A DNA stretch of 64,000 bases from Acidobacteriota bacterium (GTDB taxonomy: Bacteria; Acidobacteriota; Terriglobia; UBA7540). Positions 1-64,000 of this stretch are shown in pieces. The DNA lies in the NCBI GenBank assembly GCA_021838785.1, contig JAKCCV010000015.1, positions 1 to 64,000 of the forward strand. The letters run 5' to 3'. The notes beneath the pieces are model-generated. The model made no database searches and had not been told where the DNA came from. It worked only from the letters and a program-made list of their open reading frames with translations. A program made the translations under genes and the position numbers. Each line of letters starts with the position of its first letter. Within the stretch, counting starts at the first letter, position 1.

Positions 1-288
1 TCATCGAAACGATGAGTTTCCGACTGGCTATTCCTCGGCAGGTTCGACTCCTCGAGAGCCTGCCTCCGCTTCACCAGCCGGGGGCCATCTTGCAACAAAG
101 GCCGTTCGCAGTACAATCAGATTCCAGCGAACGGCAAGCAGTGTCTTAACTGTTTGTCTCACCTCAGGGGACAACCGCATCAGAGAATTTACAACTTCCT
201 GAATGCAACGACCAACAACTCGTCTCGCGACGTGGTATATTGATGCATTTAGTAGCGTTGAGAGGAACTTGCTGCTCTGGTTTAGGAT
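1..288. other. non-coding left edge
   Basis: No convincing coding frame is seen upstream of the TPR gene. A short perfect 6-bp inverted repeat (GGCAGG at 37-42 with CCTGCC at 59-64) could form a hairpin, but no T-tract follows it, so it is not called as a terminator. The promoter of the TPR gene must lie here or the gene is read from further left; no clear -35/-10 pair was recognised. Confidence 0.4.
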
Positions 289-1737
289 ATGAAATGTATA
301 ATCTTCAGACGGCTGCTGACTCTGGGTTGTTTGATTTTCGCGACTTTAGCCCCGATCTCTGCCGCCAGTGAACAAGGCCGGGTTAGGGCCGTTACCAATG
401 CGGCTCTTGAGAATAACTGTCAGAAACTAAGAGCAGATGTCCCCACATTGGCCGTGCCCGGTCCACGTTTGGAAGCTAGCCTCCAGACTCTGGGACTCTG
501 TGAAGCACAACTGGGCGATCTAAGGGAAGCCGCGAGTACCTTTGGGCGTTTGGTAGACCTCGATCCCAACTCGTGGCAGGCGTGGAACAATCTGGGAGGT
601 AGTTATCTAGCCCTCGGGCGACCTACCGAAGCGTTGCATGCATTCCGACACGCAGCGGAACTGAGACCCGCGAGCCCCTCTGTTCTCTTCGGCCTCGGCA
701 AGGCCCTGACCATCCTCAGCATGTATTCTGAAGCTTATCGAGTGGTGAACCGTGCGTATCGAATGCAGCCGAGCGACGCGCAAATCAAGGAGCTAAGACG
801 AACGCTCGCCAAAACCATAGCGGAGCAAGCTAAAACAATGGTCAACGAGCACAGGTACAAAGAAGCAAGAACACTTCTACTTGAAGTAGCCGACGTCTTT
901 CGAAATTCGGCATCATGGAATGATTTGATCGGGTTTTCAGATCTCAAGTTGGGAGATGCGAAACCTGCACTGAATCACTTGCAACAGGCGGTTAATCTTG
1001 ATCCGGGCAACGAAGACTATTTATTGGATCTGGGCGAGTTTTTCTTGATCTTCAAGGCGTACAATGCTGCACAAACTACGTTTGAAGCGGGAACGAGCAG
1101 ATTTCCGGGGTCGCCCGCCATGGTCTTGGCGCTTGGGCTAACAGCGGAGCTCGAAGGGCGACACCACTACGCAATTTCCATACTAGGGAAACTGATTCGT
1201 TCGAATCCGAACTTTATCCCCGCTTATGCAGTTCTTGGAACGGCGTTAGAGAATGCCCGTGATTGGCAAGGCATGGTGGATTTAGGAAAGAAACTGCAAG
1301 TGCTTGAGCCTTCTAATGGGAGAGGGGAGTACCTGGTGGGCGCTGGCTTGTTTATGATGGCAGACGGCAATCCCGACATGCTAGCGAAAGCTCAAATTGC
1401 TCTTCAAAAGAGCGTAAGACTAGATCCAGATTTCCCGCGGGCTCATTTCCTGCTAGCAAAGGTATTCGAGGCAGAAGGAAAAGACCGGGAAACCATAGCT
1501 CAGTTAAGAGAGACACTACTATTAAACCCCAACTACGCTGAAGCTCACTACGTTCTGGGTATGGCTTATGCCCGCATCGGACAAACGAAACTTGCAAAGG
1601 AGGAGCTGCAGAGATTTCGAAGGATTGAAATGGAAAGGAATGATACAACACGAAGACTCGTAGTTTTGGAATCTGTGGATGGCAAGGCAGCTAAGCGTAG
1701 TCATAAGGGCATTGCTCTCGACCAAAAAAAGCGATAG
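289..1737 (+). CDS. secreted TPR-repeat protein
   Basis: This 482-residue protein starts with a signal peptide (basic start, hydrophobic stretch to about residue 25, AxA-like end), so it is probably exported. The rest is a string of tetratricopeptide repeats, recognisable by units such as WNNLGGSYLALGRPTEAL followed by LDP/LRP spacers at roughly 34-residue steps (about residues 65-450). TPR arrays hold protein partners; the partner is unknown here. The gene ends only 13 bp before the duplicated block at 1751, so it marks the left border of the Rhs island. Its codon use looks less GC-rich than the dcw genes. Secreted TPR proteins of this kind are common in Acidobacteriota. A specific role cannot be assigned. 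Confidence 0.85.
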   Translation: MKCIIFRRLLTLGCLIFATLAPISAASEQGRVRAVTNAALENNCQKLRADVPTLAVPGPRLEASLQTLGLCEAQLGDLREAASTFGRLVDLDPNSWQAWNNLGGSYLALGRPTEALHAFRHAAELRPASPSVLFGLGKALTILSMYSEAYRVVNRAYRMQPSDAQIKELRRTLAKTIAEQAKTMVNEHRYKEARTLLLEVADVFRNSASWNDLIGFSDLKLGDAKPALNHLQQAVNLDPGNEDYLLDLGEFFLIFKAYNAAQTTFEAGTSRFPGSPAMVLALGLTAELEGRHHYAISILGKLIRSNPNFIPAYAVLGTALENARDWQGMVDLGKKLQVLEPSNGRGEYLVGAGLFMMADGNPDMLAKAQIALQKSVRLDPDFPRAHFLLAKVFEAEGKDRETIAQLRETLLLNPNYAEAHYVLGMAYARIGQTKLAKEELQRFRRIEMERNDTTRRLVVLESVDGKAAKRSHKGIALDQKKR

Positions 1738-1750
1738 AGCGTGAGGTTTC

Positions 1751-2254
1751 GGCAGGCGTGCTAGGTCTCTTCCTTGCTTTGGGCGGTATTCTGTTGTGGC
1801 AAGGCCGCGGTTGGGAAGGCCGGCTATGGGGTGTTGGGCTGATTTTATTTGCGATTACTGCAGTCTGGGGTGTGCTGGCAGGAAACCTGGCGGCTGTGTA
1901 TCCCTACGCCGTCGAGATCGAGGAAGGCAAGGGCTTCCGCTTCTATGCTCCCTTCAAGCAGTTTTACATACCCAGCCAGGAAGTAGAGCGCGTGAAGTGG
2001 TCTTGGCTCTGGGGTGGTTGCGTGGTCAGGCTCAGGAAACGACGTGGTCTCCTCGTCGGCTTCATTATCCACTTCGCGTGGGGCCGGCAGGGACGCGAGC
2101 TGGCCCAAGCAATTAGTCAGGAACTTTCCCGCGGTGCGTAGGGCGACCGCCCACGTCGTCTGGCAATCTGGAGGGGACGCGTCGGAGGCAGTCAATGCTG
2201 AGCATGGGAACTAAGACAAGGGGTGTAGTGCTCGTGGCCATGTTGGCTGGCGTC
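1751..2254 (+). repeat. 504-bp direct repeat, copy 1 (partner 12762-13265)
   Basis: This block matches 12762-13265 at a constant offset of 11011 bp, with only two mismatches noticed (near 1767 and 2192). It holds the 3' two-thirds of a presumed immunity gene, the spacer after it, and the first 20 codons of the next frame. The left edge begins just after the TPR stop and the right edge falls inside the following gene. Near-identity implies a recent duplication or active gene conversion. Confidence 0.9.
1758..2141 (+). pseudogene. 5'-truncated copy of PH-like membrane immunity protein
   Basis: The 127-residue frame is nearly identical to the C-terminal part of the 183-residue protein at 12601-13152. 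It lacks the first 56 or so residues, including the PGVKVFRA segment shared by the two longer relatives (10954, 12601). What remains is a two-segment membrane region followed by a PH-like beta-rich part (YPYAVEIEEGKG, FYAPFKQFYIP). The start at 1758 is a GTG inside the repeat with no recognisable ribosome binding site, so expression is doubtful. It is most simply a displaced immunity-gene remnant left by the 504-bp duplication. Confidence 0.7.
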
Positions 2255-2848
2255 GTCCTGGCCTTGAGCGCGCACGGGCGCGAATCGAGCGAGCGCGGAT
2301 TCCACGCCAACAAGCGCCCACGCCAATCCGACCGGGGCTTACCTTCAGTCCGCCTTAGGACCGTCGCCTGCCAAATGCTTGGGGCGGTTGCGGGGACAGC
2401 GCCTGACCGGGTTGTGGTTAAACAGAATTTCGTGCGCGGGGGCGCGGTGTTCGGCGCAGAAGTTGACTTCATCGCCGGATGGCCGGGCTCGCCGTGCAGG
2501 GTCCAGGCGTTCAGGGTTCCCTATCTCTTGAACGATATGTTCTTCCAGTTGGATGGCAATCTGGTCACGGAATGGGTCGGTGGCGACCGACCCGTGGTCG
2601 AGGTCTTTCACGTTGGGCAGGGCGGAGTCAGGCTCGTTTTCAAACATGGGTCGCGCGCGGGCCCGGAGTATTGGGACAGCTCGATCTTGATAAATAACGC
2701 GGCGATCGAAAGCGATGGCAACTATCACAACACCACAACCGAGATTTGGAAGTGGGAGGGCAGGTCGTACCGCCTCTTGGCCACTGTTCCTTACCGCCAG
2801 CGTCTGGAGGCTCTAGCGAGGCTCGAAGGCAAGGGGGAGGGTAATTGA
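2195..2848 (+). CDS. putative secreted protein of unknown function
   Basis: A 217-residue frame. The first 26 residues form a plausible signal peptide (TKTR then a VVLVAMLAGVVLALSAHG core). The mature part has two cysteines and a beta-rich C-terminal half ending in YRLLATVPYRQR; no family is recognised. Codons 1-20 lie in the 504-bp repeat: at 13206 the same 20 codons run into unrelated sequence, so one copy is chimeric. Here the hydrophobic signal runs smoothly across the repeat edge, which suggests this is the intact version. It overlaps by 4 bp the frame of the Rhs fragment that follows. It may be an effector or immunity-type gene of the island, but this is only inferred from position. Confidence 0.5.
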   Translation: MLSMGTKTRGVVLVAMLAGVVLALSAHGRESSERGFHANKRPRQSDRGLPSVRLRTVACQMLGAVAGTAPDRVVVKQNFVRGGAVFGAEVDFIAGWPGSPCRVQAFRVPYLLNDMFFQLDGNLVTEWVGGDRPVVEVFHVGQGGVRLVFKHGSRAGPEYWDSSILINNAAIESDGNYHNTTTEIWKWEGRSYRLLATVPYRQRLEALARLEGKGEGN

Positions 2849-3720
2849 CCCCCCATCCCTTGGGCGGGGAGGTGAGCAATCCGCAGTCGCTCAATCGGTA
2901 TGCGTATGTACTGAACAATCCCACGACGTTCGTTGACCCGCTGGGGTTGACGGAGCAGGTGCTTCCGGGCTGTGACCCGTCTGACCCGGAGGCGTGCGGC
3001 CCGCCGCCGTGCAACCCGTTCACGGACATTGAGTGCAATCCGGGTTGCAGCATCGGGAATCCAAATTGCACGCCGGGCTGCGGCGCGCTGGGCATCGGCT
3101 TCCCGTGCGGGCCGATCGGCCCGCCCGGGGGAATCCGCGTCGGCGGTGGTGGCTCGCCGAGCGGCGCAGGAACGGCCAGCACCGCGCCGCCGCTTGCGGA
3201 CACTGTCGGCAACGCCAGCTTCCCAATGGGGAGTAACGTGTGCGCAATTTGGATACCCACGGACGCATGGCCGCCGCAGGTGGTCGTCTGGGGGTGTGGA
3301 CAGAGCCTTTTCTGGCCCGCGATCGGGACAGCTGTCGCCGTAGGGGCCGGGGTCGTGGCTTGGCTGAACCCTTTCGGGAGCGCCAGCGGTCCAGCGTTGC
3401 CGGAGTGGGGACGCCTGCCGGGCGACATAGCGGGGTGCGAAGCATCGACCCTCGCGGAGGACTTTGGGACCGGCGCCGGGGAGCTGATCCCTTACTTCAG
3501 CGTCTTTAGCTATCTGCCGTCGAGCCCCTACTTCCTAGGCGCCTGGGGCAGCCTGCTCGAAACCGCGACGATCAAGGGCGGAGTTTTACAAGCAGTCAAA
3601 GCAATCCCGGGGGCAGCGGAGGTCGTTCCGGCCGTCGAGCAAGGCTCCTTCGTGGTGGGAGGGCTGCTCACGGGAGCTGCGTCACTCATGGACCTGAGTG
3701 CGCGTGTGAAATGCTACTAA
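2845..3720 (+). CDS. orphan Rhs fragment A: core end plus hydrophobic tip
   Basis: The frame opens inside the very end of an Rhs core (LGGEVSNPQSLNRYAYV, then NNPTTFVDPLGL), the last block before the variable tip in Rhs proteins. No YD-repeat barrel precedes it, so it is a displaced C-terminal module. After the core comes a Cys/Pro-rich linker (CDPSDPEACGPPPCNPF) and a Gly-rich hinge; both are shared with fragment C (6478-6685). The tip, about residues 130-291, is rich in Ala/Gly and hydrophobic stretches, which suggests a membrane-acting toxin. The start is only a TTG near 2845, so expression is uncertain. The small membrane gene at 3797 is the presumed immunity partner. Confidence 0.7.
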   Translation: MTPHPLGGEVSNPQSLNRYAYVLNNPTTFVDPLGLTEQVLPGCDPSDPEACGPPPCNPFTDIECNPGCSIGNPNCTPGCGALGIGFPCGPIGPPGGIRVGGGGSPSGAGTASTAPPLADTVGNASFPMGSNVCAIWIPTDAWPPQVVVWGCGQSLFWPAIGTAVAVGAGVVAWLNPFGSASGPALPEWGRLPGDIAGCEASTLAEDFGTGAGELIPYFSVFSYLPSSPYFLGAWGSLLETATIKGGVLQAVKAIPGAAEVVPAVEQGSFVVGGLLTGAASLMDLSARVKCY

Positions 3721-3796
3721 TGCTACTAGGATTGGGGATACGGGCTCGTGCTCCCGCAGGCAGGGCTGCCCAAATCCCTGCTCCGGGGGGGCGGAT

Positions 3797-4069
3797 ATGA
3801 TCCAGTCGCACCGGTCACTCCTGACTTGGGCGGTGGCCTTGCTGCTGACGCATTTGGGTCTGTGGGAAGCGCGTACCTTCCCAAGCAAGCCTTGGATGGC
3901 CTGCCTCAACTGGCTTTTGGCCATCACCCTGGTCTCGGGGGATATGATCTGGCTGCCGCTGAATAGGGGGGTGCCTGCTCTGTCGTTGAGGCCCATCCTG
4001 GGGACAGTGATTTGCTCCACAGGGCTTGCTCTCGTGACGAAATATTACTTGGAACACCGCTCCTCCTGA
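3797..4069 (+). CDS. small membrane protein, presumed immunity to tip A
   Basis: A 90-residue protein with about three hydrophobic segments (residues 9-24, 33-52 and 64-82), so it should sit in the inner membrane. It lies 76 bp after tip A. Rhs tips are normally followed by their immunity gene, and a membrane immunity protein fits a hydrophobic, membrane-acting tip. It has no close relative among the other immunity-like genes in this island. No conserved family is recognised; the immunity role is inferred from context only. Confidence 0.5.
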   Translation: MIQSHRSLLTWAVALLLTHLGLWEARTFPSKPWMACLNWLLAITLVSGDMIWLPLNRGVPALSLRPILGTVICSTGLALVTKYYLEHRSS

Positions 4070-4188
4070 AGGAGGTAGGGGGGACCACGGCTGTTCCGGT
4101 CCACGGTTCCTCATTCCAGCAATATCGCAACGCGATGTACTGCGGATCGTCCTCCCGCAGCGGACGGAGCAGGGAGGCGCGGTCAAAC

Positions 4189-5475
4189 ATGTCCCGACCG
4201 TGGACTTTTCCATCGAATCTCATCGCAACGGGAGACATTTATCTCGATGCCTCGGACGACGTGACCAACGGCAACACATTTGGTGGGCCGTGCCCGGCGA
4301 TGTCGTACAATTCCAACAACCAGTTGACGGCGGTAGGCGGGACGGGGGTAACCTACGATGCGGCGGGGGACTTGACCAACGACGGCAGTCACACGTATCA
4401 GTACGACGCCGAGGGGCGGCTGAGTTCGGTGGACAGCGGCTCAACGTGGAAGTTCGTTTATAATGCGCTGGGCGAGCGGGCGGAGTGGATTTCCTCAGGC
4501 GGGGCGGATCAGCACCTGTTCGACCCCTGGGGCACGTGGTTGGGCAATGCGGGCGAATACAGCACGTTGCCCGCGCTGGGCCTCTACCGGGCGCTCTACA
4601 TCAATGGCGAGACGGCGTTCCTGCATTAGAATCTGCTCGGTTCGAGCCAGACGCAGACCGATTACAGCGGCACGCCGATTCAGGACATGGCGTTTTACCC
4701 GTGGGGTCAGGTGTGGTGGCAGGCGCAGCAGGGGATGGGGTGGGGCTTCGCCTCGATGCCCTATTGGGACGTCAATACCAACACCAGCTTCACGCAGTTT
4801 CGGGAATACTCTATGAACCTGGGCCGGTGGTACAGTCCGGACCCGTTGGGCGGGGAGGTGGCCAATCCGCAGTCGCTCAATCGGTATGCGTATGTGGACA
4901 ACAACCCAACCACCTTTACGGACCCGTTGGGATTGTACCGCTGGGTGGCGTGGAACGGGTGCACGTACGACACGGCATACTTCTGGGTTGACGGCCAGTA
5001 TCAGGGGTCTGACACGGAGCTCGTGGGTTGCCCCGGCCCGTCCTTCTTCCAGCCGATAATGCCGTCGCTGCCAAACTTCGGGGGCGGGGGGGGCGGGCGC
5101 GGACGCCCCACGCCGCCGCAAACGCAGGCACCGCAGAAGAAGCCCTGCACTCCGCTGGCGAATAAGCTTCAAGGGACGCCCGCAGCAGGCGTAGATACGC
5201 TTTTCGACGCCTTCAACCGCCTTACCCATCCCCTCGACATGACCGAGATAAACGGCCTCATGTTTGTAACGGGAGGGGTGGTAGCGGCAACCGGGCTTGG
5301 CGCGATAGGCGTTACGTGTTTTGTACCCGAGCCATTCGAGCCGCTCGCATGCTCTGCGGGTGTGATGGGCGGCGCGCCTACTGCGGCCGGGGGGGCCTTT
5401 CTGGTCAAGCAGTCAGTCAGCTTTTTCAAGAATTATACTCTTCCCGCAATCAAAGACTGGGGCTGCCATGAATAG
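4189..5475 (+). pseudogene. orphan Rhs fragment B, interrupted by an in-frame TAG
   Basis: This is the longest core fragment: YD repeats (YDAAGDLTNDGSHTYQYDAE, then NALGERAEW) lead to the conserved core end at 4844-4935. The frame is broken by TAG at 4627-4629, in LH*NLLGSSQTQTD. Fragment E reads LHYNLLGSSQTQTD with TAC at the same codon, so one C-to-G change explains the stop. Reading resumes in the same frame to 5475. The linker (DGQYQGSD, then a Gly-rich hinge) is shared with fragment E. The tip (PCTPLANKLQGTPAAGVDTL to KDWGCHE) is shared with fragment D and is strongly hydrophobic. The immunity gene overlaps its 3' end by 8 bp. Confidence 0.8.
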
Positions 5476-5869
5476 GCGCGCTGAAGAAGGAGGGCCTAGG
5501 CCGCAAAAGCCCTCAGCGATGTCGTTCAGGCAGGCATTGCTGTTCGTCGTTTACTACACGATCTTTCAATTCATTGTTGTGGCTATCGCCGGTCCCGTGC
5601 TGCATCATTTTCTCGGTCTCGATGTCACATGGACGGATCTGCTTCTGGCTTTGGTTCTTCTAACCTGTTGCGGTCCCATATTCGTGGGGTTAGTCTATTG
5701 GTCCCGCGCGTCGCGCGACCGCCCATGGGCTTTCACGATTCGCTCCGGCCTGTCGATGTGCGCCATGGTAGTTCTCTACGCCTCTGCGGTGACACTCAGC
5801 GCGCGTAGACTCGGCCTGTCCCTCATCTCCTCCGCGGCCCTGCCAGCGTATATGGCGACGGTACTTGTG
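5397..5869 (+). repeat. 473-bp direct repeat, copy 1 (partner 10265-10737)
   Basis: The block matches 10265-10737 at a constant offset of 4868 bp with about three mismatches (for example catgaatagg against catgagtagg). It carries the last 26 codons of tip B and the first 134 codons of its immunity gene. Outside the block the two loci differ completely. Confidence 0.9.
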
Positions 5870-5950
5870 TTCCTTCTGCCTATGTCACTACTTACGGCTT
5901 ATTTTGTGCGGCGGTGGCGGATCGACCCCGGACGACGCCAATCGTCCTGA
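5468..5950 (+). CDS. four-TM membrane protein, presumed immunity to tip B
   Basis: A 160-residue protein with four hydrophobic segments (about 22-45, 54-78, 90-115, 120-149). Its ATG lies inside the last codons of tip B (8-bp overlap), so translation is likely coupled to the tip, as usual for toxin/immunity pairs. It is related to the protein at 9741 (VYWSRASRDRPWAFTIRSG against LYWARLSRERPKSCAIRFG), which in turn follows the related tip D. Parallel relatedness of tips and partners supports the immunity assignment. A copy with a replaced C-terminus lies at 10336. The stop codon TGA at 5948-5950 is also where the core of fragment C begins. Confidence 0.65.
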   Translation: MNRRAEEGGPRPQKPSAMSFRQALLFVVYYTIFQFIVVAIAGPVLHHFLGLDVTWTDLLLALVLLTCCGPIFVGLVYWSRASRDRPWAFTIRSGLSMCAMVVLYASAVTLSARRLGLSLISSAALPAYMATVLVFLLPMSLLTAYFVRRWRIDPGRRQSS

Positions 5951-7118
5951 CGCCGAGGGGCGGCTGGCCAGCGTGGATTCGGGCTCGACGCGGAAGTTCG
6001 TGTATAATGCGCTGGGCGAGCGGGCGGAGTGGATTTCGTCGGGCGGGTCGGACCAGCACCTGTTCGACCCTTCGGGCACGTGGCTGGGCAACGCGGGGGA
6101 ATACAGCACGTTGCCCGCGCTCGGCATCTACCGGGCGCTCTACATCAACGGCGAGGCGGTTTACCTTCACCGGAACAATCTGGGCTCGAGCCAGACGCAG
6201 ACCGATTACAGCGGCACGCCAATCCAGGACATGGCGTTTTACCCGTGGGGTCAGGTGTGGTGGCAGGCGCGGCAGGGGATGGGGTGGGGTTTCGCCGGGA
6301 TGCCCTATTGGGACGTCAACACCAACACGAGCTTCACGCAGTTTCGGGAATACTCCATGAACGTGGGGCGGTGGTACAGCCCGGACCCGCTGGGCGGGGA
6401 GGTGATCAACCCGCAGTCGCTCAATCGGTATGCGTACGCGATGAATAATCCCACGACGTATAACGATCCTCTGGGGCTGACCGAGCAGGTGCCTCCGGGC
6501 TGTGACCCGTCTGACCCGGAGGCGTGCGGCCCGCCGCCCTGCAACCCGTTCACGGACATTGAGTGCAATCCCGGTTGCAGCATCGGGAATCCAGATTGCA
6601 CGCCGGGCTGCGGCGCGCTGGGCATCGGCTTCCCGTGCGGGCCGACCGGGCCGCCCGGGGGAATCCACGTCGGCGGGGGCGGAGGGGGCGGCGGCACAGC
6701 TTCCAGCGCCCCGCCCGCCGGACAACCGCCGCTGGCAAACGGAGGCACGAACTTCAGTCCGACTGACACGCTGCCGATTGGGGAGTTGGGGTTGTGCGTC
6801 TCCCAACCCGAGGTGTGCACGGCCGTGACGATAATAGTGGTGGTCAGCGCTGCGTACGAGGGCTACCAGCTTTGGAAGCACACGAGGCCCCTGCCCGCAC
6901 AGCCGCAAGCTTCGCCTCAGGTGAAGCCGACGACTGTGCCGCAGGCCCCGGCGCAGACCCAGTCGCAGCCGAACACGGACTGGGAAATTTGTTACCTCAG
7001 ATCTGACCTGCTGCGAGGGAGCGGTTTCCACACCTGTTACTACGTATGCCAGCCAAGCAAGCGTGTGCTGAAGAGGGTACAGAAGGATACGTGCGACCCA
7101 TACACCACGTCATTCTAG
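5865..7118 (+). CDS. orphan Rhs fragment C with short Cys-rich tip
   Basis: Rhs homology starts at 5949, exactly at the preceding stop codon, with DAEGRLASVDSGSTRKF and runs unbroken through the core end (6388-6479). The first 28 residues of the frame are not Rhs. The linker after the core (CDPSDPEACGPPPCNPF and Gly-rich hinge) is shared with fragment A. Next come a hydrophobic segment (VCTAVTIIVVVSAAYEG) and a Pro/Gln hinge ending QAPAQTQSQPN. The final tip is only about 45 residues, with four cysteines arranged C-x(n)-TCYYVC-x(n)-C. The same hinge and a related tip recur at 7779-7969. The start codon is unclear (a TTG at 5865 is weak), so translation is uncertain. Confidence 0.7.
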   Translation: MCSFCLCHYLRLILCGGGGSTPDDANRPDAEGRLASVDSGSTRKFVYNALGERAEWISSGGSDQHLFDPSGTWLGNAGEYSTLPALGIYRALYINGEAVYLHRNNLGSSQTQTDYSGTPIQDMAFYPWGQVWWQARQGMGWGFAGMPYWDVNTNTSFTQFREYSMNVGRWYSPDPLGGEVINPQSLNRYAYAMNNPTTYNDPLGLTEQVPPGCDPSDPEACGPPPCNPFTDIECNPGCSIGNPDCTPGCGALGIGFPCGPTGPPGGIHVGGGGGGGGTASSAPPAGQPPLANGGTNFSPTDTLPIGELGLCVSQPEVCTAVTIIVVVSAAYEGYQLWKHTRPLPAQPQASPQVKPTTVPQAPAQTQSQPNTDWEICYLRSDLLRGSGFHTCYYVCQPSKRVLKRVQKDTCDPYTTSF

Positions 7119-7128
7119 GGTCCCTGCC

Positions 7129-7776
7129 ATGAAGAGCCGAGAGCCCAAACCTGGCCGACATCAAACGCTGCCGCGGGGAATCGTTCGCGAGTCCAAGTGG
7201 CTGCGCGTCCGCGAGGTAAAGCCGAACGTATTTGAGATCCAGTCAAAACTTTTGCAAGATGGACTCGAGCCTGACCCTGAGGAGGTTGATCGCATGTGGC
7301 CACAGCTCTCCCCGCGCGAGCGCTTAGACCTATGCCTTGCCTACTGCGCAAAGCCGGAAATCACGAAGCAAGACGAAAGAATCCTGAATATCATGATGGA
7401 AAGGGGAGATGAAACCATCTGGGGGGATCTTGCCTCCGTGCTAACAAGGCACACTGACCGAATGAGAGTGCTGGGCTTCCTTCGGGAGAGGGTCAGGGAG
7501 CAGCGGACGCTTGTTGCCAACTATTATCAGGCGCTCGAGACAATGGGGGACGCGGGGGCTGTCCCCCTACTGATCAGGAGGTACCAGACGTATATAGCCG
7601 GGGGAGGAAAGCCGGAGATGGCAGATCAGGCGCTAGCCGTCGATTACTTGGGCTGCTGTAGGGCCTTGTGGAAACTGACCGGGACCGACCGCTACCGGCA
7701 AGCGATTCAGGAACACGTGGACGCGCCGTCCAAGTTTCTGCGGGACTTGGCAAGGAGGCTCCTTGAGCGGCCCTGA
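7129..7776 (+). CDS. helical-repeat-like protein, presumed immunity to Cys-rich tip C
   Basis: A 215-residue protein with no signal or membrane segment, predicted cytoplasmic and mostly helical; the spacing of hydrophobic helices resembles HEAT-like repeats. It begins 11 bp after tip C. It is clearly related to the 212-residue protein at 7973: KPEITKQDERILNIMM against KPVLSGEDERILDFLM, and DRMRVLGFL against DRKRVAGFL. Both follow tips that are also related to each other, the pattern expected for diversified immunity proteins. It is the only soluble immunity family in the island. The fold assignment rests on pattern only. Confidence 0.65.
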   Translation: MKSREPKPGRHQTLPRGIVRESKWLRVREVKPNVFEIQSKLLQDGLEPDPEEVDRMWPQLSPRERLDLCLAYCAKPEITKQDERILNIMMERGDETIWGDLASVLTRHTDRMRVLGFLRERVREQRTLVANYYQALETMGDAGAVPLLIRRYQTYIAGGGKPEMADQALAVDYLGCCRALWKLTGTDRYRQAIQEHVDAPSKFLRDLARRLLERP

Positions 7777-7969
7777 TGAGGCCCCGGCGCAGACCCAGTC
7801 GCAGCCGAACCAGAGCAGCGGGAGACAGACAAGATGCACAAACACGGGAATAGATTGGTCGCTGGGATTTTGCACCTATAAATGCGACGACGGACTGCCG
7901 GAGGTGCGCCCGATACCTGCCGGAGGTCAGTGCGAGCCTGTAATTTACGTAGACTGGAGACCGTACTAA
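7763..7969 (+). CDS. coreless orphan Cys-rich tip (C2)
   Basis: A 68-residue frame beginning with the hinge APAQTQSQPN. The 32 bp at 7779-7810 are identical to 6943-6974 in fragment C, so this is a second tip that shares only the hinge. The tip holds the pattern C-x(n)-FCTYKC-x(n)-GQCEP and ends at 7969; it parallels TCYYVC-x(n)-DTCDP in tip C. No Rhs core is attached and the TTG start overlaps the end of the preceding gene, so it may serve only as a recombination donor. Its presumed immunity gene starts 4 bp downstream. Confidence 0.6.
   Translation: MSGPDEAPAQTQSQPNQSSGRQTRCTNTGIDWSLGFCTYKCDDGLPEVRPIPAGGQCEPVIYVDWRPY
7779..7810 (+). repeat. 32-bp identical hinge (partner 6943-6974)
   Basis: Perfect 32-bp match between the Pro/Gln hinge of fragment C and the start of the coreless tip C2, at an offset of 836 bp. 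It marks the tip side of the exchange point: recombination here would swap tip C plus immunity for tip C2 plus immunity, in frame. Confidence 0.9.
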
Positions 7970-7972
7970 TCT

Positions 7973-8611
7973 ATGGACAAAGCCGGCTGGCGAGTGATTG
8001 AAGACAAGGAGTGGTATCGGCACTACGCGTCGTCGAGATTTCCCTATATCTACGAGTCGAAGTTTGCCACCGGCGAAGCGAGTATTTCGCTCGCGGATCT
8101 GGAAGCGCGTTGGGGGGGCTGGGATGAGGGGGAGCGGGTGCAGTTTGCACAGGCATTTAGCGACAAGCCCGTGCTAAGCGGCGAAGACGAGCGCATACTG
8201 GACTTTCTGATGAAGCAAGATGGGGAGATGGTATCAAGCTCGATCGCGACGGCGGTGGCGAAACTTCCGGATAGGAAACGGGTGGCAGGTTTCCTCACAG
8301 ACTCTCTAAAGGCCTTTCCAAAGACACGTGGGAACTTCTTGTGTGCGCTAGCTAGGTTGGCAGCGCCGGAGACCACGCCCGACCTGCTTTCGGTCTACAT
8401 GGAGTGCAGCCGGAAAGTCGGGAAAGGCGTTCGCGATTATGACTCTCTCTCCGATTTACTTTATTGCTCCGCGGCGCTTTACAGAACGACGAAAGAGCAA
8501 AAGTACCTGGACCTAGTTAATTCCCACTTGCAGCACCCGGACGACCAGTTGAGGTCCACGGCCGAAAACGCGGCACGGTGGGCGGCTCCCCCCCGTCCCG
8601 CTAACAGGTAG
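7973..8611 (+). CDS. helical-repeat-like protein, presumed immunity to tip C2
   Basis: A 212-residue soluble, helix-rich protein related to the one at 7129 across most of its length (shared DERIL and DRxRVxGFL motifs and a C-terminal YCSAALYRTTKEQKY region). It starts 4 bp after tip C2, so the two are probably co-translated. Divergence from its sister while keeping the same layout is what is seen for immunity proteins matched to different toxin variants. Direct biochemical function is unknown. Confidence 0.65.
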   Translation: MDKAGWRVIEDKEWYRHYASSRFPYIYESKFATGEASISLADLEARWGGWDEGERVQFAQAFSDKPVLSGEDERILDFLMKQDGEMVSSSIATAVAKLPDRKRVAGFLTDSLKAFPKTRGNFLCALARLAAPETTPDLLSVYMECSRKVGKGVRDYDSLSDLLYCSAALYRTTKEQKYLDLVNSHLQHPDDQLRSTAENAARWAAPPRPANR

Positions 8612-8851
8612 AGAAGCGCGCGGAAGCAAGCAGCATGTAGCGCAGCCCTGTTCTTTAAGCGCGTAGCCATCTCCGAAAGGGCGATGCCGTGTCAAGCTGC
8701 TTTTTAAGAACACGGTGCCGGGGGGCGGGACGCTGCGAGGCGCCCTCGACACGGCTCTTGTGATGTGGGCTCTTCCGGCGGCGTGAGCCTCTGAGCCTAC
8801 GGCATCCAGAACAAGACGTGACTTCCCCCGCCTGAGAAATATCCCAACGAG
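8612..8851. other. spacer without a clear gene
   Basis: No supportable gene. A stretch near 8694-8765 reads KLLFKNTVPGGGTLRGALDT in one frame, which could be debris of another tip, but it is too short to call. The sequence up to about 8915, just before Rhs homology begins in fragment D, also looks like filler. Confidence 0.4.
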
Positions 8852-9748
8852 ATGCATCTTGTACGAGGCCGCCTACGGTTGCAAATCGAGAATCCAAAAA
8901 CTAAAATCGGCAATGTGAACGCGCTGGGTTCGACGCACTCGCTGACGAATGCGACGGGGACGGTCTGCTACGACGCGGACTTTTATCCGTTTGGCGGGGA
9001 GTTGACGTTCACGAACACCTGCGGGCAGAGCTACAAGTTTGCCGGGATGAGGCGCGACGCGACGACGGGGCTGGACCACACAATGTTCCGGCAATACTCC
9101 TCGAACCTGGGCCGATGGATGAGCCCGGACCCGTTGGGCGGGGAGGTGACCAACCCGCAGTCGCTCAATCGGTATGCGTACGTGATGAACAATCCCACGA
9201 CGTTCGTTGACCCGCTGGGGTTGTTCGAGGCGGTTCCTCCAGGCTGCTTCGCCTTGAGTTCGGGCTTCGACTATTACTGCCCGTCGCCGGATGGAGGGCT
9301 CGGCACGCCCGGCCCCATCCTGCCCGTCCTACCTGCTATCCCGAGCGTGGGAGGCGGAGGCGGCAGCCGGCGCGGACGCCCCACGCCGCCGCAAACGCAG
9401 GCGCCGCAGAAGAACCCCTGCACTCCGCTGGCAAATAATCTTCAAGGGACGCCTGCGGCAGGAGTAGATACGCTTTTCGACGCCTTCAACCGCGTTACGC
9501 ATCCCCTCGACATGCTTGCCGTCAACGCAACGATGTTCGTCGCCGCCGGAGGCCAGATAGTTGCCGGCGTTACGGTCGCGGCGGGCGGATGCCTTGAGCC
9601 AACACCGTTCGAGCCCTTGACCTGCCTTGCCGGCGGTACTGCTGGCGCACTCTCCATCACCAGCGGTGCGGCTAGCGGAGCGTTCGGGGTTTATTTCTTC
9701 AAGAACTACACGCTTCCTGCGATCAAGGACTGGGGCTGCCATGAGTGA
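8852..9748 (+). CDS. orphan Rhs fragment D: second core type, tip related to B
   Basis: Rhs homology starts near 8916 with NALGSTHSLTNATGTVCY, the classic end-of-core YD motif, then YKFAGMRRD, SNLGRWMSPDP and the conserved core end (9131-9223). This core differs from that of B, C and E but matches F. After a short unique linker, a Gly-rich hinge leads into a tip that begins like tip B (PCTPLANNLQGTPAAGVDTL) and ends with the same FFKNYTLPAIKDWGCHE, while the middle differs. The tip is hydrophobic, with Gly/Ala-rich membrane-like stretches. The immunity gene overlaps the stop by 8 bp. The TTG/ATG options near 8852 are not preceded by a good ribosome binding site. Confidence 0.7.
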   Translation: MHLVRGRLRLQIENPKTKIGNVNALGSTHSLTNATGTVCYDADFYPFGGELTFTNTCGQSYKFAGMRRDATTGLDHTMFRQYSSNLGRWMSPDPLGGEVTNPQSLNRYAYVMNNPTTFVDPLGLFEAVPPGCFALSSGFDYYCPSPDGGLGTPGPILPVLPAIPSVGGGGGSRRGRPTPPQTQAPQKNPCTPLANNLQGTPAAGVDTLFDAFNRVTHPLDMLAVNATMFVAAGGQIVAGVTVAAGGCLEPTPFEPLTCLAGGTAGALSITSGAASGAFGVYFFKNYTLPAIKDWGCHE

Positions 9749-10190
9749 CAATCCAACCCACGTTGATGCACGGAGGCCCGGCTCGGTAAAGTTCGGAATC
9801 TTCATGGCTGTAACTTTTGGTGGCCACGCTATCGGCATGGCGATTTTCGTCGGGCTTGCCGGGCTCATCATGCGCATACCCACTCGCAGCTTATTGGTGC
9901 CTTATACGGCTCTTCTCTACTGCGGGCTGATACTGTCTCCATTGCTCTATTGGGCGCGGCTGTCGCGCGAGCGACCTAAGTCTTGTGCAATTCGATTCGG
10001 GATAGCCATCTTCTTCTACCTGCAGGTCCTCACGCTGGCGCTCGGATTCGGCACGATTAGGTTGCACATTTTGTCCCAGGCGGAGGCCGTCAGTGATTTC
10101 GGCCTGGTCGTGTTGCCGCTCTCCGCATTCGCCTTCGCTGCCTCATACGTGATCGTGCGTCAGACGCTCAAAGCTCCACAATCGAGATGA
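9741..10190 (+). CDS. four-TM membrane protein, presumed immunity to tip D
   Basis: A 149-residue protein starting at the ATG overlapping the stop of tip D, exactly as the homologous pair B is arranged. Four hydrophobic segments (about 17-43, 50-70, 84-108, 118-140). It shares the LYWARLSRERPKSCAIRFG loop with the B immunity protein. The longer frame starting at 9627 is not used because it would lie inside tip D. Expected location: inner membrane, blocking a membrane-acting tip. Confidence 0.65.
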   Translation: MSDNPTHVDARRPGSVKFGIFMAVTFGGHAIGMAIFVGLAGLIMRIPTRSLLVPYTALLYCGLILSPLLYWARLSRERPKSCAIRFGIAIFFYLQVLTLALGFGTIRLHILSQAEAVSDFGLVVLPLSAFAFAASYVIVRQTLKAPQSR

Positions 10191-10264
10191 TTGCTGTCTT
10201 GGCGTGGGCAATGTAGCCATGAAACGGCGGATTAGCACCGGTTAACGAAGAGCGCCCGAAGGGG

Positions 10265-10737
10265 CTTTCTGGTCAAGCAGTCAGTCAGCTTTTTCAAGAA
10301 TTATACTCTTCCCGCAATCAAAGACTGGGGCTGCCATGAGTAGGCGCGCTGAAGAAGGAGGGCCTGGGCCGCAAAAGCCCTCAGCGATGTCGTTCAGGCA
10401 GGCATTGCTGTTCGTCGTTTACTACACGGTCTTTCAATTCATTGTTGTGGCTATCGCCGGTCCCGTGCTGCATCATTTTCTCGGTCTCGATGTCACATGG
10501 ACGGATCTGCTTCTGGCTTTGGTTCTTCTAACCTGTTGCGGTCCCATATTCGTGGGGTTAGTCTATTGGTCCCGCGCGTCGCGCGACCGCCCATGGGCTT
10601 TCACGATTCGCTCCGGCCTGTCGATGTGCGCCATGGTAGTTCTCTACGCCTCTGCGGTGACACTCAGCGCGCGTAGACTCGGCCTGTCCCTCATCTCCTC
10701 CGCGGCCCTGCCAGCGTATATGGCGACGGTACTTGTG
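10265..10737 (+). repeat. 473-bp direct repeat, copy 2 (partner 5397-5869)
   Basis: Near-identical to 5397-5869. This copy starts in the middle of a tip-B coding sequence and ends inside the immunity gene at codon 134, where a short tandem-repeat element begins. It is therefore an orphan immunity gene with a stub of its toxin. Confidence 0.9.
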
Positions 10738-10797
10738 CGGATTCCGGGGCATGGTGATGGCGATTCCGAAAGCATCGTGATGGTCGTTCCGGGATGA
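10336..10797 (+). pseudogene. orphan tip-B immunity gene with replaced C-terminus
   Basis: The first 134 codons match the immunity gene at 5468 almost exactly. The last transmembrane segment is lost and replaced by 19 residues (RIPGHGDGDSESIVMVVPG) read from the tandem repeat that follows. Only the last 26 codons of the toxin tip precede it, so no toxin is made here. It may still give partial immunity, but loss of the fourth membrane segment makes it more likely a relic. Confidence 0.7.
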
Positions 10798-10873
10798 TGG
10801 TAATAACGATTCCGGGGTCATCGTGATGACGATTCCGGGGATCGTAATAATCGTTCCGGGGTGAGGTGATGGG
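10738..10873 (+). repeat. six degenerate ~22-24-bp tandem repeats, possible IS21-type end
   Basis: About six units of the form g(a)ttccgggg followed by n-atcgtgatgac, at 10739, 10762, 10786, 10808, 10831 and 10853 approximately. The array begins exactly where the 473-bp repeat breaks off. Multiple short terminal repeats with a TG start are typical of IS21-family insertion sequences, so this may be a solo transposon end. That identity is an inference; no transposase gene is seen nearby. Confidence 0.5.
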
Positions 10874-10953
10874 CCGCCGGCTCTCGGGCCGGTCGTGAGC
10901 GTGTCAGAGACGGTCGTGAATACGTGTGGTAAGCCGGGAGGCTAAAACAACTG

Positions 10954-11448
10954 ATGCTAGCGCGCATGTTTCCATCTCCTGGCCCCGGGGCGAAGGGGGT
11001 GAAGGTTTTCCGGGCCCCACGCCTCTGGGAATTTAACATCTGCGCTGCCTTGGCTGCGGGCGTCTGCGGGGCACTGGTCATCTTGGCCCTGGCCGGAAAT
11101 CTAATCCGTTCGACCGGTAGGGTTGGGTGGGTGCCCGCGTTCCTCATTGTGGATATGGTCGGGGGGCTTCTAATTCTCCTGCCGGGTAACTACGCGAGCA
11201 GGTTCCCATATGCCGTCGAGGTCGTGGAAGGGAAGGGTCTCTGGTTCTACGCGCCTTTCAAGAAGATGTACGTACCCCTCGAAGAGATAAAGCAAGTCGG
11301 ATGGTCGTACGCGGGGGCCGGCTGGGCCGTGAGGCTAGGGAAGCGCCGCGGCGTGATCAAGACCATCATAATCTACGTGGCCTGGTGGCGGGTGGGCCGC
11401 GAGTTGGCGGCGGCGATCGAAGGAGAGCTGGCACGGCGGGGGATCTGA
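10954..11448 (+). CDS. PH-like membrane protein, orphan immunity relative
   Basis: A 164-residue protein related over its length to the 183-residue protein at 12601: both have a GVKVFRA segment, two hydrophobic segments (here about 31-50 and 57-76), then a PH-like beta-rich part (FPYAVEVVEGKG, FYAPFKKMYVP, VGRELAAAI). No tip precedes it, so it is an orphan immunity-type gene. Its last five codons coincide with the first bases of Rhs fragment E (core match starts at 11434, stop at 11446-11448), so a recombination junction lies inside its end. The PH-like assignment is by eye. Confidence 0.6.
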   Translation: MLARMFPSPGPGAKGVKVFRAPRLWEFNICAALAAGVCGALVILALAGNLIRSTGRVGWVPAFLIVDMVGGLLILLPGNYASRFPYAVEVVEGKGLWFYAPFKKMYVPLEEIKQVGWSYAGAGWAVRLGKRRGVIKTIIIYVAWWRVGRELAAAIEGELARRGI

Positions 11449-12598
11449 CCAACGACGGCAGCCACACGTATCAGTACGACGCCGAGGGGCGGCTGATTTC
11501 GGTGGACAGCGGCTCGACGTGGAAGTTCGTGTATAATGCGCTGGGCGAGGGGCGGAGTGGCTTTCCTCAGGCGGGGCGGATCAGCACCTGTTCGATCCTT
11601 GGGGCACATGGTTGGGCAACGCGGGCGAATACAGCACGTTGCCCGCGCTCGGCATCTACCGGGCGTTGTACATCAATGGCGAGACGGCGTTCCTGCATTA
11701 CAATCTGCTCGGCTCGAGCCAGACGCAGACCGATTACAGCGGCACGCAGATTCAGGACATGGCGTTTTACCCGTGGGGTCAGGTGTGGTGGCAGGCGCAG
11801 CAGGGGATGGGGTGGAATTTCGCCTCGATGCCCTATTGGGACGTCAACACCAACACCAGCTTCACGCAGTTTCGGGAATACTCCATGAACGTGGGGCGGT
11901 GGTACAGCCCGGACCCGTTGGGCGGGGAGGTGACGAACCCGCAGTCGCTCAATCGGTATGCGTACGTCACCAACAACCCCGCGACTTATATTGATCCGCT
12001 GGGGCTGTACCTGTGGACACTGGGCGAATGCACCTATGACACCGCGTCGTTCTACGTGGACGGGCAGTACCAAGGAACAGACACGGAAGTGGTGTGGTGT
12101 ATGACGCCGCTGAGCTTCATCCAGCCGGTCCTGCCGGACATTCTAGGTGGGGGTGGTGGGTTTGGGGGCGGCGGCGGGCGCGGCCGCGGCGGTAAACCGC
12201 CGAGCAAGCCGCAAACGCCGACACCGGCCCAAGCCGTTACTAACTACTGTCAGCAACACGGGCAATTTTCTTTCAACATTCCTTTCACACACATTCCGGT
12301 TACGATTAGTCTAAGCGCCACCGCGTTCGTGAATTTCAGTACCACCAACGATGTCAGCGCCACGTTCCCGCCATCTGCCGGCCTAAGTCTTGATATAACC
12401 GTCGGTGCGCCAAGCGGCCCAAACATCCCATTCCAAGTCGGGCTTGGAAAGGACGCAAGTGCCGGTACGTTTCTCACACCTAACGGCCCCAGTGGGTTTA
12501 GCCTGAGCATTCCCCTGGGTCCCGTTGCGGGTTCCCCGGTCACCCTATCGCCGAACGTAGGGAATGTATGCGGCATGGTTAACGGAGGCGGTGGATAG
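11434..12598 (+). pseudogene. orphan Rhs fragment E, frameshifted in the core
   Basis: Core homology to fragment B starts at 11434 (B position 4361) with AGDLTNDGSHTYQYDAEGRL. Near 11549 the run gagcgggcgg of B is gaggggcgg here, a 1-bp loss that changes frame. The rest of the core, linker and tip read on in the new frame from 11612 (MGNAGEYSTLPALGIYRALY) to 12598. The linker is the B type (DGQYQGTD) but the tip is unique: about 120 residues, Ser/Thr/Gly/Pro-rich and probably all-beta (ITLS-like alternation), ending in a Gly run. The partner gene starts 2 bp downstream. Confidence 0.8.
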
Positions 12599-12600
12599 CG

Positions 12601-13152
12601 ATGGAACTATCGCGTTTTTCTAGTTTGCGGAGCCGTGTCCGACAAGTCTTGTTCATGCAATTGCCCGGCTCCCCAAATCCGCCTCCACAAACTCCGGGAG
12701 TGAAAGTTTTCCGTGCCTGGCATTACTGGGAGAGAAACCTGCAAGGTCTTCCCTTCGTGGTGGCAGGCGTGCTAGGTTTCTTCCTTGCTTTGGGCGGTAT
12801 TCTGTTGTGGCAAGGCCGCGGTTGGGAAGGCCGGCTATGGGGTGTTGGGCTGATTTTATTTGCGATTACTGCAGTCTGGGGTGTGCTGGCAGGAAACCTG
12901 GCGGCTGTGTATCCCTACGCCGTCGAGATCGAGGAAGGCAAGGGCTTCCGCTTCTATGCTCCCTTCAAGCAGTTTTACATACCCAGCCAGGAAGTAGAGC
13001 GCGTGAAGTGGTCTTGGCTCTGGGGTGGTTGCGTGGTCAGGCTCAGGAAACGACGTGGTCTCCTCGTCGGCTTCATTATCCACTTCGCGTGGGGCCGGCA
13101 GGGACGCGAGCTGGCCCAAGCAATTAGTCAGGAACTTTCCCGCGGTGCGTAG
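12601..13152 (+). CDS. PH-like membrane protein, presumed immunity to tip E
   Basis: A 183-residue protein that starts 2 bp after tip E. After a short N-terminal region come two hydrophobic segments (about 51-69 and 81-100), then a PH-like beta-rich domain (YPYAVEIEEGKG, FYAPFKQFYIP) and a C-terminal helix (GRELAQAISQEL). Relatives: 10954 (full length, diverged) and 1758 (near-identical but truncated). Three copies of the family in one island, only one next to a tip, fit an archive of displaced immunity genes. Function is inferred from position. Confidence 0.65.
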   Translation: MELSRFSSLRSRVRQVLFMQLPGSPNPPPQTPGVKVFRAWHYWERNLQGLPFVVAGVLGFFLALGGILLWQGRGWEGRLWGVGLILFAITAVWGVLAGNLAAVYPYAVEIEEGKGFRFYAPFKQFYIPSQEVERVKWSWLWGGCVVRLRKRRGLLVGFIIHFAWGRQGRELAQAISQELSRGA

Positions 13153-13265
13153 GGCGACCGCCCACGTCGTCTGGCAATCTGGAGGGGACGCGTCGGAGGC
13201 AGCCAATGCTGAGCATGGGAACTAAGACAAGGGGTGTAGTGCTCGTGGCCATGTTGGCTGGCGTC
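12762..13265 (+). repeat. 504-bp direct repeat, copy 2 (partner 1751-2254)
   Basis: Near-identical to 1751-2254 with about two mismatches. In this copy the immunity gene is complete to the left of the repeat, so this locus is the likely source. The right end stops abruptly at 13265 inside the next frame. Confidence 0.9.
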
Positions 13266-13451
13266 AATAGCTTCCAGTTTCCGACCGTGGTGACATATTT
13301 GTTCGGGCTGAAGGCCGCGGCGGCGCTGGGACTTGCTGCGGCGGTTGGAACTGGGGCAAACCCCCGCGCGGCAGTCAACGCGGTCAAGGTTCTAAACTCG
13401 GACACTTCTTTCCATACAATAACTGGATGCTCGCAACAGGGTCCGCCTTGA
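13206..13451 (+). CDS. chimeric short frame after the 504-bp repeat
   Basis: An 81-residue frame whose first 20 residues equal the start of the secreted protein at 2195, then switch at 13266 to unrelated sequence with a hydrophobic Ala/Gly-rich stretch (KAAAALGLAAAVGTG). It could be a real small membrane peptide or a fusion created at the repeat border. No family recognised; doubtful as a gene. Confidence 0.25.
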   Translation: MLSMGTKTRGVVLVAMLAGVNSFQFPTVVTYLFGLKAAAALGLAAAVGTGANPRAAVNAVKVLNSDTSFHTITGCSQQGPP

Positions 13452-13525
13452 GCGTGCCGAGTTTAGCGTTGGGGCCGCGGTGACGGGTACTTGGTGGGCT
13501 GGACAGCGGTCCAAGGGGGTGCAGA

Positions 13526-13741
13526 ATGAGGGCAACTGAATTTGTGGTTGACTGCCTGCTGCCGCTGGCGGCAAGTGGGTGCGTGTGGTGGTACGGCTCG
13601 CGTGTTTTACCCTCCCACCCTGACCCCTCAAAGAGGAGGCTCGGCCGCCGGCTCAGCCTCCTTGGGGGTATTGCCTTCGCTTGTTCCGTCGTCGTGCTCG
13701 GGACGTTCCTTTATGGCTATTTTGGGGCGTGCCATCCATGA
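13526..13741 (+). CDS. small two-TM protein
   Basis: A 71-residue frame with two hydrophobic segments (about 7-23 and 44-66). Its stop overlaps the start of the next small frame as ATGA at 13738-13741. Location between immunity-type genes suggests it belongs to the island, perhaps as a small immunity or debris gene. No family recognised. Confidence 0.4.
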   Translation: MRATEFVVDCLLPLAASGCVWWYGSRVLPSHPDPSKRRLGRRLSLLGGIAFACSVVVLGTFLYGYFGACHP

Positions 13742-13935
13742 CCACCCATCTCCAGGATCTGATTGTCGTTAACCTTGCGGTCGCAGCGGTCGTGGGGCTC
13801 AGCTGGGGCTGGGCTCGCGCAGTTCGCAGAGGCCGCCGGAGCGCAATTACAGGCCTGCCAGCAGCCCTAAGCCGGGGGCCTCTGGGTCCGCCCCGGCGAC
13901 AGGGCCTCGCTGCGCGAATACGGAGGGTACGATGA
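13738..13935 (+). CDS. small one-TM protein in an ATGA-linked chain
   Basis: A 65-residue frame with one N-terminal hydrophobic segment (LIVVNLAVAAVVGLSWGWA) followed by an Arg-rich tail. Both ends use ATGA overlaps (13738-13741 and 13932-13935), which suggests a translationally coupled chain of three small genes ending in the broken immunity gene at 13932. Function unknown. Confidence 0.4.
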   Translation: MTTHLQDLIVVNLAVAAVVGLSWGWARAVRRGRRSAITGLPAALSRGPLGPPRRQGLAARIRRVR

Positions 13936-14354
13936 GCGACTCGAAGGCACAGGCCTGGCAGAGGAGACGACTCTTCATCGTTCTCGGGGCGTCGTTCGCT
14001 TGAGTGGCGCTCCTCTGCGTCTGGCTCTTCGCTAGGGGTGCCCGTGTTCCCAGGCTTCCTGAGGCGCTTCTTTCGCACCCGTGGACGGTTATGGCATTGG
14101 TGCTCGGAGCCGCTGCCGTGTTTTGGGTCGTGTTTTGGTGGCGCGGTCGGAGCGGTAAACGCCCCAGGATTTTGCTCCTTTTGAAGCTTTGCTCAGACGC
14201 GCTCCTGGTCGCGTTTTTTGCTGGCTTGTTCGTGTGGAAGTGGCCTCCGACAGTTATTGTTGCGGTGGGTTTCGCGCTCGCGCTGTCCTTCGCGGCCCGG
14301 CTCATCGCAGCCGCGGTCGGGCTCGTAGCGCGCGGGCACCCAGGAGGGCAGTGA
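13932..14354 (+). pseudogene. membrane immunity relative with in-frame TGA
   Basis: Reads as a 140-codon gene related to 15213 and 15654 but stops at TGA 14001-14003. The paralog at 15213 has TGG (Trp) at the aligned position (ATFVWAALLCGW against ASFA*VALLCVW), so one base change explains it. Internal GTG at 14004 could restart translation and give a 116-residue protein. The shared signature is RGR-x(n)-LLLKLCSDALL then LFVWKW. Its true stop at 14352-14354 is followed immediately by the core of Rhs fragment F. Confidence 0.7.
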
Positions 14355-14405
14355 GGCGAGCTGGCGTTCACCAACAACTGCGCGCAGAACTACAAATTCG
14401 CGGGG

Positions 14406-15161
14406 ATGGAGCGCGATAGCGAAACCAGCCACGGCCAGACGAGGTTCCCCACCTACGCGTCGAACCTGGGAAGGTGGATGACGCCGGACCCGTTGGGCGG
14501 GGAGGTGAGCAATCCGCAGTTGCTCAATCGGTATGCGTATGTCACCGACAATCCCACGAGTTATATTGACCCGCTGGGGCTGGACGCAAACGGCTCGACG
14601 GGCTGCGCGCCGAATTCGAGCGGGGGAGTGACCTGTTCCGGCGCGACCACGGTTACGGTGAACGGCGGCACGCCAACCCCAATCAACGCGTGCACCGATC
14701 CGGCGGCGTTCGAGGCGTCCTACAGCGATGGCGCTCCGTGCACGAACTACAACCCCAACCCCGGGGTCGTCATCACGATCGGGACCGGCGGCGGTGGGCC
14801 CCAGCCTGTGGCCTCGCACCCGGCGGGCCCGTTGCCTGGATCGTTGCGGCCCGTGGCCGCGCATCAGCCAGCAGGCTCGCAGCCGCAGGCACAATGCAAT
14901 TCGCAATACGACCAGGCTGTGTCCAGGGCGCGCTCGGCGCTCACGCGAAACGCCGTGATTGTCCTAGCCGCTGCTGGGGTCCCGGGAGATGTCGCTCTGG
15001 CCGCGTGTGGCATCGCGGGCGAGCTCGCCCCCGTCTGCATGGAGGCGGTGGAGGCGGCTCTGGCCGGCCCCACCGGGGTGGGGATCGTTAGCCTGGTTCG
15101 GCAATACGAAAGCGCCGTCAACGCGGCGAAGGCGCGGTTGCAGGCCTGCGAAGAGCCTTGA
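14406..15161 (+). CDS. orphan Rhs fragment F with helical tip
   Basis: Rhs reading is open from 14355 (GELAFTNNCAQNYKFAGMER), directly after the preceding stop codon; the first ATG is at 14406. The core type matches fragment D (YKFAGM, SNLGRWMTPDP), and the conserved end is at 14490-14581. The linker is unique to F (Thr/Asn/Pro-rich, two cysteines, Gly run). The tip, about the last 90 residues, is helical with an Ala-rich hydrophobic stretch (NAVIVLAAAGVPGDVALAA) and several cysteines. Two related membrane genes follow. Confidence 0.7.
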   Translation: MERDSETSHGQTRFPTYASNLGRWMTPDPLGGEVSNPQLLNRYAYVTDNPTSYIDPLGLDANGSTGCAPNSSGGVTCSGATTVTVNGGTPTPINACTDPAAFEASYSDGAPCTNYNPNPGVVITIGTGGGGPQPVASHPAGPLPGSLRPVAAHQPAGSQPQAQCNSQYDQAVSRARSALTRNAVIVLAAAGVPGDVALAACGIAGELAPVCMEAVEAALAGPTGVGIVSLVRQYESAVNAAKARLQACEEP

Positions 15162-15212
15162 GCTTTGGCCGCGCTGCAACTGCGCGTCGTTGGGGTGTAG
15201 GAGGGAAATTAA

Positions 15213-15635
15213 ATGGCCGATGGCGACAGGCGAGGCAAGCACAGGCGGCGGCTCTTTGCCGTGCTCGGGGCGACGTTCGTCTGGGCGGCGCTTCTGTGCG
15301 GCTGGTTTTTCGGGTGGTGGCGTGTTTCGGAGGTCCTCCGATTGCCGCCTGCGCACCCGAGGATGGTGACGGCACTGGCCTTGGTTTTTTTTGTCCTGTT
15401 CTGGGCTTGGTTCTGGCGGCGCGGTCGGGGCGCTAGGCTGTCCAAAGCGTGGCTTGTGCTGAGGATTTCCTCGGATGCCTTACTGATTGCACTACTCGGG
15501 GGCCTGCTCCTCTGGCGGTGGCCCTCTGCCGCCCTTGTCGTGGTGGGTTTTGCGCTGGCTGGGTCGTATGCCGCGAGATTCGTAGTCGCCGTGGTTAAAC
15601 TGGCTGCACGCCGCAAGGTGAGTCCCAGGTCCTAA
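15213..15635 (+). CDS. membrane protein, presumed immunity to tip F
   Basis: A 140-residue protein with four hydrophobic segments (about 14-32, 49-68, 86-101, 105-130) and a basic N-terminus, preceded by GGAGG upstream of ATG 15213. It shares the signature RGRGARLSKAWLVLRISSDA and LLLWRW with neighbours at 13932 and 15654. It is the nearest gene to tip F (52 bp), so it is the best candidate partner. Confidence 0.6.
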   Translation: MADGDRRGKHRRRLFAVLGATFVWAALLCGWFFGWWRVSEVLRLPPAHPRMVTALALVFFVLFWAWFWRRGRGARLSKAWLVLRISSDALLIALLGGLLLWRWPSAALVVVGFALAGSYAARFVVAVVKLAARRKVSPRS

Positions 15636-15653
15636 GAAGGAGGAGATGGCAGT

Positions 15654-15992
15654 ATGCCCCGTCATTCCAGGCGATTTTATTTGATTGTAGCAGGGAGTAT
15701 TGTGGGGGCACTTCTATTCAGCGTGTGGTTTTTCGCTTACAAGGCCTTCGTGCCGGGCTCTCTCGGATGGCAACTTGGGGGCACCTGGCAGGCCCCGGTG
15801 GCGGTCGTTGCGATTTTGGCGGTGGCCACTGCTGCTCTGTACGTGCGCGGAAGGCAGAGCAGGGCCGCCAAGGTGTGGCTGCTGCTGCGGGTGTGTTCTA
15901 ATGTATTTCTCGTATCGGGGCTGCTGGGGCTCATTTTGTGGCGTTGGACCTCGCCCATCGTCATAACGCTCGTGTTCGGGGCGGCTCGCTAG
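15654..15992 (+). CDS. membrane protein, third paralog of the F immunity family
   Basis: A 112-residue protein with about four hydrophobic segments and the family signature RGRQSRAAKVWLLLRVCSN then LILWRW. It lies 18 bp after 15213, with AAGAAGGAGG upstream, so the two are probably one transcript. A second immunity gene behind the cognate one is common where past tips were displaced but their immunity was kept. It is shorter than its sister at the C-terminus and ends where a gene relic begins. Confidence 0.55.
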   Translation: MPRHSRRFYLIVAGSIVGALLFSVWFFAYKAFVPGSLGWQLGGTWQAPVAVVAILAVATAALYVRGRQSRAAKVWLLLRVCSNVFLVSGLLGLILWRWTSPIVITLVFGAAR

Positions 15993-16692
15993 GGTCGTAA
16001 GGACTTCAGAAGATCAGCAAGCGGTTCTTGAGAACCTGTTGCGCGGGATAGAAGGTCGCGAACAGGACGAAGTGCTGGGGACAACGCTGGCTGGACTCGA
16101 GCCCGACGCAGGCGTTCCTGATGTTGAAGAGATGCCGGAAGATGAATTTCCGATTTCTCTCCTGGGCACTCTTTACAACAACCTCAGCATCGTTGTACGC
16201 GTTCATGTGACCGGTGGTGTAGATTCTCCGCGTTTGTTGTTTCCTGGCGATCTGACAGACTGGACATACCTCGTTGCGTGAAGACCGTTCGACCTCGGTG
16301 CGGATGTCTTCAAGTACCCTCATCACGGCAGTTCAGGACCCGGCATCAGTATGCGGTTCTTCAAGGAGCACGGATTCCCGCCATCCTGTCCATGTGGTCC
16401 CTGGTCCCATCCGAAGCAATGGCATTATTGGGAACATTTTTGGGACCGGCTCTACCACGGCAAAATGAAATCGCCATTCCTGTTTTGCGAACTAGTCAAG
16501 CCTAACCAGACACTCGTCTTCCCCTACCCCAGCAAGGGCCTGCCGGATAATTCAGTGCTGCATACGTGCCTTGGGAAGATTCATGCGAATCGGCAATCGC
16601 AGGTTCCAGCCGACTTGGCTAAGGAAACGAATCCGCCAATCGCAACGCTTCTGCGCGTTGGAAAGGAAAGGTACGACGTTGCAGCAACCTGA
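15991..16692 (+). pseudogene. metallo-beta-lactamase-fold (ComEC-like hydrolase) relic
   Basis: One frame stays readable from about 15991 to 16692 apart from a TGA at 16279-16281. Before it: LLFPGDLTDWTYL; after it: ADVFKYPHHGSSGPGIS. The pair GD then KxPHHGS is the C-terminal metal-site signature of ComEC/Rec2-type metallo-beta-lactamase domains. The N-terminal HxHxDH part is missing, so the gene is truncated as well as interrupted. The 3' end overlaps the methylase relic that follows, suggesting a former operon. Enzyme activity is not expected. Confidence 0.65.
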
Positions 16693-16951
16693 CGCGAAAT
16701 CAAAGACGGACGCGGCGAACGGTTATCGCCGCTTGATTGAGGACTATCTGCCAATCGAGGCGATCAGCAAGGAAGCGTCGCGGGAGAAGTCCGTCCGCAA
16801 GGGCCATATCTCCTCGCTGCACCTATGGTGGGCTAGGCGGCCGCGACGCTTCCCCCTCCGCCACAGCCGGTCGCCAGCGTCGTCAGCAAGCTCGTCGCGC
16901 CGAGCACCATCCGCGCGCACACGCTTGTTCTGCGACGATCTGCGCTTGTGA
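16679..16951 (+). pseudogene. N-terminal fragment of a DUF1156-type DNA methylase
   Basis: From a TTG at 16679 (GGAAAGGAAAGG upstream) the frame reads YRRLIEDYLPIEAISKEASR then HISSLHLWWARRP. This is the typical start of DUF1156-domain adenine methylases, which are found in defence islands. After about residue 55 the similarity ends in Arg/Ser-rich nonsense, so only the N-terminus survives. No further methylase motifs (such as DPPY) are seen before 17090. It is a relic of a modification or defence gene, probably co-transcribed with the metallo-beta-lactamase-fold gene. Confidence 0.65.
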
Positions 16952-17092
16952 AGCCGACTGCGGCCGATGGGAAATCCGCCAGACCGCGCCTGCCGAGGGC
17001 TTGTTTGGCTTGGCGCTCACCTGGCCTTGGTCCATAATATGCAAGCGGCAACGGGCTTCGCCGAACTCATAACAGATGAGTCGCGCAATCAA

Positions 17093-18022
17093 TTATTTTA
17101 CAGTCAGATCATCGAAAAGGAGCGGCTCATTGGCGAGTTTGCCGGGAGCTTCCTGATCGGCGATAGAGCAAAGCTCGGGGTATTCTGTCAGCAGAGGCTC
17201 AGGCACAGGAACTTTGCCCCCTCGCACGAGCGTCATGAGCTGGAGGGCGTTCACTACGGCTTTGCCGCGGAAGTGGTTGTTGGTGATGACGTAAACCGCT
17301 GCGGTCCGTGAGGTGAGGCTTTCGATTCGCTTCGCCCAAGGCTCCAGCTCTGCCAGGCTGTAAAGGTAATTGTAGCGCTCCTCGGGATGCTGTTCGGAGG
17401 TAAACCATCGCTCGTAGTTACGCCCGTGCAGGCGCACGTAGCCAATCGGCGCGGTGACCTGCGAACTCGGCGCAAGAGAGCGACCGATGACCGGCTGATC
17501 AATGTTGCAAAAGCCCACCCCCATGTCATGCAGCATCTCGAAGACTTGCGGGTTGTTCCATGAGGCGTGCCGCACTTCGAGGGCGAGCGGATATTCCATG
17601 AACTCCACGACCAGCCCACCCACATACTCGCGGTTCTCGCGCGTGTTCTTGAACGACCAGGGAAATTGAAGCAGCAATGCTCCCAGGAGCGACTCCTCCA
17701 GAAGCGGCTCAAGCCCCCGCTTGAATAGCTTTTCGTCCTGCTGCGTGGCATTCCGCTCGTGCGTAAAACGCTGCCAAAGCTTGGCCGTGAACTTGAAACG
17801 AGGATTCGACCGGACACGGCGCGCCCAGCCACGAACCACGTCCGGCCGCAGCGGTTGATAGAAGGAGGTATTCAGCTCGATGGTATCAAAAAACTTCGCC
17901 AGATATTCGGCCTCATGGAAGCCACGCGGTCGCAGCGAAGGATAAACAATGCCGTCCCAGTCGTCATAGGACCATCCGGCAGGGCCGAAGCGGATTTGGG
18001 CGGGAGAAGAAGCGGCCGCCAT
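17093..18022 (-). CDS. DUF72 (YecE-like) family protein
   Basis: A 309-residue protein with the DUF72 hallmarks: FGPAGWSYDDWDGIVYP at the start, FFDTIELNTSFYQP around residue 50, FKFTAKLWQRFTHE, LLQFPWSF, and ITNNHFRGKAVVNALQL near the end. The family adopts a TIM-barrel fold; its biochemical role is not settled. Length is close to the usual 240-300 residues. It is on its own transcript, and its stop abuts the methylase relic, so it marks the right edge of the accessory island. Confidence 0.9.
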   Translation of the reverse strand: MAAASSPAQIRFGPAGWSYDDWDGIVYPSLRPRGFHEAEYLAKFFDTIELNTSFYQPLRPDVVRGWARRVRSNPRFKFTAKLWQRFTHERNATQQDEKLFKRGLEPLLEESLLGALLLQFPWSFKNTRENREYVGGLVVEFMEYPLALEVRHASWNNPQVFEMLHDMGVGFCNIDQPVIGRSLAPSSQVTAPIGYVRLHGRNYERWFTSEQHPEERYNYLYSLAELEPWAKRIESLTSRTAAVYVITNNHFRGKAVVNALQLMTLVRGGKVPVPEPLLTEYPELCSIADQEAPGKLANEPLLFDDLTVK

Positions 18023-18279
18023 TTTCGCCTTTCTTTCGATATTTAATCCAATTTTCCTGTGCTTGTCAAGCGGTTCTTCGTTCTCATCTTTTGGGGGCGA
18101 GGGCGCTCGAATGGCTTCTCATCCAGAACCCGCCCGGATCCAGGCCGGTGTTTGAACGGGTCGCGGTCCTGCTTACGGCCGGCCCACCGTCCATCCGTCC
18201 CACAGCGTCAATTTTTTTACCGATTCTTTGTAACGGAGGGCAAGGCTGCGTCGTCAAAATGAAGCTAAGGGAATAAAAG

Positions 18280-18651
18280 ATGACCGATCGAAGCAGGCAA
18301 ATCCCTCACAGGGCAACGCATCGCAGAAACCAAGGCGGTTGCTCGTCCCTCAGCGTTCACCTGGCGCTGATTTACGTTTTGCTGCTGGGTGGGATCATGG
18401 GACTGGGTGCTCTGCGGACTATGAATTCTGCGCAAAAGGTAGATGATTCGGTTGCCACCGAAAATGCCGTGCCTGTGGAAGCCCGGTTGGTTGAGTCATC
18501 TCACACCCTGATTCACAGGCTAGAGCCAAACCACATTGAGACGATGCTTCAAGTGGGAGAAGTATTTCCTTTTCCCACCCTTCACCTTTCATCCTTCGCG
18601 CCCGGCGTGCCGGTAGTGCGGTTGCGCCTTCTCAGAGTCATCCAAATCTAA
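18280..18651 (+). CDS. hypothetical protein with one membrane segment
   Basis: A 123-residue frame with a basic N-terminus and a hydrophobic segment at about residues 25-47 (LSVHLALIYVLLLGGIMGLG). AAGG stands 8-9 bases before the ATG. No family is recognised. It lies between two unrelated genes, and its coding status rests on length and start context only. Confidence 0.4.
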   Translation: MTDRSRQIPHRATHRRNQGGCSSLSVHLALIYVLLLGGIMGLGALRTMNSAQKVDDSVATENAVPVEARLVESSHTLIHRLEPNHIETMLQVGEVFPFPTLHLSSFAPGVPVVRLRLLRVIQI

Positions 18652-18777
18652 CCCGCATCCCATCCTTCGTTTATCCGAAGCAGTTTAATCAGCCTCGTCG
18701 GGTGTCGCTTACGCCGACTCTCGAGGCGGAAAAATCACGACCACCTAGGGAGCACCAACCGAGAACAGGAGCGAGTC

Positions 18778-19206
18778 ATGATGGGAGAGCAGCTTCAAAG
18801 AACAACAAAAGTTTTGACACAGGGTCCTGTCCGAACGGGACGCATTTTGTTGGTTTCAGAGGATCAGGAGGAAATGGAATACTTCATGAAAACTCTGGCC
18901 GAATTGGATGGAGATCTGGTTCCGTGCCGGTCGTACGTCGAGGCGTTGGATCGGCTTGGGCGAGAGAAGTTCAACCTCATCATTGTTGGGCAGGGCACGC
19001 CGGCTTTTGAAGGATGCCGGGTGCTGGAGCGAGTACGGGAGCTTCATCTCAGCACTCCGGTCGTCGTGACCAGTCGTGCCGCGGACATGGGGTGTTATAT
19101 CCGCGCGATGGAACTCGGGGCGACGGACTATCTTGAGAGCAGTACGATGCCCCGCCAGCTTGTCGGCCTTTTGGACGTTTATCTCAGCATGCGTCGTGCA
19201 GCCTGA
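18778..19206 (+). CDS. receiver-domain protein lacking the phospho-acceptor Asp
   Basis: A 142-residue protein consisting of one CheY-like receiver domain (about residues 20-138). ILLVSEDQEEME keeps an acidic pair, PVVVTSRAAD keeps the conserved Thr/Ser, and the ELGATDYLESS end fits the fold. At the usual aspartate position the sequence is LIIVGQGTPAFEG, so Asp is replaced by Gly, and the conserved Lys is also missing. It is therefore probably a phosphorylation-independent pseudo-receiver. AGGAG lies 6 bases before the start ATG. No kinase or output domain is next to it. Confidence 0.8.
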   Translation: MMGEQLQRTTKVLTQGPVRTGRILLVSEDQEEMEYFMKTLAELDGDLVPCRSYVEALDRLGREKFNLIIVGQGTPAFEGCRVLERVRELHLSTPVVVTSRAADMGCYIRAMELGATDYLESSTMPRQLVGLLDVYLSMRRAA

Positions 19207-19501
19207 GTTGTCAGGGAAGGGATTGGCCAGAGCACGCAAAAGCCGCAGCCCCAACGGCTCAGGCATGCACGCCGGAAACAGATGAATGGAGAAGGGCCCG
19301 CCATATTTCCGCCTGAGCCGTGGGCGTGTGATGATTTCGATGTCAGTGTCATGCCTCGGTATTGGCCGATGCCTTCTAGGTCAGCGCAGGTCTCGCCGGG
19401 AAGCGCGAGTAAGGGCGGTTCATGCAGGGCGAGCCCCAGGCGCACGTTCACAAGCGCAAAAACCATAGTCTATAATCTGTTGATGATAGGGAAGATAATG
19501 G

Positions 19502-19574
19502 AGCCGGCGAAGGGAATCGAACCCCCGACCCACGGTTTACGAAACCGTTGCTCTACCGACTGAGCTACGCCGGC
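19502..19574 (-). tRNA. tRNA-Thr (anticodon CGT)
   Basis: The minus strand folds as a complete 73-nt cloverleaf: acceptor GCCGGCG paired with CGCCGGC, D-arm GCTC/GAGC, anticodon stem ACGGT/ACCGT around the loop TTCGTAA (anticodon CGT, reading ACG = Thr), and T-loop TTCGATT. No CCA is encoded. It reads away from the amidase gene region. Confidence 0.95.
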
Positions 19575-19971
19575 CGACATAAAAATGCTCACCCAACGGG
19601 GCCAGTAACGGCTCTGATCCCGCGGGTGAGCACCGAGAGGAGATTAGAATGGCGAACGCGCTCCGCCACCTAAACTCGGTTGGAGTGTAATGAATGGATA
19701 CAAGCCTTGTCAAGAGAAATCTGCGGTCAAACTGTTAATATAAGGCGTTTATTTTCTTATAGTTACATAATTAGCGCGTTATTTTACCACGAAAAAATTG
19801 CCCCCCGCTATTGCCCACTGGATTCTTCCTGACAGGCCGGTTGAATGACGCACGGTCTCATTTCCGGGGACTCTCGGGGGCATTCGAGGTGAAATGCGAA
19901 GAATGCTTACGACGAATTCTCGAACGTAAATCAACGGTGTGATGGGGATTATCATCCATCGTTCAAAAACC
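19575..19971. other. non-coding, AT-richer spacer
   Basis: About 400 bp between tRNA-Thr and the stop of the next minus-strand gene. The stretch around 19730-19800 is clearly AT-richer than its surroundings. No gene, repeat or clear terminator was recognised; promoter elements of the tRNA should lie at its left end. Confidence 0.5.
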
Positions 19972-21048
19972 CTAGCGCAATTTAAGCTGGATGAATGAAT
20001 CGTCGCCCTGCTGCGCCCAACCTGACTGCGGAAACCATCGAGAAAGCAGCCGCCTAAGAATCACCATGAGAATTCCGGCGAGCACCGCCATGCCCGCTAG
20101 AATCAAAACCAGCATGACATTGCCCAGGATGAGGTTGACAACCTGCAGATCAACCGGCTGACCGCGTGGCAACTGCTGATCCCACGTTACGGTTTTCCGA
20201 ACTTGCATTTGGTGCATCAAGGCTTCGGCCAGCACCGGATTGGCAGGATGCGACCGCACGAGAAAAACAAACGCGCCGCTTCGTTTGCCGCGCAACGTCG
20301 GAGCGCGGTTAAGTCCGAGTCCCTTTTCTAAGCTCTCAAAGGCGGCCTGCGCAAGCTGTGGCGTGGGATAGCTGATAATGAGGAAGTCGAGCCGGACGCC
20401 GTCTCGCACGTACTCGGCGCTCTGGATTTCGGCACCGAGGTTAAAGCCAATCAGCTTGAGGCGAAGCCAAGGGAGGGCGCGTTGGGTTGCTTCAGGCCCC
20501 AGGAGATACTTCTCCGAAGCTCGAATGAACCCCTCACTTGGCAGCGAAGGGGGTAACATCTGGAGTGTTTCTGCGTCGGGCTCAGGCCCTCCTAACTGTA
20601 TCAGCAAGGAGCGCACCTCGCCGCCAGCAAGCTTGGCACGGGGGAGTGAGAGGACTCGGAGGAAACGGCGCCCTCGGCTCATCAACGCGCCGTCGGGACC
20701 CCTGACGGCGAGACTCATTCCCGGCTCGGGACGCATTTCAGCGGTCTCGTAGAACATGAGGAGTCCGTCTGCGGCAGCCGGATCGGAAGCCTTCTCAACG
20801 GCGACTTGCAGTTGGACGCCATTGTGCTCATACGTCTCCAACCGGACTTCCTTGACGCCATATTCGCGATCCACGGCAGGAATGCTGCCCCATCTTTGAA
20901 TTTGGCCGAGGCGGAGCTTCTCTGAGCGAACCCGTTGCCAAATTTTCGGAGGCTCAAGTTCTATAAAAGTCGGCTGCTGCGCGGCCATCAAGAGGAAGGG
21001 AGCCACGCACAGCCACAGACCCGCCAGGAAAGGGAGGGTGTGCCTCAC
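19972..21048 (-). CDS. exported protein, DUF6599-like
   Basis: A 358-residue protein with an N-terminal signal peptide (to about residue 23) and a C-terminal membrane segment (about 308-332, VNLILGNVMLVLILAGMAVL), so most of it should face the periplasm, anchored at the end. It resembles DUF6599-type proteins frequent in Acidobacteriota, but this family name is from memory of the pattern. The region AVDREYGVKEVRLETYEHNG and LDFLIISYPTPQLAQ suggests two repeats of one alpha/beta domain. It starts only 12 bp from the stop of the amidase gene upstream, so they form an operon. Role unknown; a cell-envelope role is likely from context. Confidence 0.75.
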   Translation of the reverse strand: MRHTLPFLAGLWLCVAPFLLMAAQQPTFIELEPPKIWQRVRSEKLRLGQIQRWGSIPAVDREYGVKEVRLETYEHNGVQLQVAVEKASDPAAADGLLMFYETAEMRPEPGMSLAVRGPDGALMSRGRRFLRVLSLPRAKLAGGEVRSLLIQLGGPEPDAETLQMLPPSLPSEGFIRASEKYLLGPEATQRALPWLRLKLIGFNLGAEIQSAEYVRDGVRLDFLIISYPTPQLAQAAFESLEKGLGLNRAPTLRGKRSGAFVFLVRSHPANPVLAEALMHQMQVRKTVTWDQQLPRGQPVDLQVVNLILGNVMLVLILAGMAVLAGILMVILRRLLSRWFPQSGWAQQGDDSFIQLKLR

Positions 21049-21060
21049 GAACCTAGGATA

Positions 21061-22989
21061 TCAGAATTTTTTACGCGGGTCTTTGGAACGCGGCGCCTGG
21101 GCCTTCGGGTGGTGACGGGGGGGCGGATCGGCATGATGGGTCTGCTCGGCAATGGTCATGGTTCCCAGCGTCCGCATATATTTGACGACACCTCGATAAA
21201 GAGCCTCGGCAATCTGTTGGCGATAAGCCGGTTCTCGAAGAAGCCGTGCATCCGTGGGGTCGGTCAGGAAGGAAATCTCGCACAAAATCGAGGGCATGTC
21301 GGCGCCAATGAGGACCACAAAGGGAGCCTTTTTGACGCCCCGGTTCGGCTGGGGATCGCCGATACGGTCCATATGGTGAACCATCGCCTCCTGCACGTCA
21401 TCCGCGAATTGCTCCGACTCTTCTACTTTTTCGTTCAGGGCAATTTTGCGGATTAAGTCGGAGAGCTCGTGAACGGATTCCTGAGAGGTTGCGTTTTCTC
21501 GCGCGGCCACGCGCAGGGCCTCCGGGTCGGTGGTGAAATTCAAGTAGTAGGTTTCAATCCCGCGCGCATAGGGATCGCGGCTGGCGTTGGCATGAATCGA
21601 AATGAAGAGGTCGGCATCGTCCCGATTGGCGATGGCCGTGCGCTCCTCCAAAGGCACAAACTTGTCCGTCGTGCGCGTCATAAAGACTTCGGCGCCAGTT
21701 TTTTCTTGGAGCAAACGCCGCAATCGAAGGGCGACGTCCAGGACGACATTCTTCTCCTCGATGCCGCCGGGGCCAATAGCTCCCGTATCGTGGCCGCCAT
21801 GCCCGGGATCAATAACGATACGGGCCACTTTCAGCCCCAAAGCGCGAATCAGCGTCGGCGTACCGGAAACGGGCAAGGGTGGCTGCACAAGGACCTCCGG
21901 GATGACGCGCTCGGTCTGCAGCGTCGGAGGCCGGTGATTCAAAGCCGCCGTTTCCGTGGGCGGAGGGGTCGTCTTCTCGGAAGGCGCGCCACTCCTCGCG
22001 GCTTCTGACGATCGCGCGCGTTCTCGCGGCTCGGCTCGGATGGGTGCCGTCCTCGCCATTTCTTCCTGACGCGCCGGCCGAACTGGAGTCGCCGGCGGCC
22101 CATGAATGTCCACAATCAAGCGGAAAGGATTCGGCAGAGGGAAAACGCTGTACTCCTCCAGCTTGCGAACGTCGAGCACCACGCGCGTCACGGTGGGCTT
22201 AAACTGGCCGATTCGGATCTGTTGTAAGAAGCCGTTTTCGACCGGAAAGGTGCGGGCCTTTAATGCGGGACTGACTTCCGTGTTAGCGAAGTCCAGCACG
22301 ATGCGGTCAGGGTGCGTCAAACGGAGCGTGTCATAGTTGACACGATGCTGCACCCAAATGACCACGCGGGTGTAATTGCTGCCCACCCAATCGTGAATAT
22401 CGGTCAATTCAGCGAGGCCATCGAAACCTTCCTCGGCCGGCGGCCGGACAAGAAGCGCCGGCTTGGGAATAGGCATTCGATGCGCGTCCGGGTCCATCTG
22501 CTCCAAGTTATCCCGCGCCGCACCGGCCTGCGAGGATCTGGGATATCTTTGCAAGAATTGGACGAAAGTATCGCGCGCCGCCTGTCGATCTTGAAGGTCA
22601 TTTCGATAAATTTCGCCGATGGTGAAGAGCGCGTGCCGCGCCAGGGGGCTTGCGGGGTATTTGGAAATAAGAAACTGGTAGGACTTGATGGCTTTTTTGA
22701 ACGCGGCGGAGTCGTGAAACTGCCGTCCCATTTCCGCGTAAATCTCGGCGGCGAGCGCCAGGGATACCGGAGCCTTCACATAAGCGGGATCGGCAAGGTA
22801 AACGGCGCGGAAGGCGCGCGCGACGTTTTCGTACTGGGCTTGAGTGAGACTCCTGGAGGCCCGGGCTTCCAGCGCCCGGCGCAACGCCAGAGCATGGAAA
22901 TAGTCTCTCCTGGCGCGTGCCGGTGGACTATAGCTGACCCGCCGTCGCGCCACGCCCTCCGCGCTTCCGAGACCGGCGGCCAACATCAT
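21061..22989 (-). CDS. amiC: N-acetylmuramoyl-L-alanine amidase with AMIN domain
   Basis: A 642-residue zinc amidase that cuts the amide bond between MurNAc and the peptide in peptidoglycan. Layout: an N-terminal helical TPR-like region (about 25-170), an AMIN domain that targets septal envelope (about 200-295), a Pro-rich linker, then the Amidase_3 catalytic domain (about 385-615). Zinc ligands and catalytic residues are visible: IDPGHGGHD, IEEKN, SIHANA and LCEISFLTD. The basic C-terminus is short. It is longer than E. coli AmiC (about 417) because of the N-terminal repeats. It is the first gene of a pair with the DUF6599-like protein. Confidence 0.92.
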   Translation of the reverse strand: MMLAAGLGSAEGVARRRVSYSPPARARRDYFHALALRRALEARASRSLTQAQYENVARAFRAVYLADPAYVKAPVSLALAAEIYAEMGRQFHDSAAFKKAIKSYQFLISKYPASPLARHALFTIGEIYRNDLQDRQAARDTFVQFLQRYPRSSQAGAARDNLEQMDPDAHRMPIPKPALLVRPPAEEGFDGLAELTDIHDWVGSNYTRVVIWVQHRVNYDTLRLTHPDRIVLDFANTEVSPALKARTFPVENGFLQQIRIGQFKPTVTRVVLDVRKLEEYSVFPLPNPFRLIVDIHGPPATPVRPARQEEMARTAPIRAEPRERARSSEAARSGAPSEKTTPPPTETAALNHRPPTLQTERVIPEVLVQPPLPVSGTPTLIRALGLKVARIVIDPGHGGHDTGAIGPGGIEEKNVVLDVALRLRRLLQEKTGAEVFMTRTTDKFVPLEERTAIANRDDADLFISIHANASRDPYARGIETYYLNFTTDPEALRVAARENATSQESVHELSDLIRKIALNEKVEESEQFADDVQEAMVHHMDRIGDPQPNRGVKKAPFVVLIGADMPSILCEISFLTDPTDARLLREPAYRQQIAEALYRGVVKYMRTLGTMTIAEQTHHADPPPRHHPKAQAPRSKDPRKKF

Positions 22990-23106
22990 CAGAAGGGCGG
23001 CGATGAGTTGGTGCCCGTGGCAATTCCCTTGGCGGTTGGAAATCGTTGGACCTCCTTGGATCCCCTTCCTTCACTTCCGATGCATCACCCGGCCAGCTTG
23101 TTGCCG

Positions 23107-23817
23107 TTATTCGACGTTGGTGAAGTGAACCACTCCTTGAGCATCCACATAGCGGATGATGGGCGCGCTGGAGATGCGCGGCGCCTGCGGCGTCTTCGAA
23201 CCGGTCGCAGCCCGAGCGGGCCGGTAAAGCCGGGTCACTTTTTGCACGTATTCCTGGGTCTCGGTAATCGGGGGAATGCCACCCCAACGAAGCACCGAGT
23301 TCTCACCCGCATTATAGGCCGCAAGCGCCAAGCGCACATTGCCGTGAAAAAGATTCATTAGGTACTTCAGATAGGTGACTCCACCCTCAATGTTCTGCCG
23401 AGGGTCGAACGGGTTCCCTACTCCGAACCGGGCCGCGGTCTGCGGAATAAGCTGCATTAAACCCATCGCCCCCTTGGGTGAGACGGCTGTCGGGTCGTAG
23501 TCCGACTCAACTCGAATCACGGCATGAACCAAGCGAGGATCTAACCGGTGTTGAGAGGCGATCTGATCCGCTAACCTATCAATTCGGCCGACTTGTGGAT
23601 TGTTCCGAGAAGGCGACGTAACGCTTAAAGGCTTGGGAGGAGAGTTGGGAACATTCGTATTGACGTAAACAATTTGGCCATGCCGGTTGGTGATGGCTAC
23701 TATCTGGTCGGCACGACAGCCTGCGGCAGCCACCAACACCGCCACCGCCGTGAGCACGATTCCGCGCCTCAACGAGTTAGTCCTGAAGCCCCTTCCGCAG
23801 CGCATTGAGCTCCTCAC
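23107..23817 (-). CDS. lytic transglycosylase (SLT domain)
   Basis: A 236-residue exported enzyme that cleaves peptidoglycan glycan strands. The N-terminus carries a signal with a lipobox-like VAAAGC, so it may be a lipoprotein. The SLT domain (about residues 80-205) has the catalytic Glu in IRVESDYDP, the GAMGLMQLIPQTAARFGV block and LAAYNAGENSV. Short DUF4124-like segments flank it (HGQIVYVNT near the start, DAQGVVHFTN at the end). It lies upstream of the amidase gene in the same direction (117 bp), consistent with joint peptidoglycan remodelling. Confidence 0.92.
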   Translation of the reverse strand: MRSSMRCGRGFRTNSLRRGIVLTAVAVLVAAAGCRADQIVAITNRHGQIVYVNTNVPNSPPKPLSVTSPSRNNPQVGRIDRLADQIASQHRLDPRLVHAVIRVESDYDPTAVSPKGAMGLMQLIPQTAARFGVGNPFDPRQNIEGGVTYLKYLMNLFHGNVRLALAAYNAGENSVLRWGGIPPITETQEYVQKVTRLYRPARAATGSKTPQAPRISSAPIIRYVDAQGVVHFTNVE

Positions 23818-24122
23818 CCTGCCGCAGATGCAGGGAATAGAACTCTACCCCTCCTTCACGTTCCCCCGCATGTTCAGCGCGGGGAGCTTACTCGCTGGCG
23901 GTTAGGACTGGCGCCCTTCCCCCTGGGTCATCCGCCGCAGGAGGACTCCACCAGATTGGGGCGATTATAGCTCGAACCGCTAGAGGCGAACAAGCAAGAA
24001 AATTTTCAGTCGAACGGACTGCCTCCCGCCTGGCCAGCACAGTCTTCAAACCGGCCAACGCCCTGCGGGGCGACGGGCTGTAATCGGGTTTGCGGAGGTT
24101 AGCGCACAGGGGCACCGCGTTT
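23818..24122. other. non-coding spacer
   Basis: About 305 bp between the transglycosylase start and the DUF1330 stop. It probably holds the transglycosylase promoter. Nothing else was recognised. Confidence 0.4.
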
Positions 24123-24422
24123 TCACTTCTCCGGTAGCCCCTCGACGAAAACGGCGTTCGTGTCGGAAGCGGCCTGGCGCAGCTCCTTCAACTCACGGTA
24201 TTCAGGCGAGCTGTACCAGGCGCGAGCCCGCTCCATGCTCGGAAACTGAACCATCACCGGGAACGTCGGCCGCCAGTCGCCCTCAACGACCTCGAAAGGG
24301 CCGCCGACGGCCAGATAGCGCCCGCCGAATTTCTCGACCACCGGCACGACGCGGTTTCGGTAGTCGGCCATTTTCCCTACGTCCTTAATCCGAACGATAT
24401 CTACCACGAAATAGGCGGCCAT
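24123..24422 (-). CDS. DUF1330 family protein
   Basis: A 99-residue dimeric alpha-beta barrel type protein: AAYFVVDIVRIKDVGKMADY, GGRYLAVGGPFEVVEG, FPSMERARAWYSSPEY. The start at 24422 is chosen because GGAGGACCTCATG gives a strong ribosome binding site and matches the family's N-terminus; a longer frame to 24548 has no family support. Biochemical function of DUF1330 is unknown. It follows alaS on the same strand after 140 bp. Confidence 0.85.
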   Translation of the reverse strand: MAAYFVVDIVRIKDVGKMADYRNRVVPVVEKFGGRYLAVGGPFEVVEGDWRPTFPVMVQFPSMERARAWYSSPEYRELKELRQAASDTNAVFVEGLPEK

Positions 24423-24562
24423 GAGGTCCTCCGTCGGAAAACTCGATTTACCACAGTGGGCACGGAGAGAGGCAATCTGAGGGCCGGATTGCCCTTTGTC
24501 CGCTGGAGCCCTGCCGTCGCTTGAAGCCTCGCGTGGCCGGTCGGGCATTCGAGCCGCTGCCC

Positions 24563-27478
24563 CTACAGCATCTTTTCGATGATTCCCGGCACGGCGGCGA
24601 GCGATTCATCGAGCTTTTGGGGATTCTTTCCGCCCGCTTCCGCTAAATCCTTGCGGCCGCCGCCCGTGCCTTCGAGGATTTTGGCGGCTTCGCGGACGAT
24701 CTTGCCGGCATCGAGCCGCTCGGTTAAATCCTTGGTCACGCCGATGACCAACGCGGCCTTGCCATCGCCGCTCGTGCCCAGGGCAATCACGCCCGAGCCG
24801 AGCTTGGCGCGAAGGGTGTCAATCATCTGGCGCAAGGCGGCGCGGTCAGTTACCTTCACGCGCTCAGCGATCACGCGCACGCCCTTCACATCGCGCGCGC
24901 GGCTGAGAAGATCGCCCGCCTCGCTCGTTGCACGGTTCATTTGCTGAGCTTCGAGCTGCTTGCGAAGCTTCTTCTCCGATTCGGCAAGCTTTTCGGCCGA
25001 TTCCAAGACTTCCTCCGGCTTCGAGCGCAACACCTGGGCCAGGGCGCCAAGCGTTTGCGTTTCAAGGCGCAGATAATCCAGCAAGCCTTTGCCCGTCAGC
25101 GCCTCAATGCGGCGCGTGCCGGCGCTGACGCTGCCTTCAGAAACGATCTTGAACAAGCCGATATCGCCCGTCCGCCGAACGTGCGTTCCCCCGCAGAGTT
25201 CTTTCGAGAACTTGCCGTCGGCAATCGAAACCACGCGGACTTTGTCTCCGTACTTTTCGCCGAACAGCGCCATCGCGCCCGATTCGATGGCTTGGTCGAG
25301 ATCCATAACCTCCGTGTGAACTTCTTCGTTCGTTAGGACGTGCTGGTTCACCAAATCTTCGATGTCGAGAAGGTCTTGCTCGCCGAGCGGCGCGAAGTGC
25401 GTGAAATCAAAGCGCAGCCGGTCGGGCGCGACGAGCGAGCCGGCTTGCTTCGAGTGCGGGCCGACAATTTCGTGTAGCGCGGCATGAAGCAGGTGCGTGG
25501 CGGTGTGGTTTCGCCGGATGGCGTCGCGGCGTTCGGCGTCCACCACGGCCGTCACCATGTCGCCGGCACGAATCACATCGCGGGCCACGGCTTTGTGCGC
25601 GATGACGCCCGCCACCGGCCGGTACGTGTCCGTGATGTGCGCCACCTCGTGAGCGCTTCCCGGCGCGTAAAAGTGCCCCGTGTCCCCAACCTGCCCGCCC
25701 GCCTCGGCATAAAACGGCGTGTGGTCAAGAACGATTTCAAGCTCCTCGCCGGCGCTCACCTCGTTGACGATTTCACCCTTCTGGACGAGCGCAACGATTT
25801 GGCAGTTCTCCGAGCGAGTCTGCCGATAGCCGTCAAACTCGGTCTTCTGATCCTCGGCGATGTCCCGATAGACCGGCAGCGCCACTTTCTTCTCCGCGCC
25901 CTTCCAAGACGCGCGAGCACGCTCGCGCTGCTTTTGCATTTCCGCGTTGTAGCCTTCCATGTCAACATCAAGGCCGTAGTTCCTCACAATGTCGCGGACA
26001 AAATCGGGGCGAAGGCCGAAGGTGTCGTACAGCCTAAATAACTCACCTCCCGGTATCCACGCCACTCCGGGCGGCGGGACCCTCGCAGGGCGCGGCCGTG
26101 TTCGCACGTTTTGCATAAGAGTCTCCAGCAGCGTAGTTTCGGCGATAGTGTCGACGTGCTGGCTCAGTCCGTAATTGATCCTTAACGCGAACGCGTCGGC
26201 AAGATCTGGTCCGCCATAGGCCCCGCCAACCCATCCCGGCAGATTTCCCCTCGAAGCGTCGTCCACGTTTTTGATCTCGGCGACGCGCTCCATCCTAGCG
26301 CCGCGGACAACGTGCAAATCCGCGAACGCGCCGCTCGGGAATACAACGGCGGACTCTTGCAACTTTTCGACTCCCGACCGTGTCGTCAGCGCATACCGTT
26401 CCTCTTCGACCTTAATCGCTTTCACGACGTGCGGCGCGTTTTGGGCGAGTTCGGGATAAGCGTCCTTCATCATTTCGGCGACGTGGCCGGAGATTTTGAA
26501 AAGGAACGGTTCATTCAGGCCGAGGGTTTGGCCGTGGTAGAGGGCACGGCGTATAATGTGGCGTAGCACGTAGCCGCGGCCTTCGTTCGAGGGCAGCACG
26601 CCGTCGGAGATCAGAAACGTGGCGGCGCGGGCGTGGTCGGCGATGATGCGAAGGGAAATGTCGGTTTCGTGGTTTGCGCCATATTCGACGTTAGCCAATT
26701 CCGCCGCTTCCTCGATCAGCGGCTTGAAGAGGTCGGTATCGAAATTCGAGATTTTGCCTTGCAGCACGGCCGCCAGGCGTTCGAGGCCCGCGCCGGTGTC
26801 AATCGAGGGGCGGGGAAGCGGCGTCAGCTTGCCGGATTCGTCGCGGTTGAACTGCATGAAAACCAAATTCCAGATTTCGACGTAGCGGCCACAGTCGTCG
26901 GGGCAGGGAAATTTGCAGTCTTTGTGGCCGAGGTCGCTCGCTTCGGGGCCCATGTCGTAGTGGATTTCCGAGCACGGGCCGCAGGGGCCGGTTTCGCCCA
27001 TTTGCCAGAAATTTTCTTTCTCGCCGAAGCGGAAGATTCGCTCTCGCGGAATGATTTTCGCCCAAATCGCCTCGGCTTCATCGTCCTCGCGGAACACGGT
27101 CGCGTAGAGTCGCTCCTTCGGAATCGCAAAATCCTGCGTGACCAGTTCCCAGGCCCAGGGGATGGCGTCTGACTTGAAATAATCGCCAAAACTGAAATTG
27201 CCGAGCATCTCAAAGAAGGTGTGATGGCGGCGGGTGCGGCCGACTTGCTCCAAATCGTTGTGCTTGCCACCAGCGCGGACGCACTTCTGTACCGAACAGG
27301 CCCGCGAATAGCTTCGCTTCTCGATGCCCAAAAAGACGTCCTTGAACTGGTTCATGCCTGCGTTCGAGAAGAGCAGCGTCGGGTCGTTGGCGGGCACGAG
27401 CGAGGAGGAAGGAACCACGCGATGACCTCGCTCCGCAAAGAACCTCAGAAATCGTTTTCGAATCTCGTCAGAGTTCAT
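24563..27478 (-). CDS. alaS: alanyl-tRNA synthetase with an internal insertion
   Basis: A 971-residue enzyme charging tRNA-Ala. The class II catalytic core (MNSDEIRKRFLRFFAERGH start, NAGMNQFKDVFLG), tRNA recognition, editing domain (HTATHLLHAALHEI and CGGTHVRRTGD zinc-type residues) and C-Ala domain are all present. Usual length is about 880. The excess is an insertion of roughly 90 residues between GVEKLQESAV and GGELFRLYDTFGL (about 26050-26345), in frame. Start 27478 matches the family N-terminus. Upstream are recX and pilT on the same strand, 85 bp away. Confidence 0.95.
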   Translation of the reverse strand: MNSDEIRKRFLRFFAERGHRVVPSSSLVPANDPTLLFSNAGMNQFKDVFLGIEKRSYSRACSVQKCVRAGGKHNDLEQVGRTRRHHTFFEMLGNFSFGDYFKSDAIPWAWELVTQDFAIPKERLYATVFREDDEAEAIWAKIIPRERIFRFGEKENFWQMGETGPCGPCSEIHYDMGPEASDLGHKDCKFPCPDDCGRYVEIWNLVFMQFNRDESGKLTPLPRPSIDTGAGLERLAAVLQGKISNFDTDLFKPLIEEAAELANVEYGANHETDISLRIIADHARAATFLISDGVLPSNEGRGYVLRHIIRRALYHGQTLGLNEPFLFKISGHVAEMMKDAYPELAQNAPHVVKAIKVEEERYALTTRSGVEKLQESAVVFPSGAFADLHVVRGARMERVAEIKNVDDASRGNLPGWVGGAYGGPDLADAFALRINYGLSQHVDTIAETTLLETLMQNVRTRPRPARVPPPGVAWIPGGELFRLYDTFGLRPDFVRDIVRNYGLDVDMEGYNAEMQKQRERARASWKGAEKKVALPVYRDIAEDQKTEFDGYRQTRSENCQIVALVQKGEIVNEVSAGEELEIVLDHTPFYAEAGGQVGDTGHFYAPGSAHEVAHITDTYRPVAGVIAHKAVARDVIRAGDMVTAVVDAERRDAIRRNHTATHLLHAALHEIVGPHSKQAGSLVAPDRLRFDFTHFAPLGEQDLLDIEDLVNQHVLTNEEVHTEVMDLDQAIESGAMALFGEKYGDKVRVVSIADGKFSKELCGGTHVRRTGDIGLFKIVSEGSVSAGTRRIEALTGKGLLDYLRLETQTLGALAQVLRSKPEEVLESAEKLAESEKKLRKQLEAQQMNRATSEAGDLLSRARDVKGVRVIAERVKVTDRAALRQMIDTLRAKLGSGVIALGTSGDGKAALVIGVTKDLTERLDAGKIVREAAKILEGTGGGRKDLAEAGGKNPQKLDESLAAVPGIIEKML

Positions 27479-27563
27479 AATTGGGCTTCGTGTATTGAAA
27501 CGCTCACACTGGGAAAGCGCGAAATAGGCCTTTCCGCCGCCCGGGAGAGCAGGATCGCGGTGC

Positions 27564-28085
27564 TTATTTCGGCTCGTCCTCGATGATTTCGATGCCGTCC
27601 TCATCCGCCACCGGCTGGAGCTCGGGCCGAGAGCGGACTGCTTTCATAATATCATCGGGGCGGAAGCCGCGGCGAAGCAGGCTCTGACAGAGCGAGGCGA
27701 AGCGAGCGCGGGTGAACGGGTGACGGATGGCCGGGATCTTCTTGTCGAGGATTTGTTCGAGCGCGAGTCGCTCATCCACGCCGTCGTAAGCGCGCTCGAG
27801 AGCCGGCTCGATGACGCGATAATCCACCAGCTTGGCCCTCAATTCTCGGCGGGTGCGGATACGTCCCAGACGTCGGCGGGCAAGAGAGCGGGCGGCCTGT
27901 TCGGCGAACTGGGCGTCATTGAGGAAGCCGAGCTCGCGGAGGCGGTGGATGGTCTGGGGAATGGCTTCGCCGGAATCGGGATATTTTCGCGCCAAAGCGC
28001 GGCGCATCTCCGCCGTGGAATACGGCCGGCGGGAAAGCATGCGCAGCGCCGCCTGGAAAGGGTCGCTCTCCTTACCTCGGGGCAT
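27564..28085 (-). CDS. recX: regulatory protein RecX
   Basis: A 173-residue protein made of helical RecX repeats: ALRMLSRRPYSTAEMRRALARK, then LRELGFLNDAQFAEQAARS and RRRLGRIRTRRELRAKL. RecX binds RecA filaments and controls recombination. Start 28085 (MPRGKES) gives a normal RecX length and overlaps the pilT stop by 14 bp, indicating coupled translation; the longer frame would lie well inside pilT. recA is not in the window. The C-terminus has an acidic tail. Confidence 0.88.
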   Translation of the reverse strand: MPRGKESDPFQAALRMLSRRPYSTAEMRRALARKYPDSGEAIPQTIHRLRELGFLNDAQFAEQAARSLARRRLGRIRTRRELRAKLVDYRVIEPALERAYDGVDERLALEQILDKKIPAIRHPFTRARFASLCQSLLRRGFRPDDIMKAVRSRPELQPVADEDGIEIIEDEPK

Positions 28086-29208
28086 AGCGACCCCCCTGAG
28101 CCGCTCTCTCCATCTCCTCGCGCGCCGCGTCCGCGGTAGTGCGGATGCCCTGGATGCGCAGCCTGAATTCGTCGGGGTTGGAAGAGTAGAGAAGAGCTTC
28201 GTCAAGGGTGATCAGGCCCTGGGTAAACAGGTCATAGAGCGACTGGTCGAAGGTCTGCATGCCGTACTGCGAGACGCCGCCGGCGATGGCTTCCTTGATC
28301 ATCCGTGTCTTGTCGGGGTTGGTGATGCAGTCGCGGATGAATTCGGTCGCAATGAGGATTTCACAAGCCGGCACGCGGCCGATGCCGTCGGATTTGCGCA
28401 CCAGGCGCTGCGAGATGACCGCCTTGAGCGTGGTGGCCAACAGCAGGCGGATCTGCTTCTGTTCCGGCGGCGGGAAGACAGCGATGATACGCTGTACGGT
28501 TTCTGTGGCGTCCAGGGTGTGCAAGGTCGAAAAGACCAAGTGGCCGGTTTCGGCCGCGATGAGCGCCGTGTGAATGGTTTCGAGATCGCGCATTTCGCCC
28601 ACCAGAATGACGTCGGGGTCCTGCCGGAGGGCGGCGCGCAGCGCGGAGCCGAAGCTCGGCGTGTCCACCTCGACCTCGCGCTGGTTGACGAACCCTTTCT
28701 TGTCGCGGTGAAGGAATTCAATCGGGTCTTCAATGGTGATGATGTGGTCGGTGCGCGTGGAATTGATGCGATCCACCATGGCGGCGAGCGTGGTGGATTT
28801 GCCGCTGCCCGTCGTGCCCGTGACCAGGACCAGTCCGCGGCTCTCTTGGCAAATTTTATCGGTTACGCGCGGAAGATAGAGTTCCTCTAAGGTCCGAATC
28901 TTGGTCGGAATGACCCGGAGCACCATGCCGACGTTGCCGCGCTGCTGGAAGACGTTGACGCGGAAGCGGCCCAGGCCCGCCACGCCGTAAGCCATGTCGA
29001 GCTCGGTGTTTTCCTTGAACTTCTGCTTCTGGCGGTTGGTCATCATGCTGAAGGCCATGTTCAGCATGTCTTCGCCGGAAACGCGCGGATATTGGGTGAG
29101 GGGTTTCAACTCGCCGTCCACGCGAACATAAGGATAATTACCCACCTTCAGATGAAGGTCGGAGGCCTTGTTCTCACAAGCCGTTCGCAGAAGCTCGTCA
29201 ATGGTCAT
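28072..29208 (-). CDS. pilT: twitching motility ATPase PilT
   Basis: A 378-residue hexameric ATPase that drives retraction of type IV pili. N-terminal PAS-like domain (ASDLHLKVGNYPYVRVDG), Walker A GTTGSGKST, Walker B DVILVGEMRDLETI, His box HLVFSTLHT, and a C-terminal Arg-rich helix are all present. Start 29208 (MTIDELLRTACEN) matches the family N-terminus. Because the pilus assembly genes are not here, its partners must be elsewhere. It is followed by recX with overlap. Confidence 0.95.
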   Translation of the reverse strand: MTIDELLRTACENKASDLHLKVGNYPYVRVDGELKPLTQYPRVSGEDMLNMAFSMMTNRQKQKFKENTELDMAYGVAGLGRFRVNVFQQRGNVGMVLRVIPTKIRTLEELYLPRVTDKICQESRGLVLVTGTTGSGKSTTLAAMVDRINSTRTDHIITIEDPIEFLHRDKKGFVNQREVEVDTPSFGSALRAALRQDPDVILVGEMRDLETIHTALIAAETGHLVFSTLHTLDATETVQRIIAVFPPPEQKQIRLLLATTLKAVISQRLVRKSDGIGRVPACEILIATEFIRDCITNPDKTRMIKEAIAGGVSQYGMQTFDQSLYDLFTQGLITLDEALLYSSNPDEFRLRIQGIRTTADAAREEMERAAQGGRYAPR

Positions 29209-29319
29209 GGGAATTGCCTCGCTGACTGGTCTTCCAGCTTCACGAAACGGTAGCACACGTTGACGGGCAAGTCAAAGGTTGTTCGGAGTTTTTCCGGAGC
29301 GTACCGGGAGAGGGGAGCT

Positions 29320-30957
29320 TCAGCCCGTCGCCGAAGGGACGAGTCGGGAAATCTCTTCCCAGTGGATCTCATAGATACCGACGGGCTTCTGTTTGCCCTT
29401 CACCAAGATCGGCGGAAGCTTAGCGAGGGGAAACTGTCCCTTCACCAGAGCGGAAGTCGAATCCGAGATCAGAATTTTCCCTCCCTCAGCTTGGGCGCAG
29501 AGGCGCGAGGCCAAATTGACCGCATCGCCGATGACCGTGAAGTCCATTCGTCGGGTTGAGCCGATGTTGCCGGCCGTGACCGGTCCCGTGTTGATACCGA
29601 TGCCGACCTCGAGGGTGGTTCGGCCACGATGCTGCCACTCTGTATTCAGGCGGGCCAGGGCCCGCTGCATGGCGATGCCCGCCCGGATGGCGCGCGCGGC
29701 ATCGTCGGGCCGGGCAATAGGCGTCCCAAACAAAGCCATCAGGCCGTCACCCATGTATTTATCCAGCGTGCCGGCGAATTCAAATACGACCTCCGTCATC
29801 TCGCTAAAATACTCATTGAGCAACTCCACCACTTGAGCCGGCTCCATTCCTTCCGAAATGCGGGTAAAGCCGCGGATATCGGTAAAAAGGATGGTCGCCA
29901 CCTGATTTTCGCCTCCCAGTCGAATACTGTGCGGGTTAGCCTGGATTTTTTCTACGACGGCAGCGCTCAAAAATCGCTCCAGGGCGTTGCGTTCGACCGC
30001 GCGACGAGCCAGTTCCTGATGGGCGCGGGCGTTTTCAAAGCTGAGGGCGGCCTCGGCGGCGATAATGCTAAAAATGTTTAACTCCTCTTTGGAGAAGGCA
30101 TAGGGTCGCGTGAGGCAATCCACATAAAACAACCCATAAAAATTCTCCTTGTGCATAAGGGGCGCGCACATGGCGGAGCGAACGCCGGAGACGCGCAAAC
30201 TTTCGCTCGCATTGAACCGCTGATCGCTCGCCACATCGTAGATGAGCAACGGCAGCCGCTCGCTCATAACCCTCCGAACCAGGCTTTGAGAAAGCGCCAC
30301 CCCATGCTGGCTGCTGCGCAACCGCTCGTCCTTGTAAAGCATCACGGCGGGCTTAAAGCCGCGCTTTTCCTCGTCCAGGAGCATCACGAAGCCGCGCTCC
30401 ACGTTTTCCAGGTGAAACACCAGTTCCATAACACGGCGCATCGCTTCGTCGGTCGTGAGCGCCGTCGAAAGCGCCTTCCCCACCCCGGCCAGCACCCTGA
30501 GGACCTTGTTCTCCCGTTCTACGGCTCGCAGGCGATCTTCGGCCGACCCAATTACCGTTTGACTGGGATCCTCTCCACTACGCCGAAGCACGGCGCCCAG
30601 GTTTTCCGAGAGACCGGCCAACTGGCTGTCCGGCCGGTTGCCTACCTCCACATGCATGGCGCGTCCCTCGGCAGACTCATACTTGAGCTGATACATGCCG
30701 ATCTGGATTTGGTCCTGGTCGGAGAGCGGGTGCTGCTCGATTCTTTGCCCGTTGACCAAGGTCCCGTTCAGGCTGCCAAGGTCCCACAGCACCGCCCGGC
30801 TGTCTGCGTTGATCTCAAGTTTGGTGTGATGTCGGGAAACGCTGGCGTGGTTTAGGACGAGATCGTTCGATTCCGCCCGGCCGATCTCAATCGTCGGCCG
30901 AGTGATTTCGAAAACTTCCATCTGCCCGCTCGGCTGCGTAATGACCAATCGCGCCAT
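29320..30957 (-). CDS. FHA-GAF-class III adenylate/guanylate cyclase
   Basis: A 545-residue signalling enzyme. Order: FHA domain (about 10-95, IEIGRAESNDLVLNH then SRHHTKLE), a GAF domain (about 170-320, ALTTDEAMRRVMELVF), and a class III cyclase domain (about 360-535). Catalytic metal aspartates are in LFTDIRGFT and YMGDGLMALFG, and the transition-state Asn/Arg pair is in NLASRL. It should make cAMP or cGMP in response to a small ligand and to phospho-Thr partners bound by FHA. It is divergent from the Ser/Thr kinase gene 200 bp away, a plausible functional pair. Start 30957 (MARLVITQ) is preferred over 31032. Confidence 0.9.
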   Translation of the reverse strand: MARLVITQPSGQMEVFEITRPTIEIGRAESNDLVLNHASVSRHHTKLEINADSRAVLWDLGSLNGTLVNGQRIEQHPLSDQDQIQIGMYQLKYESAEGRAMHVEVGNRPDSQLAGLSENLGAVLRRSGEDPSQTVIGSAEDRLRAVERENKVLRVLAGVGKALSTALTTDEAMRRVMELVFHLENVERGFVMLLDEEKRGFKPAVMLYKDERLRSSQHGVALSQSLVRRVMSERLPLLIYDVASDQRFNASESLRVSGVRSAMCAPLMHKENFYGLFYVDCLTRPYAFSKEELNIFSIIAAEAALSFENARAHQELARRAVERNALERFLSAAVVEKIQANPHSIRLGGENQVATILFTDIRGFTRISEGMEPAQVVELLNEYFSEMTEVVFEFAGTLDKYMGDGLMALFGTPIARPDDAARAIRAGIAMQRALARLNTEWQHRGRTTLEVGIGINTGPVTAGNIGSTRRMDFTVIGDAVNLASRLCAQAEGGKILISDSTSALVKGQFPLAKLPPILVKGKQKPVGIYEIHWEEISRLVPSATG

Positions 30958-31157
30958 TGAGCCTGCTCTCGGGGCTTTGCGCCCGGGAAATGATTCTCTA
31001 GCGCCACTGCGGCATCCTAACGAAACGGTCATGGCAAGTCAATGCTCGGCCTAGTTAATGCTTGGATGGATAATGGATCCGGCTTCCGTTCGATGAAAAG
31101 CCGTGGTACCATCCCCGAGCAGGGAGCTTCGCGGTCGCCCTTGAGAGCGCCTAGGCT

Positions 31158-32849
31158 GTGAATAAAATTGGCCGTTACGAAGTTATCGAGGAATTAGGGC
31201 GCGGCACGGCAGGAACCGTTTACAAAGCGTTTGATCCGACGATCCGCCGCCTGGTAGCAATTAAGGTTCTTTCGTTGCCGACTTCGCCCTCCCACGGAAG
31301 CAGCGGCGCCATCTCCGCCAAAGACCCTTTGTTAGAGGCGCGCATGGCCGGTTGCTTGGCTCACCCCAATATTGTCACCATTTATGACGCAGTCACGGAT
31401 GAAGAGAGTAAGTTGCATTACATCGTTATCGAATACGTGGAAGGGCGCACCCTTGAGCACATCCTAGCACAGAATCCCTTGCCCCCCACAAGTCAGGCGC
31501 TCAACTGGGTTCGGCAGATTGCGGAGGCGCTCGATTACGCCCATCAACGTCAGATTGTCCACCGTGACCTCAAGCCCGCCAACATTTTGATTACAGAAAA
31601 AGGCCAAATAAAAATTACCGACTTTGGCATCGCTCGAAAGGCATCCCTGGAGGCAACGGTCAGCACCATGGCCATGGCGGGCACGCCGTCTTATATGTCC
31701 CCGGAACAGATTACCGGCGTCAAGCTCGACGGCCGCAGCGACCTTTTCTCCCTTGGAATCATTCTCTACGAAATGCTGGTGGGGCAGAGACCGTTTGCGG
31801 GCGAACTAGCGACGGTGATGTTCAAAACGGTTTACGAAGACATTCCCCCTCCCCGCAAGCTCAAACCGGATATCCAACCGGAAATCGAGGAAGTCGTCAT
31901 GCGTTGTCTGGCCAAGGACCCGCGGCAGCGCTATCCGACGGCGGGGGAACTGCTTGCAGACCTTAGCCGCGCCGAGACCTCATCAGCAACTCCCGGACAG
32001 GCTGCCGATAAGGCGGAGGGCAAGCCGACTCATGGGCATCAACCCGATGTGGCTGAAACCGTCGGTGGCAGCCCGACTCTCTTCCGACCTGGCCAAAAAA
32101 TCGTCTGGGGTGGTCTCGCCGCTGCGGTGTTGCTGGCCGCAGTGGGAGCCGTCGTTTACCATCGAATTCGGACACTGACGGCTCCCGTGCCGCCGCCGCC
32201 GCGATTGTCGGCCAAGGTACCCCCACCTCCAAGCTCTGTTTGGGACACGAAACCGTTCGCGGCCTCTCGCGTCTCCGCTACACCAATCGAGCCTGCTTCC
32301 GGCGCCAGGCGACAAACAAGGCTCACCGAACCTCCGCCTGTCCACTCCTCTGCCCTTGCAAGCACGCCGGGAAACAGCGCGCTCCCTCCACCAGCCCAGC
32401 CGACCTCTGGAGCAACTCCGACTTTATCGGCCGCCGCTCCCGTAGCTCCGGTTGGGTCTTCCGTTTCCCAAAATCCGGCTGAAGCCCCAGAGGGCCAAGG
32501 CAAGACAATTATTCGCGTGATTTGCCAGTATCCCTTTGCCAAAGGTACGCTTACACTCATGCACGGAAACAAGGTTCTGTTCAGATGGGAGCTACAAGGG
32601 AAGAAAAAGCGCCGCATCCTGTTTCTGGGAGGTGGCTACCAGGGCCGGCTCTCTGAAACAATCGCCGTGCCGGCCGCCCTGCGGCAGATCACGGTGCAGG
32701 CTTCCTCCAGCCGAGGAAAACGAATCTTCAGGAAGACCGTCCCGCTCCAATTCAATACCGCTTCGCCATCAAAACCCACCCTCAGCCTCGTCATAGATAA
32801 TGGCCACTTGCACGCTCGATGGCTCGGAGTGTCCAAGACGTCTCGCTAA
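31158..32849 (+). CDS. membrane Ser/Thr protein kinase (PknB-like)
   Basis: A 563-residue Hanks-type kinase beginning with GTG at 31158. The kinase domain (about 5-270) has the Gly loop LGRGTAGTVY, Lys36 in VAIKV, HRDLKPAN with catalytic Asp137, DFG at Asp155 and GTPSYMSPEQ. A juxtamembrane stretch leads to one membrane helix (about 316-336, WGGLAAAVLLAAVGAVVYH). Outside is a long Pro/Ala/Ser-rich linker and a small beta-rich domain (about 455-555) of unknown ligand. It faces the FHA-cyclase gene; FHA domains bind phospho-Thr, so the cyclase may be a substrate or partner (inference). Confidence 0.92.
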   Translation: MNKIGRYEVIEELGRGTAGTVYKAFDPTIRRLVAIKVLSLPTSPSHGSSGAISAKDPLLEARMAGCLAHPNIVTIYDAVTDEESKLHYIVIEYVEGRTLEHILAQNPLPPTSQALNWVRQIAEALDYAHQRQIVHRDLKPANILITEKGQIKITDFGIARKASLEATVSTMAMAGTPSYMSPEQITGVKLDGRSDLFSLGIILYEMLVGQRPFAGELATVMFKTVYEDIPPPRKLKPDIQPEIEEVVMRCLAKDPRQRYPTAGELLADLSRAETSSATPGQAADKAEGKPTHGHQPDVAETVGGSPTLFRPGQKIVWGGLAAAVLLAAVGAVVYHRIRTLTAPVPPPPRLSAKVPPPPSSVWDTKPFAASRVSATPIEPASGARRQTRLTEPPPVHSSALASTPGNSALPPPAQPTSGATPTLSAAAPVAPVGSSVSQNPAEAPEGQGKTIIRVICQYPFAKGTLTLMHGNKVLFRWELQGKKKRRILFLGGGYQGRLSETIAVPAALRQITVQASSSRGKRIFRKTVPLQFNTASPSKPTLSLVIDNGHLHARWLGVSKTSR

Positions 32850-32917
32850 TCCCAAATGCGTCTCGCAAGCCGGATGAGGCATGAGGCCGCTGCTGAGCGC
32901 CCGTCCCATCGAATCAA

Positions 32918-33862
32918 TTAGCCTTGCGTGGCTACCGGTTGGTTACAGTACGTCAGCCAACCGTAGGTGTCTTCCCCTTGACCCTGCACGATGCTCATAA
33001 AGCGGCTCTGAAGCTTGCGGGTGATGGGCCCCGGTTGTCCTTTGCCGACAACAACTCGGTCCACCGAACGGATGGGCGTGATTTCGGCTGCCGTGCCTGT
33101 GAAGAAGACTTCATCGGCGATGTAAAGGGCCTCGCGGGGAAGCGGTTGCTCGACAACCCGAATACCCATTTCCTCGGCCAGCGTGATGACCGAAGCCCTT
33201 GTTATGCCTGGAAGAATGGAAGATGCGAGCGGAGGCGTGAGCAGAGTCCCCTGGCGGGCGATAAAGATGTTTTCGCCGCTCCCTTCGCTGATATTGCCAT
33301 GGACGTCGAGGGCGATGCCTTCTACGTAGCCGTTGGTGAGAGCTTCCATTTTGATAAGCTGGGCGTTCATATAGTTCGCGGCAGCCTTCGCCATGGATGG
33401 GAGGGTATTGGGCGCGATGCGCTGCCACGAGGTGACGCAAACATCCACGCCTTGCTTCAAGGCTTCCTCGCCCAGATATTTTCCCCATTTCCATGCCAGG
33501 AGGTAGATTTCCACGGGATTTTTGAGCGGACTCACGCCTAAATCCCCATAACCCCGAAAAATCAACGGTCGAATATAGCAGGAGGGAACGTGGTTCACGC
33601 GCGTTAGCTCCACTATCGCCTGCTCCAGTTGGTCGGTCGTAAAATCGAGGTTCATACGATAGATTTTGCAGGAGTCCACGAGGCGCTGCGCGTGGTCCTT
33701 CAGGCGGAAGATGGCCGGACCTTGAGGCGTGTCATAACACCGAATGCCTTCAAACAGGCATGAACCATAACTAACAACATGCGAGGCTACGTGGATGTTC
33801 GCCTCACTCCAGGCAATAAATTTTCCGTTGTGCCAAACCCTCTCGTAGTATTCAATCGCCAT
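32918..33862 (-). CDS. ilvE: branched-chain amino acid aminotransferase
   Basis: A 314-residue PLP enzyme of fold type IV that makes Val, Leu and Ile from their keto acids. The PLP Lys lies in MAKAAANYMNAQL; substrate and cofactor motifs GIALDVHGNISEGSGENIF and FFTGTAAEITPIRSVD are typical of IlvE. Start 33862 (MAIEYYERVWHNGKFI) fits the family N-terminus and has GGAG upstream; the longer frame is not used. It stands alone, convergent with the kinase gene. Confidence 0.95.
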   Translation of the reverse strand: MAIEYYERVWHNGKFIAWSEANIHVASHVVSYGSCLFEGIRCYDTPQGPAIFRLKDHAQRLVDSCKIYRMNLDFTTDQLEQAIVELTRVNHVPSCYIRPLIFRGYGDLGVSPLKNPVEIYLLAWKWGKYLGEEALKQGVDVCVTSWQRIAPNTLPSMAKAAANYMNAQLIKMEALTNGYVEGIALDVHGNISEGSGENIFIARQGTLLTPPLASSILPGITRASVITLAEEMGIRVVEQPLPREALYIADEVFFTGTAAEITPIRSVDRVVVGKGQPGPITRKLQSRFMSIVQGQGEDTYGWLTYCNQPVATQG

Positions 33863-34333
33863 CGAACTTTCTCCGTCCTTTCCCGCGCGCTTTTGCCTGC
33901 CCGGCGCGGAATGCCTCTTGTCGTGCCGCCTCCCCAAAACGGCGGACCAACGAATTATAGCATGATGCCCAGTGCGGCTTCCGCCAATGGGCGTTTGGAG
34001 TTTCCTTTGAAGACAAGGGAATGACACCTGGCCCGGAGGGAGAGGGGCGATACAAAAATCCAGGGAATGGGTTCGCGCGGGGGAAACAGGTAGGAACGCA
34101 AAAGCGATTGGCCTGCCGTGGCGGGACCGTCAGGCCGCCGCTCGCAGACGATATTGAGGCAAGACTTTGTAAAATCGGATGCTTTGACAATCTGCGGCGG
34201 TCGAGCGCCGCGTCGCCGTTCGTCTGAAGGCCACGATCCTCTGGCTTCTTGAGTATGACCTTTGGGTGGTGTTTGAGCCTTCATCCGTCAGGGTGGGAGG
34301 GTGAAAGCCGCTGTGAAAAAACAAAAATAACTC
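33863..34333. other. divergent spacer upstream of the dcw cluster
   Basis: About 470 bp between ilvE (minus) and the mraZ promoter. It must hold the ilvE promoter. No supportable gene, hairpin or repeat was recognised. Confidence 0.45.
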
Positions 34334-34362
34334 TTGACAAGGCCAAAATCAGAACGTATAGT
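34334..34362 (+). promoter_or_regulatory. sigma70-type promoter of the dcw cluster
   Basis: TTGACA at 34334-34339 and TATAGT at 34357-34362 are separated by exactly 17 bp, a near-consensus housekeeping promoter. It lies about 105 bp before mraZ and directly before the MraZ-type boxes, so it is the natural promoter of the cluster. Confidence 0.85.
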
Positions 34363-34371
34363 TCGTGGGCA

Positions 34372-34400
34372 GAAGTGGTAGAAAGTAGTAAAAAGTGTCA
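34372..34400 (+). promoter_or_regulatory. MraZ box: three 10-bp spaced AAGTG-type repeats
   Basis: AAGTGG at 34373, AAGTAG at 34383 and AAGTGT at 34393 recur at exactly one helical turn. MraZ proteins bind series of short direct repeats at their own promoter and repress the cluster. Placed just downstream of the -10 element, bound MraZ would cover the start of transcription. The middle unit has one change from the other two. Confidence 0.75.
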
Positions 34401-34466
34401 AACTGGTCGAGGTTTTTTGGCCTTCTGAGACGTTGAGGGAAATGAACAGAGTACCAAGCTTACCCC

Positions 34467-34907
34467 ATGCTACGCGGCAATTATCCAGCGACGGTGGACG
34501 GCAAAGGGCGGCTCAAGATTCCGGCGGCCTTCAAGAGTTATTTGGACGAAAATTTTGGCCAGGAATTTTACGTGACCAGCGTGGATGGCCAGTCGGTTTA
34601 CATTTACCCCTTTCCGGTTTGGAGGGCCCTCGAGGAAAAATTGGCGGCCCTGCCGTCGTTGAACAAATCCAAGAAGCGATTTCTAGACCGAGTGAATTAC
34701 TGGGGACAAGTCGTTCGGGCAGACGCGCTTGGCCGCCTGCTGATTCCCTCCTTGTTGCGCGAGTCGGCGGCGATGCGGGGCGAGGTTGCGGTGATCGGAT
34801 ATCTCGACCACCTGAACGTTTGGAACATGCAACGGTTCCAAGAACATCTGGAGCAGACGCCGTTTACGGATGAAGACGCCCAGGCACTGAGCGAACTCGG
34901 AATTTAG
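34467..34907 (+). CDS. mraZ: transcriptional regulator MraZ
   Basis: A 146-residue AbrB-like DNA-binding protein with two SpoVT-AbrB-type repeats: LRGNYPATVDGKGRLKIP at the N-terminus and GQVVRADALGRLLIP in the middle. It is the first gene of the dcw cluster and represses it by binding the repeats at 34372-34400. The start at 34467 has no strong ribosome binding site but matches the family N-terminus. Its stop (34905-34907) is in the same frame as rsmH. Confidence 0.93.
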   Translation: MLRGNYPATVDGKGRLKIPAAFKSYLDENFGQEFYVTSVDGQSVYIYPFPVWRALEEKLAALPSLNKSKKRFLDRVNYWGQVVRADALGRLLIPSLLRESAAMRGEVAVIGYLDHLNVWNMQRFQEHLEQTPFTDEDAQALSELGI

Positions 34908-34964
34908 AGGAGGAAAAGGATTGAGACAAACCGTGAAAAATCGGCGACGACACATCGGCCGGTC

Positions 34965-35828
34965 ATGGTGGCGGAGGTTCTGGAGTTTCTAAAAATTGAC
35001 CCGGACGGCGCCTACATTGACGCCACACTCGGCACCGGAGGGCACGCCGAGGCGATTCTTGAGGTTTTATCGAACGGCCGGGGAAGGTTATTGGGAATTG
35101 ACCGGGACGCGACGGCGCTGGCGGTGGCCCGGGAGCGGCTCCAGCGGTTCAGCAAAAAGCTTATGGTTGCAGAGGGGAACATCTCGGAGCTGGCAAGGCT
35201 GCACGAATCGAGTGGCTTGGGCCCGGCAGCAGGAGTCCTCGCCGATTTGGGCTTAAGTTCCTTGCAGCTCGGAGAGGCTTCAAGAGGATTTAGTTTTGAC
35301 CTGGAGGGTCCGCTCGACATGCGGATGGGCCGAGGGGGTGTGACGGCCGAGGAATTTGTCAACCGCATGCCGGAGCCGGACCTTGCCAACCTGATTTACG
35401 AGTTAGGGGAAGAGCGCCACTCGCGCCGCGTTGCGCGAGCCATTGTGAAGGCCCGCCCGATTCGAACCACCACCGAACTGGCGCAGGTGGTGACGCGAGC
35501 GATCCCCTCCCGGGCGGGCCTCCACCACCATCACCCGGCCACGCGCACGTTCTTGGCGCTTCGCCTGGCTGTGAACCGTGAGCTGGAGAGCTTGGCAGCG
35601 TTTCTTCCGCAGGCGGTCGAGGTTTTGGCGCCGGGCGGACGGCTGGTTACCTTGTCGTATCACTCGTTGGAAGATCGCATCATCAAGCGGGCGTTGCAGC
35701 AGTACGCCAGGGAAGGGCAAACCCAGACGCTCACGCGGCACGTGGTCCGGCCGAGTGAAGAAGAAGTTCGGAGCAATCCCCGGGCTCGCAGCGCGAGGCT
35801 GCGAGCGGCGGAAAAGCAGGGCCAGTAA
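34965..35828 (+). CDS. rsmH: 16S rRNA (cytosine1402-N4)-methyltransferase
   Basis: A SAM-dependent methyltransferase modifying C1402 of 16S rRNA. SAM site DATLGTGGHAEAIL, GVLADLGLSSLQLG, RGFSFDLEGPLDMRMG and SYHSLEDRIIK are all family blocks. The ATG given (287 aa) cuts off the conserved HRPV segment that normally precedes this residue. Reading the same frame upstream there is no stop back to 34908 and no ATG/GTG/TTG; the only start-like codon is ATT at 34920, 6 bases after a perfect AGGAGG (34908-34913). The true start is therefore probably ATT 34920 (302 aa). Confidence 0.93.
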   Translation: MVAEVLEFLKIDPDGAYIDATLGTGGHAEAILEVLSNGRGRLLGIDRDATALAVARERLQRFSKKLMVAEGNISELARLHESSGLGPAAGVLADLGLSSLQLGEASRGFSFDLEGPLDMRMGRGGVTAEEFVNRMPEPDLANLIYELGEERHSRRVARAIVKARPIRTTTELAQVVTRAIPSRAGLHHHHPATRTFLALRLAVNRELESLAAFLPQAVEVLAPGGRLVTLSYHSLEDRIIKRALQQYAREGQTQTLTRHVVRPSEEEVRSNPRARSARLRAAEKQGQ

Positions 35829-35923
35829 ACATCCTGGAGCAGGAAATTCCGCGGTGCCGCCCCCAGGCGGTGACTGCCAGGGCGAGGTGTTGCCCGACCG
35901 CAAACGTGAGGACGGAAAACTTT

Positions 35924-36397
35924 ATGGCTAGCGCAGTATCCTTTCCACGAACCCAACGGCGACCCGCTTACGAGCCGGCCACGGGTCGCGCGAGCTACCC
36001 CGAGATTTATTATCTCAAAAGAATTGACAACTCCCGCCTGCGGCGAGAAGTGGACCCTCAGAAGCGCCGCGAATGTTTCAGTCTGTTGGGATTGGGCGTG
36101 CTAGCTTTCCTTTGCATGTTTTTGTATGCCTGGCAGCATTTTCAGGGCATTCGCTACGGCTATGAAATCCAGCAACTCCGGGCGGAGGCCGCGGCGCTCC
36201 AAAACTGGAACCACCAAATGCAGCTTGAGCACGCTCGACTCGCCAGCCCAGAAAGAATTGAGGCGTTGGCGCGTAAGGACCTCGGCCTGGAACCGGCCAC
36301 GCCGCAACAAATCATTCAAGTGGGCGACCGTTCACCGCGGAGCCCCGAAGCTTCGGAACTGGCGGGCAATTTACGCGTCAAAATTCCCGGCGAATAG
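35924..36397 (+). CDS. ftsL: cell division protein FtsL
   Basis: A 157-residue bitopic divisome protein. A basic cytoplasmic part is followed by one membrane helix (about 52-72, LLGLGVLAFLCMFLYAWQH) and a coiled-coil periplasmic part (EIQQLRAEAAALQNWNHQ). Start 35924 (MASAVSF) is chosen; the longer frame from 35870 adds Cys/Arg-rich residues not expected in the family. It is called by its position between rsmH and ftsI plus this layout, because FtsL sequences are poorly conserved. FtsL with FtsB and FtsQ activates FtsW/FtsI. Confidence 0.82.
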   Translation: MASAVSFPRTQRRPAYEPATGRASYPEIYYLKRIDNSRLRREVDPQKRRECFSLLGLGVLAFLCMFLYAWQHFQGIRYGYEIQQLRAEAAALQNWNHQMQLEHARLASPERIEALARKDLGLEPATPQQIIQVGDRSPRSPEASELAGNLRVKIPGE

Positions 36398-36400
36398 ACC

Positions 36401-38461
36401 ATGGCGCAATCCAAGGCGGCATCCTCAACCCGCGACTTCAAGCTGGTGACAGCGCGGCGGAGCTTAATGCTGGCGGGGGGGTTGGCGCTGTGGATGCTGG
36501 CCGTGATTCTCCGCCTTTACGACCTCCAAATCATCCAATACCTCCCGTTGTTGAAGCGGGCACAGCAGGAACAGCAGCGCACGGTCGAAATTGCTCCGCA
36601 GCGCGGCACCATCTACGACCGCAACCTGCACCCGTTGGCGATGAGCTTGCCTGCCGAATCGGTTTATGCGGTCCCCGGACAACTGGGCGATCCTGAACTT
36701 GCAGCCAAGCTTTTGGCCCCGATCTTGGGGCTGGATGCCGGCGAGTTAGCGGAAAGTTTCAAGACGTATCGGACCTTCTGCTGGGTTAAGCGGAAGATCT
36801 CAGCATCTGAGGTCGCGCGCGTGAAGGCGCTGAACTTGCGGGGAATATATTTCGAGCAGGAAAGCAAACGCTTTTATCCGCAAGGCCAACTAGCCGCGCA
36901 GGTGCTGGGCTACGTAGGGATGGATGACCGCGGCTTAGGGGGCATTGAATATTCGATGAACTCCAAATTGCGCGGGCAGCCAGGACGGATGCTGGTGGTG
37001 GACGACGCGCGACATCAATCCTTCCTCTCCAAGCAATGGGCCGGGAAGCCGGGCGACAACGTGGTGCTGACGATTGATGAGAATATCCAGTACTTTGCCG
37101 AGCGGGCACTCGGCGCCATGGTCAAGAAATTTCACGCCGCTGGAGGCACCGCGATTGTCCAGAATCCGTACACGGGCGAAATTTTGGCGATGGCGAATGA
37201 GCCGACGTTCAATCCGAATGACTACCAAGCGAGCCCACCCCAAAACCGCATCAATCGCGCTGTGCAATGGGTTTACGAGCCGGGGTCCACGTTCAAGCTG
37301 GTTACCGTTTCGGCAGCCCTTCAAGAGGGTCTGGCGCAACCCAATGAAGTCATCAATTGCCAGGACGGCCAGATCGTTTTGGCGGGCCACGTGATTCACG
37401 ACCATGAGCGATTCGGCGACCTGACGGTGGCCAACATTTTGGCTCAGTCCAGCGACGTGGGCGCCATCAAACTGGGACTGCGACTGGGTGAAGAACGCTT
37501 TTACAGTTACATCCGACGGTTCGGATTTGGTTCTTTAACTCATATCGGATTGCCGGGAGAATCGGCGGGTTTGGTGCGGCCGCCGAGGTTATGGTCGGGC
37601 ATCGGAATCGGCGAGATGTCCATGGGGCAGGCGATTGGCGTGACGCCGCTGCAAATGGTGACGGCGTTTTCAGCCATCGCCAACGGGGGGATTTTGATTC
37701 AGCCGCGCATTGTGCGAGAGGTCTTCCGAGGCGACCATCACGAGCCCGCCCCACCGCCCTTCGGCCGGCGCGTCGTGAGCGAACAGGTGGCCAGGGAAAT
37801 GCGTCAAATGCTTGCCGGAGTCGTCGAGCACGGCACCGGGGTCTCGGCGCAACTGCCGGGCTATTCCGCTGCGGGAAAGACCGGCACGTCGAATAAGGTT
37901 AACGCCTACGGACGGTATTCGCACCGAAAGTACGTGGGATCGTTTATTGGCTTTGCGCCCGCAAAGAAGCCGGCAGTAACCATTCTGGTGGTTATTGACA
38001 CACCGGTGGGCGCAATTTACGGGGCGCAAGTGGCAGCTCCGGCGTTCAGGTCCATCGCAGAGCAGACTCTCAATTACCTCGATGTGCCGCAAGACCATCC
38101 TACCCGATGGCTTCAGGCTGATTCCCACCTCGCCACCTCGCGGCTCCGCCAGCAACAGGGCCGCGCGGAGGCTAACTCTCCTCTCGACCCTGAAGCTGCC
38201 GGGGCTGCTACGCCGCCCTTTGAACCCGTTTCTTACGCGAAGATGCCGACAGCCGGGAGCGCCACGGTGGTGGTGAACGAAGGCCCCAAAACCACCGTGC
38301 CGGACTTGACTTCCCTGCCGGCGCGCACGGCCATCGAGGAATGCCAAAAATTGGGTTTGCGGATGGAAATGTTTGGCACGGGCTTGGCGGTCCAACAAAG
38401 CCCCGCGCCCGGCGCGCCGGTACCGCGGGGAACCACGGTCAAGGTCCTTTTTGCGCGCTGA
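36401..38461 (+). CDS. ftsI: septal peptidoglycan transpeptidase FtsI (PBP3) with PASTA tail
   Basis: A 686-residue class B penicillin-binding protein that cross-links septal peptidoglycan. N-terminal membrane helix (about 20-42), dimerisation domain (RGTIYDRNLHPLA), and the transpeptidase domain with serine active site in PGSTFKLV, SSD motif in LAQSSDVG and AGKTGTSNK. A C-terminal PASTA domain (TVPDLTSLPARTAIEECQ to the end) follows a linker rich in Ala/Pro. PASTA tails on FtsI are typical of Acidobacteriota, Firmicutes and Actinobacteria rather than Proteobacteria. It begins 3 bp after ftsL. Confidence 0.94.
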   Translation: MAQSKAASSTRDFKLVTARRSLMLAGGLALWMLAVILRLYDLQIIQYLPLLKRAQQEQQRTVEIAPQRGTIYDRNLHPLAMSLPAESVYAVPGQLGDPELAAKLLAPILGLDAGELAESFKTYRTFCWVKRKISASEVARVKALNLRGIYFEQESKRFYPQGQLAAQVLGYVGMDDRGLGGIEYSMNSKLRGQPGRMLVVDDARHQSFLSKQWAGKPGDNVVLTIDENIQYFAERALGAMVKKFHAAGGTAIVQNPYTGEILAMANEPTFNPNDYQASPPQNRINRAVQWVYEPGSTFKLVTVSAALQEGLAQPNEVINCQDGQIVLAGHVIHDHERFGDLTVANILAQSSDVGAIKLGLRLGEERFYSYIRRFGFGSLTHIGLPGESAGLVRPPRLWSGIGIGEMSMGQAIGVTPLQMVTAFSAIANGGILIQPRIVREVFRGDHHEPAPPPFGRRVVSEQVAREMRQMLAGVVEHGTGVSAQLPGYSAAGKTGTSNKVNAYGRYSHRKYVGSFIGFAPAKKPAVTILVVIDTPVGAIYGAQVAAPAFRSIAEQTLNYLDVPQDHPTRWLQADSHLATSRLRQQQGRAEANSPLDPEAAGAATPPFEPVSYAKMPTAGSATVVVNEGPKTTVPDLTSLPARTAIEECQKLGLRMEMFGTGLAVQQSPAPGAPVPRGTTVKVLFAR

Positions 38462-38531
38462 TTCAGAGTGCAGAACGATTAAGGGCTCAGCCCGGGGGAG
38501 CCATAGCCCGGTGCTATAATGCGAGATAGGA

Positions 38532-40052
38532 ATGAAATTGGGCGAGGTCGTAGCAAGAGTCCCGGGGGTAAGCTGGGGCGCTGACGCTAACGCTGAAGTC
38601 ACATCCCTTGCATATGATTCCCGCCGCATGGAACGAGGAAGTCTCTTTTTCGCCATCCAAGGAGAAAAAGCCGACGGGCACGATTATATTCCCTTGGCGC
38701 TGGAGCGTGGCGCCATCGCCGTGGTCAGCGAGCGAAAGCCGCCCCCGGAGGTGGCCGGACATTGGATTCAAGTTCCCCACATTCGACGCGCTCTGGCGGA
38801 GGCCGCCAGGGCTTTCTACCACCAACCGGATGCTTCCCTCCTGCTGATTGGCATCACCGGGACCAACGGCAAAACGACCACGGCATTTCTGCTGGAGCGG
38901 ATTTTAGGGGCCGCCGGCCTGTCGCCGGGGCTCCTCGGGACGATTGAATATCGAATTGGCACCCGCAGAATTCATGCAGTGAATACAACGCCGGAATCGT
39001 TGGACCTGATGCGCTACTTTGCCGAGCTGGTCGAGGCGGGAGGACGAGCGGGCGTCATGGAAGTTTCTTCCCACGCGCTTGCCCAGGAGCGGGTTTGGGG
39101 TTTGCACTTTGGGGCGGCCGTGTTTACCAACCTTACTCGGGACCATCTCGATTATCACAAGGATTTTGAGAGCTATTTCGCAGCCAAGCGCCGACTCTTT
39201 GAAGGATTGGGAAGCCCGCCCCCGGAACTCGCCGTCATCAATGTGGACGACGAATGGGGCCAACGCTTGCTCGCGCTCCCTGCTTCGCAACGGCTCACGT
39301 ATGGCGCGAGTGCCGGCGCGCAGGTGCGGGTCAAAGACTCCAAAACCGACCTGGCCGGAATTCGGGCCAGGCTTGAAACCCCCCTGGGCGAGATTGAAAT
39401 GGCGTCCTCGCTGGTAGGGCGGCCCAATCTCATGAACATTCTCGCCGCCACCGCGACGGCGATTGGATTAGGCATCCCAAAGGAAACGATTGTTGGCGGC
39501 ATTCAAGCTTTGACGGCAGTGCCGGGGCGGTTCGAGCGGATTGACGCCGGGCAGCCCTTCCTCGTGGTGGTAGATTACGCGCACACGGATGATGCTTTGC
39601 GAAACCTGCTCACGGTAGCTCGGGAGCTTGTGAAAAATCGGCTGCTGGTGGTTTTCGGTTGCGGCGGCGAGCGCGATCGCACCAAGCGCCCTCTCATGGG
39701 CGAGGTTGCGGGATCGCTGGCCGATATCGCTTACCTGACCTCGGATAATCCCCGCGGCGAGGATCCTTTGGCCATCTTGAATGATGTGATGGTCGGCCTG
39801 CAACGGACCGGCAAACCCTACCAGGTGGACCCGGACCGAGAGGCCGCGATTCGCAAAGCCCTGGGCGATGCCCGCGAAGGAGACGGGGTCGTCATCGCCG
39901 GGAAAGGGCATGAGACCTATCAGATTCTGAAAGACCGGACGATTCCTTTTGACGATCGCGAGGTGGCCCAGAGAGTGCTTCACGAGTTGGGCTACGATGG
40001 GCCGGTCGCGCTCCGCCACGCCAAGCCGGGCCAAGTGAACAGCCGACGCTAG
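38532..40052 (+). CDS. murE: UDP-MurNAc-tripeptide synthetase MurE
   Basis: A 506-residue Mur ligase adding the third amino acid to the peptidoglycan precursor. ATP site GITGTNGKTTTAFLL, carbamylated Lys region, and the C-terminal substrate box TSDNPRGEDP. The DNPR signature is the one associated with meso-diaminopimelate, so the organism should have DAP-type peptidoglycan. Start 38532 is ATG with GATAGG upstream. The next gene begins after 30 bp. Confidence 0.94.
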   Translation: MKLGEVVARVPGVSWGADANAEVTSLAYDSRRMERGSLFFAIQGEKADGHDYIPLALERGAIAVVSERKPPPEVAGHWIQVPHIRRALAEAARAFYHQPDASLLLIGITGTNGKTTTAFLLERILGAAGLSPGLLGTIEYRIGTRRIHAVNTTPESLDLMRYFAELVEAGGRAGVMEVSSHALAQERVWGLHFGAAVFTNLTRDHLDYHKDFESYFAAKRRLFEGLGSPPPELAVINVDDEWGQRLLALPASQRLTYGASAGAQVRVKDSKTDLAGIRARLETPLGEIEMASSLVGRPNLMNILAATATAIGLGIPKETIVGGIQALTAVPGRFERIDAGQPFLVVVDYAHTDDALRNLLTVARELVKNRLLVVFGCGGERDRTKRPLMGEVAGSLADIAYLTSDNPRGEDPLAILNDVMVGLQRTGKPYQVDPDREAAIRKALGDAREGDGVVIAGKGHETYQILKDRTIPFDDREVAQRVLHELGYDGPVALRHAKPGQVNSRR

Positions 40053-40082
40053 GACGGGGCGACCCGAGCGGCCGACTTTCCA

Positions 40083-41531
40083 GTGAACACGATGCAATTG
40101 CCGGTGAGCGAGGTTGCCAAAATCCTCGAATCAACTTACTCGGGCGACAAGCAGGTCGCGCAAGGGTACACCCTCGACTCGCGCCGCGTGCGTCCGGGCG
40201 AAATGTTTTTTGCCATTCGGGGGCGGCGACTTGATGGGCACCAGTTTGTTCAACAGGCCATCGAGGCGGGAGCTGTGGCTGCGGTCGTGGAACCCGCATT
40301 CCTAGAGCAACATCCTTCCCTGGCTTCGAGGCTGATTCCCGTGCCAGATACAACGCGCGCTTTGCAGGTTCTTGCCCAAGAAATTCGCCGCCGTTGGGGC
40401 AAAAAGCTGATTGCCATTACCGGAAGCACCGGGAAAACCACGACCAAGGAGCTGACGGCAGCACTGCTGGCAACTCAATACGCAGTGCTTAAGTCACGGG
40501 GTAACCTCAATAATGAGTATGGCGTGCCGCTGACGCTTTTGGAATTGGAGCCTCGGCACGAGGTGGCCGTCTTGGAGCTTGCCATGTCCGCGGCAGGCGA
40601 AATTGCGCGACTGGCGCAGGTGGCCGAGCCGGACATCGGGGTGGTCACCAACGTCGCCGCAGCGCATCTCCAGGCCTTTAATTCGGTGGATGAAATTGCG
40701 CGGGCTAAACGTGAGTTGATTGAGAATCTGAACCCGCGGTGCGTGGAGACGGTAGCCGTGCTGAATCACGACGACCCACGGGTCAAACACTTCGGCGACG
40801 GCGTTCCCGGACGAGTTGTTACCTTCGGGCGAGAAGCCGGGGCAGACTTCATCGCCTCTGAAATTAAGTCCGCCGGGGGTCGGGGAACAACGTTTTGGGT
40901 GACGGGACCGTCGCTGAACGCCCAGTTTCAATTGAGCCTACCCGGCGAGCACAATATCGAAAACGCCCTCGCCGCCATTGCCACGGCAAGCCTCCTGGGC
41001 GTTCCGCCCGAGGCCATGGTCCAGGCGCTGGCAACCTCCAAAAATTTGCCTGGCCGCAGTGAAATTCTTACACTGCCGGGCGGCATCACGGTCATCAATG
41101 ACAGCTACAACTCCAATCCGCGCGCCATGGAGAAAATGCTCCAGATGTTGGCCGAGTGGCCAGGGGCGCAAAGACGGATCGTGGTGGCGGGCGAGATGCT
41201 CGAACTCGGCTCTACCTCGCCTGATTGGCATCGCGCGGTGGGACGAAAATGCGCGGAATGCGGCGTTGACTGCCTGTTCGCGGTGCAAGGCGATGCGGTT
41301 TTTTTTCTCGAAGGAGCGCGAGAAAACGGGCTTGCTGCTTCGCAATTGCGCTTTTTCGCCAGCGCGCTGGAAGCCGCGGAATACTGCCGCACCCACCTGC
41401 GCGAAGGGGATGTGGTGTTGGTGAAGGGGTCACGGGGAGTGGGCCTCGAAGCGGTGATTGAATTGCTCACTAACCCTGTTTCCAGTTCGTCGGCGATGCC
41501 CCATCCCGCCGCGTCCACGAGGGCTGAGTAA
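40083..41531 (+). CDS. murF: UDP-MurNAc-tripeptide-D-Ala-D-Ala ligase MurF
   Basis: A 482-residue Mur ligase that adds D-Ala-D-Ala, completing the pentapeptide. ATP site AITGSTGKTTTKEL, LELAMSAAGEI, and VINDSYNSNPRAM are typical of MurF. GTG at 40083 is given; ATG at 40092 is an equally possible start. The D-Ala-D-Ala substrate enzyme Ddl is not in this window. Confidence 0.94.
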   Translation: MNTMQLPVSEVAKILESTYSGDKQVAQGYTLDSRRVRPGEMFFAIRGRRLDGHQFVQQAIEAGAVAAVVEPAFLEQHPSLASRLIPVPDTTRALQVLAQEIRRRWGKKLIAITGSTGKTTTKELTAALLATQYAVLKSRGNLNNEYGVPLTLLELEPRHEVAVLELAMSAAGEIARLAQVAEPDIGVVTNVAAAHLQAFNSVDEIARAKRELIENLNPRCVETVAVLNHDDPRVKHFGDGVPGRVVTFGREAGADFIASEIKSAGGRGTTFWVTGPSLNAQFQLSLPGEHNIENALAAIATASLLGVPPEAMVQALATSKNLPGRSEILTLPGGITVINDSYNSNPRAMEKMLQMLAEWPGAQRRIVVAGEMLELGSTSPDWHRAVGRKCAECGVDCLFAVQGDAVFFLEGARENGLAASQLRFFASALEAAEYCRTHLREGDVVLVKGSRGVGLEAVIELLTNPVSSSSAMPHPAASTRAE

Positions 41532-41537
41532 CACGGA

Positions 41538-42668
<1,131 letters not shown>

Positions 42669-42720
42669 AGCGCGGGCGATTTGACACCCTGAATTTTTGC
42701 GCATAAAATGCGCACGAACT

Positions 42721-42891
42721 ATGCCTAGGCCGAAATCCTTTCGCAACCCGATTCGCGTCAGCCTGACGCTCGATGGCAAGGTGTTGCGTGGAGCGCGGCG
42801 TCTGGCGCAGGCCAAGCGCCGCTCCCTGTCGGAGATGGTGTCAGAGGTTTTGAGCCGGTATCTGCGCAAGAACGGCAGGCGAAGCCTATGA
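42721..42891 (+). CDS. small ribbon-helix-helix protein inside the dcw cluster
   Basis: A 56-residue basic protein with the CopG/Arc-type pattern: a beta strand (IRVSLTLDG) then two helices (LRGARRLAQAKRRSLS, EMVSEVLSRYLRK). Such proteins bind operator DNA as dimers. Its stop overlaps the murD start (ATGA at 42888-42891), so translation is coupled to murD. An RHH gene between mraY and murD is not part of the standard dcw order. It might be a local regulator or an antitoxin whose toxin is missing; no partner is visible. Confidence 0.7.
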   Translation: MPRPKSFRNPIRVSLTLDGKVLRGARRLAQAKRRSLSEMVSEVLSRYLRKNGRRSL

Positions 42892-44684
42892 CCGACCTTC
42901 AAGGCCAGCGCGTGTTGGTGGTGGGCTTGGGGCGCAGCGGCCTGGCGGCGGCTCGGTTTTTAGCGCGGTGCGGCGCCGTCGTGATGGTCAGCGATCGCCG
43001 TCCCCCGGCAACACTCGCCCGCGAGGCTCGCGAGTTGATGGCGCAAAAGATCGGCGTGGAACTCGGTGTTCACCGCGAATCCACCTTCCTTCGGCAGGAC
43101 TTAATTGTGGTGAGCCCCGGGGTGCCGGCGGACTTACCAGCCCTCGACGCCGCGCGGCGGAAAGGCATCCGAATTGTTCCGGAAGTCGAGTTGGCAAGTT
43201 GGTTTATCGAAAGCCCGATCGTTGGAATCACTGGAACGAACGGCAAAACCACAACGACGGCTCTAACCGGCGCCATGTTGGAGGCTTCCGGTTTTCGGAC
43301 CTTCGTAGGGGGGAATATTGGCGTGCCTCTCATTCAGGCCGCCGAGCAGACTCCGCCGCCGGAAGTGATCGTGGCCGAACTGAGCAGTTTTCAGCTCGAG
43401 ATCATCGAGTCATTTCGAGCGACGGTAGCCGTTCTGTTGAATCTGTCCCCCAACCATCTGGACCGCCATCCTACCTACGAGGCTTATGCTCGGGCCAAGG
43501 CGCGAATCTTTGAGCATCAAAGGTCGAGCGACCAAGCCGTCCTCAACGCCGACGATCCCAACGTTGTGAAGTTGGCGAATGCCATCAAGAGCCAGAAAAT
43601 CTTCTTCAGTCGCCAGCGTTCGCTCACGAATGGCGTTTTCTTGGCCGAAGGGAAGCTGTGGCATCGGGTAGGTCATCTGGAGCGGGTGTTGATGGAACGG
43701 GGCGACATTCGGTTGCGAGGCGAGTTCAACCTGGAAAATGTGATGGCCGCCGCCGCCGCCGCTCTTGCGCTGGGGGCTAGCCTCGACGCCGTGCGCCGGG
43801 CGGCGCGCGAATTTCAAGGGGTGGAACATCGCTTGGAGTTCGTGCGGGAGATTGCCGGAGTTGCCTTCTACAATGATTCCAAGGCAACCAGCGTGGATGC
43901 CGCTGCCAAAGCGCTTTCGACCTTTGCCTCCGGCGTGCATCTGATTCTGGGCGGCAAGGATAAAGGCGCGCCTTACGCTCCGCTGCGGCCGCTGCTCAAA
44001 GGCCGCGTGCGGGAAATTCTTCTGGTCGGGGCTGCGGCGGAGAAAATTGCGCGGGAGTTAGCAGGCAGTACGGATCTGGTTCCCGCAGGAACCATCGAAG
44101 CGGCGGTCCGCCGTGCCTTCGCGCAGGCAGAGGCCGGCGACACAGTGCTTCTTTCGCCGGCTTGCTCGAGCTACGACCAGTATCATGATTTCGAAGAGCG
44201 TGGCCGTGCCTTTAAGCAAAGCGTTTCAGACTTGGCGGAAGAATACCTGCAAGGGAGGATTCGGCCCCGTAAGATTGCCGAACCTGACTTCCTGCTGCGC
44301 GCTCCGAACACGCGGCCTAACGACGCCCGGCAAGGAATCTTCAAACCGCCGGAGAGCGCCACCTCACTCAACCGGCCGTCTGCCAGCCCGACGGACGCTG
44401 AACCGCCGTTCGAGACCCTGACGCTGGACAACGGCAAGCCATCTTCCTCAGCGCGCGTTTCTGTGCCGCGCGAACTAATCTACACCTACGAAGTGGCGGC
44501 GGAAGAAGTGGCTCAGGGCGAGGAAGCCGGCGGCGCTCTAGAGGCTGACGGAGAGGCGGTGCAGGACTCCGCGCCTTCCGAACTCGGCACGACAGAGGAA
44601 CCGGAAGACGAGGCCCTGAGTTACGAGATACGCTCGGACGCGGCTCGGCTAACCCAGCCGCATCGGCCGGCGGGTCGAGGTTAG
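42888..44684 (+). CDS. murD: UDP-MurNAc-L-Ala-D-Glu ligase MurD with C-terminal extension
   Basis: A 598-residue protein; MurD is usually about 450. The ligase part (1-455) is normal: Rossmann start VLVVGLGRSGLAAARFL, ATP site GITGTNGKTTTTALTG, LSPNHLDRH, FYNDSKATS and LSPACSSYDQYHDFEERG. It adds D-Glu to UDP-MurNAc-L-Ala. Residues about 460-598 form an extra tail, rich in Pro/Ser then Glu/Ala (EEVAQGEEAGGALEADGE), without a recognised domain and probably disordered. The next gene starts 25 bp later. Confidence 0.93.
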   Translation: MTDLQGQRVLVVGLGRSGLAAARFLARCGAVVMVSDRRPPATLAREARELMAQKIGVELGVHRESTFLRQDLIVVSPGVPADLPALDAARRKGIRIVPEVELASWFIESPIVGITGTNGKTTTTALTGAMLEASGFRTFVGGNIGVPLIQAAEQTPPPEVIVAELSSFQLEIIESFRATVAVLLNLSPNHLDRHPTYEAYARAKARIFEHQRSSDQAVLNADDPNVVKLANAIKSQKIFFSRQRSLTNGVFLAEGKLWHRVGHLERVLMERGDIRLRGEFNLENVMAAAAAALALGASLDAVRRAAREFQGVEHRLEFVREIAGVAFYNDSKATSVDAAAKALSTFASGVHLILGGKDKGAPYAPLRPLLKGRVREILLVGAAAEKIARELAGSTDLVPAGTIEAAVRRAFAQAEAGDTVLLSPACSSYDQYHDFEERGRAFKQSVSDLAEEYLQGRIRPRKIAEPDFLLRAPNTRPNDARQGIFKPPESATSLNRPSASPTDAEPPFETLTLDNGKPSSSARVSVPRELIYTYEVAAEEVAQGEEAGGALEADGEAVQDSAPSELGTTEEPEDEALSYEIRSDAARLTQPHRPAGRG

Positions 44685-44709
44685 AAGCCCGGGCAAAGGG
44701 CAATAGCTT

Positions 44710-45801
44710 ATGGCAAGGCGACTCGAATCGGATCGCATCTTATTCGGAGCGGTGGTCGTTCTGGTGATGTTTGGCATCCTCATGGTCTTCAGCGCCTCGG
44801 CGGTCATTGCCGCCGACCAATTTCACTCCAGCTACTATTTTGTGATTCGGCAAGCGATCTGGGCGGTACTGGGGCTGGGCATCATGCTGGTCATGATGAA
44901 CGTGGATTACCGGCGCTTGAAAAGCCCTTTACTGCTTTTCCCGGCGCTCGGGTTGCAACTAATTCTGCTGCTCGCCGTCTTGTTTGTTCGAGCAGACCAT
45001 GACACCCACCGGTGGATTCGACTGGGGCCGGTGACCATTCAGCCTTCGGAGTTCGCGAAAATCGTTCTGGTGATTTTTCTCGCCTATTTTTTAGACCTGC
45101 ACAAGGACTCGATCAATGATTGGCGGAAGACCCTGTTGCCGGTGGGCCTGGTGGCCGGACTCGACGCGATGCTGATTCTTCGCGAGCCGGACTTTGGAAC
45201 CACGCTGGCCATTGCCGTGATTGTGGGCGCGATGATGTTTGCGGCCGGCCTGCGCGTTTCGTATTTTGTGGCCGGTGGGCTGGCGTCGGTTCCGCTGCTT
45301 TATCTTCTGATTTTCCACGTCGGATATCGTTATCGGCGCATCATGGCTTTTCTCCATCCCTACGCGCATCCGCTGGGGGCAGGGTTCCAAATTATTCAGT
45401 CCTACATTGCGGTTGGCACAGGCGGCATTACCGGCGCGGGGCTGATGGAGGGCAAGGAAAAGCTCTTTTACCTGCCGGAACCCCAGACAGATTTTATTTT
45501 CGCGGTCATCGGAGAAGAATTGGGACTGATTGGGGCGCTGTTGGTGCTGGTGCTGTTTGGCGTGATTCTTTGGCGGGGTCTGCGTGCCGCGGCTCGCTGT
45601 CAGAATGATTTCGGGCGGCTGCTCGCCATTGGTCTTACGTCGCTGGTCGTGATTCAGGCGCTTGTCAACATGAGCGTGGTCATTGGCCTGCTGCCCACGA
45701 AAGGCGTGCCACTGCCCTTCGTTAGCTATGGAGGCTCTTCGCTGCTGATGAGTTTGTTTGCCATGGGGATTTTGCTGAATATCTCGCAGAACACGAGCTG
45801 A
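44710..45801 (+). CDS. ftsW: septal peptidoglycan polymerase FtsW
   Basis: A 363-residue SEDS-family membrane glycosyltransferase with about ten helices that polymerises lipid II at the septum with FtsI. Family blocks: GPVTIQPSEFAKI, GPxxIQ-type region, GAGFQIIQSYIAVGTGGI, EELGLIGALLVL and VPLPFVSYGGSSL. It begins 25 bp after murD and is followed by murG after 6 bp. Confidence 0.95.
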   Translation: MARRLESDRILFGAVVVLVMFGILMVFSASAVIAADQFHSSYYFVIRQAIWAVLGLGIMLVMMNVDYRRLKSPLLLFPALGLQLILLLAVLFVRADHDTHRWIRLGPVTIQPSEFAKIVLVIFLAYFLDLHKDSINDWRKTLLPVGLVAGLDAMLILREPDFGTTLAIAVIVGAMMFAAGLRVSYFVAGGLASVPLLYLLIFHVGYRYRRIMAFLHPYAHPLGAGFQIIQSYIAVGTGGITGAGLMEGKEKLFYLPEPQTDFIFAVIGEELGLIGALLVLVLFGVILWRGLRAAARCQNDFGRLLAIGLTSLVVIQALVNMSVVIGLLPTKGVPLPFVSYGGSSLLMSLFAMGILLNISQNTS

Positions 45802-45807
45802 GATTGA

Positions 45808-46980
45808 ATGGTGAGCGCCACCAGAATCGAATCGGACAGATGCGCGGCCGGAGCCACCGCGGCTGACTCCAGGGACTACGATCAGCCGAAGCCTACGGCC
45901 GCAGGAAGCCGGCCTTTGCGGGTGCTCATGGCAGCCGGAGGCACCGGCGGGCACATTTTCCCGCTCCTCGCGGTGGCGGAGCAATTAAAAGCCGCGGGAG
46001 CGGCGGAAATCGAGTTTGTGGGCACCGGACGACCGCTCGAAGCGCGAATTATTCCTGCCGCGGGTTTCCCGTTGCGGACCGTCCACGCCGCCGGACTCAA
46101 AGGCATCCGGGGTTGGAAACAAATTCGCAACCTCATGGTGCTTCCGCGAACGGCGCTCGACATGGCGCGGGAGTTGAGGCGAGTGAAGCCGCGCGTGGTG
46201 GCGGGCATCGGAGGTTATCTGGCTGGTCCGGCACTGCTGGAAGCCGCGCTAGCGGGCATTCCGACGCTTTTGATTGAGCCGAATGCGGTGCCGGGGTTTA
46301 CGAATCGTGTCTTGGCGCCGGTGGTGCGGCGAGCCGCGTTGGGGTTTGAGGCGGCCGCCAAATTTTACGGCAGCAAGGCGCGCGTAACCGGCCATCCCGT
46401 GCGACGCGAATTCTTCGACGTGCCGGCGAAGCCCCCCTTGCCGCTGACGTTGCTGATCCTTGGTGGAAGCCTCGGAGCCCGGACTCTGAATCGGCTGGTG
46501 GTGGCGAGTCTGGGCGAAATCCGAGGCGAGGGACTCAGCTGGAGGATCGTTCATCAAACCGGCGAGGCGGACTACGAAACTGTCCGCTCCGCTTACGCGG
46601 AGCAGGGTGTGGAGGGCGAAGTTCGCCCCTTCATTGATAAAATGTCGGAGGCGCTGGGCGCGGCGCATTTGGTGGTTTCGCGGGCCGGAGCCTCCGCCGT
46701 TGCCGAACTGGCGGCGGCCGGCAGACCTTCGCTGTTGATACCCTTTCCAGCCGCGACCGGTCAGCATCAGCTCTTCAACGCCCGCGAATTGGAGCGTGCA
46801 GGCGCGGCCTGGGTGCTCGAAGAGAAGGAAGCTACTCCCGAGCGGTTTTCCCATCTTCTGCTCGACCTGATGCGGGACAGCGCGCGATTGCAGGAGATGG
46901 GACGGCGTGCCCGCGCCCTGGCCCACCCGGGCGCCGCGCAGCAGATTGCTCAGATGATTGTGGAGTTGGGCGCCGGTTAA
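45808..46980 (+). CDS. murG: UDP-GlcNAc transferase MurG
   Basis: A 390-residue GT-B glycosyltransferase that converts lipid I to lipid II on the inner membrane face. AAGGTGGHIFPLLAVAE, the second Gly-rich loop LGGSLGARTLN, and SRAGASAVAEL match the family. The first 30 residues (Asp/Ala-rich) are extra to the usual N-terminus; a start inside (ATG 45928, MAAGGTGGH) is possible. The 3' end is 90 bp from murC. Confidence 0.94.
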   Translation: MVSATRIESDRCAAGATAADSRDYDQPKPTAAGSRPLRVLMAAGGTGGHIFPLLAVAEQLKAAGAAEIEFVGTGRPLEARIIPAAGFPLRTVHAAGLKGIRGWKQIRNLMVLPRTALDMARELRRVKPRVVAGIGGYLAGPALLEAALAGIPTLLIEPNAVPGFTNRVLAPVVRRAALGFEAAAKFYGSKARVTGHPVRREFFDVPAKPPLPLTLLILGGSLGARTLNRLVVASLGEIRGEGLSWRIVHQTGEADYETVRSAYAEQGVEGEVRPFIDKMSEALGAAHLVVSRAGASAVAELAAAGRPSLLIPFPAATGQHQLFNARELERAGAAWVLEEKEATPERFSHLLLDLMRDSARLQEMGRRARALAHPGAAQQIAQMIVELGAG

Positions 46981-47070
46981 CCGGCGGAAGGCAGGCGACC
47001 TAGGCGGAGACAATCCGCAGGGGCGGGCGCAGCCGAAAATGCCACCCGCGGAGTGAGACGCGCAGGAACC

Positions 47071-48498
47071 ATGAGTAACGGCCAGTTGATTTTGGGAAGA
47101 ATCCGAGCCATTCACTTTGTCGGAATTGGCGGCGCCGGCATGAGTGGCATCGCGGAGGTGTTGTTGAACCTGGGTTTTAAGGTTTCTGGCAGCGACCTGC
47201 GAACAACTTCGGTGACCGACCGATTGCAACAGCTCGGAGCCAAAATCATGGTCGGCCATGCGCCCGGCCACGTCCACGGCGCGCAGGTGGTGGTGGTATC
47301 TTCCGCGGTTCCCCCAGAGAATCCGGAAATTGCGGAAGCCGCAAGGTTGCAGATTCCGGTCATCCCGCGGGCCGAAATGCTGGGCGAATTGATGCGCCTG
47401 AAATTCTGCGTCGCGGTCGCGGGCGCGCACGGCAAGACCACCACGACTTCGATGATCGCGGTGATGCTGGCGGAAGCCGGGCTCGATCCCACGGCGGTGA
47501 TTGGCGGCCGGCTCGATGCCTTTGGGTCGGGCGCGCGTCTCGGCAAAGGGGACGTCATGGTGGTGGAGGCGGATGAGAGCGACCGCTCCTTTCTTTATCT
47601 CTTGCCGAGCCTTGCCGTGGTGACCAACATTGACCGCGAACATTTGGACCACTACCGAGACTTGGAAGAGATTGAGACGGCCTTTGTCTCATTCGTCAAC
47701 AAGGTGCCTTTCTATGGGGCGGTGATTGCGTGCGCGGATGAGCCGTGGCAAGCATCACTCGAAAGGATTCTGCCGCGGATTCGGCGCCGTGTGGTGACCT
47801 ATGGGCTGGAGGGTCAAGCGGACGTGACGGTGAAACGGCTCGATCTGGGCGCTAGACAATCAGAGCTGGAGGTCGTGGTCAAGGGGAAGCCGATGGGGCG
47901 CGTCGTCGTGCATGTTGCCGGGCAGCACAACGCGCAGAATGCGCTGGCCGCGGTGGCCGTGGGCCTCGAACTCGATCTGACGGCGGGACAAATCTGCCGC
48001 GGCCTGGAGCGGTTTCATGGCGCGGATCGCCGCTTCCAGATTCTTGCGGAGGTGGATGGGATTACCGTCGTGGATGATTATGGTCATCATCCGACTGAGA
48101 TTCGAGCCACGCTGGAAGCGGCCCGCCTTCGAGCGCCTCGCCGGCTGTGGGTGGTTTTCCAGCCGCATCGCTACACGCGGACAAAGCTGTTGATGGATGA
48201 ACTGGCCGCCTGTTTTGACGGCTGCGATGGAGTGGAAATTCTCGATATTTATCCGGCCAGCGAGACGGCCATCCCCGGTATTACTTCCGAGCGCTTGGTG
48301 GAACGCATGAAGGAACTGGGTTTTGACCGCGCCCGGTACGCCCCTTCGGAGCCGGCACTCGTCCAAGAATTGCTGGACCGAGTTCGGCCAGGGGATCTGC
48401 TGATGACAGTAGGCGCCGGCAACGTCTGGAAGGTTGGAGAGGCCATTGCCAAGGGGTTAAAGGCTCGGGCGGCCCGAGCCGAACCCGCGCAGCCATAA
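47071..48498 (+). CDS. murC: UDP-N-acetylmuramate-L-alanine ligase MurC
   Basis: A 475-residue Mur ligase adding L-Ala to UDP-MurNAc. [21 protein letters not shown] site [34 protein letters not shown] and [14 protein letters not shown] are all present. ATG 47071 with AGGA upstream is preferred over a GTG at 47053. After murC the usual murB and ddl are absent; ftsQ follows after 73 bp. Confidence 0.94.
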
Positions 48499-48571
48499 CG
48501 CAAGCTTGACGCTTGCGAAGGAACGTAGAGGCTCGCTGCTAGGCGACGATGAGGGATGGTAACTGGGGGGC

Positions 48572-49498
48572 ATGGTTGATTTGGATCTGAATGGGCTCAG
48601 CGCGGAGGGAGAATCGCCTTACCTCCGTCGCGGCAAACCGATTGGAGTGCGGCGCGGACACCTGCCTCGTCGCGGGCGAAGGCTGCTGGCGTGGGCGTGG
48701 TTCGGCTTGGTGGCCGTCGCACCGGCGGGCTGGGCCGGCTACGCCATCGCTCGCTTCGCCTTGGGGTCGCCCCGCTTTCAGCTTTCTTCGCCGACAGAGG
48801 TGACGATTACGGGAAATCGTTTCGTTTCCCGGTCGGAAATTCTGAACGCCATCGCCTTGTTCAACGACTCAGAAACCTCTCGCGGGTTCAATCTTTTTCG
48901 GGCGCCGCTTGGGGCGCTTCAAAAGCGAGTGGAGTCCATTGCTTGGGTGAAATCGGCCACCGTGATGAGGGCTTTTCCCCGCCGTCTGGTGATTGCCGTG
49001 ACCGAAAGGGTGCCGGTGGCCTTTGCCGATATTCGAGGAGAAATTGAACTTGTGGATGCCGGCGGGACAATCCTCGATAACCCCGGCCAAACCGCCTTCG
49101 ACTTTCCCGTATTGGAAGGACTTAGAATAGACCAAACCCCTTCTGACCGCGCTGAGCGCGTTGGTTTATACTGCAAATTTATGCGGGAGACCGCGCGCCA
49201 GGTGCCAGCGACCGGCTGGATGATTTCCGAGGTACGATTAAACGACCCGGAGGATTTGGAGGCGCTCCTGGTCCACGGCTCCGAAACCCTGCTGCTTCGC
49301 TTCGGGCACCGGGATTTCTCGAGCCGCTTCCAGAATTTCCTAGCGCTCCTGCCGCAGCTTGAAAAGCACAGTGCCAAAATCGCATCCGTGGATCTGCGGT
49401 ACGGGCATCAGGTGGTGGTGGAACCGGCCGGCGGGGAAAGTGCCGCTCCGACCAAGTCCGACGCGCCCGTGCCGGGCAGCTCTGGGATTCGAGATTAG
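48572..49498 (+). CDS. ftsQ: cell division protein FtsQ
   Basis: A 308-residue bitopic protein: basic cytoplasmic N-terminus (RRGHLPRRGRRLL), one membrane helix (about 44-65), a POTRA domain (FQLSSPTEVTITGNRFVSR to about 135) and the FtsQ domain (ITERVPVAFADIRGE). It links FtsL/B and other divisome parts. The last 25 residues are Pro/Ala/Ser-rich. It starts 73 bp after murC. Confidence 0.9.
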   Translation: MVDLDLNGLSAEGESPYLRRGKPIGVRRGHLPRRGRRLLAWAWFGLVAVAPAGWAGYAIARFALGSPRFQLSSPTEVTITGNRFVSRSEILNAIALFNDSETSRGFNLFRAPLGALQKRVESIAWVKSATVMRAFPRRLVIAVTERVPVAFADIRGEIELVDAGGTILDNPGQTAFDFPVLEGLRIDQTPSDRAERVGLYCKFMRETARQVPATGWMISEVRLNDPEDLEALLVHGSETLLLRFGHRDFSSRFQNFLALLPQLEKHSAKIASVDLRYGHQVVVEPAGGESAAPTKSDAPVPGSSGIRD

Positions 49499-49516
49499 AG
49501 AAAAGGATACGTTGTC

Positions 49517-50740
49517 GTGGTGACCAGAGAGCAACCCATCGTCGGCATTGACGTGGGCAGCAGCAAAACCTGCGCCTTGATTGGCTATGCCAGCGAGACG
49601 GGCAACCTTGAAATCGCCGGCTTTGGAGTGGGCGAATCCAAGGGATGGCGAAAGGGCATTATCGTCAACCTGGATGCTGCCGTACTCGCCATCAAGAAGG
49701 CTGTGGAGGTGGCGGAACAGGCGGCCGGCGTAGCCGTAGATTCGGCCTATATTGGGGTGGGCGGGCCGCACGTGCGTGGCGTCAATGCTCAGGGCTCGAT
49801 GCTCGTGGCCAATCGTGCCCGCGGCGTCACTCAAGAAGACATTCGCCAAGCCGTCCGCGCCGCCCAAGGAGTGGCTTTGCCGCCCGACCGCGAACTGCTC
49901 CACGTGCTGCCCCAGGAATTCTCGCTCGATTCGCAGGACGGCATTCGAGACCCTTTGGGCATGGTCGGAACGCGGCTGGAAGCCAATGTGCATTTGATCA
50001 CCGCTTCCACGAGCGCTTGGCAAAACGTCGTGAATGCCGTCAACAAGGCAGGGATTGAAATTCCGGAAGGGGGAACCGTCTTTGAAGCGCTGGCCAGCGC
50101 GGAGGCGAGCTTGAGTGCCGACGAGCGCGAGCTCGGTGTGGCGCTGGTGGACCTGGGCGCGGGCTCAACCGATTTGATCGTTTATTCCCGCCGCACCGTC
50201 CGCTACACGGCGTCCATCCCGATTGGTGGCGACCACTTCACCAATGACATCGCGGTGGGTTTATGCACCCCCATCCCGGAGGCGGAAAAGATGAAGCGTG
50301 CCTGGGGGCAGCGTGACCCTTCCCAGTCGGAGCCGGGCGCGCTCGAGGTGCAGAGCGTTGGTGAGCGGCCCGCCCGGGTGGTGAGTTACGCCAAACTCAA
50401 TGAGATCATCGAGCCGCGCGCCCTTGAACTGTTGGAGCTCATAGGGGCCGAGCTGCGGCGATCCGGATATTTAGACCAACTTGGCGCGGGGATGGTGTTG
50501 ACCGGCGGAGGCGCCCGCCTGGGCGGATTCGCCAGGTTGGCGGAACTGACGCTTTGCTTGCCGGTGCGCGTGGCGCGACCTTTGGGTTTGGAGAAGACTC
50601 GCGTGGATCTGGCCGACCCGGCCTACTGCACGTTGGTCGGGCTGGTGGCTTATGGCAAGCGGATGCGGCTGCTTCGAGATTCACGGAATAAGGGATTGGT
50701 GGGAAAATTGTGGGGAGCATTGCGCGGGCCGATGGCCTGA
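49517..50740 (+). CDS. ftsA: cell division protein FtsA
   Basis: A 407-residue actin-like ATPase that anchors FtsZ to the membrane. ATP site [14 protein letters not shown] and [14 protein letters not shown], the SHS2 1C region (VNVNxxGxxx-type [11 protein letters not shown]), and [17 protein letters not shown] are typical. The C-terminal amphipathic helix [12 protein letters not shown] fits membrane binding. GTG 49517 is followed by a second GTG 3 bp later. It is 34 bp before ftsZ. Confidence 0.94.
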
Positions 50741-50774
50741 AGCGGTCTCGAATGAAGAAAGACAAGGAGTCATA

Positions 50775-51953
50775 ATGGCCAATGAAGATTCCAAGGTCGC
50801 CGACATCCGAGTGGGCTTTTCCGACAACTTGCGGCGGGGCGCCAAAATCAAGGTGATTGGCGTTGGCGGCGGCGGCGGGAACGCCGTCAACCGCATGATT
50901 GCCGCCAAGGTGGAAGGCGTGGAATTTATGGCCGCCAACACCGACCTTCAGGCCCTGCAAGCATCTCGCGCTCCCATCAAGATTCAACTGGGCGCCAAGC
51001 TGACCAAAGGGCTGGGCGCGGGCGCGAACCCCGAGGTCGGCCGCGCCGCCGCGCTCGAAGATACGGATAAAATTGTCGAGGCCCTCGAGGGCGCCGACAT
51101 GGTCTTTGTGACCACCGGTCTTGGGGGTGGAACGGGCACGGGCGGCGCTCCAATTGTGGCCAGCCTGGCTCGCGAATTGGGCGCCTTAACGGTGGCCGTG
51201 GTCACCAAGCCTTTTGCGTTTGAGGGTAAGCGCCGCATGATGCAGGCCGAGCAAGGGCTCGGCGAGCTTAGCCAGGCCGTGGACACCGTGATTTGCATTC
51301 CCAACGAACGCCTCATGCAATACGTGGACAAATGCACGAGCTTCTTTGAGGCTTTTCGCATCGCCGATGATATCCTGCGGCAGGGCGTGCAAGGCATCTC
51401 CGACATCATCACCATTACGGGCATCATCAACCGCGACTTTGCGGACATCAAAACCATCATGGAAGGCATGGGCTACGCGGTAATGGGAACGGCGACGGCG
51501 CGAGGAGAGAATCGGGCCATTGAAGCCACCAACAAAGCCATCGCCAGCCCACTGCTCGAAGACGCTTCGATTAACGGCGCGCAGGGCATCCTGCTCAATA
51601 TTACCGGCTCAAGCAAACTCACCCTGCACGAAGTGCATGAAGCTTCGACCATTGTTCAGCGCGCCGCCGCGGAAAATGCCAACATCATCTTTGGGGCCGT
51701 GCATGACGAGGCCATGCAGGATGCCGTGAAGGTGACGGTCATCGCCACGGGCATCAAGTCGGAGCGCATGGGCGTGAGGCCGGGCGCGGCGTTTTCTCCC
51801 GCTCTTCGCTCGGCGCAACAAAGCGTGAAGAACGCGCTCCTCAAAAAAGACAAGCTTCCGATTGAGGCCCCGCCGCAAAATGTGACCGCACCTCTTCCCG
51901 GGGATGACCTCGACGTGCCCGCATTTCTGCGGCGCCGTAAGCCGGGAGGCTAA
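50775..51953 (+). CDS. ftsZ: cell division GTPase FtsZ
   Basis: A 392-residue tubulin-like GTPase forming the Z-ring. GTP signature [11 protein letters not shown]-terminal [19 protein letters not shown]7 loop region [13 protein letters not shown], and the C-terminal anchor peptide LDVPAFLRR that binds FtsA. Start 50775 has AAGGAG 5 bases upstream; the longer frame from 50652 lies inside ftsA. It ends the dcw cluster. Confidence 0.97.
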
Positions 51954-52072
51954 GGGCCGTTGTTGCGCCCGTCCGCCCAAGGCGCGAGCCGACCAGCGAG
52001 CATGAGCCTCCAATTCCGTCACCAAGTTTCCATGAGCCTCCGGCACAAAGGGAATTTCCGGGCAGACTCGAC

Positions 52073-52978
52073 ATGAGTTCCGGCGCTGAAAGCATCTCCG
52101 CTTCCTATCGAGTTTGCAGGCAAATTGCCCGGGCCCACTACGAGAACTTCCCCGTAGCCTCGTGGCTGGTTGGGCGCGCCCGACGGGACGCCCTTGCTGC
52201 CATTTACGCTTTTGCTCGGGTTGCGGACGATGATGCCGACGAACCCAAGGCGGGATGGACCGCGGAGACTCGGCTCGCCGCGCTCGCTTCCTGGCGGGAG
52301 CGGCTGGTTCGTTGCTACGAAGGTGAAGCCTCTCATCCGATTTTTATCGCCCTTGCGGACACTGCCCGAAAGTACAGCCTCAGCCGCAAGCATTTTGAAG
52401 ACCTGCTCTGCGCCTTTGAAATGGATGTTCGTGTGAGCCGCCATGCGGAGTTCGTCTCCGTCCTGAATTATTGTTCCTATTCGGCGAACCCCGTCGGGCG
52501 ATTGGTGCTGGAGCTTTTTGGGCACCGGGATGCCGAGCTTTTCGCCCTCGCCGACCGGTTGACGACTGCGCTTCAGCTCACCAACTTTTGGCAAGATGCG
52601 GGGCAAGACCTTGAGCGCGGCCGCGTTTATCTGCCGCTCGCAGACCTGCATCGGTTTGACCTTTCAATAGAAGGCCTGGCGGCCATTCACGCTGCGCCGG
52701 GTAAAAATCACGTCGCTTGGAGTCGCTGGCAAAGACTGATGGCTTTTGAAATAGCCCGCACTCGAACATGGTTTGAGGAGGGTTGGCCGTTGACGGAAAA
52801 AGTCGTGCCGGAGCTTCGGCGCCAACTACGGCTCACTTGGCTCGGCGGTGCGACGATTCTTTCCCGAATTGAAGCCGTCGGGTATGATGTCTTCCGTCAT
52901 CGCCCCAAGCTTAACGGGCTTGATTTCATCCGCCTTTACTTCCGGTCGGGCCGTGCGGAGAAGACGCGGCCGTGCTAG
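52073..52978 (+). CDS. hpnC: squalene synthase HpnC
   Basis: A 301-residue trans-isoprenyl diphosphate synthase-like enzyme. Of the three-step HpnCDE route from farnesyl diphosphate to squalene, HpnC converts presqualene diphosphate to hydroxysqualene. Two aspartate-rich sites are present: FARVADDDADEP and NFWQDAGQDLERGRVYLP. It begins 119 bp after ftsZ, and hpnD starts 25 bp after its stop. Confidence 0.92.
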   Translation: MSSGAESISASYRVCRQIARAHYENFPVASWLVGRARRDALAAIYAFARVADDDADEPKAGWTAETRLAALASWRERLVRCYEGEASHPIFIALADTARKYSLSRKHFEDLLCAFEMDVRVSRHAEFVSVLNYCSYSANPVGRLVLELFGHRDAELFALADRLTTALQLTNFWQDAGQDLERGRVYLPLADLHRFDLSIEGLAAIHAAPGKNHVAWSRWQRLMAFEIARTRTWFEEGWPLTEKVVPELRRQLRLTWLGGATILSRIEAVGYDVFRHRPKLNGLDFIRLYFRSGRAEKTRPC

Positions 52979-53003
52979 GCTTGGGGCTTATCGTCGCGCG
53001 GTT

Positions 53004-53885
53004 ATGCAGCCATTCCGGCACCAGCCACGCTTAGCAAGCTCCCGCGACACGAATTTCTATTATTCATTCGTTTTTCTTCCGAAGCACAAGCGGCAGGCTC
53101 TGGAGGCGGTGTACGCATTTGCACGGCGCTGTGACGACGTGGTTGATAGCCAACTCTCCCTCGTCGAGGCCGAGCGCGCCCTCGCGGCCTGTCAAGCGGA
53201 CCTCGACCGGTGTTACGAGCGGGCCGAACGACCAGCCAAAGAGGCTTCTTTACCCTCTCTGATAGCCTCGCTGACGGAAGCCGTGGCGCGTTTCCACATC
53301 CCTCGCCAGCTTTTTGACCAGCTCATCGAGGGCATGCGGATGGACCTCGTCACGCGGCGCTATGCCACCTTCGACGATCTGCTTGTCTATTGCCATCGGG
53401 TCGCTTCGAGCGTCGGGCTGATGACAATAGAAATCCTGGGCCACCGAACCGCGCGCGCGCGGGAATACGCCTTACATTTGGGCGTAGCGCTTCAACTCGT
53501 TAATATCCTGCGGGACTTGGGTGAGGACGCGGCACGCGGGCGCATTTACCTGCCGCTCGAAGACCTCGAACGCTTTGGCGTCGAGCCCGAGAATCTTTTG
53601 CAGGGCGAATTCAAGGGGGACTGGGAAGGTTTGGTTCAGTTTGAGGTGGAGCGCGCCGGCGCTTCCTTCGAACAGGCTCGACAATCGCTGCCGCGCGAGG
53701 AGGGCCGCTCGCTACTTGCAGCGGAGATGATGGCAGCGATTTACTGGCGGATTCTGCGCCAGATTAGCGGGGCCGGACCGCGGGTTCTCCGCCAGACGAT
53801 CCGCCTTTCACGCTGGACCAAGTTCCGAACTGCCGCTTCTGTGTATCTCGGATTAGAGTGGTACAAGCCCCAGCGGGAGGCTTAG
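53004..53885 (+). CDS. hpnD: presqualene diphosphate synthase HpnD
   Basis: A 293-residue enzyme that joins two farnesyl diphosphates to presqualene diphosphate. Asp-rich motifs: FARRCDDVVDSQ and NILRDLGEDAARGRIYLP. NFYYSFVFLPKHKRQALEAVY at the N-terminus is typical of the HpnD side of the family. Start 53004 is the ATG after hpnC; the longer frame overlapping hpnC is not used. hpnE follows. Confidence 0.92.
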   Translation: MQPFRHQPRLASSRDTNFYYSFVFLPKHKRQALEAVYAFARRCDDVVDSQLSLVEAERALAACQADLDRCYERAERPAKEASLPSLIASLTEAVARFHIPRQLFDQLIEGMRMDLVTRRYATFDDLLVYCHRVASSVGLMTIEILGHRTARAREYALHLGVALQLVNILRDLGEDAARGRIYLPLEDLERFGVEPENLLQGEFKGDWEGLVQFEVERAGASFEQARQSLPREEGRSLLAAEMMAAIYWRILRQISGAGPRVLRQTIRLSRWTKFRTAASVYLGLEWYKPQREA

Positions 53886-53972
53886 CCGCGCAAGCCATCC
53901 TTCCGCAGAGGGAGCTCGCATCCATCAAGCCGGCTCGGAGCGGCAAGGGACGAGATAACGGAGCTGTGCATC

Positions 53973-55343
53973 TTGGCTGAGGAGATTCTCGTTGTCGGCG
54001 GAGGGTTCGCGGGTCTAGCGGCAGGGGTGGCCCTTGCCGAAGCGGGTCGGCGCGTTCGTCTGCTCGAGCAGAGCCAGCATTGGGGGGGGCGGGCGCGATC
54101 GTTTCGTGACGCGGTGACGGGCATGGCGCTCGACAACGGGCAACATCTGCTGTTGGGTTGCTATCATCGCACGCTGCGCTTTCTCGACACGCTTGGCACG
54201 CTCGAGCGCATCCGTTTCCAACCGCAGATGACGCTTCATTTTATGGAGCGCGGCGGATGCTTGTCCGTCCTGCGTTGCCGGAACCTTCCGGCGCCTTGGC
54301 ATCTCTTCGCAGGAGTGCTTGCCTCGGATGCTTTTTCATGGCGAGAAAAGAGAGAGGTGCTGCGGTTGGGACGCTCGCTCCAGAAGAGTGCAGGGATAAG
54401 CCTCGACCGTGCCGAACCTCCGCTAGAGAAAATGACCGTGGGAGAGTGGCTGCAATGCCTCGGGCAATCCGACCGCGTGCAGCGCAATTTTTGGGATTTG
54501 CTCTGCATTGCAGCCATGAACGAGGACCCCGAAGTCGCCTCGGCGGACATCTTTGCGCGCGTTTTAAGCCGGGCACTGCTTCAGTCGCCCGCCGATTCCC
54601 GCATCGGAATTCCCGCCGCCGGTTTGAGCGATTGTTATGCCGAAACTGCCGCGAGCTTTCTTTTTGCTCACGGCGGCGTAGTGGAGCTGGGGAAAAGCGT
54701 CGCCGGGTTGAGGGTCAAAGGTGACCAGGTGACGGGTGTTTATTTGGCAGACGGTAAAATCCTGGAGGCTACCAAGCTTATCTGCGCCGTGCCGTGGCAC
54801 GGGTTGCTCCGATGGCTGCCGCCGAGCCTGGCGGCGCATCCCTTTTTCGCCCGGATTGCCAAGCTCAAACCCGCGCCGATTGTATCCGTCTATTGTTGGT
54901 TCGACCGGCCTATCACCCATCTCGACTTTGTGGGTCTGCGAGGGACCACGTTTCAATGGCTTTTCAATAAAAATAAAATCCTGGCCGAATCCGCCCTCGG
55001 CGCTTCCGACCCCAAGCTGTTTCTGGTTTCCCTGGTTTTAAGCGGCGCCCATGCCCATCTTCAACGCACCCGTGAGGATTTAGCCGGGACGGCGCTTCGT
55101 GAGTTGGGCGAGGTCTTCCCGGAAGCGCGAGCCGCGCATCTGGTGCGCTCGCTGGTGATTAAGGAGCCGTGGGCCACCTTTTCCCCTGCCCCGGGCGTCG
55201 AGGCGCTGCGTCCGGCTTGCCGAACGCCGCTGCAAGGATTTTACTTGGCAGGCGATTGGACCGCCACGGGACTTCCCGCCACTATTGAAGGGGCGGTTGA
55301 AAGCGGGTACACTGCCGCAGATGCGGTTCTCCAAGAAGCTTGA
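53973..55343 (+). CDS. hpnE: hydroxysqualene dehydroxylase HpnE
   Basis: A 456-residue FAD amine-oxidase-like flavoprotein that reduces hydroxysqualene to squalene, the last HpnCDE step. FAD-binding VVGGGFAGLAAGVALAEAG at the N-terminus, DNGQHLLLGCYHRTL, and the C-terminal GDWTATGLPATIEGAVESG. Start is TTG 53973. Squalene would feed hopanoid synthesis; the cyclase is not in the window. Confidence 0.92.
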   Translation: MAEEILVVGGGFAGLAAGVALAEAGRRVRLLEQSQHWGGRARSFRDAVTGMALDNGQHLLLGCYHRTLRFLDTLGTLERIRFQPQMTLHFMERGGCLSVLRCRNLPAPWHLFAGVLASDAFSWREKREVLRLGRSLQKSAGISLDRAEPPLEKMTVGEWLQCLGQSDRVQRNFWDLLCIAAMNEDPEVASADIFARVLSRALLQSPADSRIGIPAAGLSDCYAETAASFLFAHGGVVELGKSVAGLRVKGDQVTGVYLADGKILEATKLICAVPWHGLLRWLPPSLAAHPFFARIAKLKPAPIVSVYCWFDRPITHLDFVGLRGTTFQWLFNKNKILAESALGASDPKLFLVSLVLSGAHAHLQRTREDLAGTALRELGEVFPEARAAHLVRSLVIKEPWATFSPAPGVEALRPACRTPLQGFYLAGDWTATGLPATIEGAVESGYTAADAVLQEA

Positions 55344-55361
55344 GAAGGCCAAGGGGGGAAC

Positions 55362-56876
55362 GTGAATTCCAACTCGAGTGGAAGACGCGCGCTGACGGTG
55401 GCGATCATCGCGGCCGCGGCCATTCTGGGAACGTTATTCTTAATTTTGTGGAGGCCGAAAGCGCCATCGCGTTTGTCGGCCGTGAAAACAGGCCCGCAGC
55501 CGTCGCAGCCAACGCCCACGGAGGTTGCGTCCCGCGACCCACGCCTGCGCGATGCGTGGCGCTTCAATCGGGCCGGATGGGTTTACGTCCATTTGCAAGG
55601 GCCGCCGGCCACCATTGGATTCCAACACGGCTACCTGCTGGCCCCGGAGATCGAAGACGCGTTCCATGCCGTCCGGTTCGATGACGTTCACGGCTCGCAC
55701 CACAACTGGCAATTCTTTCGTCAGGCCGCCCGCCAGATGCTGTGGCCGAAGATTGATCGCGAGTATCAGGAGGAATTGAAAGGCATCGTCGCCGGCCTCC
55801 GCGCCCACGGCGTGACCGACATAGACCTGGACGACATCGTCGCGCTCAATGCGTTTCAGGAGCTGCCCTATTACTACGTTCCTTGGTACGACCAACAGCA
55901 CAAGATTCCAGAGAAGCCTCCGATCCGGCCCGTCGGCCACTGCAGCGCTTTTGTCGCCACCGGCGATTGGACGCGCGACCATCAGATCGTCATGGCGCAC
56001 AATGCCTGGGTCAGCTATCTGCTGGGCGAGCGGTGGCGCATCATTTTCGATATCGTTCCCACTCACGGCTATCATATTTTGATGGACGGCTTTCCGGGCG
56101 TCATTACGAGCGATGACGACTTCGGCATCAACTCCGCCGGCCTCATGGTGACGGAAACGACCATCAGCAACTTCAAAGGATGGAACCCCAACGGCATTCC
56201 GGAATTCGAGCGCTCCCGCAAGGCCCTGCAATATGCGAGCTCGATTGCACAGTATGTCCGCATTATGCTCAAGGGCAATAACGGCGGCTACGCCAATGAC
56301 TGGCTCCTTGGGGACCGCAAGACGGGCGAAATTGCCCGCTTTGAATTGGGCTTGACGCATTACCACGTCTGGCGCAGCCACAACGGCTATTTTGTCGGCT
56401 CCAATTTCCCGAGCGACCCGGCGCTCATCACCCAAGAAACCTCGTTCAATCCAAATGACCCTTCGCTCTCAGAAAACGCTCGGCACATCCGATGGAAACA
56501 GTTGATGAAGCAGTACAAAGGCCGGATTGACGTTCAACTCGCCGAGCAATTTCTCGCCGATCATTACGACACGTACCTCAAGAAAATCAGCCCCGATCAG
56601 CGAACCCTCTGCGGGCACGTGGACTTGGTGCCGGCAGGCGTTCCCACATGGCATTGGGGACCCTACAATCCCGGCGGCGCCGTGCAGGGCAAGGTGACGG
56701 ACAGCCGTATGGCCGCCGCAATGAGTTTTATCGCGCGCCGTGGCCATCCCTGCGGCATGAACTTCCTCGTCGGCCCGTTCCTCAAAGCCCACCCGCAATA
56801 CGATTGGGAAGCACCCTACCTGCGCAACATGATCGCTGGGCCGTGGACGGTGTTCCAATCGGGCGAGCGCGATTGA
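55362..56876 (+). CDS. membrane-anchored C45-like (phospholipase B-type) hydrolase
   Basis: A 504-residue protein with an N-terminal membrane anchor (about 9-29), then an Ntn-hydrolase fold related to C45 autoproteolytic acyltransferases and phospholipase B-like proteins. The likely nucleophile is Cys194 in GHCSAFVATGDWTRD, which after self-cleavage would be the new N-terminus. VMAHNAWVSYLLGERW, GFPGVITSDDDFGINSAGL and ANDWLLGD support the fold. Substrate unknown. It starts 18 bp after hpnE and may be co-transcribed. Confidence 0.8.
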   Translation: MNSNSSGRRALTVAIIAAAAILGTLFLILWRPKAPSRLSAVKTGPQPSQPTPTEVASRDPRLRDAWRFNRAGWVYVHLQGPPATIGFQHGYLLAPEIEDAFHAVRFDDVHGSHHNWQFFRQAARQMLWPKIDREYQEELKGIVAGLRAHGVTDIDLDDIVALNAFQELPYYYVPWYDQQHKIPEKPPIRPVGHCSAFVATGDWTRDHQIVMAHNAWVSYLLGERWRIIFDIVPTHGYHILMDGFPGVITSDDDFGINSAGLMVTETTISNFKGWNPNGIPEFERSRKALQYASSIAQYVRIMLKGNNGGYANDWLLGDRKTGEIARFELGLTHYHVWRSHNGYFVGSNFPSDPALITQETSFNPNDPSLSENARHIRWKQLMKQYKGRIDVQLAEQFLADHYDTYLKKISPDQRTLCGHVDLVPAGVPTWHWGPYNPGGAVQGKVTDSRMAAAMSFIARRGHPCGMNFLVGPFLKAHPQYDWEAPYLRNMIAGPWTVFQSGERD

Positions 56877-56920
56877 TGTGGCGGGCCGAAAATTCTTGCC
56901 GCGAGTGATATACTTAGTCC

Positions 56921-57187
56921 GTGCCAAAGTTACACAAGCGCGCTGCCAAGAGCCGTCGGCGATTGATCAAGAACCCCGTCAATCCGGCCGAAGGCCCTCC
57001 ATTGCCTCTTCCTCAGTCGCGCAGGATTACGGAGGTTCCCGGCGTCGAGGCCGTGCTCGATCGAGCAAGGACTCCCTACAGAAAGAATCCCCTGAGAGAA
57101 GATGAGGCGCTCAATTTGGTGTGCGATGCGCGCGAGGATGAGCGGCATTTCCCGCTCAAGAAGCTGCTCAAGAAATTTGAACAATGA
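56921..57187 (+). CDS. putative antitoxin of a RelE/ParE-type pair
   Basis: An 88-residue basic protein from GTG 56921, with Pro-rich middle and a charged C-terminal helix (FPLKKLLKKFEQ). Its stop overlaps the start of a RelE/ParE-like toxin gene as ATGA (57184-57187), the layout usual for antitoxin-toxin pairs. No DNA-binding motif is obvious, so the antitoxin class is unknown. Confidence 0.55.
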   Translation: MPKLHKRAAKSRRRLIKNPVNPAEGPPLPLPQSRRITEVPGVEAVLDRARTPYRKNPLREDEALNLVCDAREDERHFPLKKLLKKFEQ

Positions 57188-57436
57188 ACTGGGCGGTCAG
57201 GTATCGCTCGTCCGTCGAGAAAGACATGGCGCGCTCCCTGTCCCGCATTCGCGCGGAAATCCTTGACCGGCTCCGCTCTCTGGAGGCTGATCCCTTCCCC
57301 GCCGGCTGCAAGAAACTCAAAGGGCAGAAAAATCGGTTCAGGCTGAAAGTGGCCGGCGATTACGGCGTCGCAAGAAGAGTGCGTCGTGGCCGTCGAATTC
57401 GTCGGCCACAGAAAGGGTGCGTACCGCTGGTTTTAA
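57184..57436 (+). pseudogene. RelE/ParE-like toxin with frameshift
   Basis: The start reads MNWAVRYRSSVEKDMARSLS then LEADPFPAGCKKLKGQKNRF and RLKVAGDY, the fold pattern of RelE/ParE toxins. Near 57362 the frame slips: the expected C-terminal strands continue in the next frame as EECVVAVEFVGHRKGAYRWF with a stop at 57434-57436. One inserted or lost base would disable the toxin while leaving the antitoxin-like gene. The unshifted frame runs on to 57660 without family features. Confidence 0.75.
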
Positions 57437-57521
57437 TAGCTCAGGGTCCCCCGTGGCCAAGGTCTGCGCCGATCTGTGGCCGAATTCGGCTCCTGGGTAC
57501 CCGGCTGCCGGCTGCCCAGTA

Positions 57522-58436
57522 TCAAAAGGGGATATCGTCGTCGGAGATGTCTCCCTCGGCCCCTTTAGGTTCCGCAGCGGGAGGGGCCTCCCTTGCCAGC
57601 TTCTGTTCGATGAGGAACGAATTGACCGCGGCCGCAAGGTTCACGGCGAGGGCTGCATAGGATCTCGGGACGGTCACTACCTCGCTCCCTTGACCGTGCC
57701 CAGCTAATTTGTTTCTGAGCACGGCAGGGGCCATAAGGAGACCTTTTTGTATGGCAGTCGCACGGTCCTCGGGCACGTCATCAAGATACCCGGCCTCTTG
57801 AAACTCCCCGAGCAACTCGGCAGCCGTACCTGTGCTGGCGTTCAGGATAGTTTTGAGCGTGCTCTCGACGCTCTTGGCTGCGGCCTGAATGGAGTCTTTG
57901 GCTCGATTATCGGCAAGCGCCTCCTGGGCTTCGCGCAACTCGTCCTGCGCGCCCTTGAAGCCGTGGTCGCGGAATTGCCGTCTCACGCTCTCGAGCAGTT
58001 CGGCGAAGAACTGCCCGTCAACAAGGAAGAAAGTTCCGTCCGACATCCTCCATGCGCAGTCGAACGCCAGCATAGCGGCATTGATGTCCCTCTGAAACGG
58101 GCCCCGCGAGTTCTCCTCTAGCCCCTCGAAGAACTGCTCGATTACATCAAACGCGTTGGAGGGATAGCCTCTCGTGCAGTACGCTTCAATGCCTTCCATC
58201 ACTCCCTCCGACGTCTTGGCCGTCAGTCTGGATACGCCAAGCAACTCCTTAAGCCTACGCTCAGCTCGTTCTAAGGAATCCGTGAAGTAGTTACATCCCG
58301 TTTCGGTTCTTTCAAACGAACTCGAGTTGTACCTTTGGATCGTCTTCCACAGTCTCTCCATGAGCTCCCGAGTCAGGGACACGGTTATCTGCCTATCGAT
58401 TAGCGCCTTTCTATGCCTGAGGCTAAACGGTTCCAT
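57522..58436 (-). CDS. abortive-infection-like protein with SSB-type C-terminal tail
   Basis: A 304-residue protein. The C-terminal domain (about 165-280: KDSIQAAAKSVESTLKTIL, RNKLAGHGQG, YAALAVNLAAAVNSFL) resembles the Abi-C domain found in AbiJ and related phage-resistance proteins. The N-terminal half (SLRHRKALIDRQITVSL to FALLESV-type region, about 1-155) resembles the N-terminal part of STM4504/CBY_0614-type proteins. The very end, GDISDDDIPF, matches the conserved acidic tail of bacterial single-stranded DNA-binding protein (DDDIPF). It sits between two toxin-antitoxin units, fitting a defence islet. Confidence 0.7.
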   Translation of the reverse strand: MEPFSLRHRKALIDRQITVSLTRELMERLWKTIQRYNSSSFERTETGCNYFTDSLERAERRLKELLGVSRLTAKTSEGVMEGIEAYCTRGYPSNAFDVIEQFFEGLEENSRGPFQRDINAAMLAFDCAWRMSDGTFFLVDGQFFAELLESVRRQFRDHGFKGAQDELREAQEALADNRAKDSIQAAAKSVESTLKTILNASTGTAAELLGEFQEAGYLDDVPEDRATAIQKGLLMAPAVLRNKLAGHGQGSEVVTVPRSYAALAVNLAAAVNSFLIEQKLAREAPPAAEPKGAEGDISDDDIPF

Positions 58437-58566
58437 CTCCCAATTCCCACTCGGCCACGACGTAAGGACCTGTCCGGTCGAGGTTAGCCATCACATCTTT
58501 CCCGTCACCGCCGCCCGGCGGTTTTCGTTAAAAAAAGTAGAACCGGCAGCGTTACGATTTCCCCCA

Positions 58567-58959
58567 CTACATATTGGCGGGCTGATAGAAGGCGAGGCCC
58601 TTCATGGGGTAGTGCCGGCGGTTACGAGTCCATAGCTCTACGTTGTGTATGACGACCGTGGCTGCAATCAGCGCATCCCCAAGCTCAACCCGATGACTTT
58701 TGGAGAAGATTCTCAGAAATTCTCCGGCCTTTTCGCCAATCTCAGCGTCAATAGGGATCGTAATCATAGCCTGGAAAAGGTTACGGAGGACAGCATACTC
58801 ATTCGGGCGTGCGCCATGCCAAAGCTCAGCCATGCTGATTGGCGAGCACAGGACGGCCGCTTCGCCCCGGCTCAACTCGTTCCACTCCGCGACGATAGGC
58901 CGATTGCGCGCCCTGGAAACCTCGATGAGGATATCGGAATCAACCAGGACAGCCTTCAA
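58567..58959 (-). CDS. vapC: VapC-type PIN ribonuclease toxin
   Basis: A 130-residue PIN-domain toxin cutting RNA. Conserved acidic residues lie in VLVDSDILIEVS, MAELWHG and ELGDALIAATVV, and the C-terminus TRNRRHYPMKGL is typical. It follows its antitoxin gene with a 4-bp ATGA overlap. Length matches VapC. Confidence 0.9.
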   Translation of the reverse strand: MKAVLVDSDILIEVSRARNRPIVAEWNELSRGEAAVLCSPISMAELWHGARPNEYAVLRNLFQAMITIPIDAEIGEKAGEFLRIFSKSHRVELGDALIAATVVIHNVELWTRNRRHYPMKGLAFYQPANM

Positions 58960-59210
58960 GACACGATCCTCTTTAACCGTCTTCCTCTGCGGAGCTTGCG
59001 GACATAAGTCTCAGCGCTTGGCAAGTCTTTGCGGTCCTTCCAAGTCCCGACCCAAGCTGCCATGGCCTGTGACCGGTTCGCCACTGAAGTTACATACTTC
59101 TCGCGCACTGCCTGACGAACCAGCTCGGATACGGATACGCCCAGTTGACGGGAACGTACCTCGAGAGATTTCCACGTTTTTTCGTCGAGATAAAGTTGGG
59201 TGCGCTTCAT
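58956..59210 (-). CDS. vapB: VapB-type ribbon-helix-helix antitoxin
   Basis: An 84-residue protein with an N-terminal RHH DNA-binding motif (RTQLYLDEKTWKSLEVRS, VSELVRQAVREKY) and a charged C-terminal tail that would block the PIN toxin encoded next (ATGA overlap). The pair should repress its own promoter, probably in 59211-59244. Confidence 0.88.
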   Translation of the reverse strand: MKRTQLYLDEKTWKSLEVRSRQLGVSVSELVRQAVREKYVTSVANRSQAMAAWVGTWKDRKDLPSAETYVRKLRRGRRLKRIVS

Positions 59211-59244
59211 GATGTATATTATCCATCACACAGTGGAACTTTCG

Positions 59245-60525
59245 CTAGGAAGCTTTGCTGGCGACCGAAGCTCGCCGGCTTTCGTACAGCGGAAACTGTT
59301 CGGTGAGCGCTTCGACCTCGCGGCGGACGCGGGTCAGGGTCGCCTCGTCCTGCGGGTGGTGCAGCACTTCGCTGATCCATTGGCCGATGCGCCGCATCTC
59401 CGGTTCCTTCATGCCGCGCGTGGTGACGGCGGGGGTGCCCACGCGGATGCCGCTCGCTTTCATGGGAGGATTGGTGTCAAAGGGGATGGCGTTTTTATTG
59501 ACGGTGATGGCTGCCTTCTCGAGCGCTTGCTCAGCCTCGCGGCCCGTTATGCCTTTGGAAAACACATCCACCAGCATCAAGTGATTGTCGGTGCCCCCGG
59601 AAACAATGCGAAAGCCTTCGCCCGCCAAGGTTTCCGAAAGCGCCTGGGCGTTCGCGACAATCTGCTTTTGATACTCGCGGAATTCGGGTTGCAGGGCTTC
59701 GTGGAAGCAGACGGCTTTTGCTGCGATGACGTGCATCAACGGCCCGCCCTGAATGCCGGGGAACACGATTTTATCGAGGTCCTTGGCGAATCGCGCCCTG
59801 CAAAACACCGCGCCGCCGCGCGGTCCGCGCAGGGTTTTGTGGGTGGTGGTGGTGACAAAGTCGGCGTGCGGAAAGGGTGAAGGGTGCAGACCCGCCGCGA
59901 TGAGTCCGGCGATATGCGCCATATCCACCATCAGCAGCGCCCCGGATTTTTGGGCGATCCGCTCCAGCCGCGCAAAGTCAATGATGCGTGGATAGGCGCT
60001 TGCCCCCGCCACAATCAGCTTGGGCTTGTTTTCGAGCGCCAGTCGCTCGAGTTCGTCGTAGTCAATCGTTTCCGTATCCTTGCGCACGCCATAGGGAACG
60101 ACCTTGTACATCTTGCCGGAAAAATTCAGCGGATGGCCGTGCGTCAAATGGCCGCCGTGCGACAGGTTCATACCGAGCAGGGTGTCGCCAGGCTGGAGGA
60201 CGGTCATATAGACGGCCTGGTTCGCCTGCGCGCCCGAATGCGGCTGGACGTTCGCATGCTCGGCGCCGAACAATTTCTTGGCGCGCTCGATGGCGAGCGT
60301 TTCCGCCACATCCACAAACTCGCAGCCGCCGTAGTAGCGTTTGCCCGGCAGCCCTTCCGCGTATTTGTTGGTGAGCGGCGAGCCGAGCGCTTCCAGCACG
60401 GCTTCGCTGACAAAATTTTCGGAGGCGATCAGCTCGAGCGTGCGCGACTGCCGCTCGACCTCCTGCTCAATGGCGCGAGCAATTTCTGGATCAACCTCAG
60501 CCAGCGGGCTTTGAAAATTCCTCAT
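59245..60525 (-). CDS. glyA: serine hydroxymethyltransferase
   Basis: A 426-residue PLP enzyme converting serine and tetrahydrofolate to glycine and methylene-tetrahydrofolate. [39 protein letters not shown], and the PLP-Lys motif [14 protein letters not shown] are typical. Start 60525 ([14 protein letters not shown]) has GGAG upstream; the 6-residue longer start is less likely. Confidence 0.96.
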
Positions 60526-60807
60526 TTTTTCTCCAGAGGGCATGATGGCCCAGAGTGTTGTTTGAACCTTTTGAGCAACGGGCGCACGAGACGCCTTCCA
60601 CCATCACTCGACGGACGATTTCCAGGCTTTAAGGTCTCAATCCAATATTTAACCACAGAACCGCGCGGAACGTAATGCCGATGCTTAAACAGGCGAGCGC
60701 CGGCCTCGGGCGAGGCCAGTGACGATGGCGCTGCTGAACCCTATTGTCGCAAAGGACATTGTTCCCTGGGGGACAAGCTTTTGCGCCCGGCTTTGGCCAC
60801 TCGCAAG

Positions 60808-63021
60808 CTACGTGAGCGCGAGGACCTCATAATCCAAGACCGATGGCACGTCGAATTGGACGAGGCTCCCAGTTTGCCGAAAGGGCAAAGATCGCCCGGC
60901 TCGGAGAGCTTCGAGGCGCGAGATGCGCTTGCCAGCGGGCAAAGTGAACTCGACTTGCAGCGGACCAATCGGATAAAGCTCGCGGACATAAGCGCGGGTC
61001 ATGTTGGGATTGGTGTAGTTGAGGATGTGGAGCGCGAAGCCCGGCTCCGTCTCCCACGCAAACAGTTCGAGCATTCCTTTGCCCAGCACCGAAACCGGAG
61101 GCGTATTGCCCGCCATCAGCCATCGAATGGAGTTGGCAATCAAACGGCTGAGGTCGGGATCCCCGGACCGCCAGGCGGTACGGTCCACGTCGCCGGGAAA
61201 ATACACGATGCGCGACGCGCCCTCTTGCTGGAAGACCGCCGCCGGCTCCTGCGTGTTGGGGATGCGCGGATAGACCATCTCGGGCGGAAAGGCCGGATAA
61301 GCAGGCACCACGCTGGCGTAGAGCAAGTCGGGCGGAAGATGACTCACCGTCACACGGAACTCCGGCCCCGGCAGAATGGTAGTGTCGTGGAAACCGGCGA
61401 AAACGGGATGCATTCGGTCTATCCGCATATAGCTGTTATTGGCCGGCCCGATGACCTGGCCCGCCACGCTGACCCCGAAGAGATCGCGCAGACCGAAATC
61501 TTCGCGCGGCTCGCCCCACTCGTTATAACGCGAGGTCTCGAAGGTGGCGAGCACGGAGCCGCCCGAGGCGACAAATTGCCGAATCGCTTCGCATTCATCG
61601 TCGCGGAGGTAGGCCGCGTTCGGAATCAACAGCGCACGGTAGGGTCGGAGGGTATCGGGCGACAGGTTTTCCTGGTGGACGAAATCGAATAGAAAACGCC
61701 CTTCCAGCAGCGCGTAATACAGTCCTTGCAGATAATCCACTGGGTCAATCACCGTCCCGTTGAGCTGCCGCTCGTGCGTGCCATGGGAGCCGTAAAAGGC
61801 AATGGTGCTCTGCGGGTAAAGCACGGCCAGATTGGCGAGCGAGCGGCGATTGCGGAAGTGCGATTCGTGGGCGGCCAGCCAGTCATAGAACCTACGGCCG
61901 GTCTTGCGCCAACGGGTGTCGAGCGGCGAGCCGCCCAGCCAGTGATACCACGGCACCATGCCACTGGCCGTTGTTTGCGCCATCCACAGAGTGGTTTCCG
62001 GAGCAGGCTTGCTGGAGTGGCGCCAATCGGGCTGGCCGGTGCAGTAGGCTCCGGTCACGTTGGTAATGGTCCGGCCGTTCATTACCGACTGCGCCACGCG
62101 CCCCTGCCCCGCGCACATCCAAAGTGGCGAATCTGGCTGCCACCGCCCTTGATTGTCGGCATTGAACCAAGCCGCCACTTCGGCCAGGCGCTTCAAATCC
62201 TTCACCGTGCGAAACGCACCGCCCAGATTGCCGACATAGACCGAATCCGGGTTCCCCTGTTTGGCAATCTCGTCCCATAACTTCCAGATCTGCGCGATGC
62301 GGTTCATGGTGATTTCGTAAAATTTTCGGTAAGCGGCGCTGCGGGCGTCGGTGGCTTCCGGCGGAACGCTGCCGATTTGGTCGCGGTAGATTTTGAGGCA
62401 ATTCGGGCAGTAACAAACCTCGAGCGGGCCGGTGCTCGGCCAACCGTTGGTAAAAAAGCCGTCCGGCGCGTAGCGCTGGTTGATTTCACGGTAAATGGCG
62501 GGCATCTGTTCGGTGAAGTAAGTGCTGAACATGCAGGTTTTGTAAAGCCACGGGCATTCCGAGTTGGTGCGTGGCGAGCCGTCGCGCTGGCGCTCAAACC
62601 ATTCGGGATGTGCCTCGAACGCCTCTTGATACGCATAATTGCAATCCATGCGAGCCACCACGCGGATGTGGCGCGCGCGAGCCGCCGCGGCCATCTCACC
62701 AAACAGGTCGCGCGAGCCGAGAAACTCGCTCCGATGCTGATAGGGAACGTGGGTGGGATAGAACGCCACGATGCCACCCGCATTGAGCAGCACCGCATTC
62801 ACCTTCAGGGACGCCCAATAGTCCATCCATGCGTTCACGTCCATCGTGAGCGGGTCGGTCTCATTGAAATTGATTTGCCCGCAACGGCGCATGGTCGTGT
62901 ACCAGGGCTTCAACTGCGGCGCGGCTTCTGCCTCCGCCTCCGCCGGCTTTTCACCGGCGGAGGTCGTCACGAGGGATGCCGCCGAAATAGCAATAAACTC
63001 GCGTCGCGTCATGGAAGTCAT
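60808..63021 (-). CDS. Tat-exported glycoside-hydrolase-like protein
   Basis: A 737-residue protein. The N-terminus MTRREFIAISAASLV is a twin-arginine signal. The middle (about 35-420) looks like a TIM-barrel glycosidase of the putative GHL6 type (NFNETDPLTMDVNAWMDYW, RMDCNYAYQEAFEAHPEW, DGFFTNGWPSTGPLEVCYCP), and a C-terminal part (about 430-640, GTHERQLNGTVIDPVD, RPYRALLIPNAAYLRDDECE) resembles the trimerisation domain of GH42 beta-galactosidases. Substrate unknown. It is divergent from the rhamnosidase gene, so a glycan-use locus may begin here. Confidence 0.8.
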   Translation of the reverse strand: MTSMTRREFIAISAASLVTTSAGEKPAEAEAEAAPQLKPWYTTMRRCGQINFNETDPLTMDVNAWMDYWASLKVNAVLLNAGGIVAFYPTHVPYQHRSEFLGSRDLFGEMAAAARARHIRVVARMDCNYAYQEAFEAHPEWFERQRDGSPRTNSECPWLYKTCMFSTYFTEQMPAIYREINQRYAPDGFFTNGWPSTGPLEVCYCPNCLKIYRDQIGSVPPEATDARSAAYRKFYEITMNRIAQIWKLWDEIAKQGNPDSVYVGNLGGAFRTVKDLKRLAEVAAWFNADNQGRWQPDSPLWMCAGQGRVAQSVMNGRTITNVTGAYCTGQPDWRHSSKPAPETTLWMAQTTASGMVPWYHWLGGSPLDTRWRKTGRRFYDWLAAHESHFRNRRSLANLAVLYPQSTIAFYGSHGTHERQLNGTVIDPVDYLQGLYYALLEGRFLFDFVHQENLSPDTLRPYRALLIPNAAYLRDDECEAIRQFVASGGSVLATFETSRYNEWGEPREDFGLRDLFGVSVAGQVIGPANNSYMRIDRMHPVFAGFHDTTILPGPEFRVTVSHLPPDLLYASVVPAYPAFPPEMVYPRIPNTQEPAAVFQQEGASRIVYFPGDVDRTAWRSGDPDLSRLIANSIRWLMAGNTPPVSVLGKGMLELFAWETEPGFALHILNYTNPNMTRAYVRELYPIGPLQVEFTLPAGKRISRLEALRAGRSLPFRQTGSLVQFDVPSVLDYEVLALT

Positions 63022-63389
63022 GGGAAATCTCCTTCAAAGTAGTCGCTGCCCGCCGCCGGCAGAGGCACCCGCACGGGAAAGGCATCTTAGACTTTCTGCC
63101 CAATCGGCTCAATAGGTTTCTCGGCCGGACTTCGTTTTATGACGTAGGGTTGGCGGTGATGGAAAGGCAGGCTTTGCCAACTCGGGCTTTCCTCGCTCAA
63201 CCGCCCGGACACCGTCCCTCCGCACCCCGGCAAGTTCCAGAAAAACCGTGGCGGCCGCGGAAGAGCTGTCCAGCCATTGCCCAGGGCTGGCCGGGTTGTG
63301 ATAGACTTTGCCGTCACATTGAAATCAAAACTCCACGGTCAAACGAGTTGTTGGCGTGGGGGTTACGCGAGGACAAAGGAAGGGCTCAC
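63022..63389. other. divergent promoter region
   Basis: About 370 bp between two head-to-head exported-enzyme genes. It must hold both promoters. GGAG lies 7 bases before the glycosidase ATG (minus) and AAGGAAGGG before the rhamnosidase ATG (plus). No other feature was recognised. Confidence 0.45.
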
Positions 63390-64000
63390 ATGGTCCATAC
63401 GAAGAGATTGAGTGAAGTGCTTGGGCTGGCGTTAATTTTTGCAACTGCCTGGAGCGCGGGCCGAGCCAGCGCGGCGACCAGCGTGCCGGAGGCGCCGAAG
63501 GATTTGCGGTGTGAGTATCGGGTGAATCCGCTGGGGATTGATGTTGTGCGGCCGCGTTTCCAGTGGGTGCCGCGCGATCCCGAGCGAGGCGAAACACAAA
63601 CGGCGTATCAGATTCTGGTGGCCACAAGCCGAGCGTTGCTGTCGAAAAACGACGGTGACGCTTGGGACAGCGGCAGGGTGGAATCGCCGGCCACCATCCA
63701 GGTCGCCTACGCGGGAAAGCCGCTAGCGAGCGGCCGGCGGTATTACTGGAAGGTGCGATGGTGGAACCGAGAAGGTCAACCGAGCTCTTACAGCCCAGCC
63801 GCGTGGTTTGAGATGGGCCTCCTCAAGCGGAGTGATTGGAAGGGGTCATGGATTGGCGGCTTTGGATTGTTGCGAAAAGAGTTTACACTGCCTGGCCCGG
63901 TCAAGCGGGCGCGGGCCTATGTGACCGCGCTCGGCTACTACGAATTGCACATCAACGGGAAGAAAGTGGGCCATCGCGTGCTCGATCCGGCATGGACCGT
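63390..64000 (+). CDS. alpha-L-rhamnosidase, N-terminal part (runs off the window)
   Basis: From ATG 63390 the frame is open to the right edge (203 codons). A signal peptide (about 1-29, GLALIFATAWSAGRASA) is followed by the Ig-like N-terminal domain seen in GH78 alpha-L-rhamnosidases: LRCEYRVNPLGIDVVRPRFQ, AYQILVATS, YYWKVRWWNREGQPS, then ARAYVTALGYYELHINGKKV of the Bac_rhamnosid_N domain. The catalytic domain lies beyond the window. It should release L-rhamnose from plant or bacterial glycans outside the cytoplasm. Confidence 0.88.
   Translation, partial: MVHTKRLSEVLGLALIFATAWSAGRASAATSVPEAPKDLRCEYRVNPLGIDVVRPRFQWVPRDPERGETQTAYQILVATSRALLSKNDGDAWDSGRVESPATIQVAYAGKPLASGRRYYWKVRWWNREGQPSSYSPAAWFEMGLLKRSDWKGSWIGGFGLLRKEFTLPGPVKRARAYVTALGYYELHINGKKVGHRVLDPAWT

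Follow-up and report, generated by a model that had tools for sequence, protein, structure and literature searches.

Few gene orders in bacteria are as well conserved as that of the dcw cluster, whose known self-encoded regulator is MraZ. In the window analysed here (the whole 64,000-nucleotide stretch of acidobacterial DNA), a short gene, termed rhh, lies between mraY and murD. A preliminary description had read it as a 56-residue ORF of the ribbon-helix-helix (RHH) type that overlaps murD by an ATGA, and had offered two roles for its product: a second local regulator beside MraZ, or an antitoxin captured into an essential operon. The question raised by this locus is what a protein of this kind would do in the middle of the dcw cluster. 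As judged from comparison of related genomes, the RHH protein is probably a dedicated autorepressor of an internal dcw promoter, which it would control through a single operator.

The dcw cluster and its head promoter

The cluster of the window runs in the order mraZ, rsmH, (ftsL), an ftsI-type PBP gene, murE, murF, mraY, rhh, murD, ftsW, murG, murC, ftsQ, ftsA and ftsZ (Table 1). Pfam matches were obtained for MraZ, RsmH/MraW, the FtsI-type PBP, MurE, MurF, MraY, MurD, FtsW, MurG, MurC, FtsQ and FtsA. The names murE, murF, murC and mraY rest partly on gene order and recognition, because Pfam gave only general Mur-ligase domains for the first three and Glycos_transf_4 for the last. Two further genes we take, by recognition, to be ftsL and ftsZ.

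The -10 box of the promoter before mraZ is followed by TGGGC and TGGTA, ten bases apart, which we take to be MraZ-box-like repeats, so the head promoter looks conventionally MraZ-controlled. MraZ is found in 35 of the 39 genomes of the window's family. All 22 genomes that hold rhh are among these 35 and carry mraZ as a separate gene, which makes the RHH protein an addition to MraZ and not its replacement. The rhh product itself, whether from the window or from the other members, has no Pfam MraZ match. Four family genomes of 58–85% completeness (G021, G029, G035 and G062) have neither a MraZ match nor an RHH gene; possibly these are cases of missing contigs, or of real loss of both regulators.

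Table 1. Position of rhh, its promoter region and the surrounding dcw genes in the window
Feature	Position	Strand	Basis
Head promoter before mraZ	34334..34380	+	TTGACA 34334, TATAGT 34357, TGGGC 34366, TGGTA 34376
mraZ	34467..34907	+	Pfam MraZ, E 4.4e-20
mraY, upstream neighbour	41538..42668	+	Ends 52 bases before rhh; Pfam Glycos_transf_4 and gene order
Sigma-70-type promoter	42681..42709	+	TTGACA 42681-42686, 17-base spacer, TAAAAT 42704-42709
27-bp conserved stretch around the dyad, outer ATT ... AAT included	42693..42719	.	Column counts, weight matrix
Presumed operator core TGCGCAT-AAA-ATGCGCA	42698..42714	.	Centred on the -10 box
rhh, 56-aa RHH protein	42721..42891	+	ORF with ATG start; family orthologues; RHH by profile and, less firmly, by model
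murD	42888..44684	+	Pfam MurD; start shares ATGA with the TGA stop of rhh
Genes presumed to complete the controlled unit: ftsW, murG, murC, ftsQ, ftsA, ftsZ	44710..51953	+	Pfam for ftsW to ftsA; presumed co-transcription
ftsZ	Probably from 50775	+	Recognised; in-frame ATG at 50775

rhh is a gene of one acidobacterial family

The ORF, its neighbours and its orthologues bear out the first reading of the locus as an RHH-type frame placed between mraY and murD and overlapping the latter. Orthologues stand ahead of murD in 22 of the 39 genomes of the family. In all 22 loci murD follows directly, and in 21 mraY precedes, the contig ending first in the remaining one (G020). The 4-base overlap with murD is kept in 21 of the 22 (in L095 it was taken from coordinates), the exception being L006 with a gap of 125 as aligned. 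The ORF is a real gene and not a chance ORF, since 22 family genomes hold it, it is under purifying selection and its members share a start Met, which is aligned in 22 of 22. Over the first 52 codons the median pN/pS is 0.24 and the maximum 0.47 (210 pairs from 21 sequences, with L020, the one gapped row, left out). Residues invariant in all 22 members include R3, P4, K5, S6, R8 and P10 in the N-terminal arm, R12, L15, T16 and L17 in the expected strand, and S35, L36 and S37 at the second helix.

The neighbouring MurD of the window is 598 aa long, with Pfam domains up to residue 426; the matches of its relatives mostly stop near 450–484. The resulting tail of about 145 residues (window 44241–44684) has a low-complexity, acidic look, and almost its whole length can be aligned with the proteins of G003 and G018.

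Beyond the family, no comparable gene was detected among 360 other genomes of the class or 395 other genomes of the phylum (these samples overlap). Among 61 genomes searched with the protein, of which 37 belong to the same family, 24 have a match at E ≤ 0.001. The 21 strong ones (E ≤ 2.1e-13) are all from the family, the window's own included, and G061 is a further family genome with rhh. When 399 class genomes were searched with a profile, 24 matched at E ≤ 1e-6; of these, 22, all in the family, reach E ≤ 3.3e-29. The two outside the family both lie at about 1e-7: one (L022) is a longer RHH protein encoded away from dcw genes, the other a weak match in G515 (L148). The phylum sample of 396 genomes yielded 20 matches at E ≤ 0.001, the only strong one being the window's own and the rest standing at 1.8e-6 or weaker. 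None of the 24 weak RHH loci from the 61-genome and phylum searches has an adjacent dcw gene at E ≤ 1e-3, and plasmid and phage collections contained no rhh match at E ≤ 0.01. L027, among the matches listed in a contig search, encodes the same protein as the locus of G003 and, as a duplicate, did not enter the counts.

The rhh product is an RHH protein by profile and, less firmly, by model

The strand-helix-helix core of the protein has profile similarity to the RHH (MetJ/Arc/CopG) superfamily. DUF6364 (PF19891) matches 21 of the 22 members at E ≤ 0.1, with a best value of 5.6e-7, and RHH_1 matches 6 of the 22. An hhalign comparison of dcw rhh with 16 RHH proteins from elsewhere gave 98% over residues 10–49. 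Taken alone, the window protein falls below every Pfam gathering score and has no NCBIfam match. In a sequence search of the PDB it matched CopG at E 0.02, ranked after a chance homeobox match at E 0.011.

Two AlphaFold models were obtained. The first, from an alignment of 22 close relatives, is poor (pLDDT 65) and not RHH-like. The second, a monomer with pLDDT 76, is predicted to consist of an extended segment followed by two helices; its alignment combined 20 dcw members (L005 and L020 left out) with the 16 RHH proteins and hence leans towards RHH. Foldseek matches this second model best with the CopA_SO antitoxin, CopG, StnY and Arc, at probabilities of 0.94–1.00 and with no E below 0.029. 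Homologues at the site in relatives are accompanied by an RHH assignment that the profiles carry and the model follows less firmly.

The rhh product is 56–70 aa long and ends soon after helix 2; the 16 aligned RHH relatives have 69–90 aa. It is little more than a DNA-binding domain and misses most of the C-terminal region of the antitoxin-like relatives, where type II antitoxins have their toxin-binding part. This bears on the proposal of a captured antitoxin, and on an orphan antitoxin that an essential operon would retain against a toxin encoded elsewhere. Toxin-like genes are frequent neighbours of the weak RHH relatives, and Pfam assigns the partners of L025 and L026 (in the family) and L097 (in the phylum) to PIN or PemK/MazF. 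Such neighbours suggest an antitoxin-type ancestry of rhh, but not its present function: none of the 22 loci has a toxin ORF between mraY and murD, the protein lacks most of the region mentioned above, and the single conserved operator described below stands at one place. We consider an orphan antitoxin highly improbable, and of the earlier proposal at most the remote ancestry stands.

A conserved dyad is centred on the -10 box of the rhh promoter

Upstream of rhh one promoter is predicted, against a shuffle mean of 0.0. Promoters at all 22 rhh loci score 10–11 of 12, a value matched by 0–7 of 200 shuffles. A conserved dyad, TGCGCATAAAATGCGCA, has its centre on the -10 box of the promoter before rhh in every one of the 22. 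The arrangement of promoter and dyad is constant in all 22, despite a distance to mraY that varies from 54 to 322 bases (the distance in L008, which rests on a partial mraY match, is left out). From the -10 box to the ATG there are 11 bases in the window, 14–15 in 15 loci and 69–125 in 6, and with so short a distance most genomes would make transcripts from the rhh promoter that have almost no leader.

Two TGCGCA half-sites, with centres 11 bp apart, flank the TAAAAT -10 box. Of the 13 symmetric pairs in the 27-bp stretch, seven show complementary bases at every one of the 22 sites; one does so in 21, and the others do so in fewer. The central AAA is not symmetric, the outer pairs are partly so, and one pair is imperfect (C-A) in 8 of the 22 sites. 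The GCGC arms are nearly invariant across the 22 sites; a sigma-70 promoter has no need of them. The dyad is a candidate operator that overlaps the promoter of rhh in every locus and to which the RHH protein would bind.

An inverted repeat of this kind could also work as an RNA hairpin in a read-through transcript, and the window sequence can indeed form a hairpin of 7 bp. Conservation follows a different pattern, however: the stem pair is C-A in the 8 sites mentioned, a two-sided change that keeps the pairing (T-A) occurs in one site only, and the AAA of the loop and the outer bases are conserved as well, around a centre that coincides with the -10 box. Moreover, no terminator is predicted, and the folding is unremarkable (z -1.42, with 18 of 200 shuffles as good). 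A role as a hairpin is hardly credible.

The presumed operator occurs once per genome and only together with rhh

Of the 39 family genomes, 22 contain the degenerate core GCGYATAAAATRCGC exactly once and 17 lack it, and all 22 sites of this core stand before an rhh gene. Its reversed control is found in 0 of the 39, and the 17-base core is absent from 395 other genomes of the phylum. With one mismatch allowed, the 17-mer has 20 sites in the 39 family genomes, every one before rhh. With two mismatches, the remaining two rhh sites appear together with 14 sites elsewhere, versus 13 for the control. In the genome of the window, up to three mismatches recover the operator (scored once per strand), 3-mismatch sites and a single site with two mismatches, located inside a long ORF that we take by its look to encode a TonB-dependent receptor; the control gives 2 + 2. 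A matrix built from the other 21 sites reveals no second operator in the window, the best unrelated score being -4.8 against 43.7. No regulon beyond the rhh promoter was found in the own genome at up to three mismatches or in the 39 family genomes at up to two. Given one site per genome, with matches elsewhere at about the level of the control, the presumed regulator appears to have its own promoter as its single target.

The own-genome search also surfaced, as 3-mismatch matches to the operator, a separate repeated sequence, AGCGCARAAAACGCGCA, with eight copies on one contig (C38; L121–L128), seven of them within about 6.4 kb.

Genomes without the gene complete the comparison. In 15 family genomes the mraY–murD junction could be read and contains no intact rhh; 34–299 bases separate the two genes, and the operator is present in none. 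A clear promoter is missing there too. The best candidate, in G017, scores 9 of 12 (matched by 11 of 200 shuffles), and the other junctions score 5–8. G002 and G033, which have no detectable mraY, no RHH match and no operator, were counted neither way. Thus, the presence of the dyad follows that of rhh in every assessable family genome. One of the junctions is instructive: in G012 (L081) a shortened rhh frame keeps the murD overlap beside a decayed dyad, and G025, of the same genus, is intact. The shortened frame is called a remnant because the start, the reading frame, conserved motifs and the murD overlap remain (tblastn E 0.002). A match in G030 was rejected as a remnant, its tblastn E of 9.6 being too weak.

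Gene, promoter and dyad could come and go as one block, so their co-occurrence alone is no proof of binding. Inheritance as a block would also be compatible with a dyad that is read by another protein while the RHH protein acts elsewhere. We regard this as very improbable in view of a site that occurs once in the genome and never without rhh, and of the dyad of G012, decayed beside its shortened gene. MraZ in particular is a poor candidate for the other reader: many family genomes without the site have MraZ, and its box-like repeats stand before mraZ.

Proposed mechanism

In the autorepressor reading, for which we infer binding, the direction of repression, the extent of the transcript and the feedback role from sequence comparison, RHH dimers would bind the two half-sites that flank the -10 box and so keep RNA polymerase out. 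At low levels of the RHH protein, the promoter would fire and give rise to an rhh-murD-(ftsW-murG-murC-ftsQ-ftsA-ftsZ) transcript. The ATGA coupling would tie RHH synthesis to that of MurD, so that the RHH level would report the expression of the distal operon and a negative feedback loop would be closed. The distal dcw genes would then have a self-limiting supply in addition to read-through from the MraZ-type head promoter, and the cluster would encode regulators of its own at two places, with MraZ at the head and the RHH protein at the mraY/murD junction. The rhh product has no ligand-binding domain, and simple homeostasis is therefore the default for its role. The suggestion of a second local regulator beside MraZ has thus gained strong comparative support from the position of the gene and from the promoter-centred dyad that follows it. 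Against autorepression weigh the imperfect symmetry of the dyad, the dispensability of rhh within the family and the indirect nature of the fold evidence.

It is unlikely that the RHH protein binds the dyad but activates the promoter, or switches its effect with its level. In every one of the 22 loci the dyad lies across the -10 box, and a protein bound there is expected to exclude the polymerase; furthermore, with -35 and -10 boxes so close to consensus the promoter should scarcely require an activator. For activation speak the facts that direction is unreadable from sequence and that small RHH proteins with wide or mixed effects are described, e.g. CdrS of Haloferax with 18 ChIP-seq sites (PMC8406309, as far as the accessible text goes).

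If the RHH protein is a repressor, it would be an antitoxin-type DNA-binding domain turned into the private thermostat of an operon, removable together with its promoter. The pair is small, a 56-aa protein and a 27-bp site. We see even chances that the dcw cluster of this family is run as two self-regulated halves, in which MraZ sets mraZ–mraY and the one-site RHH repressor sets murD–ftsZ. Homeostasis on the MurD/FtsZ side would then be uncoupled from the genes for lipid precursors and the septal transpeptidase.

Relation to known regulators

CopG and Arc are short RHH autorepressors that act as dimers, and both are among the best fold matches of the dcw RHH model. RelB, also an RHH protein, is reported to repress its own promoter through paired 6-bp repeats (PMC2812701, accessible text). 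Unlike these proteins, which come from a plasmid, from a phage and from a toxin-antitoxin locus, the dcw RHH protein is encoded in an essential chromosomal operon and has no toxin partner, and its repeat, TGCGCA, differs from theirs. DUF6364 proteins and type II RHH antitoxins share the RHH domain by profile, and the DUF6364 relative L097 precedes a PIN-domain gene; the dcw protein differs from them in lacking most of the C-terminal region and a toxin neighbour.

Closest in arrangement is the CdrS/CdrL system of haloarchaea. According to the accessible text of the report (PMC7439475), CdrS is a 55-aa single-domain RHH protein encoded immediately 5' of the division gene ftsZ2 and co-transcribed with it, and its partner CdrL binds reproducibly only upstream of the cdrS-ftsZ2 operon; the CdrS regulon is wider, with the 18 sites mentioned above. 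The likeness is one of arrangement and size as described. The systems differ in that CdrS/CdrL is archaeal and stands beside ftsZ2 outside a dcw cluster, and in that its single-site binder is the longer CdrL.

MraZ resembles the RHH protein in being encoded in the dcw cluster and in controlling its own operon, the latter as proposed here for the RHH protein; MraZ of B. cenocepacia is reported to regulate a strong promoter that precedes mraZ (PMC7761207, accessible text). MraZ differs in its fold and family, in the location of its repeats before mraZ, and in being encoded at the very start of the cluster. The accessible text of PMC8871954 names 17 genes for the longest dcw cluster, with MraW and MraZ as its regulatory members.

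In the literature searched, which leaves most subscription journals outside its coverage, no paper was found that joins the dcw cluster with an RHH gene, nor was the 17-base core found in print. Papers with ribbon-helix-helix and murD look unrelated by their titles and the starts of their abstracts, and a search for Acidobacteria, cell division and RHH returned only a transcription-factor survey, as far as the accessible text goes. RHH autorepressors and dcw regulators are known already, and their pairing was not found in the literature searched.

Gain and loss of rhh

Being missing from 15 assessed family genomes, rhh is dispensable. A second dcw-encoded regulator with a single operator would constitute a natural experiment, with sister genomes that have it and sister genomes that do not, the promoter being lost alongside. 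Two questions become testable: whether expression from murD to ftsZ needs a feedback loop of its own, and by what route such a loop enters and leaves an essential operon.

On an MraY tree of 36 rows (21 with rhh and 15 without), the presence of the gene changes at least 5 times, and three of these changes are forced by well-supported branches. Shuffling gives a mean of 11.7 changes, and 0 of 500 shuffles are as low. The tree has a midpoint root only and omits G020 because its mraY lies off the contig. With this root, an early gain of rhh followed by repeated loss is the simplest reading of the sequences, horizontal transfer being the alternative to loss that they also allow.

Follow-up and report, generated by a model that had tools for sequence, protein, structure and literature searches.

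An SSB-like C-terminal tip on a predicted AbiJ_NTD4-HEPN ribonuclease and its relatives

The 64,000-nucleotide stretch of acidobacterial DNA analysed here (the window) contains a gene for what is, by its architecture, a predicted HEPN RNase and AbiJ_NTD4-type abortive-infection (Abi) protein. Its C-terminal tail is real, rare, and nearly identical to the tip of the host's own single-stranded-DNA-binding protein (SSB), by which it probably plugs itself into the replication and repair machinery. This SSB-mimic tip appears to mark a subfamily of the known AbiJ_NTD4-HEPN proteins for which no description was found within the open-licence literature.

Domain composition of the window protein

The genome to which the window belongs (G000) measures 3.4 Mb and is 98% complete, and the gene itself is complete (Table 1). 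The ORF has 304 codons and an ATG start, and it ends ...KGAEGDISDDDIPF-stop (GDISDDDIPF), the SSB-like tail to which the first-pass annotation had drawn attention. The body had been likened there to Abi-C/AbiJ-type proteins, and Pfam agreed: DUF7014 (PF22809) matched with 31.1 bits, above its cut-off of 27, AbiJ_NTD4 (PF18863; 32.0 bits, E 2.1e-7, cut-off 34) fell just short of its own, and Abi_C (18.3 bits, cut-off 24) scored below. The AbiJ_NTD4 cut-off was exceeded in relatives (L033, 45.8 bits; L037, 43.1; L011, 38.8). The PADLOC candidate PDC-S32 matched the window protein with an E value of 5.8e-12, and the NCBIfam entry STM4504/CBY_0614 (NF046078) scored 52.7 bits, below its cut-off of 150. 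The Pfam scan found no OB-fold SSB domain (PF00436) in the window protein, the only SSB domain in its own genome being at C17, and an SSB gene or SSB fragment was therefore ruled out as its identity.

An AlphaFold2 model based on 19 aligned sequences had a mean pLDDT of 85, with residues 291-304 below 50; the body was predicted to be folded and the tip disordered and free. The AbiJ_NTD4 domain folded alone reached a pLDDT of 89.7. Foldseek ranked no solved relative of this domain and the best VIA-align Z score was 4.0, so that no sensor fold was recognisable. The predicted structure of residues 156-283 was the helical bundle of HEPN proteins, with VIA-align matches to 1ufb (Z 12.8, rmsd 3.0, 115 aligned), 3o10 (12.1), 2hsb (11.9) and 1o3u (11.7), and with HEPN toxins and Csm6 also high in the list. 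No convincing match was obtained in a viral structure library, and a PDB sequence search returned no relative. The HEPN RNase motif is Rx4-6H with a polar residue after the R, and an acidic Ex3[KR] motif lies upstream (PMC3710099); the window protein carries both, as R241-N242-...-H247 and E191-S-T-L-K195.

Table 1. Features of the abortive-infection gene in the window
Feature	Position	Strand	Basis
Complete gene, 304 aa: AbiJ_NTD4, HEPN, linker, SSB-like tip	57522..58436	-	ORF, Pfam, full-length homologues
AbiJ_NTD4 domain, residues 3-149, alpha+beta	57990..58430	-	Pfam PF18863, AlphaFold2, fold searches
Predicted HEPN domain, residues 156-283, DUF7014/Abi_C region	57588..57971	-	VIA-align, DUF7014 match
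HEPN active-site motif R241-N-K-L-A-G-H247 (Rx5H)	57696..57716	-	RN...H motif conservation
Disordered linker, residues 284-298, P/E-rich	57543..57587	-	pLDDT, alignment
SSB-Ct-like tip DDDIPF, residues 299-304, extreme C-terminus	57525..57542	-	Sequence, 16 aligned tails

The tip in homologues and in host SSB proteins

In bacterial genome maintenance the last six residues of SSB serve as the chief address label, and in E. coli at least 17 proteins have been described as docking on this tip (SSB-Ct). The single SSB gene of the host (G000 C17:105818-106129) encodes a product ending ...PEPGITDDDIPF (GITDDDIPF). A comparison with the host's own ssb C-terminus, as the first-pass annotation had proposed, found seven of the last eight residues identical, the other pair being S/T. 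The window protein thus ends in acidic residues followed by I/L/V-P-F at the chain end (DDDIPF-stop), an ending conserved in its clade. The pattern [DE][DE]-aliphatic-P-F-stop occurred three times in the 3.4-Mb genome, in SSB, the window gene and a 186-aa zinc-finger-like protein, and the reversed control pattern did not occur; a looser tip pattern gained only one further protein end. Since the tip is conserved in homologues with bodies about 30% identical, the likeness goes beyond chance. The window gene showed no sign of having recently taken up the 3' end of the host ssb, as the two coding ends share only 31/60 bases. The Halanaerobium Abi and ssb coding ends shared 45/60 bases, a figure that A/T-rich acidic codons could inflate.

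The searches for relatives made no use of the tail and drew on the phylum, plasmids, genome contigs (two body patterns), viral contigs and HMM searches, the last covering the Mesorhizobium order, the class Alphaproteobacteria, the Halanaerobium phylum and the Geothrix family. Single-protein scans of the genome and viral contigs gave no close relatives, an alignment being needed to find them, and the viral contigs yielded only tail-less sister proteins. The tBLASTn search of plasmids with a tail-only peptide had no match, a result without weight, as the query was Halanaerobium-like with arbitrary leading residues. A body-only profile divided the relatives by a wide gap: 18 distinct full-length proteins scored 317-454 bits, and 44 more distant relatives, truncated ones excluded, scored below 180 bits and were of the STM4504/CBY_0614 type and others. 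In the body, relatives from Acidobacteriota, Alphaproteobacteria and Halanaerobium were 28-35% identical to the window protein.

An acidic-[ILV]-P-F tip was present in 15/18 full-length clade members, from three phyla, and in 0/44 of the more distant relatives, most of which stop within 16 residues past the last HEPN helix. The first-pass annotation had held that close homologues lacking the tip would make it accidental; with the close homologues checked for loss, the tip proved conserved. The three full-length exceptions, all with an intact HEPN motif, had no tail (L010) or ended DDAALF (L029) or DDPPDEEI (L038), so the family does not strictly require the tip. Two of three truncated gene remnants (L022 and L040) keep an intact tip, and the third (L024) is one change off (DDDNPF).

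Acidobacteriota tips were DDDIPF in the window, DEDIPF in Geothrix and DNDIPF in one acidobacterial genome. Three Mesorhizobium proteins ended ADEIPF, TDEIPF and TEEIPF, and DDDIPF was found in Mesorhizobium helmanticense, Mesorhizobium N.Ca, Methylobacterium and Proteobacteria BEIJ2. The remaining tips were DEELPF (HGW-Alphaproteobacteria), HDELPF (Magnetospirillum), DDDLPF (Chelativorans), DDEVPF (Acetobacteraceae) and DFDVPF (Halanaerobium). Across 16 aligned tails, P, F and [ILV] were each present in 16/16, and D or E was found in 16/16 at -4, 14/16 at -5 and 13/16 at -6. The 20 residues before the tip had no conserved letter in these tails, only a P/E bias, and among homologues the linker varied in both length and sequence. 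Judged from the alignment, a conserved end behind a diverged linker has the look of a short linear motif that selection maintains on a free linker. The RN...H motif was kept in all 17 tip-bearing sequences listed, and the clade relatives without it (L012, L013 and L014) were also without the tip.

For comparison across hosts, SSB genes were drawn from the same genomes as the Abi homologues. Most Alphaproteobacteria had an SSB with DDEIPF or DDDIPF and an Abi protein with a similar tip. The informative case is Halanaerobium congolense, whose SSB has an unusual tip: SSB ends FDADDFDVPF and the Abi protein FNEEDFDVPF, and a pattern search of that genome found DFDVPF-stop only in the SSB and Abi genes. 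Permutation of the pairing in 15 genomes, scored as identity over the last 10 residues, gave p = 0.0008, or p = 0.009 without Halanaerobium; the test treats the genomes as independent and the Mesorhizobium ones are related, so these values are suggestive and short of conclusive. The pairing signal is carried largely by one lineage. The sequences are thus suggestive of an Abi tip that follows the host's own SSB tip.

Similar endings were observed on other proteins. The 186-aa zinc-finger-like protein (L006/L109, G000 C9:164542, minus strand) ends EVSDDDIPF and adjoins an AAA_25 and HTH gene; it is possibly a mobile-element replication protein with its own SSB tip. An unrelated protein with a 224-codon open frame (L137, G443 C146:8430-11500, minus strand) ends GGSPDWNAPKGGDLDDEIPF, nearly the same as the SSB end of its own genome (L126, GGSPSWDAPKGGDLDDEIPF), with 50/60 coding bases identical, and looks like a case of an ssb 3' end captured by another gene. 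Two paralogues of unknown family in the same genome (L138 and L139, G443 C151 and C207) end PEDNDIPF and PEDNDVPF, so that SSB-like tips occur on several accessory proteins within one genome. In the genome of the Abi homologue L011, some 5 kb away from it, a 113-codon open frame (L142/L122, G403 C12:241489, minus strand) ends PGPDDDIPF; this short protein presumably resembles DUF736 plasmid proteins.

Phylogeny and genomic surroundings

The body tree was built by a quick method from 39 rows with the tails removed. The tip-bearing clade split from its STM4504-type sisters with full SH-aLRT support, and the tip label required 4 changes on the tree compared with 11.7 in shuffles; because of long branches (L011 and L013), the number of tip gains and losses is uncertain. 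Relatives were found in 1/77 Geothrix-family genomes and in few of 347 Mesorhizobium-order genomes, a sporadic distribution that fits horizontal movement.

Two pairs of toxin-antitoxin-like genes adjoin the window gene; the region otherwise holds housekeeping genes and is not a classical defence island. Directly upstream of it, Pfam identified a PIN-domain toxin with a ribbon-helix-helix antitoxin (VapBC-like; 58567-59210, minus strand). Facing it on the plus strand (56921-57660) are a small ORF and then a RelE-like toxin ORF, the latter apparently frameshifted near 57360-57380, where by eye the expected end ...VVAVEFVGHRKGAYRWF runs on in another frame.

Among the homologues, L026 has Type ISP restriction and Mrr nuclease genes as neighbours, L025 an AAA_13/AbiEii-like ATPase, L037 both a PD-(D/E)XK nuclease and an integrase, L036 an integrase, L024 Shedu and Tn3, and L032 (Chelativorans) an S8 peptidase with a second AbiJ_NTD4 protein; relatives also occur on mobile elements. 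At the Chelativorans locus a tip-less AbiJ_NTD4 protein (L032:2195-3010, plus strand) lies directly upstream of the tip-bearing one. No recurring partner gene was found, and among 177 ORFs around 15 homologues the SSB-like tip was confined to the Abi genes. A conserved two-gene system was ruled out, as the flanking genes vary between loci. PADLOC PDC-S32 matched 17/17 aligned clade members.

Proposed function and relation to known systems

The reading that we favour, and consider reasonably probable, is that of a single-gene Abi effector: an HEPN RNase whose SSB-Ct mimic docks on SSB-binding replication, repair or phage proteins. AbiJ_NTD4 would be its regulatory domain, HEPN its ribonuclease, and the C-terminal tip the mimic of the host SSB-Ct. 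Held on a flexible linker, the tip would enter the pocket by which SSB-interacting proteins, one or several, receive SSB-Ct, candidate host partners being RecO, PriA, RecQ, RecG, ExoI, DnaG and similar proteins; alternatively, the partners would be recombination or replication proteins of phages with this same type of pocket. Such docking would wire the RNase to sites of DNA replication and repair. The tip could then act as a tether or a bait: should a phage flood the SSB partners, occupy them or displace them, or supply SSB-tip-binding proteins of its own, the HEPN dimer would change state, leading to RNA cleavage and a halted cell. Against this reading stand the clade members with an intact HEPN motif that lack a proper tip, the housekeeping surroundings of the window gene, and the result that no partner gene recurs.

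The known behaviour of SSB-Ct suggests that the tip would dock. RecG binds the SSB tip itself and not the linker (PMC10164576), and the tail can be moved to another protein, since an SSB tail fused to PriB stimulates PriA (PMC8509808). Pocket binding, as opposed to a generic acidic tail, is favoured by the invariant P-F and by the match to host SSB. Abi reverse transcriptases target phage annealing proteins (PMC3710099), and AbpAB, Retron-Eco8, Hachiman, ShosTA, Nhi and Hna are triggered by phage SSB or the SSB-ssDNA complex (PMC10732053); together these make phage replication and recombination complexes a plausible trigger. The choice of partner, the direction of the switch and the anti-phage activity are proposed with low confidence, and a defence role of the relatives is suggested by context, namely defence neighbours and the PADLOC PDC-S32 matches. 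As a more tentative extension, which we consider possible rather than probable, the abortive-infection RNase may be an 'integrated decoy', with the SSB docking peptide as a bait that is renewed to match each host's SSB. It would be switched on by phage proteins that take over SSB-Ct pockets or attach to the SSB tails of the host, or by collapse of the SSB interactome.

Localisation only, which we think unlikely, would mean that the tip brings an RNase regulated elsewhere to replication forks, where primers or nascent transcripts are cut at the phage replication factory and AbiJ_NTD4 does the sensing. AbiJ N-terminal domains have been proposed to contact phage components, with HEPN as the killer (PMC3710099), and NTD4 is also conserved in the tail-less sister family, so sensing need not use the tip; by itself, however, localisation leaves it unexplained that one clade only acquired the tip. 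The near-identity of the tip to the host SSB tip is also what a competitor of SSB would require, and a protein of that kind could poison the cell as it builds up, putting repair or the restart of replication out of action whether or not the RNase takes part. Poisoning is nevertheless very unlikely: the RNase motif is present in every tip-bearing protein, and against SSB, which is abundant and tetrameric, a protein of low copy number with one weak tip would compete poorly.

An acidic tail could also mask a basic RNase site, much as the acidic tail of SSB itself probably competes with nucleic acid, and the tip might thus fold onto the protein's own RNA-binding surface or AbiJ_NTD4 and be freed on activation. 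We hold such self-inhibition to be highly improbable, since a purely internal electrostatic role needs neither an invariant P and F nor tracking of the host SSB sequence, and residues 291-304 are unplaced in the predicted structure. Lastly, the tip could have been captured once from an ssb gene and have been without function since, and other genes do appear to take up ssb 3' ends (L137). Such hitch-hiking deserves hardly any credence, as the linker has diverged past alignment while the last six residues remain, P and F in 16/16, and the tip persists across bodies of about 30% identity in three phyla; an accidental tip was rejected on the conservation in the 16 aligned tails.

With the AbiJ-NTD4 and HEPN family (PMC3710099; PF18863, PF14355/PF22809) the window clade shares its domain order, HEPN RNase motif, sporadic distribution, and restriction-modification and mobile neighbours; as described, however, that family has no SSB-like tip, and SSB is absent from the text of PMC3710099. 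The STM4504/CBY_0614 proteins (NF046078) have a homologous body, to which 17/17 window-clade proteins match weakly (E <= 0.001), but these sisters stop just after the last helix and none has the tip. In the window protein the match to the PDC-S32 profile goes no further than residue 218, well short of the tail, and no published mechanism for PDC-S32 was found in the open-licence literature. The STM4504/CBY_0614 family is common on enterobacterial plasmids. Bacterial SSB, like the window protein, has a disordered linker and the same acidic, hydrophobic C-terminal tip (SSB-Ct DDDIPF), whereas the window protein has an HEPN RNase domain and no OB fold. The phage-SSB-triggered systems likewise tie single-stranded-DNA protein biology to abortive defence (PMC10732053), but they respond to phage SSB, whereas the window protein itself imitates the host SSB tip.

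The first-pass annotation knew of no described system of this kind, and our searches agreed: no SSB-like tip on an Abi protein, and nothing on AbiJ together with SSB, on DUF7014 or on PDC-S32, was found in open-licence papers, the only ones covered, so that an unseen description is possible. Its overall interpretation, of an Abi protein that could sense or poison replication and repair proteins or respond when a phage disturbs SSB partners, stands in part and is widened to a conserved SSB-Ct-like tip on an AbiJ_NTD4-HEPN subfamily.

We know of no trigger for AbiJ-type systems. For their N-terminal domains, a sensing role was predicted in 2013 (PMC3710099). If true, a defence RNase with an SSB label would connect an Abi effector physically and directly to the hub of replication and repair. 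How AbiJ-type systems time their activation can be tested simply through the tip, for which one or two C-terminal residue changes suffice.
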